Of a stretch of 53,593 bases of DNA, positions 1-53,593 are shown one piece after another. The notes under the pieces were generated by a model, which searched no databases, was not told the origin of the DNA, and saw nothing but the letters and a program-made list of their open reading frames with translations. Within the stretch, counting starts at the first letter, position 1. Every line of letters starts with the position of its first letter. A program made the translations under genes and the position numbers. The DNA is from a virus, in IMG/VR virus record IMGVR_UViG_3300023108_000037, positions 1 to 53,593 of that record. One strand, 5' to 3'.

Positions 1-243
1 ATATTCATATCCCATCTCTTCACAGAACTTGACTACCTTGTGAAGGAGACCAACGTAGATTTCTCCACTAGACTGGTTGAACAATCTAATCTTTCCATCC
101 CAATACTTGCTCCTGTATTGTGGCATAAACTTTGCCCCAGGAACTTCAAACGTAAAAGTATCAGACAGTTCCATGTACACATGGGGTTCTGCCTTAATTC
201 GTAGATATACTTCGTTCTTTTTGGAAATGGAAACAGTGTTCAT
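1..243 (-). CDS. uvsW: UvsW helicase, N-terminal part (cut by window edge)
   Basis: Only the first 81 codons lie in the window and the gene runs off the left edge with no stop. In T4, UvsW is an SF2 helicase that unwinds R-loops and branched DNA and shifts replication from origin to recombination mode. The visible part matches the small N-terminal domain of T4 UvsW: a charged beta-rich start, a stretch around residues 33-55 (FEVPGAKF, then YWDGKIRLF) and then GLLHKVVKFCEEMGY, parallel to the T4 pattern of NWDGRIRLL followed by KKFCDNFGY. The helicase motifs would lie beyond the edge. The ATG shares one base with the uvsY stop (TGATG), so translation is probably coupled. Gene order uvsY-uvsW is as in T4. 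The assignment is from recalled family similarity. Confidence 0.85.
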   Translation of the reverse strand, partial: MNTVSISKKNEVYLRIKAEPHVYMELSDTFTFEVPGAKFMPQYRSKYWDGKIRLFNQSSGEIYVGLLHKVVKFCEEMGYEY

Positions 244-671
244 CAGAAACCTCGTTGGAAGTTCTGCCACTCAATAGCGTTCTTGATTTGGTAGGTTCTG
301 TTGTTAATTTGTTTCAGAATACTCTCAAGATAATTGAGCATGGCATCATGATAGTCAATCTTCAGACGAATCTTAGATAGTTGTTCGTCTGCGTCTAAAT
401 GGTAGTTAAGAGAATCTTTCTCTCTTACTTTGTATGGAAAGGGGTCGTCTTCATAGACTTCTGGATCTGCCTTTCCGTTATAATAATTTCTGCGTTCAAG
501 GTATTTGGTTTTATAAGTTTGTTCTTCCTTCTTTTTCATCAGAAGAACTGTATTATATAGTTCGTGATATTTGGCGTGTAATCTGGGAACCTTGATTGAT
601 TCGTCGTGGAGATTGTCTGGGTCAAGGATGGAGTCTTTCGACCACATCTCATTAATAATGTCTAGATTCAT
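243..671 (-). CDS. uvsY: UvsY recombination mediator
   Basis: 142 residues, against 137 in T4. UvsY helps load the UvsX recombinase onto single-stranded DNA coated with gp32. The protein is highly charged and mostly helical. A middle segment YYNGKADPEVYEDDPFP corresponds to the YYSGRGDGDEF region of T4 UvsY, and the end (RTYQIKNAIEWQNFQRGF) corresponds to the T4 C-terminus with its FAIKHIQDMRAFEAG pattern. The start overlaps the stop of the tail-tube-like gene by four bases (ATGA), and the stop overlaps uvsW by one, so the three are probably co-translated. Pairing with uvsW supports the call. Confidence 0.88.
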   Translation of the reverse strand: MNLDIINEMWSKDSILDPDNLHDESIKVPRLHAKYHELYNTVLLMKKKEEQTYKTKYLERRNYYNGKADPEVYEDDPFPYKVREKDSLNYHLDADEQLSKIRLKIDYHDAMLNYLESILKQINNRTYQIKNAIEWQNFQRGF

Positions 672-1222
672 GAAGTAGTGGAGACTGTTTCAATATTATA
701 AATGGTATATTTGAATGTAGCTGTTGCCGTTATTGTTTGATAATCAGTGTTTGTTGCATCAAATTGAAGTCCAGAGAGAGTATATGGAAACAATCCATTA
801 AACTTCACTCTTGCAATACTATTGAACTGATTGTTCAATACTACTAGAGTACCATCACTATACTGACGATCCATGTCTTGAACACCATCTGGATCAGTCA
901 CCAGATCTTTGAAATCCTGAATGCTATTTGGAAAACCTAGTCCCCTCATCCAGTTATGCACTGTGAGATAGTTTTCCATTTTTTCATCTACAATGAACTG
1001 TAGAGTCAGATCCTCAAAAACTAATCTGTCACCAGCAAGTGGCAACTCTTTCAAATAGTTGGGTGCGTTGACTGTTCCAAGTGTCAGACCAGGCAGATTG
1101 GCAGTATTGGAAAAGAAATCTACCTTTGGGAATCTGGCAAGCGTAAAATTAAATCCTACATTGGATAGGTAATTTCTATTTTGAATTTGCCTATCAAAAG
1201 GATCTCTTCTAGGAGCAGCCAT
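668..1222 (-). CDS. Tail-tube-like protein, second paralogue (gp3/gp19 family position)
   Basis: 184 residues with the character of a T4 tail-tube (gp19) fold protein. It follows the same order of motifs as the gp19 at 7093-7725: a NLPG segment near residue 43, a LAGDR segment near residue 62 followed by FEDLT, a central NWMRGLGFP helix, then GLFPYTLSGLQFD near residue 146 (compare GIWPTNVSAIELSYD in gp19) and a final beta-rich YQTITATATFKYTIY strand. It could be the tail terminator gp3, a tube initiator, or another tube-associated protein; the family is clear but the exact role is inference. It has its own late-type octamer 23 bases upstream and lies just after a terminator, so it likely starts the transcript that includes uvsY and uvsW. 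Confidence 0.7.
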   Translation of the reverse strand: MAAPRRDPFDRQIQNRNYLSNVGFNFTLARFPKVDFFSNTANLPGLTLGTVNAPNYLKELPLAGDRLVFEDLTLQFIVDEKMENYLTVHNWMRGLGFPNSIQDFKDLVTDPDGVQDMDRQYSDGTLVVLNNQFNSIARVKFNGLFPYTLSGLQFDATNTDYQTITATATFKYTIYNIETVSTTS

Positions 1223-1244
1223 GATTTGCCATAGTTTACTAGTC

Positions 1245-1252
1245 TATTTATT
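1245..1252 (-). promoter_or_regulatory. Late-promoter-like octamer AATAAATA
   Basis: Seven of eight bases match the T4 late promoter TATAAATA, placed 23 bases upstream of the tail-tube-like gene and just downstream of a terminator. It fits a start for the tube-paralogue/uvsY/uvsW transcript. Confidence 0.55.
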
Positions 1253-1257
1253 GGCAT

Positions 1258-1281
1258 AAAAAAGAGGAGTCCTAAGACTCC
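1258..1281 (-). terminator. Rho-independent terminator after the twin-CX3C gene
   Basis: On the minus strand a perfect 6-bp stem GGAGTC / GACTCC with a TTAG loop is followed by TC and six Ts. It lies 33 bases after the stop of the 57-residue gene and before the late-type promoter of the next gene. Confidence 0.8.
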
Positions 1282-1307
1282 CCAACACTTCCTTCACACG
1301 GATTACT

Positions 1308-1336
1308 ATTATATCACATTAGAATACTCCTGCAAA
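1308..1336 (-). promoter_or_regulatory. Possible sigma70 promoter TTTGCA-N17-TATAAT
   Basis: The -10 box is a perfect TATAAT (1308-1313) and the -35 is TTTGCA (1331-1336, four of six) with a 17-base spacer. It overlaps the end of the 57-residue gene and points straight into the terminator at 1258-1281, so a transcript would be only about 40-45 bases unless there is read-through. Confidence 0.4.
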
Positions 1337-1487
1337 CACGCTTACAAGATGTTTCGTTGATGGAATCGCATTCAATCAGACACTCATAATAGTCATTGAT
1401 TTTTTGCTGTTCCAGATCGGATTCATCTACATCGGTTTCTACATGCCTCCATTCGTCTAACTGGGCTCTTGATAATAGATTGTGCAT
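1314..1487 (-). CDS. Small twin-CX3C protein, 57 residues
   Basis: Too short for usual gene calling, but well supported. It has an ATG with AAGGAG seven bases upstream, 57 codons, a TGA stop and a terminator 33 bases later. The protein starts MHNLLSRAQLDEW, is acidic in the middle, and has two CX3C motifs: CLIEC (residues 36-40) and CKRVC (48-52), seven residues apart. Twin CX3C in a short helical protein suggests two antiparallel helices held by two disulfides or a metal site; that is inference. I believe a similar small protein follows the capsid gene in other cyanophages, but its function is not known to me. It lies alone between the capsid-gene terminator and its own terminator. Confidence 0.75.
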   Translation of the reverse strand: MHNLLSRAQLDEWRHVETDVDESDLEQQKINDYYECLIECDSINETSCKRVCRSILM

Positions 1488-1556
1488 TTCAAACTCCTTT
1501 TTGTGGACAATAACAAAGGAAGTTCATTTACTGCATTGGACTATTCCCAATTCTGT

Positions 1557-1562
1557 ATTATA
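1557..1562 (-). promoter_or_regulatory. -10-like TATAAT upstream of the twin-CX3C gene
   Basis: A perfect TATAAT lies 70 bases upstream of the 57-residue gene and downstream of the gp23 terminator, in the right place to drive that gene. No good -35 box is seen 16-18 bases upstream. The sequence around it (TATATAATA) also partly resembles the late octamer. The remainder of 1488-1614 shows no other signal. Confidence 0.4.
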
Positions 1563-1614
1563 TAGTCTACTTTGTGTTAATTCACTAACATTTGTGTCAT
1601 TGTTACATAAAGAC

Positions 1615-1639
1615 AAAAAAAGAGACCCTTTCGGGTCTC
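1615..1639 (-). terminator. Strong rho-independent terminator after gp23
   Basis: On the minus strand there is a perfect 7-bp stem GAGACCC / GGGTCTC closed by a GAAA tetraloop (GNRA type) and followed by seven Ts. It begins 25 bases after the capsid gene stop and should end the very abundant capsid transcript. There is no T run on the other strand, so it works for minus-strand transcripts only. Confidence 0.92.
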
Positions 1640-1663
1640 AATGTTAAGTATGTGAAATATGGA

Positions 1664-3106
1664 TCACATAAGGTTGGCAACCTTGACTCTCTGGTAGTAA
1701 CGGTTGACACCAGGATAGACACGACCCAGACCTTGGTTATCGACATTGCCTTCAGCGAAGGGGTTGGAGATAAGACCATAACGGGTCTTAAAGCCAATCT
1801 TGGGCTGGAAGGTGTTCTCACCAACGGCACGAACCATCTGCAGGGGAACGTAGGGGCAGTAGAAGAGACCAGCATCATAGGGGCTGGAACCTTTGTAACC
1901 GACAACGTAGTACTGGTTAGCAGCACTGTTAGCAGCAAATGGGTCAATGTAGACTCTGTACTTACCGTTGATAGTACCAGCAAAGGTGTTGCCAGTGTCA
2001 TCAACGTTCAGGTTTGCGTTCAGAGCAGGGGTGTAATCAAGTACACCAGCCATGGTCAGAGCGGAAGCAACATCAGCAGAAGTCAGGATGATGTTACCCT
2101 TCCCTCTACGAGTTCTTTGTGCGATGCGGTTGGCATCTCTCTCGATCTGGAACAGAAGTCCTTTGAACTTCTCAACGGACCAACGACCGTTGGAGTCAAC
2201 GTCGAGGTCAAATGTACCTGCGGTGGCAACGTTTGCCTGAGCACCGTTCTCAGCAACCTTATAGATGGTTCTGATGACTTCACGGTTGATCTCAGCAAGA
2301 ATCTCAGTGCTGAGGATGTTTGCCAGTTCGGCTTCGGCATTCAGACCGTGGATAGCACGAAGGTCTTGTGCCAGTTCCAGGGAGTATTCTGCCTTCAGAG
2401 CACGGGACTTAGCAGTAACGGTAACTTTCTCGATCGAGAAAGCCATCTGGTTGAAGTCTTCGTTGGTGCCGTCGCCCAGAGCTTCAGCATCACCAGTCTC
2501 CATGCCTTGACCGACATTGTACTGAGTACCAATGCCTGTGGTTGTACCAGTACCAGACAGAACCGAAGGATTGGTTCCACGCTGATCACCAGTTGTACCG
2601 AAACCAACCAACTCACCGTCAAGAACTTGACCAGAGTAGTTACCACCAGTTCTGCCAGAAGCAAAGTCTCTGGTGGAGGAGAATGCGGTATCGGGCTCGT
2701 CGAACAGAGCTTCGGTGCCACTCTGAGTGGAGTAGCGGGAACGCATTGCGAAGATCAGTCCAGTGGGACCGTTCATTGGTTGAACACCAGCCAGGTCATA
2801 AGCAACCAGGTTGGGCATAGAACGTCTGATCAGGGAGATCAGAACGGGGTCGAAACCAGCAACAGGACCTGCGGCAGCGGAATCAGCACCGAAACCACCA
2901 GAAGCACCAGCAGCGTTAGCAACGTTGGTGGGAGCCTCAGTCAGCATTCCACCGTTTTCGAAGGCAGACTGCTCACGCAGGAATCTCTCTTGGTTTTCGA
3001 GCAGAACGGCAGTAACAGCCTTTCTGTGGGAATCTTTAATAGGATCGCAGGACTCTGCATTAAGCAGAGGACCCCACTTCTCCATAAGTTTTTCGGAATT
3101 AAACAT
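1664..3106 (-). CDS. gp23: Major capsid protein gp23
   Basis: 480 residues. It forms the hexameric capsomers of the T4-type head. The N-terminus (MFNSEKLMEKWGPLLN) is typical of cyanophage gp23. It is followed by a helical propeptide with LLENQERFLREQ and a likely gp21 cleavage site, L55-T56-E57 before A58, matching the T4 prohead protease preference of L/I-x-E. Mature protein then starts in a Gly/Ala-rich stretch before GFDPVLISLIRRSMPNLVAYD, a well-conserved region. The start is set by AAGGAG about six bases upstream. A near-perfect late octamer (TATAAATT) lies 34 bases upstream and a strong terminator follows, so it can be made as a single-gene late transcript. No separate vertex protein gp24 is seen here. 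Confidence 0.97.
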   Translation of the reverse strand: MFNSEKLMEKWGPLLNAESCDPIKDSHRKAVTAVLLENQERFLREQSAFENGGMLTEAPTNVANAAGASGGFGADSAAAGPVAGFDPVLISLIRRSMPNLVAYDLAGVQPMNGPTGLIFAMRSRYSTQSGTEALFDEPDTAFSSTRDFASGRTGGNYSGQVLDGELVGFGTTGDQRGTNPSVLSGTGTTTGIGTQYNVGQGMETGDAEALGDGTNEDFNQMAFSIEKVTVTAKSRALKAEYSLELAQDLRAIHGLNAEAELANILSTEILAEINREVIRTIYKVAENGAQANVATAGTFDLDVDSNGRWSVEKFKGLLFQIERDANRIAQRTRRGKGNIILTSADVASALTMAGVLDYTPALNANLNVDDTGNTFAGTINGKYRVYIDPFAANSAANQYYVVGYKGSSPYDAGLFYCPYVPLQMVRAVGENTFQPKIGFKTRYGLISNPFAEGNVDNQGLGRVYPGVNRYYQRVKVANLM

Positions 3107-3139
3107 TGTTCTCCTTAAGGATTTAAGTTTGTGGTTTAC

Positions 3140-3147
3140 AATTTATA
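3140..3147 (-). promoter_or_regulatory. Late-promoter-like octamer TATAAATT (gp23)
   Basis: Seven of eight bases match TATAAATA, 34 bases upstream of gp23, in the gap between scaffold and capsid genes. Confidence 0.6.
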
Positions 3148-3148
3148 A

Positions 3149-4204
3149 TCAGTTATTCATCGACAGGGCTCTCATGTAAGCAGCCATGGCATCAGAGGAA
3201 ACCTCTGGCTCAGGATCACTTACACCCTCCGACAAAGTTTCAGAAGATTTTACGTCTGTGCTCTTAGAAGTTGGGAAATACGACTCTCTAAGAGTTTCTA
3301 ACTTACCACGGTATTCTTCTTCACCCGCAAACTCAACACCTTCAGCCAGAGAAGCAAGCTTTTCCTTCTGTGTATCAGCCAGACCTTCAGTTACCTTACC
3401 GAAAATTCCTTCGGCAGTAGCTTCAGCCAGTCTGTTAGTAAGGGAAATATTCTTCTCAACTTGCAGGTTGAGTTTTCCTTCCATTTCATCAAGTTTATCT
3501 ACCATGCTCTCAAGAACATCATACTTATCATCAGGGATAGTTACATAATGATCTTCAAAGAGACCCTTCATTCCTTGCAGGAACGATTCGGTCATTTCGG
3601 TCTTCAGACCATGCTCAACTTCGATGGCATTCTCAGTAAGCCACTCATCAGCGACATACTCCAGATATGAATCGAGTCTTTCGACGAGCTCTGCCTTAAC
3701 CGATTCGAGATTCTCAGAAAGAGTTTTCTCGTACTCAGCAGCAAGAGCTTCTTGGATTTCACTGACCTTAGCAGTCAGAGCAGCTTCGAAAATTGTCTTT
3801 GCCTTTTCTTGGAACTCTTCACTGAGTTCCTCACCACCGAACAGAGCAGCAAGATCTTCCTCAACATTCAGTTGGGGTTCTTCTTGTGTTTCTTCGGCTT
3901 CCGCAACAACCTCTTGACCTTCCTCAGCCTCGGTCTCCTCAGCATACTTAGGAGCCTTAGGCATTGGTTCTGCAGGCTTAGCACCCTTATTTACGATGTC
4001 CTTTACTGTTGCCAGTGAAGGAGCCTTAAGGGCAGCCGACATATCATCGGGCTTGTAGTTTTCAGGGGTTGGACCTCCAAGATCTTCAACTGTGCCTTGG
4101 GCAGCAGTATAAGAAGCTTTCTTAGATGCATCCATTGGTTCAGCGGCTTTCGCACCCCTAGTTACGGGATTTTCCATTTCTTGTAAATCTTTACCAGCGG
4201 ACAT
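3149..4204 (-). CDS. gp22: Prohead scaffold / assembly core protein gp22
   Basis: 351 residues, mostly helical and rich in Glu, Ala, Lys and Leu. The central part from about residue 110 to 300 looks like long coiled coil. The first ~100 residues are Pro/Ala/Glu-rich and contain a repeated phrase, RGAKAAEPM and KGAKPAEPM (about residues 16-24 and 73-81). The scaffold fills the prohead core and is later cut up by gp21. Identity rests on composition and on the position between protease gp21 and capsid gp23, as in T4; T4 gp22 is shorter, about 270 residues. The C-terminus ends MAAYMRALSMNN. A tandem late octamer lies about 40 bases upstream of the start. Confidence 0.88.
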   Translation of the reverse strand: MSAGKDLQEMENPVTRGAKAAEPMDASKKASYTAAQGTVEDLGGPTPENYKPDDMSAALKAPSLATVKDIVNKGAKPAEPMPKAPKYAEETEAEEGQEVVAEAEETQEEPQLNVEEDLAALFGGEELSEEFQEKAKTIFEAALTAKVSEIQEALAAEYEKTLSENLESVKAELVERLDSYLEYVADEWLTENAIEVEHGLKTEMTESFLQGMKGLFEDHYVTIPDDKYDVLESMVDKLDEMEGKLNLQVEKNISLTNRLAEATAEGIFGKVTEGLADTQKEKLASLAEGVEFAGEEEYRGKLETLRESYFPTSKSTDVKSSETLSEGVSDPEPEVSSDAMAAYMRALSMNN

Positions 4205-4243
4205 TTTTCGATTTCTCCGATTGATTGATCTAGTGATAATCTG

Positions 4244-4255
4244 TATTTATTTATT
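4244..4255 (-). promoter_or_regulatory. Tandem late-promoter-like octamers (gp22)
   Basis: Two overlapping AATAAATA octamers, each seven of eight to TATAAATA, lie 40-44 bases upstream of gp22. Confidence 0.55.
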
Positions 4256-4258
4256 ATT

Positions 4259-4909
4259 TCAAAGATTTGATAAGAACTGATTGAACAGATTTAACTTCTG
4301 TTCTTCCAGTCTTTTCTGATCAACGAGAGTGTTGATCGTCTTATATGTTTTTTCTGCGAGTTTTTCACGGAGAATTCCTCCATCCCAAACCCACTCTTTT
4401 CCTTCCATAATTCCGTTGACAAATGCATCGGGTGCGGAAGGATCGGCAACGATATCAGCAGCAGTTGCTAACATGAAATCTTCACCGACAACCTTGATAC
4501 CATTACGATCTTCTTTCAGAGAACCAAGTCCTCTAGAAGAAACACCAAGTTTGACACCTTCATCAAGAAGAGACTTGGCAATGCTACCCATAGGAGTAGA
4601 GAGGATTTGCGCTCTACCAATAAAATTGGAACCTTCTTGTCTCAGAGAAGTAATCTTGTGCGAAACACGATCGAGATTGATGGTGGGACCATCGGGATGA
4701 CCGAGTTCACCAAGAGCACGACCTTTGCCAACAAACTGTTCGTTATAACGACCAACTTCTTTGGCAAGAGTCTGGGAAGGATACATTCTTCCATTACGAT
4801 TCTTGATGTCTCCTTGCAGGAATACACCTTCAATATAGAGGTTCTTTTTACCGTTGCGTTGTTCAACGATAACCTCTACTTGTTCGATTTCTTCTCTGAT
4901 AAGTTCCAT
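4259..4909 (-). CDS. gp21: Prohead core protease gp21
   Basis: 216 residues, close to the 212 of T4 gp21. It is a serine protease of the herpesvirus-assemblin-like fold that cleaves scaffold and capsid propeptides after L/I-x-E. Expected active-site segments are visible: GELGHP with His71 and LGVSSRG with Ser124/Ser125, preceded by the N-terminal strand YIEGVFLQGDIKNRNGRMYP that is typical of phage prohead proteases. The C-terminal ~45 residues are charged and helical. It starts five bases after the 90-residue gene and is followed by the scaffold, its main substrate. No clear Shine-Dalgarno is seen, so it may be coupled to the gene before it. Confidence 0.94.
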   Translation of the reverse strand: MELIREEIEQVEVIVEQRNGKKNLYIEGVFLQGDIKNRNGRMYPSQTLAKEVGRYNEQFVGKGRALGELGHPDGPTINLDRVSHKITSLRQEGSNFIGRAQILSTPMGSIAKSLLDEGVKLGVSSRGLGSLKEDRNGIKVVGEDFMLATAADIVADPSAPDAFVNGIMEGKEWVWDGGILREKLAEKTYKTINTLVDQKRLEEQKLNLFNQFLSNL

Positions 4910-4913
4910 TTTT

Positions 4914-5186
4914 TTATGCGGTAAATCCTACTTTTGCTGCTCTAACATTAGCACTCAGTGCATAAACACAATGAGTTGGTCTCTTTTCAAGATATTCGAC
5001 AGCACCCGATGGTAATGTCATTGAACCAATGCCCGTGCCGCTTCTTGTTTCTACAACATAAACAGTGTGGGATGAAGAACCATCATTGTTAATTAAACGA
5101 ACAACAGTAGCCTCACTAAGGCTAGATGCTGTTCCAGTTGTTGTGGGGAGAGCAATTTCATCCCCTAAAAGCAAAGTTCTTGCCAT
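4914..5186 (-). CDS. Small beta-rich protein between prohead core and protease genes
   Basis: 90 residues, with predicted strands through most of its length (VVRLINNDGSSSHTVYVVE, then a turn and VEYLEKRPTHCVYAL) and no membrane segment. I do not recognise a named family, although similar small proteins occur at this point in cyanophage head clusters. T4 has gp68 here, but gp68 is helical and this protein is not, so it is not called gp68. A virion role such as head decoration is only inference from position. Its ATG shares one base with the stop of the gene before it (TAATG), so it depends on that gene for translation. Confidence 0.75.
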   Translation of the reverse strand: MARTLLLGDEIALPTTTGTASSLSEATVVRLINNDGSSSHTVYVVETRSGTGIGSMTLPSGAVEYLEKRPTHCVYALSANVRAAKVGFTA

Positions 5187-5380
5187 TAGTTTTCTTCCTG
5201 TGTTTCGATCTCAACGGTTTCTTCTTCAGTCTCAGTCTCTCCACCAAAGAGAGAATTAGCAACCACGGGTCTCAAAGCATCGACTCTTTCAGCAGCTTTG
5301 CTGTAAAGAGCATCTTTGATTTTGTCACTAATTTCAGACGCAGAAGAATCAGTGGCAATAAGGTCAATAACGTCTTCCAT
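5186..5380 (-). CDS. Prohead core protein-like (gp67 position)
   Basis: 64 residues, acidic, with an N-terminal helical part (DVIDLIATDSSASEISDKIKDALYSKAAERV), a conserved-looking ALRPVVANSLFGG and a tail almost entirely of Glu and Thr. It lies directly after the portal gene, where T4 has gp67, a small acidic prohead core protein that is cut by gp21. The match is in size, charge and position; sequence identity to T4 gp67 cannot be judged here. It has a perfect late promoter 27 bases upstream, inside the end of the portal gene, suggesting that the core, protease and scaffold genes are expressed strongly from here. Confidence 0.7.
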   Translation of the reverse strand: MEDVIDLIATDSSASEISDKIKDALYSKAAERVDALRPVVANSLFGGETETEEETVEIETQEEN

Positions 5381-5406
5381 TTTTAAAAATACTATTGTCT
5401 AACGAT

Positions 5407-5414
5407 TATTTATA
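5407..5414 (-). promoter_or_regulatory. Perfect late promoter octamer TATAAATA
   Basis: Eight of eight bases match the T4 late promoter. It spans the stop of the portal gene and lies 27 bases upstream of the 64-residue prohead core gene. Confidence 0.75.
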
Positions 5415-7062
5415 TGACGCCAACATCCAGATCAGTATCCGTCATATCGTTTCCTCTTTGACGGAGATTTTCTTCTGGTGGTTGTTGACCCATGGGATCC
5501 ATTCCAGGTTCCATTTCAAGCATCTGCTCATTAGGATCTGGAATAATTCCTCTTTCAATTTCATCCTCAATTTGAGCATCAATCTCAAGAATTTCTTGAT
5601 CCTTCTGCTGCAGAACTTTTCTGCGGACATACTCTGTAGAGTAGTATCTACCGACATAAGGTTCTACTTGGGCAAGAAGAGCGAGTCTTCCTTCCATCAA
5701 TTCTTTTTCTTTGAGTTCAGCAAAATGATTATCATAGAGATAATCGAACTGAATATGCTCAGACATTGTTTCCCAATCTTCGGGAGTAACAATATTCTTA
5801 AGCAAAAGTTGAGTCTTCAGCATATCAAGGAATACATTGCTGAATCTCTTGCGAAGTCTTCCTACAAACTTACTGAATGAAAGTTCGTCACGCAGAATTT
5901 CAGAAGAACGTCCAAGGTTGAAACCATCACCAGAACCAGGCATTCTAGATTCGGGAACACCCAGAGATCTATAAAGTTTCTTCTGGAAATATTCGATATC
6001 AGAGAGTTCACCTAAGTTCTGACCACCAGGCAGAGTTGTGATTTCTGTGCCACGACCACCTTCTCTTCTAGGAAGCCAGAAGTCTTCCAGCATGGACATG
6101 TATTTTTTATCGTCACGAATTTCACCAGTGTTGGCATTATAGACAAGCTTGTTGCGATAACGATTCATTACGTCACGCAGATATTGCTCTGCCTTTACCT
6201 TAGGAAGATTACCAACATCGATGTAGAAGATTCTACGCTCAGGTGCTCTACTCAAACGATAGATGACCAGAGAGTCTTCAATCATTCTAAGTTGATTGAG
6301 AGACTTGATTGCTTTCTGCAAATAAGAAAGAACAGAGTGACGATTTCTATCTACCAGACCAGATGTGCAATATGTGATAGCGTCTTTTGCAATCTTAACT
6401 CCTTTGGTTCCACCACCATAACTTGGAACTGTGGTTGGATAGTTAATCTTAGGAGTATACATGAAATACTCTTCCATCTCAGGAAAAATCACTCTTTGAT
6501 TTTCTGAGACTTGAGTATTGTTAAACAGATCAGATCTATCTTTGTTCTTATCTTTTTCTTTTCTGATATAACGCATCTTCAATGCGTCAATATATCTTAC
6601 TTCTTGAATACCGTCTTGTGGTCTCTTTAAGTCAATTACCTTATGATAATAGATTCTACCATCAACATACCAGTTGCGGAAAATTTCATGTGCCTTCTTA
6701 TCAAAATCTAGAAGGTCTTTGATGTGTTTGAATTCTTTGCGAATTTTATCTTTGATACCATCACTAGCATTGAGATTGTTAAGATCAATCTCAACAGGAG
6801 AATCATCAAGGTCACTAACAATAGCCTCGTTAACTACGTTTTCAATTGCTTGGTCGCACTCTGGATGGAGTGCCATTTCACGATATCTACGAATGAGTTC
6901 ATACTCACTTTTGTAGACACCTTCGAGGTCAATCGACTGACTACCAAAAGCGGTAGAGACGTAAAAATCAGCCCCGTCCTCGTTTGTCGGAGGGACGGGA
7001 CTGACTATACCTTTAGATTTATCCTCGTTGTCCTCAATAGAGAAACCAAAGAGCCTAGCCAT
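5410..7062 (-). CDS. gp20: Portal vertex protein gp20
   Basis: 550 residues (T4: 524). It forms the dodecameric portal at one head vertex, where DNA enters and the neck attaches. Recognisable parts are EYELIRRYREMALHPECDQAIENVVNEA near residue 55, the DFDKKAHEIFRNWYVDGRIYYHKVID segment near 135-160, GIQEVRYIDALKMRYIRK, and the LYRSLGVPESRMPG region near residue 365. These are the conserved blocks used for cyanophage g20 diversity surveys. The C-terminal 60 residues are acidic and end in a Pro/Gln-rich tail. A late-type octamer sits 25 bases upstream. Order 20-67-21-22-23 is as in T4. Confidence 0.97.
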   Translation of the reverse strand: MARLFGFSIEDNEDKSKGIVSPVPPTNEDGADFYVSTAFGSQSIDLEGVYKSEYELIRRYREMALHPECDQAIENVVNEAIVSDLDDSPVEIDLNNLNASDGIKDKIRKEFKHIKDLLDFDKKAHEIFRNWYVDGRIYYHKVIDLKRPQDGIQEVRYIDALKMRYIRKEKDKNKDRSDLFNNTQVSENQRVIFPEMEEYFMYTPKINYPTTVPSYGGGTKGVKIAKDAITYCTSGLVDRNRHSVLSYLQKAIKSLNQLRMIEDSLVIYRLSRAPERRIFYIDVGNLPKVKAEQYLRDVMNRYRNKLVYNANTGEIRDDKKYMSMLEDFWLPRREGGRGTEITTLPGGQNLGELSDIEYFQKKLYRSLGVPESRMPGSGDGFNLGRSSEILRDELSFSKFVGRLRKRFSNVFLDMLKTQLLLKNIVTPEDWETMSEHIQFDYLYDNHFAELKEKELMEGRLALLAQVEPYVGRYYSTEYVRRKVLQQKDQEILEIDAQIEDEIERGIIPDPNEQMLEMEPGMDPMGQQPPEENLRQRGNDMTDTDLDVGVI

Positions 7063-7086
7063 ATTAAAGTGTGCGTTCTATTCTCC

Positions 7087-7094
7087 TATTTATC
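7087..7094 (-). promoter_or_regulatory. Late-promoter-like octamer GATAAATA (gp20)
   Basis: Seven of eight bases match TATAAATA, 25 bases upstream of the portal gene and overlapping the end of gp19. Confidence 0.55.
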
Positions 7095-7725
7095 AGGCAA
7101 TAGTACCACCGTTTCCAATAGCCTCCCACCACTGAACCTGAAGTTCAACGGTGAACTCTTCGATAGCATCAGTGTTATCGTAAGAAAGTTCAATAGCAGA
7201 GACGTTTGTTGGCCAAATTCCGTGGAACTGATAGCTTCTGAGAATGGGTTGATCAACACCACTTTCTTGAGCACCAGCACCACCACTTACAGGAGCACGT
7301 CCAAGTTGGTGAACAATCGCATCAGTCTGATAATCCAGGGGATCTGTGTTACCAGCATTGGTGGATACCTGAGCAATAGAGTTCATCCATCTTTCGAAGG
7401 AACCTCTGAGAGCAAAGTCGGTATCGTTGATGATTGTAACAGTCCAAACATCAAACGTTCTATCACCAGCAATCTTGAGGTTGCGTCCTCTAAAAGGAAT
7501 GGTGATTGGTGTTACTGTAGAAGCAGGAAGGTTTGCACCTTTGACCAGGAATCTTGCTTTAGTGTCAAGGTCATTAACACTAGGATCGACTACATCTTCT
7601 GGGAAAGTCAGAACAACCTCAAACAGATTAGGTCTGGCGATACCGCCAGACAATCTGCTCTTAAATCTATCAATAGTTCGATCAGCTGTCTTCGGGGGAT
7701 TTTGTTGTTGAATTAAGTCCGCCAT
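7093..7725 (-). CDS. gp19: Tail tube protein gp19
   Basis: 210 residues (T4: 163). It stacks as hexamers to form the inner tube through which DNA passes. Typical gp19 elements are RPNLFEVVLTFP near residue 32, KGANLPASTVTPITIPFRGRNLKIAGDRTFDVWTVTI near 62-100, a helix FERWMNSIA, and YQFHGIWPTNVSAIELSYDNTDAIEEFTVELQVQWWE at the end, each matching a T4 gp19 block. About 30 extra N-terminal residues are Gln/Pro-rich and polar. It lies between sheath gp18 and portal gp20 as in T4. The start has AGAGG about ten bases upstream. Confidence 0.96.
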   Translation of the reverse strand: MADLIQQQNPPKTADRTIDRFKSRLSGGIARPNLFEVVLTFPEDVVDPSVNDLDTKARFLVKGANLPASTVTPITIPFRGRNLKIAGDRTFDVWTVTIINDTDFALRGSFERWMNSIAQVSTNAGNTDPLDYQTDAIVHQLGRAPVSGGAGAQESGVDQPILRSYQFHGIWPTNVSAIELSYDNTDAIEEFTVELQVQWWEAIGNGGTIA

Positions 7726-7745
7726 CGGTTTGTTACCTCTTTAAA

Positions 7746-9935
7746 TTATACGCCGAGAACTTCGTCAAAGCTGACACCCGTGCGAGTGGCAACGAAGGTC
7801 AGACCGATGAAGTTGATGGAACGATTTGGTTTGATGTAGATATCGGCAACAAATTCATTGTTATCGATCACTGCAGCAGTATTATTCGTCTCATCACACT
7901 TGACTACGAAGTCAGTGATGCCTCGTTTCGATTGAACGTCACGGAGGAAAGGTTCAACGATGCTAACAAAGTTTGTTCTTGTAATCTCATCGTTGAATTC
8001 GAACATCTGATCTCTGGCAGCAGCAGAAATTGCTCTTTCCAGATAGATAAACAAACGACGAACGTTGATTCTATCAAAGGCAGATGCTCTTGCGAGTCCA
8101 GTCTTATCACCAAACAGAACAATACCAGATCCTGGTGAGAAGATTACTGGGTTAATTCTGTTGCTATACAGGACATCTCTCTGTGTCTTGGATGGATTGT
8201 ATGCCAACTTAACAGCATTGAGAATCGCACCTCTTGCGGTTCCAGCAGGTGAGAACCATGGGAAGTTATTGATGTCATTTCTGGCACATGTACCAGCAAT
8301 GTCTCCGTTCAGTGGAATGTAACGGAAAGTAGCACCGAATCTATCATAGGTGTACTTGTAACTGCTATCAAATACCGCATAAGAAGATGAGGTGATAGCA
8401 GAATAGAAGTCAATCAGACTATCAGTAATAGAAGAAGCAGATCTGAGAGAGACTACGTTATCTGTCTCAGCAAGGAATGTTCCTCTATTAGGAGAAATGA
8501 ATGCAACTACATCCTTTCTCTCTTCAGCAACCGCAATCAATTTGTTAGCGATTGACTGAGTTTCTTCCTTAGACTTTCCACCAGAACCCATCAACAAGTA
8601 ATCAATGTTAAAGGTGTCTGGATTTTCAAATGTGTCGTAACCAGTTGCGATATCACCTGCAGTGGCACTCAGTGAACCAGTGCTTCCAATTCCTGCCTTA
8701 CCACCGTAGTCAAGACCATTTTGGAATGTCTTGGTAGCATTACCGATACAATCAAAAGTAACGCTTCCAGCATCTTGATCCCAACCACCACTAGCAGCAG
8801 GGTCGAATCCTGTGGTTGCAACACCAGCAGCAAATCCACTGGTCGTTACACCCGCAGGTTGACTACCACCAAAGAGGTTCTCAGAGTTAAACTGCAACCA
8901 TGTTCTCCAATAAGAAGAAGACCCAGCAGAGAACTCAGCATCTTTTGCCTTAGAAAGACCCAGATGCTTTTCTAACAGTGTGCCAGCATTTCCGCTGACT
9001 TTACCAAGATCATCATATACTACGACATGAACTTCGTCATTCTTAGCATTGCGATCTGCACCGTAGGCAGTTGTAGTTGGTCTATCTGCAACTCTATTCC
9101 ATTTGATGTTCTGACCCGACAGGGTAATTTCCTGTTGATCGAACCAGTCTTGTCTTCCAGTGTAACTAGCGATTCCAAGTTCGGTTCCTGCAGAACTATG
9201 AATAACCAGACCACTGTCATATGCTAGTGTTGTTCCAACTCCAACAGAAGCAAATCTATAAACACCACCAGGTGTGTAGCTAACAGCAGTTTGAACACCA
9301 GCAGCAGAAACGTGGTGTGTGAGTTTTACTCCAATGCTGGTTCCATTGTCTTCGGTAACGATACCCTTAAAGTATCCGTCGAGAGCAGAAGTAGTTCCAA
9401 CACCAGCGATAATTGTTCCTGCAGGAACTGCCTGAGTAACTCCATATCCCAATTGGATATCTGTTCCAGCATATCCAGTCAGAATTTGATCTGCCTTACC
9501 GTCGATGTAAGCAACCTTAAGTCCGTTAGACCAAGATCCAGGGTTTTTGGCAGCAAATGTGATACCAGGGATAGTGTTTACGTCATATCCCTTGTTTACA
9601 TAATCGTCTCCACTCTTAACCTTAAGAGTAGAACCTACACCGACGACTCCATTTGTCATGGAAGAATCGTCTGATCTTACTACTTGTAATACCCCACCAT
9701 AAGCGAGATAAGATGAAGCAGTGTACCAATACTCGTAGTGGTTATCGGTAGCGTAGGGTTCACCGAAATTGTTAAGCAGGTCTGCTTCAGTTTCGACTAA
9801 TGTTGGAATTTCTACTGGTCCTTTTTCAAATGGGGCTACGATTCCCGCAGCCTTATCGGAAGTTGGATCGACCCTACCAGAAGTTAGGTCTACTTCCCTT
9901 ACGACAATACCAGGAGATGCTAAGTTCAGCGGCAT
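7746..9935 (-). CDS. gp18: Tail sheath protein gp18
   Basis: 729 residues (T4: 659). It is the contractile sheath around the tube. The N-terminus (LASPGIVVREVDLTSGRV) and the KAAGIVAPFEKGPVEIPTLVETEADLLNNFGEP block near residues 28-60 are the standard start of myovirus sheaths. The C-terminal domain has NPVIFSPGSGIVLFGDKTG, the INVRRLFIYLERAISAAARDQMFEFND helix and the closing strands NRSINFIGLTFVATRTG that are conserved for inter-subunit strand exchange. The central, outward-facing region (about 120-480) is Gly/Ser/Thr-rich and variable. AAGGAG lies six to seven bases before the ATG; a late-type octamer is 37 bases upstream. Confidence 0.97.
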   Translation of the reverse strand: MPLNLASPGIVVREVDLTSGRVDPTSDKAAGIVAPFEKGPVEIPTLVETEADLLNNFGEPYATDNHYEYWYTASSYLAYGGVLQVVRSDDSSMTNGVVGVGSTLKVKSGDDYVNKGYDVNTIPGITFAAKNPGSWSNGLKVAYIDGKADQILTGYAGTDIQLGYGVTQAVPAGTIIAGVGTTSALDGYFKGIVTEDNGTSIGVKLTHHVSAAGVQTAVSYTPGGVYRFASVGVGTTLAYDSGLVIHSSAGTELGIASYTGRQDWFDQQEITLSGQNIKWNRVADRPTTTAYGADRNAKNDEVHVVVYDDLGKVSGNAGTLLEKHLGLSKAKDAEFSAGSSSYWRTWLQFNSENLFGGSQPAGVTTSGFAAGVATTGFDPAASGGWDQDAGSVTFDCIGNATKTFQNGLDYGGKAGIGSTGSLSATAGDIATGYDTFENPDTFNIDYLLMGSGGKSKEETQSIANKLIAVAEERKDVVAFISPNRGTFLAETDNVVSLRSASSITDSLIDFYSAITSSSYAVFDSSYKYTYDRFGATFRYIPLNGDIAGTCARNDINNFPWFSPAGTARGAILNAVKLAYNPSKTQRDVLYSNRINPVIFSPGSGIVLFGDKTGLARASAFDRINVRRLFIYLERAISAAARDQMFEFNDEITRTNFVSIVEPFLRDVQSKRGITDFVVKCDETNNTAAVIDNNEFVADIYIKPNRSINFIGLTFVATRTGVSFDEVLGV

Positions 9936-9971
9936 CTTTCTCTCCTTATGAAATCCAAATAATGCTAGAGT

Positions 9972-9979
9972 TATTTAGA
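9972..9979 (-). promoter_or_regulatory. Late-promoter-like octamer TCTAAATA (gp18)
   Basis: Seven of eight bases match TATAAATA, 37 bases upstream of gp18 in the 84-base gap after the zinc-finger gene. Confidence 0.45.
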
Positions 9980-10019
9980 TTTTTAAGCTGTTCAAGTGGG
10001 GAAACAATGCACGAACAAC

Positions 10020-10244
10020 CTACCAGTCAGGATACTCCCATTTATCCAAAACTTCATTTGTCATTCTACTAGCAACCACTCTTATGATAGTACATTCCTT
10101 ACATTCATAAGAATACGCAGAAGGACCACTGCTTCTTCTAGTCTTATAGTAATCAGAAACTAAGTCTTTCATCTTACCGCAAGACCTACACTTTCTACTT
10201 TGAAATATTAAGTGCTCTAAAGAAAACTCTTCATCAAAATCCAT
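10020..10244 (-). CDS. Small zinc-finger protein after the terminase
   Basis: 74 residues from the ATG at 10244, which shares one base with the gp17 stop. An upstream GTG at 10259 would add five residues and is less likely. Two CX2C knuckles, CRSC (about residues 19-22) and CKEC (49-52), are separated by 26 residues that include DLVSDYYKTRRSSG and SYEC. This is the zinc-ribbon layout seen in many small phage proteins and at the front of some HNH endonucleases, but the HNH catalytic part is absent and only 22 residues follow. Binding to DNA or to the terminase is inference from the fold and position. Confidence 0.75.
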   Translation of the reverse strand: MDFDEEFSLEHLIFQSRKCRSCGKMKDLVSDYYKTRRSSGPSAYSYECKECTIIRVVASRMTNEVLDKWEYPDW

Positions 10245-11896
10245 CAATGATATTCCCACATATATGACATGTCACCATATTCAGCACCAGAACTCCATCT
10301 GGTTCCCTCGCTGTCTACAAAACCAGCATCATCATGTATGCCATCATTTAGGAATCCAAATGGTGCCATGTCTTGTTCAATCTGATTCTTCTGATCCTCA
10401 TAGATTCTTTTACGAACATCCTGTTCAGTCATCTCTTTGAAGTAGTCTTGTGCTACCAACCAAGAGAATATGACAAGGCACATTGCTAAGTCATCATGGC
10501 AACCCTCTTCTGCCATGAATGTATTCTTTCTTTGTACAAAGGTTGTCAACTCTGCAATAATATCATAGTCACATGTTGCCAACTTGTCATCTTCCAACAG
10601 TGTCTTTAGGTTAGAACAACCCAACTTCTTAACTGCAGATGTCATTCTGACACCAAGTTGAGACTTCTTACCAGAGAATCCAGAACCAACAATCTGACCA
10701 GCACGTCCACGCATCGAACACATCAATACGTTCTCATACTCAAGATCAAAGAATAGGATAGATGCTACCTGGTCACCAATATCATTGACTTCGATTAATG
10801 TGTAAGCCCAGTTATATGCCTTTGCAATGTCATGAATAATGCTAGGAAATAGCATCGGTTTAATTTCATTATTCTTATACTTTGCTACTACTCTGTAAGG
10901 AAAGTCGGTGATATCAAATACAATAAAAGCGGAATAGTCACCATCAATTCCTCTCGCAGTATCCACCGTAATGATGTAGTTATGATCTTCGATTGGATTT
11001 TCATAAATGTCTAACCCAGCATTTTTCTTGATGGGGTCATTATAGACAAGAGTTTTCAGTTTTGCTACACTGATTAATGTATCAACAGAACCAAGGAATT
11101 CGCATTCAAACTCAACACGGAACTGTTCTGCTGAAGTGTTAGCAATGGTCTGCTTCTTCCACTTCGCATTCCTTCCAGGAACCTCTGACCAGTGAACCTC
11201 TGTTGCCACATATTCATTTCTATCCCGTTCGGCATCATGCCACATACGGTAGAAATGATTCATACCATGTGGCGTTGAAACGATGATGACTTTTGTGCTT
11301 TTACCAGAAGTAATAGTAGGATAAACAGATGCAAAGAACGAGTCTGCAATATGGTTTGGAACGAAAGCGAACTCGTCGAGGAAGATGATATTAAACGACA
11401 TGCCTCGGACAGCACTCGCAGATGTAGAAGCTGCCAGTATCTTACTGCCATTCTCTAACTCCAAACTACCCTTGTTCCAGGCTATGATACCCTGTTGCAT
11501 CCATTTAGGCAAGTTTTCATAAGCAGTTTGTAATCTACCGAGAAGTTCTCTAGCAGTTGCCGCTTTGTTTGCGAGGATACCGATATTTACATTGTCATTG
11601 AATACCGCATAATGTAAAAGGTAAGACACACAGGTGGTAGACTTACCAGTCTGTCGTGGCATCTTGCAGATATTGAATCTGTTGTTGTGAAAGTTCCTGA
11701 TTAATTTCTTCTGGAACTTGTACATATTAAATGGTACAAGACCTTCATCCAGAGAAACAATCTTTACATAATTCTCTGCAAAATATACGGGATCTTTTTT
11801 ACACTTAATAAATTCGGCAACTTGTTCTTTGGTAAATTCAATCGGCGTATTTGCTTTTTTTAGATTAGGATTACCAAGATAAATGCTATCACTCAT
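10244..11896 (-). CDS. gp17: Terminase large subunit gp17
   Basis: 550 residues (T4: 610). It is the packaging motor: an N-terminal ATPase and a C-terminal RNase-H-fold nuclease that cuts concatemers at headful points. Visible motifs are Walker A-like MPRQTGKS (79-86), Walker B IIFLDEFAF with Asp174-Glu175, the coupling motif STPHG (207-211), and nuclease acids Asp312 in ITVDTARG, Asp320 and HDD (467-469). A typical IEVNDIGDQVAS block lies near 369-379. The ATG lies six bases after the stop of the preceding 424-residue gene. No late octamer is seen immediately upstream. Confidence 0.97.
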   Translation of the reverse strand: MSDSIYLGNPNLKKANTPIEFTKEQVAEFIKCKKDPVYFAENYVKIVSLDEGLVPFNMYKFQKKLIRNFHNNRFNICKMPRQTGKSTTCVSYLLHYAVFNDNVNIGILANKAATARELLGRLQTAYENLPKWMQQGIIAWNKGSLELENGSKILAASTSASAVRGMSFNIIFLDEFAFVPNHIADSFFASVYPTITSGKSTKVIIVSTPHGMNHFYRMWHDAERDRNEYVATEVHWSEVPGRNAKWKKQTIANTSAEQFRVEFECEFLGSVDTLISVAKLKTLVYNDPIKKNAGLDIYENPIEDHNYIITVDTARGIDGDYSAFIVFDITDFPYRVVAKYKNNEIKPMLFPSIIHDIAKAYNWAYTLIEVNDIGDQVASILFFDLEYENVLMCSMRGRAGQIVGSGFSGKKSQLGVRMTSAVKKLGCSNLKTLLEDDKLATCDYDIIAELTTFVQRKNTFMAEEGCHDDLAMCLVIFSWLVAQDYFKEMTEQDVRKRIYEDQKNQIEQDMAPFGFLNDGIHDDAGFVDSEGTRWSSGAEYGDMSYMWEYH

Positions 11897-11902
11897 AATA
11901 AA

Positions 11903-13177
11903 TTACCTTTGTTCAATCCAGTTAAGTACCGCAAGTGCTGCTTTGTTGGTGTTAGGAGAGGCACAAGCAAGGGTGTAAGTGTCGCTGATTGTACCAATAC
12001 CAGATCTTCCAAGTTGCAATGCTGCTTTATCATCAACATCAACCAAAGAGGCACCACCAGCAATGGTAAATCCTGAGAGAAGTGCTTGTCCTCCAGTGAG
12101 CGCAGTTGCTGTAGTATCATATTGCATAAAGGAGTTTGGATCTGGATGATCTTCCCAATCCGCACCAGTCAAAGTTGCATTCTCCAAAAGTCTCCAATAG
12201 ACATTCGTGTTATCGTTCGTTACTGCCTGTAGAGACCTCAGTAACATAACTGCCTGAAGTTCATCTGTTTTAAGACGCAAACTGATGATTGGATAGAAAG
12301 TGTTTGCGAGAGACATCGTTGTTCCAGTGATGTCATTTGAGATACTCAACAAAGCACCAAGTTTTTCTGGTTCACCTTCTTGGATCAGAGAGTTAGATCC
12401 CTGATAAAGATAATGAGTTCCAGCAACACCAGTTACATTCTCAATCTCACAACGAATTGGGAGGAATGGACTTCTACACCAAACTAAATCATTGACATTT
12501 GAGTTCTCAAATTCATGGCTAACAATAGTCTCATTTTTCATTAACCAATTAAATGTTACACCACCTGCACCATACCATTCATAGTTAATGGAAATCATCT
12601 GCTGTTTTGTAGCATCAGCAGTTACACCAGTGTATCCATTACCATCAAACTTTTCACCATTCCAGTTTTCTCTGGTTACTCTTGTTTCTGTAGTGATACC
12701 AGATGCACTGCTACGAATTACATAAGAATATGTTCCTCCATCATCCTCAAAGTAAGCACCATCAGTCTCATTAAACAATCCGAATCTTCTGCGAATACCG
12801 ACTTGTGGTGTTTCTAGACGAATTGCAAATGCAAGAGTTGCTGGTCTACCAGGAATGTATCTCATTACCTGTTTAGTCTGTCTGACAACCTTACTACCAG
12901 TAGTAGAGCCAACTTCCATAACCACATTACTGGAAGAGGCATTATGAGTAGCAGTTCCAACACCAACTACACTCTCATCCCAAACATCAGTCTCCTTACC
13001 ATACTGGAAAGTATTGAAAAAAACTGTTTGGAAGGGAGCGACCTTTAATCTGTTATTGTCAGAAAACTGAGGTCTCCAGTCTGTCTGGTTTCCCCAGTGA
13101 TCTGCGATATTATAAACCTCAAAGAGACTTCTCTCTTGATTCAAGAAGTCTTGAGTTTGTTTATTCCACTGAGCCAT
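11903..13177 (-). CDS. Probable virion structural protein between the terminase genes
   Basis: 424 residues, beta-rich, with many aromatic residues and no membrane segment or recognised enzyme motif. It begins MAQWNKQTQDFLNQERSLFEVYN. It has blocks such as RPATLAFAIRLETPQVGIRRRFGLFNETDGAYFEDDGGTY (about 105-145) and ISLRLKTDELQAVMLLRSLQAV (about 303-324). Proteins of this kind are found at this point in cyanophage genomes and are usually treated as structural. A capsid accessory or fibre role is inference. Its start shares one base with the stop of the 101-residue gene (TAATG). Confidence 0.65.
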   Translation of the reverse strand: MAQWNKQTQDFLNQERSLFEVYNIADHWGNQTDWRPQFSDNNRLKVAPFQTVFFNTFQYGKETDVWDESVVGVGTATHNASSSNVVMEVGSTTGSKVVRQTKQVMRYIPGRPATLAFAIRLETPQVGIRRRFGLFNETDGAYFEDDGGTYSYVIRSSASGITTETRVTRENWNGEKFDGNGYTGVTADATKQQMISINYEWYGAGGVTFNWLMKNETIVSHEFENSNVNDLVWCRSPFLPIRCEIENVTGVAGTHYLYQGSNSLIQEGEPEKLGALLSISNDITGTTMSLANTFYPIISLRLKTDELQAVMLLRSLQAVTNDNTNVYWRLLENATLTGADWEDHPDPNSFMQYDTTATALTGGQALLSGFTIAGGASLVDVDDKAALQLGRSGIGTISDTYTLACASPNTNKAALAVLNWIEQR

Positions 13178-13482
13178 TAGTCACTCCAGGTTAGTTTTTC
13201 TGGTTGATACCTTGAAGAACTTTTGATTCTGTTAGATTGTACACCAGGATAAATGTTATGAACAATTGCTCCAGGATACTCACCCTGAATGTGTTCTGCC
13301 AAATCACTTTTGCTCATCATGCTACCTTCTACTTCTAGACGGTAGATTTTGCCTTCCCAGACAACATCGGCAAAGAAAGACTCTTGTGCCTGTTCTGGTT
13401 GAGAACCACCCATGACGATGGTTCCATTGAAGTCACCGTTGATGGTGATGCTTTCTTTGAGAAACTCGTTAAACTTTTTCAT
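13177..13482 (-). CDS. Conserved-type small protein of unknown function
   Basis: 101 residues. It starts MKKFNEFLKESITING, a short amphipathic helical opening common to several small cyanophage proteins. A beta-rich centre (ESFFADVVWEGKIYRLEVEG) is followed by a helix with SKSDLAEHIQGEYPGAIVHNIYP and a basic tail RIKSSSRYQPEKLTW. I do not recognise a named domain. It begins two bases after the large Cys/Lys-rich gene and overlaps the next gene by one base, so it is part of the same operon between gp16 and gp17. Confidence 0.7.
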   Translation of the reverse strand: MKKFNEFLKESITINGDFNGTIVMGGSQPEQAQESFFADVVWEGKIYRLEVEGSMMSKSDLAEHIQGEYPGAIVHNIYPGVQSNRIKSSSRYQPEKLTWSD

Positions 13483-13483
13483 A

Positions 13484-14962
13484 TCAGCAGTTCCACGCTC
13501 TAAGGGACTTATTGATTCTGCTATTGGGATCGTTAGCAGTCTTCTTGCTGGTAAGTTTTTTCTTCATACCAGACATTCTTGCACAGAAGGATCTCTTACG
13601 AGGACCACCTTTGGGTTGAGGTGGTTTCAGATCACTACCAGGATTCTCTGCTTCATAGGACTTACGTCCTTTCTCATTGAGACCACCTTCTTTGTTCTGC
13701 CCCTCTTTCTTTGTCCAGGCAGCAGATTCACTGGTTTGTTTCTTCGCATTCTTTTCCCAGTATTCTGGTCCATAAGAACACTCAGATTTTGTCTCCATCT
13801 TTTCGCACTTAGGGCAATATCTCTTCTCGGCACTTTCTTCAACAAATTCTTTTACAGACTTGATTCTAGTGCTTTGAGCAGTTTTGGTCATTGTTCCACT
13901 ATGAAGTCTTTTATTACCAACACCAGGAATAAACTCCCCAAGCTCACCCTTTGCTTTATCGTTATGATCAGTGTCTCCATCAACATCAGTATCAATTCTC
14001 TTAACTGCCTTTGATACCAGTTTTTTCAAATTTTTAGAGGGAACTTCATGAGGAGTATGTGCTGATGCGTGAATTTCATTAATATTAACTTCTTCATTAG
14101 TTACATAATCAGCAGCAGTGTCTGCATAATCCGCAGCCTTGGTTAGTTTTGATTGAACCCAGGCTTTCAGATTTCCCTCACCTTTTTTACCCATTTTCTT
14201 CTCAAGTCTATTAGCAGCATTCTTCATTGTTGCAAGTTGGCGACGTGCCATTTCAAACTCATGATCACCTTCTTTTTCTTCTTTTGCCATCTTGGTGGCA
14301 GTGGCATACATCACGGACTTATAATCATCACCATAACGTGCTTTGAAATCCTTAGCAGATTTCTTCATACCCTTCACATACTTTTCCTTATCTTTCTCTT
14401 CACCTTTACTTAGAGATCTCTCTTCAATTGCTTCCTCACCAACGGGAACACAGTTAGGAACCATACGGTTGCCTTTCTTTTTTAAACCCTTAGCGGTATA
14501 TCCCTTCCAGCACTTTTCATCAAGTGCTTCTTCCTTGTTCAGTTTTGGAAGTTCTGCAGTCTTGCCAAGTTTTCTCTTAGCAGCATCTCTTTCACCACCG
14601 ACACCACGTTGCATCAGTGCTCTCATTTTTTCTCTTCTCTGCTTTACCTTATGTGCAGAAGAGTCAATCGTCATGTTGGTCTCTTCGGTTTTCACGTTGA
14701 TTGCCTTCCCTTTTCTATCTGGATTTGGATCTTCACGATTCTTACGACGAAATGCTGCTTCCTCTTCATCCTTGGAGAGAGCACGCTTCATTTTACTGGA
14801 ACCACACTTTGGTTTAGTGGTTTGCCCTGGTTGCTTGGCACATGGTTTTCCTGCGTATTTGCCACCCAGTTGAACCCAACCAGGCTTGCCATCAGAAGAC
14901 TTACTCTTGCCAAACCAGTCACGCAGAGAAGAATCACCACTTTTGTTTTCATTCAATGCCAT
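13484..14962 (-). CDS. Cys/Lys-rich mosaic protein (DUF5872-like and DUF6321-like modules)
   Basis: 492 residues from the ATG at 14962; an upstream TTG at 14971 would add only three. The protein is strongly basic and looks like several short modules in a row. Residues 10-88 have SLRDWFGKSKSSDGKPGWV, GKPCAKQPGQ and KCGSSKMKRALS, like DUF5872. Residues 150-172 have CWKGY followed by NRMVPNCVP. Residues 190-290 are helical, with KARYGDDYKSVMYATATKMAK and LKAWVQSKLTKAADYADTAADY. An acidic DTDVDGDTDHND (324-335) is calcium-site-like. CPKC and a third Cys lie at 383-395. Residues 440-492, with GGPRKRSFCARM and a final RINKSLRAWNC, are like DUF6321. The domain names are from memory. No function is known; the charge suggests DNA or capsid-interior binding, which is inference. 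It has its own late-type octamer 25 bases upstream. Confidence 0.75.
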   Translation of the reverse strand: MALNENKSGDSSLRDWFGKSKSSDGKPGWVQLGGKYAGKPCAKQPGQTTKPKCGSSKMKRALSKDEEEAAFRRKNREDPNPDRKGKAINVKTEETNMTIDSSAHKVKQRREKMRALMQRGVGGERDAAKRKLGKTAELPKLNKEEALDEKCWKGYTAKGLKKKGNRMVPNCVPVGEEAIEERSLSKGEEKDKEKYVKGMKKSAKDFKARYGDDYKSVMYATATKMAKEEKEGDHEFEMARRQLATMKNAANRLEKKMGKKGEGNLKAWVQSKLTKAADYADTAADYVTNEEVNINEIHASAHTPHEVPSKNLKKLVSKAVKRIDTDVDGDTDHNDKAKGELGEFIPGVGNKRLHSGTMTKTAQSTRIKSVKEFVEESAEKRYCPKCEKMETKSECSYGPEYWEKNAKKQTSESAAWTKKEGQNKEGGLNEKGRKSYEAENPGSDLKPPQPKGGPRKRSFCARMSGMKKKLTSKKTANDPNSRINKSLRAWNC

Positions 14963-14986
14963 TGTCTGCAACAGGGTAGTATAACT

Positions 14987-14994
14987 TATTTATT
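14987..14994 (-). promoter_or_regulatory. Late-promoter-like octamer AATAAATA
   Basis: Seven of eight bases match TATAAATA. It overlaps the end of gp16 and lies 25 bases upstream of the Cys/Lys-rich mosaic gene. Confidence 0.5.
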
Positions 14995-15406
14995 TCTTTT
15001 CGTCCATTAGACCTTGCTTAATGAGTTTTTGCAACTCGGCAGTGGTTCCAACAATCAAAGCATTATTGGTTACATGAGATGGACCTTTCTTATCCTCTGC
15101 ATTCAAATCTTTCAATTTTTTCTGCAAATCAATCAGTTTATCCGTCGCATCAGAAACATTTTTGATCAACTGCCCAGCAACTTCATATGCTCTGGGTGAG
15201 TTAGTTTCTTGTGCCAACTCCATCACACCATCTAGAGTTTCCTGTCCTTTCTCAATAATAGAATACAATTGACCTCTACTATATTGATAGTCCTTATCAA
15301 TATCAGTTTTAGTTAATCTATCAGGTTTTTCTTTCTTAACTGGTGTGGACTCTACAGTCTCACTTGTTATATCCAAAGCTTCATCAATACCATCATATCC
15401 AGACAT
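14990..15406 (-). CDS. gp16: Terminase small subunit gp16
   Basis: 138 residues from the ATG at 15406. A TTG at 15412 would overlap gp15 and is not needed, since GAGG lies about 11 bases before the ATG. T4 gp16 has 164 residues; it forms rings that recognise DNA and stimulate gp17. The N-terminal 40 residues are charged and likely flexible. The core is helical, with DYQYSRGQLYSIIEKGQETLDGVMELAQETNSPRAYEVAGQLIKNVSDATDKLIDLQKK as the central coiled-coil, matching the family pattern. A short C-terminal segment (ALIVGTTAELQKLIKQG) follows. Between gp15 and gp17 in order, but separated here from gp17 by three extra genes. Confidence 0.92.
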   Translation of the reverse strand: MSGYDGIDEALDITSETVESTPVKKEKPDRLTKTDIDKDYQYSRGQLYSIIEKGQETLDGVMELAQETNSPRAYEVAGQLIKNVSDATDKLIDLQKKLKDLNAEDKKGPSHVTNNALIVGTTAELQKLIKQGLMDEKK

Positions 15407-15408
15407 AA

Positions 15409-16212
15409 TCAAATATCCTCTTGTTTAGTGGGACTGTATTTCTTGGAGTCTTGGAAGAATTCGAATGTCTCTGAGAATCCAAAATCATCTGCAGGATCAG
15501 CATCAATTGGATCGGGAACTGCAGTGTATCTTTGCTCCCTCTTGGCAACCGTTTGATCTGTATTTGTATACATATCGACTTGAACTTTTCTGATGAGTCC
15601 ATCGGAGGAATCTGCGATAGGACCAAACAGATAAGTTTTTGCGGTGAAATCAAAGGTATAGATCAATGACCTTCTGCTTGTAAAGTCACCTTCATAGTCA
15701 TCTTGCATGTTGATATTGTTCAACACGACAGGAATATCTTTCTTCTCACCAATAGCGGAAACTAAATCAACTGTAAGATTAAAAGATGGTTGAAAGTATG
15801 GGAGAATCTGCTCTGTAATTTGAAGAGCGTCATCATTCAACTTGCAGAAAGCAGCGAGTTGAAAATTAATGTTATATGGAACAGGATGATAAACTTGTCT
15901 AATACCACCACCGTCTGCGGCAACGGCTTTAAAAGTTTTAGTTACAGTGGTTTTCCTAGTAGGATCATATGAAATGCCAGTCATCTCAAATGACATTCTT
16001 GGCAAAGTGATTGCAACTGGTTTGCTGAGTTCTGCCTGCTGTTGAATCTTGGCAAGAAACTTTTGCATTGGAGCATATGCCAATGGCACCTTGATATCAT
16101 CAATAACGGTTCCACTATCATTTCGTTTTTTGATGTGGATGTTATTGAAAAGAGTGCCGAAGGAAACAATGGTCCTTCTAATAATTTCGTGATAATAGTA
16201 TGTTCCTAACAT
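15409..16212 (-). CDS. gp15: Tail sheath stabiliser / terminator gp15
   Basis: 267 residues (T4: 272). It caps the tail end proximal to the head and joins tail to neck. The start MLGTYYYHEIIRRTIVSFGTLFNNIHIKK is nearly diagnostic of T4-type gp15, followed by PLAYAPMQKFLAKI near residues 43-56. The middle has VTKTFKAVAADGGGIRQVYHPVPYNINFQLAAFCKLNDDALQITEQILPYFQPSFNLTVDL and the closing part has the DFTAKTYLFGPI segment. It joins gp14 through a one-base stop/start overlap and is followed by gp16 two bases later. Confidence 0.94.
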   Translation of the reverse strand: MLGTYYYHEIIRRTIVSFGTLFNNIHIKKRNDSGTVIDDIKVPLAYAPMQKFLAKIQQQAELSKPVAITLPRMSFEMTGISYDPTRKTTVTKTFKAVAADGGGIRQVYHPVPYNINFQLAAFCKLNDDALQITEQILPYFQPSFNLTVDLVSAIGEKKDIPVVLNNINMQDDYEGDFTSRRSLIYTFDFTAKTYLFGPIADSSDGLIRKVQVDMYTNTDQTVAKREQRYTAVPDPIDADPADDFGFSETFEFFQDSKKYSPTKQEDI

Positions 16213-17627
16213 TAGAAGTCACCAAATGGATTAGTTTCACTGAAGTCTAAAATACTCAAACCCTCAGATTCAAATTCATCATTCTGATCAAATGGTGCGT
16301 CTTCATCATAATCGTTGAAAGAAGCAACTTTCCATCTAGCAGAAGATGCAGCTCCAATAATTGCCTCACCAACTTGGAACCTTCCACTATTTATCCCAAC
16401 CTTAAGAATCTTTGTATCAGCATTCCAATCTCTTACCTTAGCGGTTACAGAAGAAGCCTGTCCAACGATATTTTCGTTATACTGGAAGTTATTCTCTATC
16501 AAAGCTCCATCTTCACCAATTCTCAATACATTAATGGTGGGTGCTGCGGTATATCCAAATCCAGTATCAGAGAACAAAACATTTGTAAGAACTCCATCAA
16601 CAACAGTGGGTTCTACTCTTGCTTGAGAGATTCCTATACCTGACCCAATAGCAATAATTGGTGTGTTGAAATAGTTACTTCCACCATTAGTAACACGAAT
16701 GGAAGTAATACCAGTATTTGTAATAACAGAAGTGGCAGCTGCTCCAGATCCATATACACCTTGACCACCAGGTGAGGTATTCGCAATACTCGTGATCGTT
16801 ACAGTTGGTGGAACAGTATATCCAAATCCAGGATTCGATATCAGAATTCTGTCGATAGAATGAACACCTTTTCTTACTGTAGTGATAGCAACTGCCTCAG
16901 CAGTTGATCCTGGTAGAAGCGCAGGTGAAGTTTCAATAGTAACTGTTGGTACTTGAGTATATCCAGCACCATCATCAGTCAGAACGATTTTCTGTAGAAT
17001 ACCTGTTCTTCCAAAGTTATCAATTCTACAGGTAGCGGTTACACCTTGACCAACAAGAGTAAGTTCTGTGATATATCCGATTTCTTTAATTTCATCATCG
17101 ATAACGTCAATACTTGTATCGATGTCTTCACCTTCATACTGGAAGAGTTCACACTCTAATTTGTATGTGTAGTTTGTTCCAAGTTGGTAGAATGGTTGCT
17201 CATGTTCTACTCTTTTGATTTCAAATAATCTCTCACCAAGTGGAAAATAAACCAAGTCTCCCTCTCTTGGTCTGCTATCAATAAGCATCTGACTATCATC
17301 AACCTCTGCCATAAAAGGTTGAATAAATTCTTCAAATCTTTCTTTAGAAAGAGTCAAAGTAACTTCATTTTGAAGATTGATTCCAAACTTCGTCATGATG
17401 TCAGATCCAGGAGCGTATCCCTCAAAGTTTTCAAGGTACGCTTCAATAGCAAAGTTATCATCGAACTTGGAAGTCTCGATTTCTCTAATAATATTATCTT
17501 TGCCAAGAACTTTTCTAGGAATATAGTAAATCTCTATCCCATATGTCTTTAGATGTTCATTGATCAGATCTTGTAAAAGATACTGTTCGTTGGCAGAGCC
17601 TTGCAAAAAGAATGGATTAAGTGCCAT
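16212..17627 (-). CDS. gp14: Neck protein gp14, enlarged by GxGYT repeats
   Basis: 471 residues, far longer than the 256 of T4. It forms part of the collar between portal/gp13 and the tail. The N-terminal 170 residues are the gp14 core (FLQGSANEQYLLQDLINEHLKTYGIEIYYIPRK, then DFVYFPLGE-type strands around 125-150, here EGDLVYFPLGERLFEIKRVEHEQPFYQ). The extra length is due to an insert of about 200 residues with four repeats of a GxGYTxxPTVxI pattern: DDGAGYTQVPTVTI, NPGFGYTVPPTVTI, NGGSNYFNTPIIAI and DTGFGYTAAPTINV. The final 60 residues return to an acidic gp14-type tail (DENDEFESEGLSILDFSETNPFGDF). One-base overlaps join it to gp13 and gp15. Confidence 0.93.
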   Translation of the reverse strand: MALNPFFLQGSANEQYLLQDLINEHLKTYGIEIYYIPRKVLGKDNIIREIETSKFDDNFAIEAYLENFEGYAPGSDIMTKFGINLQNEVTLTLSKERFEEFIQPFMAEVDDSQMLIDSRPREGDLVYFPLGERLFEIKRVEHEQPFYQLGTNYTYKLECELFQYEGEDIDTSIDVIDDEIKEIGYITELTLVGQGVTATCRIDNFGRTGILQKIVLTDDGAGYTQVPTVTIETSPALLPGSTAEAVAITTVRKGVHSIDRILISNPGFGYTVPPTVTITSIANTSPGGQGVYGSGAAATSVITNTGITSIRVTNGGSNYFNTPIIAIGSGIGISQARVEPTVVDGVLTNVLFSDTGFGYTAAPTINVLRIGEDGALIENNFQYNENIVGQASSVTAKVRDWNADTKILKVGINSGRFQVGEAIIGAASSARWKVASFNDYDEDAPFDQNDEFESEGLSILDFSETNPFGDF

Positions 17628-18454
17628 TATCCGATAAGATCAAGGGGAGGAATTTCGTATTCTGAGAGCATTCTATTCTTGATGTCCAGAATTTCTCTTT
17701 CGGCATCGTCGTAGATTTCTCTACCATTAAGTTCAATACCACCAGGAAGTTTTGCTCCCTTGAACTTGATGAGGTTCTGACCCCACTGTCTCTTAATCAA
17801 AGCAGTTAGATATAACTTTACGAAAGAGTCGTTATATACGTTAGTAAAATCATCTGGATTAATAATTCTGTAGCAATCCAATACAATGTAATCACCAGAC
17901 ACAGCACTTGCCCAGTCGATGTCCATGTACAATCTATTTTGTCTCTTATTAAATCTTAATTGCTTATCAGTTGTCAGAAGGAAGTCAATATCTTCAAGAT
18001 AACTCTTTGTCATTGCATAGGAAAGAAGACCCTGATATCCAAGGTCAAATGCAATGTCATTCAAGAATAACTGATACTTGACACTGAACATTCCATTGGA
18101 AATAGAACTGGAGTCAAATTTAAATACTTTTTCGATTCCAATAATCGAATCTGGAACTTGAATATAGTTACCGTTTTCGTACCAAGTGAAATTAGTCGTT
18201 ACACCAACAGCAGTCTCGCTTGAAATACCTGTTCCACCAGGACCAGCTCTTCCACGGTCTTTGTCTTCTTCAGTAATTTGATACTTTAAGAAAGTTCTTA
18301 CAACACCATCAAAATGCCTTTCATGAAACAACTGAAGAGCGTCGTCTACGGCATCATCAATCTGTTCATCGGCAACGTTGATTTCCAGAACAGGGGCACC
18401 AAGTTTTCTAAGACAATAATCAATGAGTGATTGTCTACTATTCGGTTTTGCCAT
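17627..18454 (-). CDS. gp13: Neck protein gp13
   Basis: 275 residues (T4: 309). It binds the portal and closes the filled head. The start SRQSLIDYCLRKLGAPVLEINVADEQIDDAVDDALQLFHERHFDGV is the conserved gp13 opening, and the middle has DLGYQGLLSYAMTKSYLEDIDFLLTTDKQLRFNKRQNRLYMDIDW, which matches the family. The end, VYNDSFVKLYLTALIKRQWGQNLIKFKGAKLPGGIELNGREIYDDAEREI, is also typical. GGAGG lies about nine bases before the ATG and the start overlaps the stop of the fibre gene by one base. Confidence 0.95.
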   Translation of the reverse strand: MAKPNSRQSLIDYCLRKLGAPVLEINVADEQIDDAVDDALQLFHERHFDGVVRTFLKYQITEEDKDRGRAGPGGTGISSETAVGVTTNFTWYENGNYIQVPDSIIGIEKVFKFDSSSISNGMFSVKYQLFLNDIAFDLGYQGLLSYAMTKSYLEDIDFLLTTDKQLRFNKRQNRLYMDIDWASAVSGDYIVLDCYRIINPDDFTNVYNDSFVKLYLTALIKRQWGQNLIKFKGAKLPGGIELNGREIYDDAEREILDIKNRMLSEYEIPPLDLIG

Positions 18455-21400
18455 CAGAAGGAGCCTCCGTCAAATACGTCTGTCCACACTGGAACACCAG
18501 ATGCGTTAGTTGTGAGAAGATAATTAGAAGTTGTAATACCACTAGTTGTCGCACCACTGCTGACGATTAATCCGTCACCATCAAAGAATGCGATTCCATT
18601 AGGACCATTGTAATCACCAGAATCATAATAAATGCCATCCGTTGCGGAAAGGAATCCGACAATGTTGACGTGAGTGCTGATGGCAACATTGCTACCAATC
18701 TCAGAGTTTAGAGTCAGAGCACCCGTCTTGCTATTTATTGTGTTATTGCTAGCAGAACCAATCTCGATGTTAGCTGCTGTTGTAATACCAGAGACTTGTA
18801 ATGTGTCAGTCTCAGTATGACCTGTTACATCAATACCATCAGCAGTGGTTTCAAATGTCTTGGTGTTGTCGTAGTAGAGTTCTACCGCTCCATCTGTAAT
18901 GAATTTAGCTTTAGTTTCGGCACCATTTATATTGCCAATAATTACTTCACTATCTCCCCAGATGTTTAGATTTCCAGGTCCAATATCTTGAATAACAGAT
19001 CCAACTGCAGGATCTGAAGAATGATAAATCTGTAAATCTATATCATCACCAAAAGTTAATTTGAAATCATCAATAATTTCAACTGAATTTTGGAATGTAG
19101 AAGCAGCAGAAACAAGAACACCGCCAGTAATCGTTACACCATGAGTAGTGGTTTCAAATTTCTTGACGTTATCAAAGTAAAGATCTACTGAACTATTCTT
19201 GTTAAATTGTCCATATACTTCATTACCACCAACATCAGTAATCCTTACATCGGAATCTCCCTGAAGGAAAAGAACACCAGTTCCTTCATCTCTAATGACT
19301 GAGTGTGATCCATTATGGAAGATTTTTAAGTCATCAGAGTTACCAAAGTTCAGAACATCGTTGTCACCGAAGTAAACATTATCTTGGAATGTGGCAATAC
19401 CAGAGAACGTGAAGTTGGTAGCAAAACCAGAACTAATGTTGATGGTATCAAACTCACCGAGAGGAGAATCGACTTGAGTGAGAGTAGCAATTCCACTGGC
19501 ATTGATGTTTTCAACTAGAGTGTCACCGACAACATCCAGTCTAGATCTTGGTGAGGCTGTTCCAATTCCAAGGTTTTGGTTGTTATCCAACCGCATTCCC
19601 TCAGTGCCATCAGTATTGAATCTGATAGTTCCGTCAGAACCAGAATCATCAAGAGCGATCGAAGTATCACCTCTTTGGAAAGCATCAATCTGAACGACCT
19701 GTGCCGTCAAGATACCAACAATATTCACATCACCGATAATATTAACCTCACCAGAACCAGCTGGGTTGATGTTTAGATCACCAGAAAGTGTCTCAATGTT
19801 GTTTCCAGAAATCGTGACGTTTCCGAACTGACCACTAGTTGGTGTGATAACACTGCTGTTAGTGCCATCAGTAATCGTCAGGGAAGAAAGTGCTTGAAGA
19901 CTTGTTACCTGGTTGGTAAAGGATACTGTTCCGTTTTCTTGGTCAACGAAGAATGCTTCACCAACTCTGAAGTCACCTTTGTGGTCAATACTGACATAGG
20001 AAACTTCACCGTTGTTCAGTTCTGTAACTTCGTTTGCTTGAATAGCAAGGTTGGGATCGTTAGAGAAATCTCCACCAGAACCGATGAAGTTGAAATTAAC
20101 TGCGAAGAATCTCAGAGTAACACCGTCACCATCAGCGACGACACCCTTCTGACCATACTCAAGAGCACAACCAACAGAACGCATGTCAGCACCAAACTGA
20201 CTAAAGTCTGCCAATGTGAATTTGGTTGCGGTTCCGATTCCACCACCAGCTTGAGTAATGCGGATATCCTGATTGACGATGATGTCATCAGACGTAGTGG
20301 TTACACCAGCAGCACCATTGAAGTGAAGGAGAACAGAGGTATCTCTATCACCCAGAAGTTCTGCTACTGGAGCAGTAAAGTTTGATGTATACTTGCTGAC
20401 ATCTTTTTCAACTCTGAACTCATCAATGTATCCCTTATAAGCACCTGTAGCACCGTCATATTCGGCACCAAGGACCATTGGCTTGGTGCTTCCATAGTCA
20501 TTGCTATCCGAGTAAGTAGAACCCTCTTGTGTGCCGTTAATGAATAGTTTTGTAGATGTAGACTCTCTGGCAAGAGCAATGTGATAATAAGTTCCAGTGC
20601 TCAATCCAGTGTTACCAAGAATGGCAGTCGTAGCACCTACTTGTACACCGATACTAGCACCAACGGAAACGATGTTAAGAGCAGTATCAGATGCTGACCC
20701 ATTTCTTAAGTCAAAGATTGTTTTCTTACCAGTGATTTCATCTGGTCTAATGAAGAACTCAACGGTGAAGTCATTCGCTCCGAAACCGAATCCACCAGCA
20801 GTCTCAGCACTAATAGAATCATTTGTACCGTCAAGATACAGAGATGCTGTCCCAAACTTAGGGAAATTGGTGGAAAGTTGTGCATCACCATTGAAGGTAA
20901 CTGCCTGAGCAGTTCTATTTGGAAGAACTTCAAATCCCTCGCTCTTACCAGAAATTCTGAAATAAGTGGCATCGGCACTAGCAACAATACCAGTTGCCAG
21001 ACCAGTTACACCGTCAGTATCAAAATAGGTAACGGTGTTGCCGACTCCAACGTCTGTCGTAAGACCAGTTGCTCTCAGTCTTGTCTTACCATCAGAAGCG
21101 AGTCCAACAGTGCCAGACGTACCTTCAATACCAGTTGCAGCAAAGTAAGAGAAGCAGTTTAGGAACTCAACACGAGCTCCGTTTGTCATTTCAATACCCT
21201 TACTGTTTGGTACAATAAAAGTACACTCATTGAATAGGAAACCTGCCTCCAGAGAATCACTGGTTACTTCAGAACCATCAATATAAGCACCACCACCAGC
21301 AATGTAAGAGGATGGTGGGGAATCTGCTGAACTATAACCATATGGATCATCAGCAGTGGTGTTACTACCAAAGTTCAGAACGGTTACTCTCTGAACATAT

Positions 21401-23493
21401 GGAGATCTCTGCGTAATACCAATTCCAGGAGCATACTTGAATGCATAACCTTGATTACCAGCAGTATCAAAATACTGACCACCAATGGTAAGGTCTTCAA
21501 CAACAGTTCTGTTGTTCATCAAGAAACCATCTTTCTGCTGAGTAGCAGTGGTGGGCACAATCTTCGTAGCACGAAGACCAGCACCTTTAACTGTCAGTCC
21601 CTCTGGAACTGTCAGTGGGAATGTTTCTTCATATACACCAGCTCCGATATTCAGAATATCATTTTCACCAATGTCACTGATATTTGCTAAAGCGTATCCA
21701 ATTGTTCTCCAGGGTCTTTCTGCTCTGTTTCCTTCATTTGCGTCACTTCCATTTTCGGCAACAAAATAAGTGCTGCCAGGAGCAAACGACGTGGAGATGT
21801 TTGCTTCTTGAGGATTTTGCCAGATTAACTTACCACCAGAAATAGTCAGGATGGAGTTAGCGGCACCTACATTGTTGTTGCTGTCATAGATGGCAGTATC
21901 AACTCTTACAATCTCACCAGTGACCGTTGTAGCACTGACAATACCACTTCTGAAGGTAATTGCCGTTCCTACGGTTAACGTGTCTGTAATCGTGGCATAG
22001 GTGCCAGTCAGAGACGTTACAATACCAGTTGTAATCTTGGCATCAAGAGCATCAAGATTTTCTACATCCAGAGTTGGGATTGTAGATACACCAGTCGTGA
22101 TGAGGTTGGCAATGGTGCCAACACCAGTGATATTGATATTTCTACCACTTACCTCATCATATACAACGTCACCAATGACGTTGAGGTTACCAGCAACGTA
22201 AACATCATCTTGGAATGTTGCTACACCTACTACTGTAGAGGCACCAGATACTTGAATGTCAGTGACAATACCAGCAGTAATGTAGGCACTGGTAATCATG
22301 CCAACGTTAATGTTGGCAGCAACTAGATCAGCAGTATTAGCATCAATCGTAGTAATTGTAGCGGCAGTACCGACAATATCAGTAATGATGCCAGCTGTGA
22401 TCTTGACATCTTTTGCGTCAAGAACTTCGATATCTACTGTATTAATCGTCGCATAAGTACCAACCTGACTGGTTATAATACCAGACGTGATTTTAACATC
22501 ATTAAGATCAGCAGTTTCAGAATCAAGAGTGGTGATTGTACCAAGACCACTATTGAAATTGGCAATAGTACCAACACCACTAATATTGAGATTACGACCT
22601 CTTACCTCATCATATACAATATCACCAGTTACATTTAAATCACCAAGGACATAAACATCGGATTCAAACCTAGCGTCACCAACTACGGTAGATGCACCAG
22701 ATACTTGAATATCAGTGAAGATGCCAGCTCTAAGTGTAAGATCTGTAGCAACAAGATTAGTTACATCAACAGTGGTGATAGTGGCAGCAGTACCAACAAT
22801 ATCGGTAATGATACCAGCAGTGATCTTAGCATTAACGATATCACCTTCTGTAGCATCAATCGTCGTGATGGTAGCAGCAGTACCAACAATGTCTGTGATA
22901 ATGCCAGCGGTGATATTAACATCTCTGGCATCAAGAGTCTCAATGTCTACAGTCGTGACTGTGGCATAGGTGCCAACCAGAGAAGTTACGAGACCTGCCG
23001 CAATGTAAGCGTTAGGTACATCAAGATTTACACCAATAGACAGAGAATCGTTGACGGTGCCAACACCAGTTACAACAATCTGTCTTGCAGTGAATTCGTC
23101 AAAAGACAAATCACCTGTAATATCTACGTCTCCTTCGAATACTACATCATTTTTGAATGTAGAAATACCAGAAACCGACAGTCCACTTCCTACTTGGATT
23201 CTATCGATTAAAGCGTTCTCGTTTGCAGAGAGAACCTTTCTGGGTAGCAGAACACCTTCCTGAGTAAGATCATCAGGAAGTCTCTCCATGTAGTACTGAC
23301 CACCTACAGGATAAGGCAGTGTGCTTACACCAGCAGCACTACCAATGTAGAGTTTCCTGTAGGTGCCACCAGCACCAATATTATTAATATCGTAAACGTA
23401 TACTAGTTCACCATCTGTCGCACCTGTGCCTACTGGAGGTAAATCAGGTAAACCAATACCAAACGTTCTTTTTAACTGAATCTGACTGGGCAT
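18454..23493 (-). CDS. Long tail-fibre-like protein with repeats, pectin-lyase-like and LamG-like domains
   Basis: 1,679 residues. By eye, the order is as follows. A short start domain has VGTGATDGELVYVYD. A repeat region of about residues 125-520 follows. An inserted segment near residues 575-815 starts TYFVAENGSDANEGNRAERPW and looks like the pectin-lyase-like DUF1565 type. A concanavalin/LamG-like sandwich near 865-1040 has FPKFGTASLYLDGTND, DFTVEFFIRPDE and GYIDEFRVEKDVSKYTSNF. A C-terminal shaft has two copies of the marine-phage fibre unit ending LYYDN.K.FETT..G. The last 60 residues are Gly/Ser/Thr-rich. It is likely a fibre or adhesin touching host surface glycans; that is inference. 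It lies between the baseplate proteins and gp13 and shares one-base overlaps on both sides. Confidence 0.82.
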   Translation of the reverse strand: MPSQIQLKRTFGIGLPDLPPVGTGATDGELVYVYDINNIGAGGTYRKLYIGSAAGVSTLPYPVGGQYYMERLPDDLTQEGVLLPRKVLSANENALIDRIQVGSGLSVSGISTFKNDVVFEGDVDITGDLSFDEFTARQIVVTGVGTVNDSLSIGVNLDVPNAYIAAGLVTSLVGTYATVTTVDIETLDARDVNITAGIITDIVGTAATITTIDATEGDIVNAKITAGIITDIVGTAATITTVDVTNLVATDLTLRAGIFTDIQVSGASTVVGDARFESDVYVLGDLNVTGDIVYDEVRGRNLNISGVGTIANFNSGLGTITTLDSETADLNDVKITSGIITSQVGTYATINTVDIEVLDAKDVKITAGIITDIVGTAATITTIDANTADLVAANINVGMITSAYITAGIVTDIQVSGASTVVGVATFQDDVYVAGNLNVIGDVVYDEVSGRNINITGVGTIANLITTGVSTIPTLDVENLDALDAKITTGIVTSLTGTYATITDTLTVGTAITFRSGIVSATTVTGEIVRVDTAIYDSNNNVGAANSILTISGGKLIWQNPQEANISTSFAPGSTYFVAENGSDANEGNRAERPWRTIGYALANISDIGENDILNIGAGVYEETFPLTVPEGLTVKGAGLRATKIVPTTATQQKDGFLMNNRTVVEDLTIGGQYFDTAGNQGYAFKYAPGIGITQRSPYVQRVTVLNFGSNTTADDPYGYSSADSPPSSYIAGGGAYIDGSEVTSDSLEAGFLFNECTFIVPNSKGIEMTNGARVEFLNCFSYFAATGIEGTSGTVGLASDGKTRLRATGLTTDVGVGNTVTYFDTDGVTGLATGIVASADATYFRISGKSEGFEVLPNRTAQAVTFNGDAQLSTNFPKFGTASLYLDGTNDSISAETAGGFGFGANDFTVEFFIRPDEITGKKTIFDLRNGSASDTALNIVSVGASIGVQVGATTAILGNTGLSTGTYYHIALARESTSTKLFINGTQEGSTYSDSNDYGSTKPMVLGAEYDGATGAYKGYIDEFRVEKDVSKYTSNFTAPVAELLGDRDTSVLLHFNGAAGVTTTSDDIIVNQDIRITQAGGGIGTATKFTLADFSQFGADMRSVGCALEYGQKGVVADGDGVTLRFFAVNFNFIGSGGDFSNDPNLAIQANEVTELNNGEVSYVSIDHKGDFRVGEAFFVDQENGTVSFTNQVTSLQALSSLTITDGTNSSVITPTSGQFGNVTISGNNIETLSGDLNINPAGSGEVNIIGDVNIVGILTAQVVQIDAFQRGDTSIALDDSGSDGTIRFNTDGTEGMRLDNNQNLGIGTASPRSRLDVVGDTLVENINASGIATLTQVDSPLGEFDTINISSGFATNFTFSGIATFQDNVYFGDNDVLNFGNSDDLKIFHNGSHSVIRDEGTGVLFLQGDSDVRITDVGGNEVYGQFNKNSSVDLYFDNVKKFETTTHGVTITGGVLVSAASTFQNSVEIIDDFKLTFGDDIDLQIYHSSDPAVGSVIQDIGPGNLNIWGDSEVIIGNINGAETKAKFITDGAVELYYDNTKTFETTADGIDVTGHTETDTLQVSGITTAANIEIGSASNNTINSKTGALTLNSEIGSNVAISTHVNIVGFLSATDGIYYDSGDYNGPNGIAFFDGDGLIVSSGATTSGITTSNYLLTTNASGVPVWTDVFDGGSF
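21990..23130 (-). repeat. Coding repeat block in the fibre gene
   Basis: In-frame repeats encode at least six copies of a phrase like G(I/L)(I/V)T(D/S).VGT(A/Y)AT(I/V)TT(I/V)D, spaced 24-35 residues apart over most of their length. A longer unit (GASTVVG, then DVYV.G.LNV.GD.VYDEV.GRN.NI.GVGTIAN) occurs twice, ending near 22560 and near 22090, so the block has an internal duplication of roughly 150 codons. Similar DNA such as AATGTCTGTGATAATGCCAG recurs. The structure is probably a beta-helical shaft. Confidence 0.75.
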
Positions 23494-23717
23494 TAGTAAA
23501 CACCTCCATCAACATTTAATTCAGAAGCGGTAGAAGCGTTAACCCACCTTCCAATCGAACTTTGATACACCAAAATTTGACCGTCTTGTTTATTTGTAAT
23601 ACTTGTGTCGGTTAGAGATTCTAAGGAACCACCTCCACCTCCACCACTGCCAGTAGCACCCGTGGTTAAAACCTTAACCGCTGGTTGCTGACCAACACGA
23701 ACTTTTACCCTTGTCAT
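23493..23717 (-). CDS. Small Gly-rich linker-like structural protein
   Basis: 74 residues. It starts MTRVKVRVGQQPAVKVL, has a TGATGSGGGGGGS glycine linker at residues 18-30, and then a segment SLESLTDTSITNKQDGQILVYQSSIGRWVN. This last segment is the familiar short motif L.DV..T.... G..L.Y....G.WVN found in phage fibre and virion proteins. It could be a connector between the neighbouring fibre and baseplate proteins. AGGAGGAG lies before its start. It shares one base with the stop of the 112-residue gene and with the start of the long fibre gene, which supports a joint role. Confidence 0.75.
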   Translation of the reverse strand: MTRVKVRVGQQPAVKVLTTGATGSGGGGGGSLESLTDTSITNKQDGQILVYQSSIGRWVNASTASELNVDGGVY

Positions 23718-24055
23718 TACCTGGTAACTCCTCCTCTGACAAGAACGGTTCCCTCTACTACTCGTGTTCTGGTCCCACCAGTTTCAATTACCAAATCATA
23801 AACATATCTTCCAGGTTTTAATGTCGAAGTCAAAGTCGATCCCATTGAGACACTGATGACACCACCAGCAGCATCGGTCACGGTTGTTTGGAATGGTGTG
23901 CTAGTTGTTGCGAGAAAATGTTTTCTCAAAGCAGCACTATGTGCATAACCAGTCAAATCCAAAGCACTGTCAGATGATGCATCTGCCAATGTGAATGATT
24001 GGTCAAAAGTTGCACCAACGTTTACACTTAGATTTGATATGTATACGGCAGCCAT
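23717..24055 (-). CDS. Small beta-sandwich structural protein
   Basis: 112 residues, nearly all strand-forming: YISNLSVNVGATFDQSFTLADASSDSALDLTGYAHSAALRKH, then GGVISVSMGSTLTSTLKPGRYVYDLVIETGGTRTRVVEGTVLVRGGVT. The phrase LDLTGYAHSAALRK with GRYVYDLVI..GG...RV.EG.V.V is the pattern of small phage baseplate or virion beta domains (BppU N-terminal-like). I infer a structural role from this and from the chain of overlapping genes with the fibre. A late-type octamer lies 25 bases upstream of the start, so it heads the block that runs down to gp15. Confidence 0.78.
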   Translation of the reverse strand: MAAVYISNLSVNVGATFDQSFTLADASSDSALDLTGYAHSAALRKHFLATTSTPFQTTVTDAAGGVISVSMGSTLTSTLKPGRYVYDLVIETGGTRTRVVEGTVLVRGGVTR

Positions 24056-24079
24056 TTAACGAAAAGCACCCTATAGAGG

Positions 24080-24087
24080 TATTTATC
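24080..24087 (-). promoter_or_regulatory. Late-promoter-like octamer GATAAATA
   Basis: Seven of eight bases match TATAAATA, 25 bases upstream of the 112-residue structural gene, at the head of a run of coupled genes. Confidence 0.55.
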
Positions 24088-24298
24088 TACCTAATAAGTC
24101 ATGAACTAATCTTTTCAATTCATTTACTTCTTCGTGAAGATCAGAGAGTTCTTTTTCCATGTCTCTCTTTTCTTCTTTTTGTTTTTTTAATGTATTTCTT
24201 TGACGGACATATTCTACATATGCCCGTCTATCTGTGTTGACTATCGCTCCAGTATTTGGGTCACGATAGAGATTTTGATGTCCCTCTACCTTTATCAT
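24083..24298 (-). CDS. Short coiled-coil protein
   Basis: 71 residues. The first 27 residues (MIKVEGHQNLYRDPNTGAIVNTDRRAY) form a small polar head with a turn, and the rest is a clear coiled coil (YVRQRNTLKKQKEEKRDMEKELSDLHEEVNELKRLVHDLL) with leucines or equivalents at heptad positions. The head motif, G...L.RD..TGAI.N.D, is seen in short phage proteins at this position in cyanophages. The start overlaps the stop of the giant DUF4815-type gene by four bases (ATGA). A trimeric linker or chaperone role is inference. Confidence 0.8.
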   Translation of the reverse strand: MIKVEGHQNLYRDPNTGAIVNTDRRAYVEYVRQRNTLKKQKEEKRDMEKELSDLHEEVNELKRLVHDLLGR

Positions 24299-27200
24299 GC
24301 AAGAGCCAGTGTTCTGATATCTCTGAACATTGGAACCTTAGATTGATTAGTTGTTGTACATACAATCTTGATCACATATCCAGTGAACTGTTCCAGATTA
24401 TCAGCAGTGAACTGATATTCTAGATAATCATTAGGTGTCAAACTTGGTGGGACAATTGCATCTGGATGTCCAGTGTTTGCAGCAATATTTTGAACTTGAT
24501 CACCGAATCCATCACCGTCAGTATCAATGAGATTCTCATATCCAGGGAAGAGTTCGTATGTTTGATCAATCTCACTGGAGTCTGCTCTAACCAACTTATA
24601 CAGAACTCTGAAGTCGGCTTCAGATGGTCTGACAGCAGTAAGAAGAACTTTCAACGAACTAGCAGGTTGCTGGAGATCAATTCTCTGAGAAACATAGATC
24701 GCAGAATGTGGATCTGCATCATCAGAATTGACTCTAGGATCAGTTGCATAATTCATTCCAGGATTATCAATTCTGCTAGAGAGAAGTTGCAGAGATGCCT
24801 GATCAAGATTGATATATGGTGAAACGTAACTATCTGTCGTTTGAAGTTCTACACCAAATGTGAGAGACTTGCTACGAGGAAGATCAGTTGTTCTAGCGTC
24901 TTCATTGACTTTAGAAGCAATCAATCTTGGTGTCTCAAGTTCGTTGATGGTATTGATACCAACAGATTCAAATCCCTGATCAAGGAATGATACCTCTGTT
25001 CCGTTAATGCTGGTTCCAGAGACTGTTCTTACTCTTGCAGAAACACTGGTTCCTTCTCCAGGTGTGACAACATCAAACTGAGGAGCAATGTAGTTGAACT
25101 GAATGTTTTGAGTTGCCTCAGCAATTCTTCCACCTACGAGAGCATTCGTTGTGAATGAAAGTTGTGGTTCCTGATTGGTGTTGTCATCGGTGTCTCTGTT
25201 GGATCTATCGATTTGAATATAGTAACCATCAATGGTTCTATCAACAGAACCCATGTCATGAGTCTTGTTAATTCTTCTCAAACCAACTCCGTTCAATTCA
25301 TACTTACGAGCTTGATCATTGGTTTGGTGTGCAATAGTCAGAGTGTTATCAACACCTCTTTGAAGAACACCAACGGTTCCAACACCAATGGAATCATAAG
25401 CAATGATTTCTTCATTGAGAACCAGATATCCAGTGTTTGCAGCACCAACAGCGATTCCTTCATAAGTAAGCAATCCAGATGTATTTCCGAGAGAGATTAC
25501 GGCATCATCAACACCAAGAGGTGCAGAGAGGACATTGATTGCTGTATTTGGTTCAATCTTGGAGAGGGTTACCTTATTGTTATCGGCATACATTCCGTGA
25601 TTGTAGTGATCAACATGGAACCAAGAACCGTCATTAACATCTCCTGTGGTTAGGCTTGAAGATGTAACATCGACCGAAAGTAACGTGGTGGATGAAGCAC
25701 CTTTGATGTTTCCAGAACCATCATAGTAAGAGAGTGCGGCACCTACCTGCATGTCCTCACCTTGAACGTTGGTCAGATACAGGGTATCGATACCCCAAAG
25801 GTTGTCGATGTTGATAACAGCACCGTCACCAAAACCACCCATCTGAGAGGTGACAAGTCCTACAGTATCTCCAACAACATATCCAGTACCAGAAGAAGCG
25901 ACGGAAACTGCAGTTACATTACTAATTCCCATTCCAACAGTGACGTTAAGTTGTAGTCCTGTTCCATTGCTATTAATATTAAAGGTATCAACAGTTGCAT
26001 CGGGTGTTCCATACCCACTACCACCAGTGAATACTCCGACTCCATTTGTGGGAGAAAGAGGACCACCCTGTTGCTCAACAAATCCAAAGGTATATCCCTT
26101 AGCAGATGTTGTTACTTTTCTTCCAATAGCAAGAGTTGTAATTCCTGCTTGTCCATTAGCATAGGTTTCAATACCAACAGTAAGTTTTCTTGGATAGGTT
26201 TCAATAGGATCTTCACTGAGAATTCTAGTTCCAGCGTTACTAGTATCAAGTTTTGGATTATAGAAGAATGCAGTTCCAGCATTAGTTGTGAAGTTCGCAC
26301 GATAAAGTTTGAACGTCATGTCTTCATACTGATTAGCAGTCCAAATAGACCCGTTCTGAGACAAGAACAAGGAACCCATGGAATATTGTGTTGCGTAGAC
26401 AACACCAGTTGCAGCGGGTAGATCACTGGCATTAACGGTCTTTTGACCCATCTCAGCGACCCACACTTCATACTGATCTGTATCAGCAAGAAGAACAACA
26501 GCAAATTCTCTATTCGGTTCCAGATAAATTGGTGATGGGAACTTGATATTTGTCGCAACGCTAGCATCACTAGACGTTGTAATATCACCTGGTTTTACGA
26601 GAACCCTAGCAGCTGGTGAGACAAGAGTTGTTGTCGGTGTGCCAAGTTCCATGGTGCGAAGTTGGACTTCACAAGGAATATTTCCACCGTCTTTATTAGC
26701 AAAGAAGACATCAACAGAAGTAATGAATGCTCCCTCATCTTCAACCAGGAAAGATTGTGCCAGAGGATCATAGAAGATCGTCTGTACTCTCTGTCTAACA
26801 ATGACACGTCCATTTGCAGTGTAGTTTGTAACTGCTGTGGAAATCAACTTACTACCTGGCAGTGGTTCTGCGTTGGTAGCACTAGTTGTGAGTTTATATT
26901 CTTTGGTTCCTGTGGTAATTCTGACCGCAGGTGGTGGATTTGTAAGTGGATTTCTAAGGAAGAATGTGCCTTGGAGATCACCACCATTATCAGCAATCAA
27001 CTTAATATCAGATACATCTGCCTGAGCACCACTGCTAAGACCTCTCAGTCTCGCACCAACCTCAAGTCTTCCAGAGAAAGCACCTTGAGCTTGTGCTGCA
27101 AGTGCTACGATATCAACGTTAAGAACTGTAGAAGCAAGTGAGTATTGTGTTGGTAATGTAGTTGTATTGTCATATGGGTTAATTGTATAAGCTACTGTTG

Positions 27201-30200
27201 GAGTAGCAAAAGCACCAGACTTATGATCTGGTCTTGCAAGTCTAAATCTGATGATGTCAACACCATCTACAGATCCAACAACTGTTTCACCAACTTGGAA
27301 TACACCTGTTACACCTTCAACTTCAACCAGTTTGGGAACAACATCAACACCACCGTTTCCATCAAGGAATTGGTAGTATCTTCCATATGGTTTGTTTCCT
27401 ACAGAATCAAACGCTACGTTTCTAGACCTCATGAATTGATCAGGTCTATTAGATACAACTCTTACTCCACCAGAACTGCTTCCTGCTCTGCCTGGGTTTG
27501 GAATCCAAGAAATTCTTGCAGCCCGCCAGAGATTTCTAACCCAGAAGTCAGACTTTGGTGTAAGATCAACACTTCCATTGTATAGAACAACATTAAATGG
27601 GTTTACGTTCTCAACCTTAGTGGCATGTGGTTGACTCAGATACTCAACTTCATCATAGTTGAGTGTAATCATTCGACCAGTCTTAGTGACATTTGGATCT
27701 AAGAGATCAAAATCAACACCTAGATCGATCTCATTATCTGGAATATTAACACTAGATGAAACAAGAGCATCTAATGAAATTGCATCCAAGAATGGTTTTA
27801 ACTCATTATCTTGTGGAAGCATTACCGATCTGGGATCGATAAAGTTGGCATTTCTAAAATTATCAACAAAGAAACCAGACTTGAATCTATTAAGTCCAGT
27901 GGCATCTTGAACCTGAAGTGATTGGGTCTCCAATTCCAAAAGATTCAAAGAGGTTATTTCTTCAAGACTTTCAATTCTATCCTCAAGTTTCCCGATATCA
28001 CGCATGGTGTATCTTCTATTATCTTCCATCGTGATGGAAACATTATCAAGATTATAAAGATAGGCAGGAAGTTCAAGAGTCGCTAGAAGCATTGCTTCAC
28101 TGATCTTATCAGGTGCCTTTGGATTTCTATCGGGAACACCCTCTACATATACGAATTTACCAAGTGTATCAACGTACAGTCTATCAATTCTAGGAGCGTA
28201 GAACTTATACCCAATTACAGAACTTTCATTCGCAGAAAGAATAATTTTGGGTTGATCTGTGAATACTCTTGATTTGAAATCAAATGGTGATGCTGATGCA
28301 CTGCTGGGATCAAAGATAGCAACTCTAGGTCTAAAATCTAAAGTATCCGAAGCTCTTTGCTGCTGATTTCCAATGAGTGGGACATCTTCAGAGAATCTCT
28401 CTGCATCGTAACTATCTACGGTGAAGATATCACCCTCATCGTTGGAAGGCACAGTGTAATGATCAAATACAACGAAAAGCCTTCTAGTTGGTTCGGAGTA
28501 ACCATCATTTCTTACCAATCTAGCATAATCATAATATTGACTCTTTTGACCTTTATCTAGGGAAAATCTATTGGTAACATCAGTGTATCTTCCAGATACG
28601 ATTGATTGAATTTTTCCAATTACATTTGATTCTCTAAACAATACATTTTCTTGAGTAGTAAATTTACTCTCAGTGAGATAGACAAATGTAATTTGATTGG
28701 CACCTTTTGTCACTACTTTTGCAATGGCACCTGAACTTGATCCAATCAAGTTTTCACCAAGAATCACGCTATCATTGATGTCGGGATTTGTGAAGAAGTT
28801 GAGAGTATCTAAGGTTACTCCAGTTTCATCAATTGCTTGAAAAACAGCAAATATATTTGCTACATCTGGATAGTTTAGGCAGATTTCTTTATCCTGCACT
28901 CTCAGTCCATAAAAAGTGCTCTTTTCGAGACCGTCATTGATGCTGCTGTTTGCATCAGTTCCAGAATTACTATATTTGGATCTGGTTACCTCAAGAGTTC
29001 TTACTCTATTGTAAACTTTCTGTTTATTTTGAACTGCAGTTTTTCTGACTGTAGCAATAACATTTACGTTAGATTGACTTGCTCTAAGACCATTGATAGT
29101 AACAACATTCGAAGAGATTGATACTTGATCGTCACGAAGTGGTTCAACATCACCATCACTATAAATGACAGAATATCTTTCCTCATCAAATGCTTCAAAA
29201 AGAATATCTGTGAGACCAGTGATATCTGTAGCAGAGAGTGTAAGAACACCTGCTGCATTGGTAGTTTTTCCAGTTGCCTCAACAGTTGCTTTCAGAGTAG
29301 AACCAGTAAAATCAACTGTAGCAATGTTTCCATCATCTAACTGTGCATACAGGAATCCTTCTTCTTCATTTCTGATGGAGGATCTTCCTCTTCTAAACTG
29401 TACTGTTGTGGTAGAAGTTGGAAGGGCACCATCATTAACGTTATTAACAGTGTGTACCGCTTGCAGGTTCATAATCAAACCATCAGCAGTAATAGAACTT
29501 ACTCTATTAAATGTTGCTGTAGAGAATCCAGGTCTTTGATATCTAATGATGTCACCAACCTTAAAATTGGTAAAGTCATTTCCAGCAGAAGTTGTGACAC
29601 CAGCGTTATTGATTGTGATTGTATCAGCAACAGTGAATCCATTAGGGACGGTAAAGTCTAAAACTGTGTCTGCGGTAAAATCAGTGGTATATCCAGCTAA
29701 AGCACTGCTATCTTGGAAAACCATCCTGATATCACCAGAGCCATAAGACTTGACGTTATTTACGGTTCTGGGTGTTGTAGAGATACCGTTGATACTAATA
29801 GATTCTCCTTGAATAAAACTGCCAGCAGTTTGCCTCAGGAAGACGTTAGAACTGCCTGATCCTACAGTTGTGGCATATCCAGTTGCACCACTACTCAGAC
29901 CTCTAATGAATGAGGTATCTGGAAGTTCACCAGCACTGAGAGTGTTATTTAATTGAATTCTAGTATATGTTTGAACATCATATAGATAGCAATCGTAAAT
30001 TGTTGTCTCTGTTCTAGCAATACTTACTTGAGATTCTGGTTTTACTGTATATACTCTTGCTTCACCAATCTGAGTTCCATTGCTACCACCACCATTATCT
30101 CTTCTCTCATCATAGAGTTGAACAGCGTCCTTAAATTTAGGAATTCCAGTAACGTTGTTCAATTTAAGAAGGTTACCCATCTCAAAGTCAACGGCAGAAG

Positions 30201-31359
30201 ATTGGACTTCTTTAGTTGCTCTAGTTTTGTTTACATCAAGAATTGTAGTTCCATTCTTTTCTACATCATATCCTCTGACATACGCAACACCTGGTCCTAC
30301 TTTTAAACAGGCAAGATCGTCATTAGGAATGCTTCCCTGAGATGTAGCTTGGTTAGAGAAGTAAAGTCCGTCATTGCCAAGTCTATCATTCAAAGAATTA
30401 AAAAGACCAATCTCAAAATCTTCTACAGAGTAATCTCCAGATTCATCATAAGTTCTCTTAGCGAGATAGTCACGAATCTGACTGTATTGAGTGCTCTTAA
30501 TAATTTTTCTGATTTGACCGTTCTCAACCCTGAGAAGTTCAATGAAGTTTACATCGACTGTATCGGTGATGCTCTTCTTACCAAGAACGAGTTCAATCTT
30601 TAATCTATCAGCACCTGGTGCAGTATAGTTAGAGAACCCTTTAGCATTATCATACAGAGTTCCATCTTCTTTTGCTGTAGCGATGGTTTCTGCAATAATC
30701 AAACCAACCCTAAGAGATGGTTGATTTGTATATTGATCAAGAAGAATGGTCTGCTTTGTTACTCTGACAAAAGTTCCTCTAAGGAACATGATGCCTTCAC
30801 CAATGTGAGCGGCAGAACCAATGGATGTTGCATTTTCAGAGATACAGGTAGCAAATGTATTACCTGCAGGAATAGTTGTATTACCGTAGTCTACTGCCTC
30901 TAAAGTCTCTAAATTTTCTCCATCAGTAAAAGAGGCTTTTGCATCATTTGAGTTACCAGAGTCAATATATTTAACGTATAGAGTTACATTATTTCTTTCA
31001 GAAAGTGTCTCTGCAAGAACATATTGAACTTGGGCAGTGACATTAGATTCCTGACCAACAATTCTTTTACCGACGAAATTATCAATGTAAACACTTACGT
31101 CTGTACCTAAGTGTGTTGCATTGATTTCTACAGCATAAAATTGGTCATCATATGTTACGTTTCCAGGGATGACAATAGATCCCTCTTTAAAAATATGACT
31201 GCCGAACTGTTCAATCTGATTCTGAAGAATCGATTGTAGAGTTGTCAGTTCTCTTGCCTGAATTGGGAATCCAGGTTTGAACAGCACACGATGATAATCC
31301 TTAGCAGGATCAAAATCATCATAGTAAGGATTGACATTGAGATTTGTCTGCTGTGGCAT
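24295..31359 (-). CDS. Giant DUF4815-type baseplate or tail structural protein (gp10 position)
   Basis: 2,354 residues. The opening, LNVNPYYDDFDPAKDYHRVLFKPGFPIQARELTTLQSILQNQIEQFGSHIFKEGSIVIPG, is what I recall as the DUF4815 family. A long central part follows with helical and beta regions. Two GxGY repeats lie near 25850-26035. The end has DLQQPASSLKVLLTAVRPSEADFRVLYKLVRAD, a DTDGDGFGD loop that resembles a calcium-binding motif (about 24500), and LEYQFTADNLEQFTGYVIKIVCTTTNQSKVPMFRDIRTLALA. The position after gp8 corresponds to gp9-gp12 of T4, so it may replace the fibre-attachment or short-tail-fibre connection; homology to gp10 is not shown. It starts four bases after gp8. Confidence 0.82.
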   Translation of the reverse strand: MPQQTNLNVNPYYDDFDPAKDYHRVLFKPGFPIQARELTTLQSILQNQIEQFGSHIFKEGSIVIPGNVTYDDQFYAVEINATHLGTDVSVYIDNFVGKRIVGQESNVTAQVQYVLAETLSERNNVTLYVKYIDSGNSNDAKASFTDGENLETLEAVDYGNTTIPAGNTFATCISENATSIGSAAHIGEGIMFLRGTFVRVTKQTILLDQYTNQPSLRVGLIIAETIATAKEDGTLYDNAKGFSNYTAPGADRLKIELVLGKKSITDTVDVNFIELLRVENGQIRKIIKSTQYSQIRDYLAKRTYDESGDYSVEDFEIGLFNSLNDRLGNDGLYFSNQATSQGSIPNDDLACLKVGPGVAYVRGYDVEKNGTTILDVNKTRATKEVQSSAVDFEMGNLLKLNNVTGIPKFKDAVQLYDERRDNGGGSNGTQIGEARVYTVKPESQVSIARTETTIYDCYLYDVQTYTRIQLNNTLSAGELPDTSFIRGLSSGATGYATTVGSGSSNVFLRQTAGSFIQGESISINGISTTPRTVNNVKSYGSGDIRMVFQDSSALAGYTTDFTADTVLDFTVPNGFTVADTITINNAGVTTSAGNDFTNFKVGDIIRYQRPGFSTATFNRVSSITADGLIMNLQAVHTVNNVNDGALPTSTTTVQFRRGRSSIRNEEEGFLYAQLDDGNIATVDFTGSTLKATVEATGKTTNAAGVLTLSATDITGLTDILFEAFDEERYSVIYSDGDVEPLRDDQVSISSNVVTINGLRASQSNVNVIATVRKTAVQNKQKVYNRVRTLEVTRSKYSNSGTDANSSINDGLEKSTFYGLRVQDKEICLNYPDVANIFAVFQAIDETGVTLDTLNFFTNPDINDSVILGENLIGSSSGAIAKVVTKGANQITFVYLTESKFTTQENVLFRESNVIGKIQSIVSGRYTDVTNRFSLDKGQKSQYYDYARLVRNDGYSEPTRRLFVVFDHYTVPSNDEGDIFTVDSYDAERFSEDVPLIGNQQQRASDTLDFRPRVAIFDPSSASASPFDFKSRVFTDQPKIILSANESSVIGYKFYAPRIDRLYVDTLGKFVYVEGVPDRNPKAPDKISEAMLLATLELPAYLYNLDNVSITMEDNRRYTMRDIGKLEDRIESLEEITSLNLLELETQSLQVQDATGLNRFKSGFFVDNFRNANFIDPRSVMLPQDNELKPFLDAISLDALVSSSVNIPDNEIDLGVDFDLLDPNVTKTGRMITLNYDEVEYLSQPHATKVENVNPFNVVLYNGSVDLTPKSDFWVRNLWRAARISWIPNPGRAGSSSGGVRVVSNRPDQFMRSRNVAFDSVGNKPYGRYYQFLDGNGGVDVVPKLVEVEGVTGVFQVGETVVGSVDGVDIIRFRLARPDHKSGAFATPTVAYTINPYDNTTTLPTQYSLASTVLNVDIVALAAQAQGAFSGRLEVGARLRGLSSGAQADVSDIKLIADNGGDLQGTFFLRNPLTNPPPAVRITTGTKEYKLTTSATNAEPLPGSKLISTAVTNYTANGRVIVRQRVQTIFYDPLAQSFLVEDEGAFITSVDVFFANKDGGNIPCEVQLRTMELGTPTTTLVSPAARVLVKPGDITTSSDASVATNIKFPSPIYLEPNREFAVVLLADTDQYEVWVAEMGQKTVNASDLPAATGVVYATQYSMGSLFLSQNGSIWTANQYEDMTFKLYRANFTTNAGTAFFYNPKLDTSNAGTRILSEDPIETYPRKLTVGIETYANGQAGITTLAIGRKVTTSAKGYTFGFVEQQGGPLSPTNGVGVFTGGSGYGTPDATVDTFNINSNGTGLQLNVTVGMGISNVTAVSVASSGTGYVVGDTVGLVTSQMGGFGDGAVINIDNLWGIDTLYLTNVQGEDMQVGAALSYYDGSGNIKGASSTTLLSVDVTSSSLTTGDVNDGSWFHVDHYNHGMYADNNKVTLSKIEPNTAINVLSAPLGVDDAVISLGNTSGLLTYEGIAVGAANTGYLVLNEEIIAYDSIGVGTVGVLQRGVDNTLTIAHQTNDQARKYELNGVGLRRINKTHDMGSVDRTIDGYYIQIDRSNRDTDDNTNQEPQLSFTTNALVGGRIAEATQNIQFNYIAPQFDVVTPGEGTSVSARVRTVSGTSINGTEVSFLDQGFESVGINTINELETPRLIASKVNEDARTTDLPRSKSLTFGVELQTTDSYVSPYINLDQASLQLLSSRIDNPGMNYATDPRVNSDDADPHSAIYVSQRIDLQQPASSLKVLLTAVRPSEADFRVLYKLVRADSSEIDQTYELFPGYENLIDTDGDGFGDQVQNIAANTGHPDAIVPPSLTPNDYLEYQFTADNLEQFTGYVIKIVCTTTNQSKVPMFRDIRTLALA

Positions 31360-31363
31360 TTTA

Positions 31364-32947
31364 TTAGAACTCTAATACGATTTTAACATCTTCCTTCTGT
31401 CTCTCATTCCTGGTAACAGAAGGTCTATTGTCAAGGTAGATGACTTCACCTTTCCTTTTATTTATTTCTGGACTTGCAAGACCATCTGTGAAGTTTACAC
31501 CAAGATTGACAACCTTTCCGTTGTTAAGTGTGGTTGTAATTCCACTGAAGTTTTGGTCCACATTCACACTAAAAGAACCACCGCTCTTTGTAATTGCGTT
31601 AGAACTTGAGGTAAACTCAAGTACGGGTGCTCTAGATCTTACATCGGTTGCATCAGTTTCATCACCAGTAGAAGCATTGTAATACAGACTTCTGTCTTGA
31701 TAATATCTAATAATTTTGGTTTCAGTGTCGTAAGAAGCAACGATTCCTTTAGCCGTAGATCCTACACCAACAGTCTGCTCAATAGTATCACCAATTGCCA
31801 AATCTTGAGCAGCACTCTGAGTCTCATATTTAATAGAGAACAATGCAGAGAATTGATTATCAGTAAAGATTGTATTGGAATTTAAAATGGTTGGATTCTT
31901 TACAATACCCACTTGTGCAAAGATTGTATCATCGGAAAAATCATAAGATGAATTATCAAATCTTGCATACATCAGAACTTTGTCCGCACCAAGTTCTTTG
32001 TAAACATTGAATCCATGTCCTCTAGATGGAGGAATAATTGCTGTTAATTTAGCAAATGCAGATGTCGCTGTTTGAACACCAGCATTTTCACTAGAAAGAT
32101 CAACTCTTCCAAAAGAATATCCACTACCACCCGAAGTTACTTGAGTCTCAATAATTTGACCAAGAGAATTTGTGGTTAGTCTTACTCTACCACCTTCACC
32201 ATCACCAAGAATTGGAAATTCTTTAGCAGTAAACTGAGGATATCCAAGACCTGGTTCGTCAATAGCAACAATTTTTATTTGGTTATTATTGACTTCAGAA
32301 TCAGCATTATCTCTGACAGCCTGAATTCCAGTATTAGTTGTAGTCAACCAATCATTGGGAACAGTAATATACTCAGTAGAGTCAAACTTAACAATGTCAC
32401 TGGGGTTAATAGTGTAGAGATATTTCCACAAATATCCATCACCACTAGTTCCTGCTCTACTAGGTTCAACATCAGTAAATGTTGGCTCGTCCAAAGAAGC
32501 AGATGGTGTAGTGGAAATGCCAGTGGCAGTTCCATTATCTAAGCAAATATAAACACGGAACTCACTATTTACAACATAATAGTTGGAATCATATAATCTG
32601 TTCGAGTTTGTTACCTGAGCTGCATTACTGCCACTGTAATCATGCCTATAATAGTCATAGGTAGAACCCTGAACCCAATTCACCTTTCTAATTAACCTTC
32701 TTGTGTTAGAAGAAGTGACACGCTTGCCAAAAAGCATGGTGTCATACACATGATTGGAATAGTTTATATTATCGGTGGGAAATGGTGGTCCACCAAGATC
32801 ATTCCAAGTCGATGTTCTACCATATCCAGATCCAGTAGGATTGGATAAACTCATAAAAGCATAATAAGAGTTAGCTGTATTTGCGACAGATGCCACAAAG
32901 TTCTCAGCATTCAAAATCCTAAATTGATCTGTAATAATCGCAGACAT
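31364..32947 (-). CDS. gp8: Baseplate wedge protein gp8
   Basis: 527 residues (T4: 334). It bridges gp6, gp7 and gp10 in the wedge. The N-terminus is ITDQFRILNAENFVASVANTANSYYAFMSLSNPTG, then YDTMLFGKRVTSSNTRRLIRKVNWVQGSTYDYYRHDYSG and a core ending YRVYICLDNG, DGYLWKYLYTINPSDIVKF, typical of the family. The later part holds two GxGY repeats, DEPGLGYPQFTAKEFP and SGGSGYSFGRVDL, which explain part of the extra length, and a C-terminal beta domain with GEVIYLDNRPSVTRNERQKEDVKIVLEF. A perfect late promoter is 22 bases upstream. Confidence 0.93.
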   Translation of the reverse strand: MSAIITDQFRILNAENFVASVANTANSYYAFMSLSNPTGSGYGRTSTWNDLGGPPFPTDNINYSNHVYDTMLFGKRVTSSNTRRLIRKVNWVQGSTYDYYRHDYSGSNAAQVTNSNRLYDSNYYVVNSEFRVYICLDNGTATGISTTPSASLDEPTFTDVEPSRAGTSGDGYLWKYLYTINPSDIVKFDSTEYITVPNDWLTTTNTGIQAVRDNADSEVNNNQIKIVAIDEPGLGYPQFTAKEFPILGDGEGGRVRLTTNSLGQIIETQVTSGGSGYSFGRVDLSSENAGVQTATSAFAKLTAIIPPSRGHGFNVYKELGADKVLMYARFDNSSYDFSDDTIFAQVGIVKNPTILNSNTIFTDNQFSALFSIKYETQSAAQDLAIGDTIEQTVGVGSTAKGIVASYDTETKIIRYYQDRSLYYNASTGDETDATDVRSRAPVLEFTSSSNAITKSGGSFSVNVDQNFSGITTTLNNGKVVNLGVNFTDGLASPEINKRKGEVIYLDNRPSVTRNERQKEDVKIVLEF

Positions 32948-32968
32948 TATTAGCCTTTGTTTTTTCTG

Positions 32969-32976
32969 TATTTATA
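32969..32976 (-). promoter_or_regulatory. Perfect late promoter octamer TATAAATA (gp8)
   Basis: Eight of eight bases match the T4 late promoter. It lies 22 bases upstream of gp8 in the 38-base gap after the giant gp7-like gene. Confidence 0.78.
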
Positions 32977-32985
32977 AGTTGAATT

Positions 32986-35900
32986 TTACTTTCGACTCAG
33001 AGCACCAGTCGATCTTAGTCCAGCGTCTCTTCTTTGGATAGTTGGATAAGTTGTCATTCCAACCTCAAAGCTGTTTCCATCAACAGCAATTTCAATAGGA
33101 TCATCCGATCTAGTTATGTTGGAAATTCTACCCCAAACAATTTTACCTGCTGGTTCTAGATAAGTACCAGTGGTTGCAACACCAACCGTATTGGTGTCTG
33201 GATCAACCTGACAGGTAAGAATTCCAACTGTTCCAGAGAACTGAGTATAATATGCTTCATAGATGTTATCCAACTTATCGGTAGAAATTCCGATAATGTT
33301 AGTTGTACCGATTCCAACTGAAGTTGCAGATCCAACAAGTGTTGTAAGACCAGTTCCAACACCAGTGTCAAATACCAGAACTCTATATCCCTGAACTAAT
33401 TGCTGTCTCTCGGCAAGAGTTGGAACATCACGGAGGTCCAATTCAAAGGTGAGTCCAAGACCAGCTGGTGGAATACTAAAGTGGTATTGTGATCCAACTC
33501 CAGAAAGGTTGAGAACGTAGGCTCTCTCACCATCTGGTTTGGCAGTCATGGAAACTGTTGCTCCTGCACCAACACTCAATGTGGACGTGGTGGCAACCCC
33601 TACTGTGGTTACATCATAAGGTGTGGACAAATCATATTCAATAATTTTCTCAGAATCACCACCAAGAACAATCATCTTATCGCCAGCAACACTCATGACA
33701 AAATCAGTTGTTGCAGCATCGTCATCTGTCAATGCTTGACTACTAGCAAAAGAAACACTAGTGATGTCAAAAGCACTAGCCATGTCATACTTATAAAGTG
33801 CTGAAGAATTAGGAGAAATCGTAATAATTGCAGATCCAGTATCAACAACCTGCAGACCTCTGTGGTTTTGGGTTTGGTTAGCAATGGTGGTTGAAGTTTC
33901 AACACCAGCTTGTGTATCACTAGTCAAGTCCCAAGCTGAGGAAAGACTAAACTCATTAAACTGTGTGACAAATGGTGCTTGAGCACCACGACCCAGAGTA
34001 AAGAGTTTTGTTCCATCATCACGGAAATAGAGGTCATAAATGTTTTGGACTTGAGTGCTGATTCCAAGTTGGTTGCTGTTATTTACAGTTGCCGTATCAA
34101 TCTCAAAAGGAGTGGCAAGTTGCCATTCTGTAATTGTCAAAGTATTTTGATCAGCGACATACATTCTAGTTCCATCAGGTTTCAGGAAGATTGCCTGAAG
34201 ATCATTCTTAGAACCATCAACAAGACTTATACCTTTTCTGTAGATGAGTTTTTCAGCATCAAATGGATAGAACTCCTCCAATCTTGCATATGCGGTAGTA
34301 ATACCAGTTACGACACCAGCATATCCAGTGACATTAGTGTCAAGAATACCAGAGACCCTTTCTGTATCAACTGTAGTTGTAGATCCAATTCCAGAAGTAG
34401 GAATTCCTGCAACGAGTAGTCCACCAAAATTACTATCTGGATCACCAGATGGATCAACACCTAGGAACAGGGAAGTATCCTCAACAAAGAAAGTAGTGGT
34501 ATCTCTCTCAACACTCTTAAGGAGTTTTGCTGTTGGGTAAATTTGTGCCTCAATTGAATCTCTCGCTTTAGATACAAATTCTCCACCTAGAACTTTATCG
34601 ACCTTTTGCTTAGTCCAAGCAAGAAGTTTTGGTTCTGTGGTGCTTACACCGTCACCACGATACAGTGAAGTTTCTATTTCACTTGCAGAAGTAATACCAA
34701 CAATCGCACGATTGGTCTCTTGAGATAGATTGTCGAAGGTGCGTGAAATTTCATTCAATTCAATGCGTGGAGATCTTCTCAGTTGAACATCATCACCAGG
34801 TTTGACTGTTTCAGTAGTTGCCTGAAGGAAACTATCTACACCTACCTTTCCTCTATAGAAGAAGATAGAAACGTTATCTTCTGGTGCTGGAGGTTCAACA
34901 AAAGTAATTGAAGTGCCACCTTCAAAATCATATGCCTCACCTGGTTCTTGAATGATACCGTTGATAAAGACAAGGAGCAGAGAATTAAGATCGATAAGAG
35001 CAGAATCTGCGTCTTGCTTGTCAACCTCAAAACTAATCAGTTGATCATTATACGCAAGTGGGAATCTAGATCTAGTTCCATCTTGGAATGGTTTTACGCT
35101 ATCGATATAATCCAATTCACCAAACTGCCATGATGAGAAAGCATCTTCAAAGGTATCAACGACTTCAATTTCAAATTCTTGGAAGTCATCTCCAGCAAGT
35201 GGATCGGTTGTCATACCAACAACTCTAACCCTATCACCTCTTCTGAATGAATATCCAGGTTTGGTAATTTCAAACTTCTGAACCTCAAACAGAGTTGCTC
35301 CAATTCCAGTTCTTACTACACCACCAGCACCAATATAATTGTATTTTACTTGAGTTGTGGCAGCACCGATATTAATGGTGAAGTTGCCATCATCAATTAC
35401 TGATAGAACAATATAGTTACTAGTAGAATATCCAGGGAAGAAGTCACCAGCATCTCCAACTGGAGCGTATGGTTCAAACTCCACATTACTTACTTTAATA
35501 ACATCACCTGTGGTGAATCCATGTCCAGCAACGCTGACTGTGGAAAGACCAAGAATTTCATCATAAACAAAGTTAGTGATTGGTTTTGAATTGTAGACTG
35601 TGTTAATACCCAGAACACCAATAGTAACTGACATTCCAATACCAGTGATGGTTGTTGCTCCTGTAGCAAGTCTGGAAACACCCTCAATCACCAGGTTATC
35701 GTAACTTGGTTCTTGGATATTGATAGTTGGATTGGTGTATCCACTACCAGCAGCAACAATGTTGAACGCCAAAGTGCCACCAGCACCTACAGTAGCAGTG
35801 ATCTCTGCAGGAGTTCCAGTATGTCCAGATTCAGTAACTGCGATGGCTGGTGCAGTGACTGTAGAGTATCCACTACCAAAGTCAGCAATTGTCCATTTAG

Positions 35901-38900
35901 CAAATGTACCACCAGACTGATATGTGTGAGCAAATGTCACAACACCTACTTGAGTTTCAAACTTATTGCTGGACAAAATACGATTCGCATAGTATGGACC
36001 ATATGGTTTTACTTCGTATGCGTCACCAGCAGTCGCTCCAGCTCCAGCATAAACGTGGGTGATAGTCGAAACACCAACGTCAATGACAAAAGTATTAGTT
36101 CCACCAATACCAAGAATGGGATATCTATTGGTGTTGACACCGACTGCTTTTCTTCCCGAACTTCCGTCTGGGAAGATGGAGTTAGTAATTCCCGTATGGG
36201 GAGTAGAGCAAGCCATTCCAATATTGGCAAGATCAACTAATCTACCAACTCTAAAGTTGTGAGCAGATGTCAGTCCAACTGTTGCAATACCAGTTAAATT
36301 GTCATAATCAAAAGAACTAATCTTAAAGTTTACACCGATTTCACTTGGGAATTGATAGACGTTAGTAAATGGACCATCAGCAGGACATGCAAATGTCAAG
36401 GACTTTAATTCAATCTTATCACCAGTATTAAGTTCGTGATCAGATGAAGTTGTTACTGTCAGAATACCAGTTGCATTATCATATTCAGCATCTGAAATTG
36501 CCGAAAATACTCCAGTTGTTGGTACACCAGCGATATTAGTAATTTGACCAAGAGTGACTGTTGGTTCAGCAACTGCCTTTCTAAGAGGTGCATACCCAAG
36601 TCCATTTGTAGATCCAAACGAAATGGGAACACCACCTCTTGGTAATTGATTCAAATTAATATCAGAAGGATCAACAATTTGATCACCACCTACAGATGTG
36701 ATTCCAGTGAAAATTACGCTACTGATACCACTGACTTCAGTAATTGCAAAATTATTTTCTGTATTATTTGGAGTAGATGGTGCTTGGAATACCCCATTAA
36801 TGAATACTAAACCATTACCACCAGTACTACCAATTCCAGTTACGTTGTTTCCATCTGAAGTCAACGTAAAGTCAGCAGTTACACCATCAAACTTATCGGA
36901 AATATCATCAAAGATGAGGTTAGTTCCATAATCTTTTCTGAGATAAACTCTACCATTAAAATTAGATCTTGGAATGGTTAATCCTCTACTGTCAAGATCC
37001 TCTCTACCAGCCCCCATTGGTGCTTCTGTGAAGTGGATCTTACTATCGACGATATCAAATGCACCTCTGAATACAGAGACCGCACCAAATTGACTGTGAG
37101 CAGTTACAGAAGATCCAACAAATCCACGTTCTACTTGAACGATTGGTAATGTTCCAATGGCACCGACACCTGCAGCAATTGTTGTTCCCAATCCAACGAC
37201 GGAAACTTTCATCAGTTCATTATCTACTTTAAGCAAGTCAGCGGGTCTGATTGAAGAAATACCACTTAATTGAATGATCGTTGTTCCAGCACCAACGTCA
37301 TGCATAATTTGCTCTGAAAGTGGAGTCTTAGACAGAGGGGATTGAACAATACCATCCAATGTTATGAGTGCCTTCTCTGCTCTCTTCTGCATGGCAAAGA
37401 CATGCTTGTTTCCAGCACCAAGTGCTGCAAATGTAACAGCAGTTCCAGAGAGTGCGTTAGCACTGCTGATGGCAACTCTAAACTGAGCCTGGTTGTCTCT
37501 GATAGCATAAACAGTGTCTGGTAATCTTTCGGTTGCACCAACACCAGTATAGTAAACCATACCTGTGCCAGCGACACCAATCAAATTAGAACCAGCAACG
37601 TAATCAAGAGGTTCTGCAGTTGAGAAGAAATGGTCTAAAGTAAAGATTCCAGTTGTAGTGCTAACAACACCAGCTTGTGTTGGGTTGAATGTTTTTGCAA
37701 AAATGTCAACACCATTAAACTTAGCATCAAATTCTAAAATTTCTCTTTGGTTAATACCATAGTAAACAGATTGAGATACGTTCTGATTTACGTTACCGTA
37801 TATCAAATCACCAATACCAGTAGCATCACCATTGTTGTCAAGATCTCTATTCAAGATCTCACTGAAAGATTGTACCAGAATATCTCCAGAGTAATCTGGA
37901 TGGAATTTCAGATCAACACCATCATTAGAATAATCAGCAGAGAATGTACCAATTCCATTATTATCATTGACAGAAAGGAATGGATAACTCAAAACATAGA
38001 GGTTCTTTCTATCCTTCTCATCGTTGAGAATATAAACCTGATGAATAGCTTGAGTGTCACCAATACTAACTCTAACAGTGGCTTTCATTCCACCATCAGT
38101 GATGCTGTTGATTCCCGTGATTACTGTTGGAGTTCCACCAGTAACTTCAGCAAAATCAGATTCGAATCTACCTGTTCTCTCTGTGCCATCTTCTGTTCCA
38201 GTAAACTTAAATCTATAAGTTCCAATTCCAGCAGCGGTTGTGCCGATACCAATTGTTTGAGTTCTTACTCTTACTTCATTAGATCCATTATTGTTGTAGA
38301 TCAAACTTACAACACCAGAATCAATAGAAGATGTAAATGATCCAATAAATGGACCAGAAAGACCATTCAAACCGACTCTGTTATTGAAAGCTGCCAGTTC
38401 TGACAGATAAGTATCGGTGCCATCATGTGTGAGAATGAGTTCTGTGTAATCTACATCCTGCTCAAATTCATCAAAGATCTCAACACTTGTGTAGAAGGTA
38501 TCTGTAACAGAAGTGCTAAATCCAAGAACTGTAGTGCCAACACCAGCACTTACATTTTGAGTCTTGGCGATAACATCAACAAATCCAATACTCTGAGATC
38601 CAAGTCCAGAGATATCATTATCAAAGAATGTTTGAAGAAGTTTTACTTCGTAATCGGTATTGAACTTCTCAACAGGAGTAAATCTCAAAGAATACTGGTT
38701 GGTATCCTCGTCAAAGAATCCATCCAGTTCACCAATAGAATCACCAAGACCAACCTTTTCAAATAAGAAAGTATCTTCATTATTGTTGATGAGGACAATT
38801 TCCTTAAGACTCATTTCAGCATCATTTGTGACATCAACAATTTGTGTTAAGAATTTGTTAGTTTTTCTTCCATCACCAAAAATAGCAACATCCTTGAACT

Positions 38901-41900
38901 CCAAAAGTTCATCCGCATCTTCGTTCAAGAATTGCGAACTGATGTCATCAATAGTAACTACTCTGTTTGATTTGTTTAGAATAAAATCAGTGATTGGAAC
39001 ATTCAGAAGTTCAATGGATTTTGATGTGTTTTCGGTTGCATCAACATCAAGAGCGAAATCAAAATCATTGATCGTATCTACTCTCTTAGCACCGTCATAG
39101 ATGTCTAATACAAGGAATGGATCTTCCTGTGCCGTGGTAAACGACAGACCTACATTGCCTTTAGGACTGATTTGAGTGTCAGCAAAATTACGATATCCAG
39201 CTGGATGAACATTATCATTTACGAAACTAATAATATCATTGAATGCCTTTTCACTCTGAATAGAATAAGACATTCTCTGATAATAGTCATTGTCACCAGT
39301 TACCTGATAGTCTTCACTTAGTTTTCCAATGTCATCGCTCCACCCCTTAATAAACTTAGATGTAGAATCAATTTCAAATCTACCAACCTTAGTAGAGATA
39401 TTTGAAATTGTGCATTTAGCACCACTAACAGCACCAGTCAAAGTATCACCACTCTGAATAGGTGTCGTTCCATTTATGTTGAGTTTTCCAGTCAGTGCGT
39501 TAAAACTACTTACGGTGAGGTTAGTAGATCCAATAACTTCTACACCATTTAAGAATAAAATTTCACCTGGTTCAAATAGTGAATTCTTCTTGATTACTTT
39601 GAATTCTGGAAGATCATCTTCCTTAACAACGTTGGAGAACAGTCCTGGGTTTGTCACTGCAATTCCAGTGTTTGTAGTAACAAAGCTACTCAAATCATAT
39701 GAAAGTTGATTTGGGTTTACACTGGCATTATAAGAAGAAACGGTGAAGTATTGATATCCATAATCGGAAGAATTATGTCCCTGACCATCAGTAGAAGCAA
39801 GACCAATACCTTCAACAAAAATCTTATCACCAGATCTGAATGGTGCTGTCGTAAATCCCAAAATAGGTGTGGAAATACTAAGAGTTACCTGATTATCTGT
39901 ACTGGAAGCGACACTAACAATAGAAATTCCATTATCGTTACCAACAGTAGCAGCACCATAAACAACATCGTCTTTAAGACCAACTGGATTTCTATCAATT
40001 CTTACACCAGCGGTTTCTTCACCATCAACAAGAGTCGTTGGACTTACTGCACTTCCAGATAATTCTGTCGAACCTTGGAAATCTGTAACCACATCTCCAG
40101 TAGATGAATCATAGAGAACCAATCCTGGTGGTGTCAGATAATTTTTACCACCACTCTCAACAATAATGGTATCAATGGTTTGGAAGTTAGTTACAGACAG
40201 TTCATTTGGAACATTAGCAGTTGGTGTTAATGTTTTATCTGAAGGATAAGAGAATCCAGGTGTGAGAAGTCTTACATCTTCAAGTTTTCCAATTGTTGAA
40301 GAATTAAGTCTCAATATAGAATCTACGCCCTCTGCAGAAGTAATACTGGAAATACTTGGTACAGTTTCATATTTAAGTCCACCAAAGACAAGTTTTACAT
40401 TGGCAATAGATCCAGTAGCCGTTGTAGATGTCGTGGTGTATTCAAGAGAATCAGACTCAGAAAGATTATAAGTTATTTTTTCAGGAACCTGAGTAAGGTT
40501 GACATTAAATGTGGTACTGGTAACACCCGTGACTTTGTAAGTCCCACTAAACTTACTATTAGAATATTTTAATTGATTATATGCGTTGACATCTTTATCA
40601 GATGTACTAATAAATCCACCTTTATCAAAATTATAATAAAGAATTGATGGGAAGTTTGTAGAGAATCCAATAGTGGCACCAGCACCAGCTGTACCATTGG
40701 TGCCAAATGTAGAAACTAAGAAGTTAGTAGTCTTTCCTGTCGATACCACAGGATTTTGATATTCATCATCATAGTAAACTTGCAAATTATATCCAGACAA
40801 AGTTGGATCTTCAAGATTAAATACGACATCATTATTTCTGAAAATCTCAATGGGTGGATTGACAAGAGACAGTGTTTGTGATGTTCCACCAACTGATGTA
40901 AGACTTACAAAAGTTGGAGGTGAAGAAATAGCGTCCAGTCTAGTCTCAGTTAGTCTGAAATTATCCTTATCAATGGCAAAGACATAGTAGCTACCAGTTG
41001 ATAGTCCACCAATTACTTCACTGGATTCATAGTATACTTTAACACCAGTAGTGTAATCGTGATCGGACAATGTAATAATATTTGTACTTGTGTTAACTCC
41101 AGCAGAACTAATAGCAACTGGATTTACAAGAATTTTTTCCTCAGCAATTTTGAAAACAACAGTTGAGGCAGCACCAACACCAGTGCTCAATCCAGATTTC
41201 ACTGACAGTTTAATAATATCATTATCAGCAAGACCATGAGTTTCACCAGTTGAGACTGTCGCTGTTATTTTCTTAACATCTGCAGTTATTTGCTCAAATC
41301 TAGATGCAAACTGGTAATCATACAGATTTGTGTAAGATACATCTCTAAAGAAAACTTGGTCTCCGTTCAAAACGGTTGCCAGACCAATCGTGTCTTTAGA
41401 GTTCTTGACGGCATAAACCAAGTCTGGCAAATAGAAGACAGTTCCTGTTGGGCTTGTTGATACACCAATTGATGTGGTTCCCAAACCAACAGAGAAAGTA
41501 ATTGGTTGGTTAGTTTGGAATGGATGGTTTTCTAAGAAGATATTCTGAGTTGGAATAGTTCTTGTTTCAATTCTATTATTAAATCTATAGGATCTAGATG
41601 TTGTAAATCCTGCGGTTATTCCAATACCAACAGCTTCAAATGGATTAAAGTTAACAGTATCTTGTTCTTTAGATTCGAAATATGGTGTCTCTACCGAAAT
41701 ATGAAATCGTTGTGGTGGGTATGTAACTGTCTCACCAGCGGTATGTCCTACACCACCACTTGCGGTTTCAGATGGAAATCTTTGAACTCGGATAATACCG
41801 TCACCAGAAAAAACATTCAGAATACCAAAAGTTTCATTTGAAAGTTTAACAGAACTTCCAACGGAAATAGGAACATTCGTAACAGTAATATCGGTTGTCA

Positions 41901-44900
41901 TTCCACTGGCACCAGTGGTTCCCATACCAACAATTAATTTTGCTGGTTCCACAAAAGTATCAATTACATGAGCACCATCAAGGTTTTGAACAAACGTTGA
42001 GAGACCTGTAATTTGAACAACATCATTATCATTCAAGTCAAAATTGGGTGAAATCGAAACTTCTACTGTTTTATTATCTCTCCACTTAACAATAGCGTTT
42101 TCATAACTTGTTTCTGTAGAAGCAACACTAAGGATAGATCTTCCACCGATTTCAGATACTTCAGCAGCAAGTCCAAATCCAGTGTCAGTTTCACCAAAGT
42201 TTATAGTGTCTCCAACTGCATATCTGGCATTTCCAGTAGAAGCAACGCTGATAGATTCTACAGATCCAGATCCAACAATATCAACAACAGAATCTTGTGA
42301 GAATACTTTGTATGGTTCAATTGCAAAGTCATATGATGCACCTCTTTCACCAATCTTTTGTGGGAAAGTATTTCTGATAAGATCCGAACTGTTAAAATCA
42401 AATCTTTGGTCAATAGAAAAAGCAGGGTCTACGTTTTCAAGTATAGTTTTTGATCTATAGGAATTGCCAATGAAGAATGGGAACTGTGGATTGTTATTAG
42501 AATCAATGGTTGCATAGTATGCATAAATTCCCTCTGGGAATTCATTGGTAATTGTGAATCTACCATTGAATTCGTCAAGATCACCAACATCAGTGAATCT
42601 GTAATCTTCGACAAAGAAACCTAATGGGAATGTAGTGGAATTTGGTCTGTTAGAAATAAAATTGATATTTGCTGTATATCCAGTTCCTACTCTCTTAGTA
42701 CCACTCTGGATGTTCTCAGGATCATTATAACCGTAAGATCCATAAATTGGATTTCCATCATAAGCCCATCCAATAATTGGTGAGTGGAATGCTCCATTAT
42801 CACCAAACGCATTCCTTAGTGTAACACCATACCCAATAGCAGCATACTCAAGACCTTTCTCTGGTGTGGGTGCTACGATCTCGCCACCATTGTCATTAAT
42901 TTTGGCAAACTTATTAACACCTAAACGTCTCACAGACGCATTCAGAATTGCCCCAGAACCAACTGAATTAGCCTTAATGGTGGTTGTATCCTTATCGTAG
43001 TTTAGACCCTGTGAGAGGACGACTACAGAGGTGACTACACCCACATTATTAGTAAGTGCTCTTAGTCTAGCACCAGTGCCAGTTGTAGCAACTCCAACAG
43101 GATTAGAAGAGACTTCAAGTTCTGGTGGAGAAGTATATCCACTACCACCACTAAGAACAAACACGCTATCAATTCTGCCATTTAAGATGACTGGTCTTAC
43201 TTCAGCACCAGTTCCACTTACAACGGTAATTCCTGGTGTTCTCTCAAAGTTTAGAATCTCAGATCCATAATCAGTTCCTGGTTCATAAAGATAGGCATCA
43301 ACAATAGGACCACGAACAATTGGAGTTGCTGTGAATGTTCCCTCTTCTTGTTGTGTGGTTACAGCTTTGATTGTAACGACAATTTCTGGATATTTGAAGA
43401 TATGACTTCCAACACCGACTGTTTCGAGAGAAACAAATTTATTCCTATTAAAATTCGAAAGATCTGTTCCACCTACACCAGCATTAACAAGTCTGAACTC
43501 ATTTTCAGAAACATTCAGAACTTTATACTGAACTGTAGTTGAAAGTCCAGAAATAGCAGTATCAAAGAATTCATACTCTACAAAATCACCATTAGTAAAG
43601 TTATGATTATCAAAGACAACACTGTCATTTGCAGTGTTAATACCTGTTGACTGAACAATGAGTTTTCTATTAGAATATCCTTGTCCAGGGTTAAGAACAT
43701 TAAGCCTATCAATCTTAAGCTTCTTATCTGTAGTTCTGAACTTCATCAGTCCAGCATTATTCTCAGTTGTAATACCAATAGTGTTGATTCCTAACTGAGC
43801 ATCCAGTTTTGTATTGTGAACCTGAATAGTACGACTGTTGATAAACTTAGAAAAATAAATGTTTCCAGTTTGAAGTGTTAATCCTTGTACAGCGTCATTA
43901 TCTGTATTAGTTGCAATACCAAGTGCTGGGTTTCCTAATGCGTTGTATACAATAGGATCACCTGTTTGGAAATTGTGTTGAGTTTGGAAAGTAATAGTAT
44001 TATCAGAAGTATCAACACCACCACCTTCAGTAAGGACATTGGCATTAAAGAATACCTCTCTAAATTCAGAAGCAAGGGTTGCTGATGCAGTTGCACCATC
44101 ACCATTACCACCAGTAATCTCAACGGACAGAACTTCTTCAATATCAAAGTTTACTGGGTCAACTAAAATGTCTTCAAAAGAACCAGTAACTACAGGTTGA
44201 ACTAAAGCGGTTGTTCCTGTTGCAACTGGTGAGTCACCAACAACTACTTTTGGTGTATTTGCAACGTCATAGTTATTTCCACCATTAAAGACATTAACTC
44301 TATTGAGAGGTCCGTAAAAAACAGATTCATCAACTTTATAGTTTGAAATTTCTACACCATTAATCAACATACCAGTTGATCCTGTGGGTGTAGAATCTTT
44401 ACTGCCAGTTCTAAGATTTTGACTTAGTGGGAATTTTTTAAGTAATTTTTGTGGTTGAATTGATCCTTCTCTTTGTTCAGCAAGAATAAAATCATGAGGA
44501 CCACTATCAGTTGGATTGAATCTAACAAAAGAACCAGCTGCTAAGAATGATCTAGAAAGGGATAATTTAATTCTGTTATTATTCGGTGCTGGTTGAACCT
44601 CTACAAAATAACTGGCATTTGTCGATAATCCAGAAATAGCGGGAATTCCACTTGCTGGAGAGTATACAATTTCATCTCCAGTAAAAAATGGAACAACATC
44701 AGGAAAAGAAAGAGTGTCGTATGACAATTCATTAATGTCATAGTTTTGAATTGCCCCAGACGCTGTAGAAGCAGTAGCAATTTGAATTTCTGTTGTTACT
44801 GGTCTAATAACATAAGAAGGAAGTGAGTTTGATGCAACGTATGCAAACTCGTTATTTTCAATATATGTGTTCAACACATCAGAAGACACTACATTATCAC

Positions 44901-46554
44901 CTAAAGACAATGGTGCTCCAAGACTGGAAGATGTGTTAATTCTTTTTCTTATATCGTATGCGTCTAGTGGGTTGAGACCAGAGTAATCACCAGCACCAAG
45001 TGTGACTGCGTTGTCAGTTAGGTTTACGTTAATTACTTCTAAATTGGAAGCGGCAATTGTTTGTGATGCTCTTTCCACAACATCAACAATATCACCCAAC
45101 TTCAAACTAGATCTATCGATTGTGGCATCAAGGTTAAAAGTAGATCCACTGAAAGAAGTGACAAAATATCTTGCGGAGGTATTGTAGATCCAAGAATTGT
45201 AGAAGATTTTCTCATAAGAGTCATCTTGTTGGTCATTACTAATAACTTGACCAAGATTTTTAACAGAGATCAATGCTCCTTCTACAGCAGAGAAAATATC
45301 TTCTGTTTGTACAAATTTGTTTAAAACACCAGTCAATACAAATCTTACTGGTCTTGTAAGATCATTCTCCTCAAAAGCATAAACTTCTAGAGATTGTGTA
45401 ATCTCAGTTCTTGGATTAATACTTTCAGTTAAACCTTCACAACCAATAAATTGTGTAATTGTTTTGTCTGTGTAGGTTACAACATCGTTGCCAACAGAAA
45501 ATGATCCAGATTGTGGAAATCCAATTGTAGAGTCTACGGTAATTACGCTAGATCCTGCGGAGTGATCTCCAATCGTAAAACTGCTTCCAGGAATAACAAA
45601 CTTACCTTCAATCAGACTCTCATCATCAAAACCGATGAAAAGTGAGATTTTATAATAGGTTTGAACACCGATATCGTCTGTGGTTCCTCTTGTGAAAATT
45701 TCAACTTCTGAAATTGGTCCACTGGCAGCACCAATGCCATTAGATAGTTGAGCATCTTGGAAAAGGGTTGTTCCAGAGATTAATGCTGGATTACCACTAA
45801 TAAGTTTTGCAACTACGACTTCTCTACGAACATAGTTTGCATATGATGGTTTGGAAAGAAACTGCTCAAGGTCAATTACTTTGGAATCAATGCCAAAGAG
45901 AACCTTCATCAGAATCTTGATAGATTCTTCCGTACCTTTACTTTGATATAAACTTCTAGACTCTTTAATGAAATTATTTACATCAAGATTATCCGCAAGT
46001 GGACTATTTTCTAATCCAGGTGTATATAATCTTTTGAGTTTATTGTAAAACTCCTTAAGAAATAGCGCACTGAGGTTCTGAACACTAGTTCCAGCAGAGT
46101 GAGATTCCGCAACCGTTTCGGAAAATACTAATTCCTCTGGATCGTTAGGTGCTCTATATGAGGTAATGCCAGAAAAACCACGAACAACACCAGTAAAGGA
46201 ATTTGTAGTTACTCCAGTATATGTGATAACCTCATTACCTAATTTGATTAATCCGTATTCTTGCGGAAAACCTTTGGTGTTGGTTACAAATATTTCCGTA
46301 TCTGTCGTTGAAATACCAACAGTTACCGTGGACATTCCAGAAATGACATCTGGAGTCAGTGTTTCTAGTCTGAGGTATTTGTCAATATTTTCACCGAGAT
46401 CTACTGGACCACCAGCAAATTCTTGCGATGTATAGTAGGTTTGTAAAAAATCCACTACAAGCGGATTTTCATCTTTAATAAACTCAGGGAGTTGACTGTT
46501 TACAACATCCTGAATTTTAACTCTGGTATCAAAGACAGAATTCGTGTTTATCAT
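32986..46554 (-). CDS. gp7: Giant gp7-like baseplate wedge protein
   Basis: 4,522 residues, more than four times T4 gp7 (1,032), in one unbroken frame. The first ~340 residues carry the gp7-type start: TRVKIQDVVNSQLPEFIKDENPLVVDFLQTYYTSQEF, then FLKEFYNKLKRLYTPG and SIKILMKVLFGIDSKVIDLEQFLSKPSYANYVRR. Later parts include GxGY-type repeats (about 44235-44290, 43645-43695, 43120-43165, 40110-40165, 35715-35890), a YHYH-type domain (about residues 1250-1370), many short Gly/Thr/Val-rich strands (VGIGTT type) and a propeller-like section near the C-terminus (about 4105-4360). It follows gp6 with a four-base overlap (ATGA), as gp7 does in T4. The gp7 name rests on order and the N-terminal part; the rest is extra. 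Confidence 0.82.
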   Translation of the reverse strand: MINTNSVFDTRVKIQDVVNSQLPEFIKDENPLVVDFLQTYYTSQEFAGGPVDLGENIDKYLRLETLTPDVISGMSTVTVGISTTDTEIFVTNTKGFPQEYGLIKLGNEVITYTGVTTNSFTGVVRGFSGITSYRAPNDPEELVFSETVAESHSAGTSVQNLSALFLKEFYNKLKRLYTPGLENSPLADNLDVNNFIKESRSLYQSKGTEESIKILMKVLFGIDSKVIDLEQFLSKPSYANYVRREVVVAKLISGNPALISGTTLFQDAQLSNGIGAASGPISEVEIFTRGTTDDIGVQTYYKISLFIGFDDESLIEGKFVIPGSSFTIGDHSAGSSVITVDSTIGFPQSGSFSVGNDVVTYTDKTITQFIGCEGLTESINPRTEITQSLEVYAFEENDLTRPVRFVLTGVLNKFVQTEDIFSAVEGALISVKNLGQVISNDQQDDSYEKIFYNSWIYNTSARYFVTSFSGSTFNLDATIDRSSLKLGDIVDVVERASQTIAASNLEVINVNLTDNAVTLGAGDYSGLNPLDAYDIRKRINTSSSLGAPLSLGDNVVSSDVLNTYIENNEFAYVASNSLPSYVIRPVTTEIQIATASTASGAIQNYDINELSYDTLSFPDVVPFFTGDEIVYSPASGIPAISGLSTNASYFVEVQPAPNNNRIKLSLSRSFLAAGSFVRFNPTDSGPHDFILAEQREGSIQPQKLLKKFPLSQNLRTGSKDSTPTGSTGMLINGVEISNYKVDESVFYGPLNRVNVFNGGNNYDVANTPKVVVGDSPVATGTTALVQPVVTGSFEDILVDPVNFDIEEVLSVEITGGNGDGATASATLASEFREVFFNANVLTEGGGVDTSDNTITFQTQHNFQTGDPIVYNALGNPALGIATNTDNDAVQGLTLQTGNIYFSKFINSRTIQVHNTKLDAQLGINTIGITTENNAGLMKFRTTDKKLKIDRLNVLNPGQGYSNRKLIVQSTGINTANDSVVFDNHNFTNGDFVEYEFFDTAISGLSTTVQYKVLNVSENEFRLVNAGVGGTDLSNFNRNKFVSLETVGVGSHIFKYPEIVVTIKAVTTQQEEGTFTATPIVRGPIVDAYLYEPGTDYGSEILNFERTPGITVVSGTGAEVRPVILNGRIDSVFVLSGGSGYTSPPELEVSSNPVGVATTGTGARLRALTNNVGVVTSVVVLSQGLNYDKDTTTIKANSVGSGAILNASVRRLGVNKFAKINDNGGEIVAPTPEKGLEYAAIGYGVTLRNAFGDNGAFHSPIIGWAYDGNPIYGSYGYNDPENIQSGTKRVGTGYTANINFISNRPNSTTFPLGFFVEDYRFTDVGDLDEFNGRFTITNEFPEGIYAYYATIDSNNNPQFPFFIGNSYRSKTILENVDPAFSIDQRFDFNSSDLIRNTFPQKIGERGASYDFAIEPYKVFSQDSVVDIVGSGSVESISVASTGNARYAVGDTINFGETDTGFGLAAEVSEIGGRSILSVASTETSYENAIVKWRDNKTVEVSISPNFDLNDNDVVQITGLSTFVQNLDGAHVIDTFVEPAKLIVGMGTTGASGMTTDITVTNVPISVGSSVKLSNETFGILNVFSGDGIIRVQRFPSETASGGVGHTAGETVTYPPQRFHISVETPYFESKEQDTVNFNPFEAVGIGITAGFTTSRSYRFNNRIETRTIPTQNIFLENHPFQTNQPITFSVGLGTTSIGVSTSPTGTVFYLPDLVYAVKNSKDTIGLATVLNGDQVFFRDVSYTNLYDYQFASRFEQITADVKKITATVSTGETHGLADNDIIKLSVKSGLSTGVGAASTVVFKIAEEKILVNPVAISSAGVNTSTNIITLSDHDYTTGVKVYYESSEVIGGLSTGSYYVFAIDKDNFRLTETRLDAISSPPTFVSLTSVGGTSQTLSLVNPPIEIFRNNDVVFNLEDPTLSGYNLQVYYDDEYQNPVVSTGKTTNFLVSTFGTNGTAGAGATIGFSTNFPSILYYNFDKGGFISTSDKDVNAYNQLKYSNSKFSGTYKVTGVTSTTFNVNLTQVPEKITYNLSESDSLEYTTTSTTATGSIANVKLVFGGLKYETVPSISSITSAEGVDSILRLNSSTIGKLEDVRLLTPGFSYPSDKTLTPTANVPNELSVTNFQTIDTIIVESGGKNYLTPPGLVLYDSSTGDVVTDFQGSTELSGSAVSPTTLVDGEETAGVRIDRNPVGLKDDVVYGAATVGNDNGISIVSVASSTDNQVTLSISTPILGFTTAPFRSGDKIFVEGIGLASTDGQGHNSSDYGYQYFTVSSYNASVNPNQLSYDLSSFVTTNTGIAVTNPGLFSNVVKEDDLPEFKVIKKNSLFEPGEILFLNGVEVIGSTNLTVSSFNALTGKLNINGTTPIQSGDTLTGAVSGAKCTISNISTKVGRFEIDSTSKFIKGWSDDIGKLSEDYQVTGDNDYYQRMSYSIQSEKAFNDIISFVNDNVHPAGYRNFADTQISPKGNVGLSFTTAQEDPFLVLDIYDGAKRVDTINDFDFALDVDATENTSKSIELLNVPITDFILNKSNRVVTIDDISSQFLNEDADELLEFKDVAIFGDGRKTNKFLTQIVDVTNDAEMSLKEIVLINNNEDTFLFEKVGLGDSIGELDGFFDEDTNQYSLRFTPVEKFNTDYEVKLLQTFFDNDISGLGSQSIGFVDVIAKTQNVSAGVGTTVLGFSTSVTDTFYTSVEIFDEFEQDVDYTELILTHDGTDTYLSELAAFNNRVGLNGLSGPFIGSFTSSIDSGVVSLIYNNNGSNEVRVRTQTIGIGTTAAGIGTYRFKFTGTEDGTERTGRFESDFAEVTGGTPTVITGINSITDGGMKATVRVSIGDTQAIHQVYILNDEKDRKNLYVLSYPFLSVNDNNGIGTFSADYSNDGVDLKFHPDYSGDILVQSFSEILNRDLDNNGDATGIGDLIYGNVNQNVSQSVYYGINQREILEFDAKFNGVDIFAKTFNPTQAGVVSTTTGIFTLDHFFSTAEPLDYVAGSNLIGVAGTGMVYYTGVGATERLPDTVYAIRDNQAQFRVAISSANALSGTAVTFAALGAGNKHVFAMQKRAEKALITLDGIVQSPLSKTPLSEQIMHDVGAGTTIIQLSGISSIRPADLLKVDNELMKVSVVGLGTTIAAGVGAIGTLPIVQVERGFVGSSVTAHSQFGAVSVFRGAFDIVDSKIHFTEAPMGAGREDLDSRGLTIPRSNFNGRVYLRKDYGTNLIFDDISDKFDGVTADFTLTSDGNNVTGIGSTGGNGLVFINGVFQAPSTPNNTENNFAITEVSGISSVIFTGITSVGGDQIVDPSDINLNQLPRGGVPISFGSTNGLGYAPLRKAVAEPTVTLGQITNIAGVPTTGVFSAISDAEYDNATGILTVTTSSDHELNTGDKIELKSLTFACPADGPFTNVYQFPSEIGVNFKISSFDYDNLTGIATVGLTSAHNFRVGRLVDLANIGMACSTPHTGITNSIFPDGSSGRKAVGVNTNRYPILGIGGTNTFVIDVGVSTITHVYAGAGATAGDAYEVKPYGPYYANRILSSNKFETQVGVVTFAHTYQSGGTFAKWTIADFGSGYSTVTAPAIAVTESGHTGTPAEITATVGAGGTLAFNIVAAGSGYTNPTINIQEPSYDNLVIEGVSRLATGATTITGIGMSVTIGVLGINTVYNSKPITNFVYDEILGLSTVSVAGHGFTTGDVIKVSNVEFEPYAPVGDAGDFFPGYSTSNYIVLSVIDDGNFTINIGAATTQVKYNYIGAGGVVRTGIGATLFEVQKFEITKPGYSFRRGDRVRVVGMTTDPLAGDDFQEFEIEVVDTFEDAFSSWQFGELDYIDSVKPFQDGTRSRFPLAYNDQLISFEVDKQDADSALIDLNSLLLVFINGIIQEPGEAYDFEGGTSITFVEPPAPEDNVSIFFYRGKVGVDSFLQATTETVKPGDDVQLRRSPRIELNEISRTFDNLSQETNRAIVGITSASEIETSLYRGDGVSTTEPKLLAWTKQKVDKVLGGEFVSKARDSIEAQIYPTAKLLKSVERDTTTFFVEDTSLFLGVDPSGDPDSNFGGLLVAGIPTSGIGSTTTVDTERVSGILDTNVTGYAGVVTGITTAYARLEEFYPFDAEKLIYRKGISLVDGSKNDLQAIFLKPDGTRMYVADQNTLTITEWQLATPFEIDTATVNNSNQLGISTQVQNIYDLYFRDDGTKLFTLGRGAQAPFVTQFNEFSLSSAWDLTSDTQAGVETSTTIANQTQNHRGLQVVDTGSAIITISPNSSALYKYDMASAFDITSVSFASSQALTDDDAATTDFVMSVAGDKMIVLGGDSEKIIEYDLSTPYDVTTVGVATTSTLSVGAGATVSMTAKPDGERAYVLNLSGVGSQYHFSIPPAGLGLTFELDLRDVPTLAERQQLVQGYRVLVFDTGVGTGLTTLVGSATSVGIGTTNIIGISTDKLDNIYEAYYTQFSGTVGILTCQVDPDTNTVGVATTGTYLEPAGKIVWGRISNITRSDDPIEIAVDGNSFEVGMTTYPTIQRRDAGLRSTGALSRK

Positions 46555-48458
46555 TTCCTACTTAATTGTCCGTTGGTATAACTGGATGCTACAGGGAACC
46601 CTACTCCTGAAATTTGTTCACCCGATGAAATGGTGTCCCTTGCCATATTTATGGTACTATTTGAGATATCCAGTTGCAAATACAGGTCTTTCAGACCAAT
46701 AACATCATTGGATTCTGGAACTGCCTGAATTTCAATAATTCCGTCAGATTTAACTGTTGATGTTATATTAACTGTGTTGATTAATATTTCACCTTTTACA
46801 TAATCAATGGTTCCAGCGGCAGGAACAACCACAATTGGACCAGCATCAGATTCTTTTACAATTGCAATAGCACCTTTTAGTTTATCTGCGTTTGGAACGT
46901 CAGTAAAGTACAAAAGATCGGAAGATCCTTGAACTGTGAATCCTGTACTTTTAATATTGAATCCTTCACTAACAACATGGAACTCATTTCCATAGCAAAG
47001 TTCATATTGCGTGAATGAATTAAGAATAGATCTCAAATTACGTCTAATAATCACTCTCGTGATGTTAGAAGTAATAGCTTCATTAGTATTATCAATAATT
47101 TTTACAGTTTTACTATATTTGAACCTACCACCAAATTTGTTTAAGTCAATAGAGTCTGCATAAGTGTTCAAACTCGATGTAACATCACTTTGAAGTTGAT
47201 TTACGTCAGAAACTTGAGCAGCATTGAAAAATACCGTGGATTGCAGTTCAATAAACAGAAGTTTCAGATCCTCAATTCTTTGATTAACACCAGCAACGGA
47301 AAAATCCTTCAATTTGCTCAAAATTTGACTTTTTGTGAAGTCAGATAAGAATGTTCCGTTTTTAGGTTTGATACTCAGTACAACAGTCCCAAATTCTGGG
47401 GGATCTAACTCTTCACCACCAACAACAGAGACAGATTCTGTATCTGGGTAAATTCTTTGGACAATAGCTTCATAATCTTTTGCAGTTACCGCTCTATATT
47501 GAGAAGAGTACAGTCTTGGTGCATAATATTTTACAGAGTCAATAGATTCAATATCAGAACCATTAACTGCAGACTGATTCGTCGTTACAGATACTGTATT
47601 CGTTGGTAAAAACGTAGCTCCAATGCTATTTGTTACTGTTCCAGTATATGAGAAGTTTGTAGGTCCATTTCCTGAAGACCCATCAGTTACAATATAAGAA
47701 ACTTCAATAATAGAACCATCTTCTAACTTTTTGCCAAAAATACCATCACCAAAAAGTAATTCATATCGTTCATCTGAAATTTCTTGAATAAGATAGATCT
47801 CAGAGATGGATGTAACGTCAATAATATTTTCTACTTGCTTATATTCACGACCAACGGTGTCCTGAGGACCTCTTACAGTCACTCTGATGGAACTTGTATC
47901 GATTCCTGGGTTATCTAAGATAAATCTCTGATTGACTGATGCATTGACCTGAAACTGCTTTGTAAGCAGTGTACCCTGGTAGACATCTATTGAACTAAAC
48001 GATGCCCTTCTAGGTCCATTTCCGTTGGTGTCAGCCCCTGTTAATACACTAGTTGTGGTGATGTCCTCAGGAATCGAAAATATGACTGAACTATTGTCTG
48101 CAGAACCAACAGCGACCAAACCTTTTTCAAGAGTTACAGTGGGACTAGTTCCTGTATACTCAATGTCAAAACTTACCTGTGCCTGTGCAGATTTTCTTGA
48201 TCTAGGAACATATCCAATGTTTCTAGCAAGAGAAACTACGTTTTCTCTCAACGTAGCGGAGTCAATGAACGACTCATTCACCACCATATTGGTGTTGAAC
48301 GCTGTAATGTAAGTATTATATGCTAAAGTGTCGATAAGAACAGCAAAGTTCGACCCTTCAAAGTCAAAATCGGTAAAATTCGAGTTCGCTCTCAAATAAG
48401 ACTTAATAGAAGCCTTAATTTGATCAAAATCTAAGTTTGTAAACTTGGTTAGTGGCAT
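46551..48458 (-). CDS. gp6: Baseplate wedge protein gp6
   Basis: 635 residues (T4: 660). It forms the inner ring of the baseplate, linking the wedges. The opening, LTKFTNLDFDQIKASIKSYLRANSNFTDFDFEGSNFAVLIDTLAYNTYITAFNTNMVVNESFIDSATLRENVVSLARNIGYVPRSRKSA, is diagnostic of gp6 / baseplate-J-like proteins. The middle has the EISDERYELLFGDGIFGKKLEDGS segment and the RAVTAKDYEAIVQRIYPDTESVSVVGGEELDPPEFGTVVLSIKP block, also typical. The ATG directly follows the gp25 stop with no gap and the end overlaps the gp7-like start. Confidence 0.96.
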   Translation of the reverse strand: MPLTKFTNLDFDQIKASIKSYLRANSNFTDFDFEGSNFAVLIDTLAYNTYITAFNTNMVVNESFIDSATLRENVVSLARNIGYVPRSRKSAQAQVSFDIEYTGTSPTVTLEKGLVAVGSADNSSVIFSIPEDITTTSVLTGADTNGNGPRRASFSSIDVYQGTLLTKQFQVNASVNQRFILDNPGIDTSSIRVTVRGPQDTVGREYKQVENIIDVTSISEIYLIQEISDERYELLFGDGIFGKKLEDGSIIEVSYIVTDGSSGNGPTNFSYTGTVTNSIGATFLPTNTVSVTTNQSAVNGSDIESIDSVKYYAPRLYSSQYRAVTAKDYEAIVQRIYPDTESVSVVGGEELDPPEFGTVVLSIKPKNGTFLSDFTKSQILSKLKDFSVAGVNQRIEDLKLLFIELQSTVFFNAAQVSDVNQLQSDVTSSLNTYADSIDLNKFGGRFKYSKTVKIIDNTNEAITSNITRVIIRRNLRSILNSFTQYELCYGNEFHVVSEGFNIKSTGFTVQGSSDLLYFTDVPNADKLKGAIAIVKESDAGPIVVVPAAGTIDYVKGEILINTVNITSTVKSDGIIEIQAVPESNDVIGLKDLYLQLDISNSTINMARDTISSGEQISGVGFPVASSYTNGQLSRK

Positions 48459-48860
48459 TTATCTCGTAACCTCAAGTAAGAAGGATACATTTTGCGGTGG
48501 TAAATCTTGTCCAACAATGTCAAAAAAGACATTTACTTCAAAACTATTGTCGTCTGGTCTTGGAAACACCTCAACATTCAAATTTGCGGCTCTTGCTTCA
48601 TAATTTAAGATGGTTTCTTCAATTTGATCTGCTATTACAGCCGCAGTACCATAATCACAAAACCCAAATAGCGTATCTCTAACGTCAGAACCCAAATCTG
48701 GGTTAAAAAATCGCTCAGTTGGAATAGTTTCTACTAAATTACGCACAGAGCGTGCGATTGCACGCTCATTTGTAAGCACAGGAAGGTCTTTTGTGATTGG
48801 GTGTGGTGCAAAAGACAAAGAAATGTCCTTAAATGCCCTAGATGTGCGATTTAGTGCCAT
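48459..48860 (-). CDS. gp25: Baseplate wedge protein gp25
   Basis: 133 residues (T4: 132). It belongs to the lysozyme-like gp25 family that seeds sheath polymerisation with gp6. Recognisable are FKDISLSFAPHPITKDLPVLTNERAIARSVRNLVETIPTERFFNPDLGSDVRDTLF and a final beta part with RAANLNVEVFPRPDDNSFEVNVFFDIVGQDLPPQNVSFLLEVTR. The EPR-like motif common in this family is represented by TERFFNP. A late-type octamer lies 29 bases upstream and no strong Shine-Dalgarno is seen. It heads the run gp25-gp6-gp7. Confidence 0.96.
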   Translation of the reverse strand: MALNRTSRAFKDISLSFAPHPITKDLPVLTNERAIARSVRNLVETIPTERFFNPDLGSDVRDTLFGFCDYGTAAVIADQIEETILNYEARAANLNVEVFPRPDDNSFEVNVFFDIVGQDLPPQNVSFLLEVTR

Positions 48861-48887
48861 GAAAAGGCATAATTTTAGATTATGAAC

Positions 48888-49085
48888 CTATTTATCAGGT
48901 TTTCCATAAGTTGGTTCGGTTCCATATTCCCAATCATCGTAATCTTCGTCATTACGAATCTCTTCATGAAGCACAGTTTGACGCTTCATGTCATTAATAT
49001 GGTCTCCAACGACTTCTCTCAACATTTTTTCATGCATTCGAGCACCTAAATTGTCCAAAAAGTCGCTTTCTGGTAAATTTTGCAT
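48888..49085 (-). CDS. Small charged protein of unknown function
   Basis: 65 residues. The first half is helical (PESDFLDNLGARMHEKMLREVVGDHINDMKRQTVLHEEIRNDED) and the second half is an acidic, aromatic tail (YDDWEYGTEPTYGKPDK). I see no named domain. AGAGG lies about eight bases before the ATG. In the leader, CCTCT at about 49120 can pair with the AGAGG, so translation could be affected by folding; that is a weak inference. It lies just upstream of gp25. Confidence 0.65.
   Translation of the reverse strand: MQNLPESDFLDNLGARMHEKMLREVVGDHINDMKRQTVLHEEIRNDEDYDDWEYGTEPTYGKPDK
48889..48896 (-). promoter_or_regulatory. Late-promoter-like octamer GATAAATA (gp25)
   Basis: Seven of eight bases match TATAAATA, 29 bases upstream of gp25 and overlapping the end of the 65-residue gene. 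Confidence 0.55.
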
Positions 49086-49143
49086 GGGAGAATCCTCTCT
49101 GTAAGTCCGTTAGAACTTTTAGAGGGGTTGCTATCCCTTATTT

Positions 49144-49812
49144 TTATTTATTTTCCTCTTCTTGATCACTTTCTTCAGGTGTTTTCCAGAAATATTCATC
49201 CGTATCACCCAGTCTAGCCCATTTTAGACCAATTTCAGTCCTATAAAACTTAGTAGAAATTTTAAAATCAGGAGTTTTTGGTGATTCTGGAGTCCTAGAT
49301 GGACTATACAGTCTCATTCTATTATTGGGATATAGAACGAACTGACCGTTTTCTAGTAGTAGACAATTGTGAGACTTATGTTCTTCAGGCATTTCACTAG
49401 TTCCACAATCAATTTTATCATTGTATGGATGATAGTTATCTAAACTGAATAGATATTCTCCTTTCAAATGTCCAAAGTCACGAGTTCGTACTTCAAAATC
49501 CAATTCTCCAATATGTTGTTTCTTTATACAAATAACACCATAACTCATACAATCCCAAAATTGGAGATTTGTAAGATCTAAATCAGGCTCTGGAGTTTTT
49601 GGAGACGAGACAAATGCAGAAATTGGTAATTTATCATATAGTGCCCCATATTCAGGCAAATATGTCTCAAAATAAAAAGAGCGTCCAGGTAAGGACTTTG
49701 CAGTCACCCAGACGCCTTCTACAAACTCGCCATGACCGTCCTGAAGGTCTCTCAGGTATTCTTTACGAACCCAGACTTTTTGTGGAGGGAGATTAGCAAT
49801 CAAACATGCCAT
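49144..49812 (-). CDS. Conserved-type protein of unknown function upstream of gp25
   Basis: 222 residues, mixed alpha/beta, ending in an acidic tail (TPEESDQEEENK). Blocks include KVWVRKEYLRDLQDGHGEFVEGVWVTAKSLPGRSFYFETYLPEYGALYDKLPISAF, NLQFWDCMSYGVICI, and SLDNYHPYNDKIDCGTSEMPEEHKSHNCLLLENGQFVLYPNNRMRLY. It does not resemble a known enzyme to me. I believe related proteins occur near gp25 in other cyanophages, so it may be a conserved late gene. It sits between the small basic 50-residue gene and the 65-residue gene. Confidence 0.75.
   Translation of the reverse strand: MACLIANLPPQKVWVRKEYLRDLQDGHGEFVEGVWVTAKSLPGRSFYFETYLPEYGALYDKLPISAFVSSPKTPEPDLDLTNLQFWDCMSYGVICIKKQHIGELDFEVRTRDFGHLKGEYLFSLDNYHPYNDKIDCGTSEMPEEHKSHNCLLLENGQFVLYPNNRMRLYSPSRTPESPKTPDFKISTKFYRTEIGLKWARLGDTDEYFWKTPEESDQEEENK
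49145..49152 (-). promoter_or_regulatory. Late-promoter-like octamer AATAAATA
   Basis: Seven of eight bases match TATAAATA, 60 bases upstream of the 65-residue gene and overlapping the end of the 222-residue gene. The distance is longer than for the others, so it is less certain. Confidence 0.4.
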
Positions 49813-49840
49813 GGTGATTTTACATTACTACATGTATGTA

Positions 49841-49993
49841 TTACCCCCTACCTTGTCCCCGATACCTCTTACGAGCCGAGTTACGAGACGTTGCTGAGAG
49901 TTTGGTATTCTTTGATTTACCCTGACGAGTTGTTTTGGGTTTACCTGGTTCAAAGTTAAGACCAGAAATACCGACTTTACTGCGTACTGCCAT
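49841..49993 (-). CDS. Small very basic protein, 50 residues
   Basis: A short gene with ATG at 49993, GAGG three bases upstream and a TAA stop. The protein starts MAVRSKVGISGLNFEPGKP and continues with Lys/Arg/Ser/Thr/Gly (KTTRQGKSKNTK, then SARKRYRGQGRG). Fifteen of 50 residues are Lys or Arg and there are no acidic residues except one Glu. It overlaps the 61-residue gene by 17 bases. Such a tail could bind DNA or RNA; this is inference. Its maintained frame, start signal and composition argue that it is real. Confidence 0.72.
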   Translation of the reverse strand: MAVRSKVGISGLNFEPGKPKTTRQGKSKNTKLSATSRNSARKRYRGQGRG

Positions 49994-50162
49994 TGACCTC
50001 AATAGTTTCAAATGTAATTTCGGAGGGGTCTGGTCTACCAGTGCTGTAATAAGACTGTGCCAGACCCTCCATTTCGTCGAAGAACTGTTCTTCTGTCAGA
50101 TTGCTGACGAGCACCGAACCCTGACAGATGATATTATACAACGTCTTGGGTCGGTTTGTCAT
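49977..50162 (-). CDS. Small conserved-type protein of unknown function
   Basis: 61 residues (MTNRPKTLYNIICQGSVLVSNLTEEQFFDEMEGLAQSYYSTGRPDPSEI and a short end). It reads like a compact alpha/beta protein: a strand with IICQGSVLVSNLTEEQFFDEMEGLAQSYY, the pattern of small phage proteins in this position, but with no named domain that I can give. GATGAGG lies about eight bases before the ATG. It overlaps the stop of the glycosyltransferase-like gene by one base and the basic 50-residue gene by 17 bases. Confidence 0.72.
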   Translation of the reverse strand: MTNRPKTLYNIICQGSVLVSNLTEEQFFDEMEGLAQSYYSTGRPDPSEITFETIEVNGSTQ

Positions 50163-50926
50163 CAGATAACCCTCATCTTTTCGTGACCGACACGAATGCG
50201 TGGGTCACACCAGATTTCATATCCTGCATCGATGGCATCGAGACAGAAAGATACGTCCTCACCACACATGTCCTGAACTTCACCAGAGTTGAAGCGTTGC
50301 ATCTTAGGTGCGAACCAGGGATACTCCATCTTCTCATTCTCAAACACACCGTGCTTGATCAGAACCCAACCAAAACCAGTGTAGTCAACAGTGAAAGGTT
50401 TACGACGCTTGGACATCGTATCACCAGTTTCGTGGTTCATGACACCACCATTGTTCTTGAAGTCATCTTCTTCAAGCCAGTGAGCAACGGAAGAAGTGCT
50501 ACCGTCTTCGGTCAGATACCAACCACAGGCAATCTCTTTCTCCATCAGAACCAACTGATAGAACTTGTCAGTATTGAAGACGATATCAGAGTCAATCCAG
50601 AGTTGATAATCATACTTCAGTTTCCCATCCCAGGGAATCTGATTGGGACCACGCAGAACGTTTGCACCGAGGCACTTGCAACGGGCAAAGTTCACCATGG
50701 AACTGTAATCTTGTGAAATTTGAATTTGAGCACCAGCACCGACCAAATCAAAACACATCTGAGTGAATGATTTCAAGAATGCGAAAGAGCAACCACGACC
50801 AGGCATACAGAAGACAATTGACTTGCCCCTGATCATTTCTTTTGCCTTGTCGTAATCCCACTCTCCACCTTGTTGTGCAGCAGGTCGTTCTGGGGCTTTT
50901 GCTTTAACAGTGAATCCTTTAGCCAT
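50162..50926 (-). CDS. Glycosyltransferase-like protein (GT-A / family 2 type)
   Basis: 254 residues. After a basic, Pro/Ala-rich first 30 residues there is a GT-A-like fold: strand KSIVFCMPGRGCSFAFLKSF (about 35-54), then QIQISQDYSSMVNFARCKCLGANVLRG, and a DSD metal motif in LWIDSDIVFN (109-118), which would bind the sugar-nucleotide metal. Near the end, GEDVSFCLDAIDAGYEIWCDPRIRVGHEK matches the usual acceptor-side ED..FC......GY.I..DP....GH end of GT2 enzymes. Substrate is unknown. A target on the virion (fibre or baseplate) is possible from its late-gene neighbourhood, but that is inference. It lies between the oxygenase and small genes. Confidence 0.72.
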   Translation of the reverse strand: MAKGFTVKAKAPERPAAQQGGEWDYDKAKEMIRGKSIVFCMPGRGCSFAFLKSFTQMCFDLVGAGAQIQISQDYSSMVNFARCKCLGANVLRGPNQIPWDGKLKYDYQLWIDSDIVFNTDKFYQLVLMEKEIACGWYLTEDGSTSSVAHWLEEDDFKNNGGVMNHETGDTMSKRRKPFTVDYTGFGWVLIKHGVFENEKMEYPWFAPKMQRFNSGEVQDMCGEDVSFCLDAIDAGYEIWCDPRIRVGHEKMRVI

Positions 50927-50973
50927 AACCTAGAAAATCTACATCAGTATTCTAACAAAGTATATATCGTTTG

Positions 50974-51645
50974 TCAAACGAACCATTTAGTATCATAAGT
51001 TGAGTCTACACAACCATATTGACCAGTCGGTACAAAATTAAATGCCAACGAGTAACGAGGTTTTTTGCCACGGTGTAATCCGACACGATGCTGCAAATAA
51101 GCAGGAAAAAATACAACCTGACCGTGCTTCGGACGATACCAACTAGAACCAGCGGTATACTCATTGTCATTTACTACGGGATGAATAAAGAAACTTCCAA
51201 GATGATCGAGTGGAGAGAAGAAACCTAAATCTCCTCCGTCTTCCTCATAGTCATCAAAGTAAAGAACTCCAGCATAGTAGCAGTTCTTATGAAAGTGTCT
51301 TTCAGAAAATCCACCAGGAAGCGTCTTCGTAATCCATGAGGTGGTGATACGAAACTCCTCCTCATACCGAAAGAAGTCTTCAGTAATCTGATTGAATCTA
51401 AACTCAATCTCTTTCTTTACTTCTGGATAGAACTCTAAAATCCTGTGATTGATAGTCGCATAAGATTTTGCGACATGACCAATCTCTTCACGATATGAGT
51501 TATCTTCTGTATAGAATTCTGGGAATGATTCGTTGTCAATATAATTGTACTTTTCGGGTTCAATCAAAGAGCACAGTTCATCCTTTACATCTGAAACAAA
51601 CAGATTTGAAGGAAATAACGGTACTGCATCATAAGTTTTGTTCAT
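50974..51645 (-). CDS. 2OG-Fe(II) oxygenase-like protein
   Basis: 223 residues from the ATG at 51645. A TTG 24 bases upstream would read through the AGGAGG signal and is rejected. The C-terminal half is a double-stranded beta-helix: ERHFHKN with His117/His119 as likely first metal ligands, YYAGVLYFDDYEEDGGDLGFFSP, then GQVVFFPAYLQHRVGLH with His186 and RYSLAFNF with Arg197 for 2-oxoglutarate. This is the layout of phage and bacterial 2OG oxygenases that end in FP..L.H.V......R.S..FN. Substrate unknown; hydroxylation of a virion or host protein is inference. It overlaps the 62-residue gene by 17 bases. Confidence 0.82.
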   Translation of the reverse strand: MNKTYDAVPLFPSNLFVSDVKDELCSLIEPEKYNYIDNESFPEFYTEDNSYREEIGHVAKSYATINHRILEFYPEVKKEIEFRFNQITEDFFRYEEEFRITTSWITKTLPGGFSERHFHKNCYYAGVLYFDDYEEDGGDLGFFSPLDHLGSFFIHPVVNDNEYTAGSSWYRPKHGQVVFFPAYLQHRVGLHRGKKPRYSLAFNFVPTGQYGCVDSTYDTKWFV

Positions 51646-51817
51646 AAAGTAATCTTGCCTCCTCGACAATCATATCGACATGTTCGTCAATGTTATCTTC
51701 ATTGAGCGTAGAAAAAATTTCATCGAGTCTATCCATAGAGATATACCCAATACTATTATAACCTCTTTCAATTGTAATAGCTTCGGCACGTTCTAATGCC
51801 TGCATTGAATAGTCCAT
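51629..51817 (-). CDS. Small helical protein of unknown function
   Basis: 62 residues from the ATG at 51817, five bases after the stop of the fibre-like gene. An upstream TTG at 51847 would overlap that gene and is not preferred. The protein is acidic and helical: YSMQALERAEAITIERGYNSIGYISMDRLDEIFSTLNEDNIDEHVDMIVEEARLLYEQNL. The arrangement of two helices around a short turn with a Glu/Asp-rich surface resembles small phage helper proteins, but I recognise no family. A weak AGAAATC precedes the start. It sits between the small fibre and the 2OG oxygenase and overlaps the latter by 17 bases. Confidence 0.65.
   Translation of the reverse strand: MDYSMQALERAEAITIERGYNSIGYISMDRLDEIFSTLNEDNIDEHVDMIVEEARLLYEQNL
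51658..51663 (-). promoter_or_regulatory. Shine-Dalgarno AGGAGG that sets the oxygenase start
   Basis: A perfect AGGAGG lies 12 bases upstream of the ATG at 51645. Because it would encode Arg-Arg in the longer TTG reading, it argues that the shorter start is the real one. The spacing is at the long end. Confidence 0.6.
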
Positions 51818-51822
51818 AAAAT

Positions 51823-52563
51823 TTACTGAAAGATTTCTTCCCACCAAAAGGTGCTTACGCCATATTCATAGTTAGTTCCAGTCGAAGCCACTGCTCTGTT
51901 CAGTCTATAAGTGTTGGCACTATTGCCATTGGCACCAAACATGATTGTATATGTTCTTTCATCGGTGCTATTTGGTTTGTCAACGTAAACAAAATTACTC
52001 ATTCTAGGAGTGCTAGAATCATCAGCATCGTAGAAATCACTAATGTAATGATTGTATTCTACAAGACCTTCTGCTGCATTCCGATTATATCCTTCATATC
52101 CAGTACGTCGGATAATGGTAGGAACCATATTACCACTCTCATCTTCAATTAACTCGGCAATCTTAAATCCAGTATTATGAGTATTTGGTTCACCAAATAT
52201 ATTCCAATGAATGACAATTAGACTATTTGTAAAATATGGAGTAATCGTTGCTCTTACAGGACTAATCTCTACAAAGTATTGTCCAAAAACGGTATCATCC
52301 GATGACCAGTTAACACCATTTGATGCTGCCGCTGTATAAGTGAAGTAACCATTTGTCATGCCATCTGCACGACCATAACCCCTTTGAACTACTTGACCTG
52401 TACGATAGTCAGATGCTTGAATACCAGCGTTAGGATCAGGTTTTCTTTGATATCTGGCTTCTACCTCATCCTTACTATAGACATCGGAGATTTGACCAGT
52501 TACTACTAGATTACCTTCGACCGTACTGAACTTACTATCTGTAATACCAGATTCTATTTTCAT
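51823..52563 (-). CDS. Small fibre-like structural protein
   Basis: 246 residues. The first 35 residues (FSTVEGNLVVTGQISDVYSKDEVEARYQRKPDPN) look like a short shaft and coiled segment, as in phage fibre ends. The rest is a beta-sandwich: GQVVQRGYGRADGMTNGYFTYT, FVEISPVRATITPYFTNSLIVIHWNIFGE and AYRL-type YRLNRAVASTGTNYEYGVSTFWWEEI. This last phrase is what I recall as the conserved end of many cyanophage virion or fibre proteins. It may form a receptor-binding or decoration domain; the exact role is inference. It overlaps the AbrB-like gene by four bases (ATGA). Confidence 0.72.
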   Translation of the reverse strand: MKIESGITDSKFSTVEGNLVVTGQISDVYSKDEVEARYQRKPDPNAGIQASDYRTGQVVQRGYGRADGMTNGYFTYTAAASNGVNWSSDDTVFGQYFVEISPVRATITPYFTNSLIVIHWNIFGEPNTHNTGFKIAELIEDESGNMVPTIIRRTGYEGYNRNAAEGLVEYNHYISDFYDADDSSTPRMSNFVYVDKPNSTDERTYTIMFGANGNSANTYRLNRAVASTGTNYEYGVSTFWWEEIFQ

Positions 52564-52733
52564 GACTTTCTCAGAATTAAGCAGTTGTCTTCTTCGTCAA
52601 TAATCCATTCTAAATCATCCCCTTCTTCCCATCCGAGATCTAAAATCATCCACTCGGGAATTACAATCATAGGATCCCCAGTTACAGGATCGACCTCTAC
52701 GGGTACAATTTCATGCCCATAATTTTTGTCCAT
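52560..52733 (-). CDS. Small AbrB/SpoVT-like protein
   Basis: 57 residues from the ATG at 52733, with GAGG seven bases upstream; a GTG at 52748 would add only five residues. The core, VDPVTGDPMIVIPEWMILDLGWEEGDDLEWIIDEEDNCLILRK, has the swapped-hairpin pattern of AbrB/SpoVT/MazE DNA-binding domains: a short strand, I.IP......LG...GD.L......D..I.L. Here it is strongly acidic in the last part, unlike typical DNA binders. It could be a regulator or an antitoxin-like protein, but no toxin gene is adjacent. It is the first gene of the long run after the leader. Confidence 0.68.
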   Translation of the reverse strand: MDKNYGHEIVPVEVDPVTGDPMIVIPEWMILDLGWEEGDDLEWIIDEEDNCLILRKS

Positions 52734-52908
52734 ATAGTTGATCCTCACACTGTTTTTATATATGGGAAAAAAATTTTGAAAACAAGTGAAATCGTTATAG
52801 CGATCTCGAATTGGGTCGTTTATAGCTTAGGAGGACCCATTAAATTATAAACCCCCATCGCAGGCACGAACGGCACAACGAAGGGGGCATAATACTGGCG
52901 AGACACTG

Positions 52909-52920
52909 ATAAGAACTGCC
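52909..52920 (-). repeat. Motif GGCAGTTCTTAT, copy 1
   Basis: Reads GGCAGTTCTTAT on the minus strand, 20 bases downstream of the perfect sigma70 -10 box. The same 12-mer, with Y at position 7, recurs at 52947-52958 and 53117-53128. Confidence 0.65.
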
Positions 52921-52938
52921 AACGGATTCACTGCCCTC

Positions 52939-52967
52939 ATTATAACATAAGGACTGCCAGTTGTCAA
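52939..52967 (-). promoter_or_regulatory. Perfect consensus sigma70 promoter TTGACA-N17-TATAAT
   Basis: The -35 TTGACA (52962-52967) and -10 TATAAT (52939-52944) both match consensus in full with a 17-base spacer. It lies between the 47-residue acidic gene and the AbrB-like gene. This points to strong host-polymerase transcription early in infection, in contrast to the late octamers elsewhere. Confidence 0.85.
52947..52958 (-). repeat. Motif GGCAGTCCTTAT, copy 2
   Basis: Sits inside the spacer of the perfect sigma70 promoter. It differs from copies 1 and 3 by one base (C for T at position 7). Confidence 0.65.
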
Positions 52968-52974
52968 CACTTAG

Positions 52975-53118
52975 TCACGCATAATACCTGACAGCTAACT
53001 GCTCATATTGGTCCTGCTGTGTATACTCATCGTCCTGCCAGTAGTCATCAACAACCTCACCCAAATCATAGGACTCGATGACACTCTCATAGTCGTCGTA
53101 AGTATACTCGTCCCCCAT
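52975..53118 (-). CDS. Small acidic Tyr-rich protein, 47 residues
   Basis: A short gene with ATG at 53118 and TGA at 52975. The protein has many Asp, Glu, Tyr and Gln (starts MGDEYTYDDYESVIESYDLG, ends QLAVRYYA). Eight of 47 residues are Tyr and sixteen are Asp or Glu. A good promoter lies upstream (TTGGCA-N18-TATAAT), but the Shine-Dalgarno is weak (AGGGGCAG). Function unknown. Small acidic early phage proteins often act on host proteins or mimic DNA; this is only a possibility. Codon continuity over 47 residues and the promoter are the support. Confidence 0.6.
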   Translation of the reverse strand: MGDEYTYDDYESVIESYDLGEVVDDYWQDDEYTQQDQYEQLAVRYYA

Positions 53119-53128
53119 AAGAACTGCC
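53117..53128 (-). repeat. Motif GGCAGTTCTTAT, copy 3
   Basis: Ends at the start codon of the 47-residue gene, so the same 12-mer overlaps an RBS here and a promoter spacer in copy 2. Confidence 0.65.
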
Positions 53129-53146
53129 CCTGAGTAACACTAACGT

Positions 53147-53176
53147 ATTATACCATATTTATCAGAAGACTGCCAA
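53147..53176 (-). promoter_or_regulatory. Sigma70 promoter TTGGCA-N18-TATAAT
   Basis: -10 TATAAT (53147-53152), -35 TTGGCA (53171-53176, five of six), spacer 18. It drives the 47-residue gene, 29 bases downstream of the -10. A late-like octamer GATAAATA (53156-53163) lies in the spacer, which would let the same site serve late transcription. A fourth, weaker GGCAGT copy overlaps the -35. Confidence 0.7.
53156..53163 (-). promoter_or_regulatory. Late-promoter-like octamer GATAAATA
   Basis: Seven of eight bases match TATAAATA, 38 bases upstream of the 47-residue gene and inside the spacer of the sigma70-type promoter. Confidence 0.45.
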
Positions 53177-53212
53177 ATTATCGGGGTTTTCTGATATTTC
53201 TGGTCCTGGGGG

Positions 53213-53241
53213 TTGACAACACTCGCTCTTCATAGTACACT
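53213..53241 (+). promoter_or_regulatory. Divergent plus-strand sigma70-type promoter TTGACA-N17-TACACT
   Basis: -35 TTGACA is perfect (53213-53218) and the -10 is TACACT (53236-53241, four of six) with a 17-base spacer. It points rightward, away from all the genes in the window, toward the window end. It is the only well-formed promoter seen on the plus strand. Confidence 0.6.
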
Positions 53242-53280
53242 CACTAAACTCACAACAACCCCGCACATTATCAAACATTA

Positions 53281-53452
53281 AAGTATATTTAATTAAACCT
53301 TTTTTAATAGTGGAAAAATATACCAAACCTGTTATTTATTTGTGTTTCTGAAGAGGTCAAATTACATCACATCCCTGTCTACAACTGGATGCGGAGTTTT
53401 ACATACTTTTTCCACAACTCCTGTGGAAAACTATCAATTAACCTGTGGAGAA
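53281..53452. other. Candidate replication origin: AT-rich DNA with four DnaA-box-like sites
   Basis: Four sites lie in 144 bases: AGTGGAAAA (53309-53317, one mismatch), TTTTCCACA (53408-53416), TGTGGAAAA (53422-53430) and TGTGGAGAA (53444-53452, one mismatch). TTTTCCACA is the form I recall for cyanobacterial DnaA boxes. The two perfect copies face each other around five bases. The AT-rich stretch at 53281-53310 would suit strand opening. No gene is seen across this stretch. Origin function is inference. Confidence 0.55.
53408..53430. repeat. Perfect 9-bp inverted repeat TTTTCCACA / TGTGGAAAA
   Basis: Two perfect arms are separated by ACTCC. No T run follows on either strand, so it is not a terminator. 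Each arm equals a cyanobacterial-type DnaA box. Confidence 0.85.
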
Positions 53453-53536
53453 AACATACACTTTTACCCCCAAATTACTTCGTTATTTCTCTAATTTTGT
53501 GCAAGTCCTCTGGGAATATCACGACCCGACATTGAC

Positions 53537-53557
53537 AGGACTTATGTAACAAGTCCT
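53537..53557. repeat. 7-bp inverted repeat AGGACTT / AAGTCCT with a nearby third copy
   Basis: AGGACTT (53537-53543) and AAGTCCT (53551-53557) flank seven bases. A further direct AAGTCCT copy lies near 53503-53509. The region 53460-53593 is otherwise without a supported gene. An ATG at 53587 and another at 53591 near the edge could belong to a plus-strand gene outside the window. Confidence 0.5.
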
Positions 53558-53593
53558 CCTGGACGGTTTCTGATATACAGAGAGAAATGTATG

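Follow-up and report, generated by a model that had tools for sequence, protein, structure and literature searches.

A cluster of DnaA boxes in a T4-like cyanophage

T4-type phages are the textbook example of DnaA-independent replication and, to our knowledge, origins of cyanomyoviruses have so far been predicted for Syn9 only. What is a cluster of cyanobacterial-type DnaA boxes doing in a non-coding stretch of such a virus? We have examined this question in a complete viral record of 53,593 bp (hereafter the window), the genes of which resemble those of T4-like cyanophages; the contig edge lies to the right of the cluster. Our analysis suggests that a virus group thought to be DnaA-independent borrows the DnaA of its host to begin the copying of its DNA. 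The sites are the following:

53408..53416, + strand: perfect DnaA box TTTTCCACA, left arm of the palindrome (sequence match)
53422..53430, - strand: perfect DnaA box TTTTCCACA, right arm of the palindrome, with a 5-bp spacer ACTCC between the arms
53444..53452, - strand: third box TTCTCCACA, one mismatch, 22 bp start to start from the second box
53309..53317, - strand: box TTTTCCACT, one mismatch, at the edge of the AT-rich patch (sequence match)
53267..53327, no strand: AT-rich patch, candidate DNA unwinding element, 83% AT, the least stable stretch of the window

The two arms make up the palindrome TTTTCCACAACTCCTGTGGAAAA (53408-53430), that is TTTTCCACA-ACTCC-TGTGGAAAA, and are the sole perfect TTTTCCACA 9-mers in the whole 53.6-kb window. 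Taking as a cluster several 9-mers of the TTWTNCACA or species-box type within about 100 bp, the window has two perfect boxes and a one-mismatch box in 45 bp. The preliminary description had claimed four boxes, two of them perfect and joined in a 23-base palindrome, in a non-coding patch beside a very AT-rich stretch, and all of this holds: the four are present over a span of 144 bp, every site falls inside a 356-bp gap between genes (53119-53474), and the least stable DNA of the window adjoins the one-mismatch box at 53309. Under a first-order Markov model, the window would be expected to have 1.2 perfect boxes; for pairs of them within 60 bp the expectation is 0.0014, and for inward perfect pairs with a spacer of 5 it is 6e-6. 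Since one-mismatch 9-mers elsewhere in the window are at chance level (22 observed versus 26 expected), it is the clustering and not the number of boxes that is unusual.

The patch at 53267-53327 is the most AT-rich 60 bp of the window and its minimum of DNA stability at the 40, 60 and 80 bp scales. An AT-rich candidate unwinding element adjoins the boxes of the window, as in origins; in S-RIM32 and P-SSM7 it is less pronounced, the DNA at the cluster being moderately unstable there. At the 40 bp scale, the DNA at the cluster is within the top 0.01% least stable in S-PM2 and within 0.5% in Syn9. The gap is delimited, and anchored to the baseplate genes, by the following genes:

52975..53118, - strand: 47-aa acidic ORF, left boundary of the gap, kept in relatives
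53475..53591, - strand: 3' part of a CDS that runs off the contig, closing the gap on the right and oriented like the baseplate genes
46554..48854, - strand: gp6 and gp25 of the baseplate (tblastn matches), which serve as syntenic anchor at about 5 kb from the boxes

The genes flanking the gap on both sides point leftward, to gp25/gp6. The cut CDS has a complete 84-aa homologue in one of the related contigs (L002, 5373-5627), and its proposed homology to T4-GC 637 was not supported. As to the patch being an RNA gene, Rfam gave no match to a structured RNA family and no tRNA was detected. In S-PM2 (AJ630128) several tRNAs are annotated between 17414 and 19333, two of them overlying the box cluster; ARAGORN found no tRNA in 17000-19700.

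Recurrence of the cluster in related phages

The palindrome TTTTCCACA-N5-TGTGGAAAA was found in 78 stretches of viral contigs, versus one for the reversed control. These stretches are mostly of low GC, have further boxes close by and, when a reference gene is in reach, place the palindrome upstream of T4-GC 102 - gp25 - gp6 - gp7. The gp6 of the phages that carry it has 32-82% identity to the references. We also scanned genome contigs for the palindrome, with no cyanobacterium among the matches listed.

The entire genomes of 23 named cyanomyoviruses were then searched for boxes. Paired perfect boxes, no more than 60 bp apart, were present in 12 of them (S-SM2, S-PM2, Syn9, Syn1, Syn19, Syn33, S-ShM2, S-SSM5, S-SM1, P-SSM7, S-RIM32 and S-CAM22), and in 12/12 such pairs were confined to the region 2-8 kb upstream of gp6, a figure that does not stand for 12 independent events because these phages, though of different genera, are related. 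The cluster is at 52.6 kb in Syn9, at 19.2 kb in S-PM2 and at 46.7 kb in Syn33. A thirteenth, S-SKS1, has TTATCCACA twice and TTTTCCACA once, spaced by 21 bp and some 9 kb upstream of gp6. The remaining 10 had no cluster: P-HM1, P-SSM4, S-RSM4, S-CRM01, P-SSM2, Sf-CH5, S-SRM01 and ACG-2014f, plus P-RSM4 and S-SSM7 with a single box. The last 894 bp of the window have no DNA similarity to the named phages, so that the comparison with them is one of protein synteny and pattern.

In order to have a sample independent of the boxes, 80 loci (L356-L435) were chosen through the flanking protein T4-GC 102. The 252 kb upstream of this gene contained 36 boxes (permuted 9-mers: mean 2, maximum 7 of 60), and the 514 kb downstream contained one (permuted 9-mers: mean 6.2). 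In the structural genes downstream of T4-GC 102 in these loci, TTTTCCACA looks depleted, as if stray boxes were avoided. A recognisable cluster was present in 7 of the 37 loci with at least 2.5 kb upstream (about 20%, in a sample skewed to one phage group), against 0 for the reversed control. The DnaA-box cluster is common, not universal, among the relatives. A universal T4-like feature is ruled out by the many relatives without it, and with 7/37 loci positive and 10/23 named phages lacking the cluster, it cannot be needed by all of them. Of the density and conservation proposed as checks in the preliminary description, the former showed no second cluster in the window and none elsewhere in the 23 named genomes. 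As to the latter, many distant relatives have the palindrome with the same spacing and at the same place, and the cluster is absent from many others.

The closest relatives show which parts are kept. In five contigs (L002, L004, L040, L069 and L078), retrieved by the palindrome itself, the AT patch, the box on its side and the palindrome are maintained while the 5-bp spacer changes. The AT-side box (53309 in the window) is a perfect TTTTCCACA in L004, L040, L069 and L078. On the side of the third box (53444 in the window) there is a third perfect box in L002 and there are TTTTCAACA boxes in L004. One locus retrieved through a protein, L360, has independently the same order of two boxes, AT-edge box, AT patch and promoter block.

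Nature of the boxes

The 9-mer TTTTCCACA is a cyanobacterial species DnaA box for which footprint and binding data exist (PMC4674748). Among the relatives, inward pairs of boxes peak at 13-14, 23-25, 34-36 and 55-57 bp start to start, and are helically phased (R=0.77 at 10.5-11 bp, n=261); direct pairs are phased as well. In the set unselected by box pattern, phasing was R=0.71 (n=24, p ~5e-6), although such p values are rough and overstate independence because the sequences are related. A helically phased array, as in origins, is found across the relatives, and binding to it would be cooperative. One-mismatch boxes within 60 bp of a perfect box carry their changes at positions 1, 2, 3 (mostly T to A), 5 and 6 (to A). 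Changes at T4, A7, C8 and A9 amounted to 4/75 near clusters versus about half of 764 distant one-mismatch 9-mers. With their flanks, the boxes have the form AG-TTTTCCACA-R. Judged on the boxes of the relatives, substitutions are confined to the positions that tolerate them (TTWTNCACA). Box identity, this tolerance and the helical phasing give good support to the cyanobacterial type that had been attributed to the boxes, and host DnaA would be the protein that binds them.

Promoter-like sites and accessory elements

Three promoter-like sites lie on the gene 6 side of the boxes:

53213..53241, + strand: TTGACA-17-TACACT, points away from gene 6, across the AT patch and into the boxes (counterpart in relatives)
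53147..53176, - strand: TTGGCA-18-TATAAT, reads toward the baseplate genes (sequence pattern)
52939..52967, - strand: perfect promoter-like TTGACA-17-TATAAT, toward the baseplate genes (sequence pattern)

The cluster had been described as placed between promoters facing opposite ways. This is wrong: the members of the divergent promoter-like pair are both on the baseplate side, and the one on the + strand (53213-53241) runs into the AT patch and the boxes. A block CTTAGCrcGC-N-TGTCAA is conserved on the gene 6 side of the box clusters. Within 240 bp on this side, TGTCAA was present in 52 of 102 non-redundant clusters, a frequency far above background and also above that of the opposite side. 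Read in reverse, the block gives TTGACA, and many phages have a hexamer of the -10 type 17 bp from it. We consider it a promoter-like site, predicted to read against the direction of the genes through the AT-rich DNA into the boxes, as at oriE. Since the -10 is poor in many phages, a pure DNA-binding role of the block is possible.

Extra box pairs or single boxes were observed 0.25-1 kb from the main cluster in S-RIM32 (61859), P-SSM7 (46602), S-ShM2 (53068), S-CAM22 (42899) and L360. In the last one, a second DnaA-box pair lies immediately before the counterpart of the window promoter at 52967-52939. By analogy, such boxes resemble two-part origins or DnaA-controlled promoters. Iteron-like tandem repeats with periods of 11, 22 or 33 bp accompany the boxes in L044 (10219-10458), in S-SKS1 (L508, 9125-9234), in L417 and in L021, and could bind a phage initiator. 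The window has no tandem repeats beside its boxes.

A probable origin and the alternatives

The clusters consist of 2-5 boxes on one face of the helix, usually by AT-rich DNA and often with a promoter-like block. We think that the cluster is probably a replication origin of T4-like cyanophages, bearing sites for the host DnaA and located at the oriE locus. This reading is favoured because of the AT-rich DNA, the promoter-like block, the iterons of some relatives and the synteny with T4 oriE. Early in infection, the host DnaA would bind the phased boxes cooperatively and help the AT-rich DNA to open. RNA made by the host RNA polymerase from the promoter-like block might contribute, possibly as a primer, although this step would be optional. 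The phage replisome gp41/61/43, which cyanomyoviruses encode, would load next, and recombination-dependent replication would come afterwards, as in T4. For Syn9, one theta origin has been predicted (PMC2984593). The GC skew was nearly monotone in the four genomes examined and gave no sign of an origin. DnaA is dispensable in Synechocystis (PMC4674748), which we count against the origin.

Other roles for the boxes have to be weighed. DnaA might be a transcription factor that uses these boxes to switch the early genes or the baseplate operon, with no origin function. The divergent promoter-like sites that adjoin the cluster would fit this role, as would the second cluster 0.25-1 kb away in several phages and the second pair of L360, directly before a perfect promoter. 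However, the main cluster is beyond the promoters, on the side distal to gene 6, and in the window it is by the least stable DNA; neither AT-rich DNA nor iterons nor a place at oriE would be needed for transcription control, and we regard this role as unlikely. Another possibility is that the boxes serve an initiator or regulator encoded by the phage, their likeness to the host box being convergent or ancestral. Some initiator does seem to act where there are iteron-like repeats, and T4 has RepEB at oriE, but the tolerated changes (A/T at position 3, and positions 5 and 6) and the TTATCCACA form of S-SKS1 match the DnaA consensus, and no DnaA-family protein was found in the window record, which makes a binder other than DnaA quite improbable.

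The boxes could also be a decoy that titrates the host DnaA off the chromosomal origin and halts host replication. They match the host consensus perfectly and the phage copy number climbs during infection, yet they are few per genome and confined to one region, and a decoy needs no AT-rich DNA, promoter block, phasing or synteny. With few boxes and origin-like neighbours, titration is a less likely explanation than an origin, and we rate it as very improbable. Finally, the 9-mer is itself AT-rich and its one-mismatch forms are at background in the window, as would be expected of a product of chance or composition, but the excess of the palindrome over its control, the syntenic place in all 12 positive named phages and the helical phasing reduce this explanation to a negligible one.

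Comparison with known origins

In T4, the annotation places oriE at 79355, 1.7 kb upstream of gene 6, and its primer is complementary to the transcript of gene 5. According to a review, it has 12-nt iterons that are kept in the syntenic regions of relatives (PMC3016281). The cyanophage clusters are likewise upstream of baseplate gene 6, have a promoter antisense to late genes (in their case a predicted promoter-like site) and, in some phages, tandem repeats. They differ in that the T4 site has no DnaA-box cluster, whereas evenly spaced 12-nt iterons are absent from the window. The cyanobacterial oriC, adjacent to dnaN, shares with the phage cluster the same TTTTCCACA 9-mer, a small number of boxes and an AT-rich stretch (PMC4674748), but the phage cluster is found in a lytic phage and has no dnaN neighbour. 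In the Pseudomonas phage PseuGes_254, an Ori-Finder-type prediction gave an AT-rich stretch with predicted DnaA boxes (PMC11512268), similar in composition and also in a lytic phage. That prediction comes from a single genome, while the cyanophage cluster has comparative evidence.

The plasmid origins P1 oriR, F, pSC101 and R6K gamma combine DnaA boxes and iterons. As in them, DnaA boxes and AT-rich DNA (with iterons in some relatives) share one short non-coding stretch here; unlike them, the phage element has no recognised Rep gene and is in a lytic T4-like phage. Tentatively, the locus homologous to T4 oriE may, in many lytic T4-like cyanophages, be a plasmid-like origin that depends on the host DnaA and is sometimes in two parts, with phased DnaA boxes, an unwinding element, iterons and an antisense primer promoter as its elements, a combined reading that comes close to an even chance without reaching it.

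If true, a site for the host DnaA that is conserved where T4 has oriE would give an exact address for the cyanomyovirus origins of abundant ocean viruses. Phage DNA synthesis would be linked to the cell cycle of the host, or to the state of its DnaA, and an origin of the T4 group would start by hijacking the initiator of the host chromosome. It would also account for a non-coding element that recurs among these phages and for which the phage records examined had no matching annotation. Our search found no relevant paper tying cyanophages to DnaA boxes, but it did not reach the genome papers of Syn9 and S-PM2, where there may be an earlier remark.

Genes next to the candidate origin

Two further genes of the window lie between the gap and the baseplate genes. 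A 62-aa AbrB/MazE-like protein (52560-52748, - strand; Pfam MazE score below the cut-off) has relatives at the equivalent place in Sf-CH5 and S-SKS1. The neighbouring 246-aa ORF (51823-52563, - strand), of unknown function and with no match among the named phages, has 59% identity to its counterpart in L002. In L359 and L361 it is apparently swapped for other ORFs, so that the locus adjoining the candidate origin seems variable.
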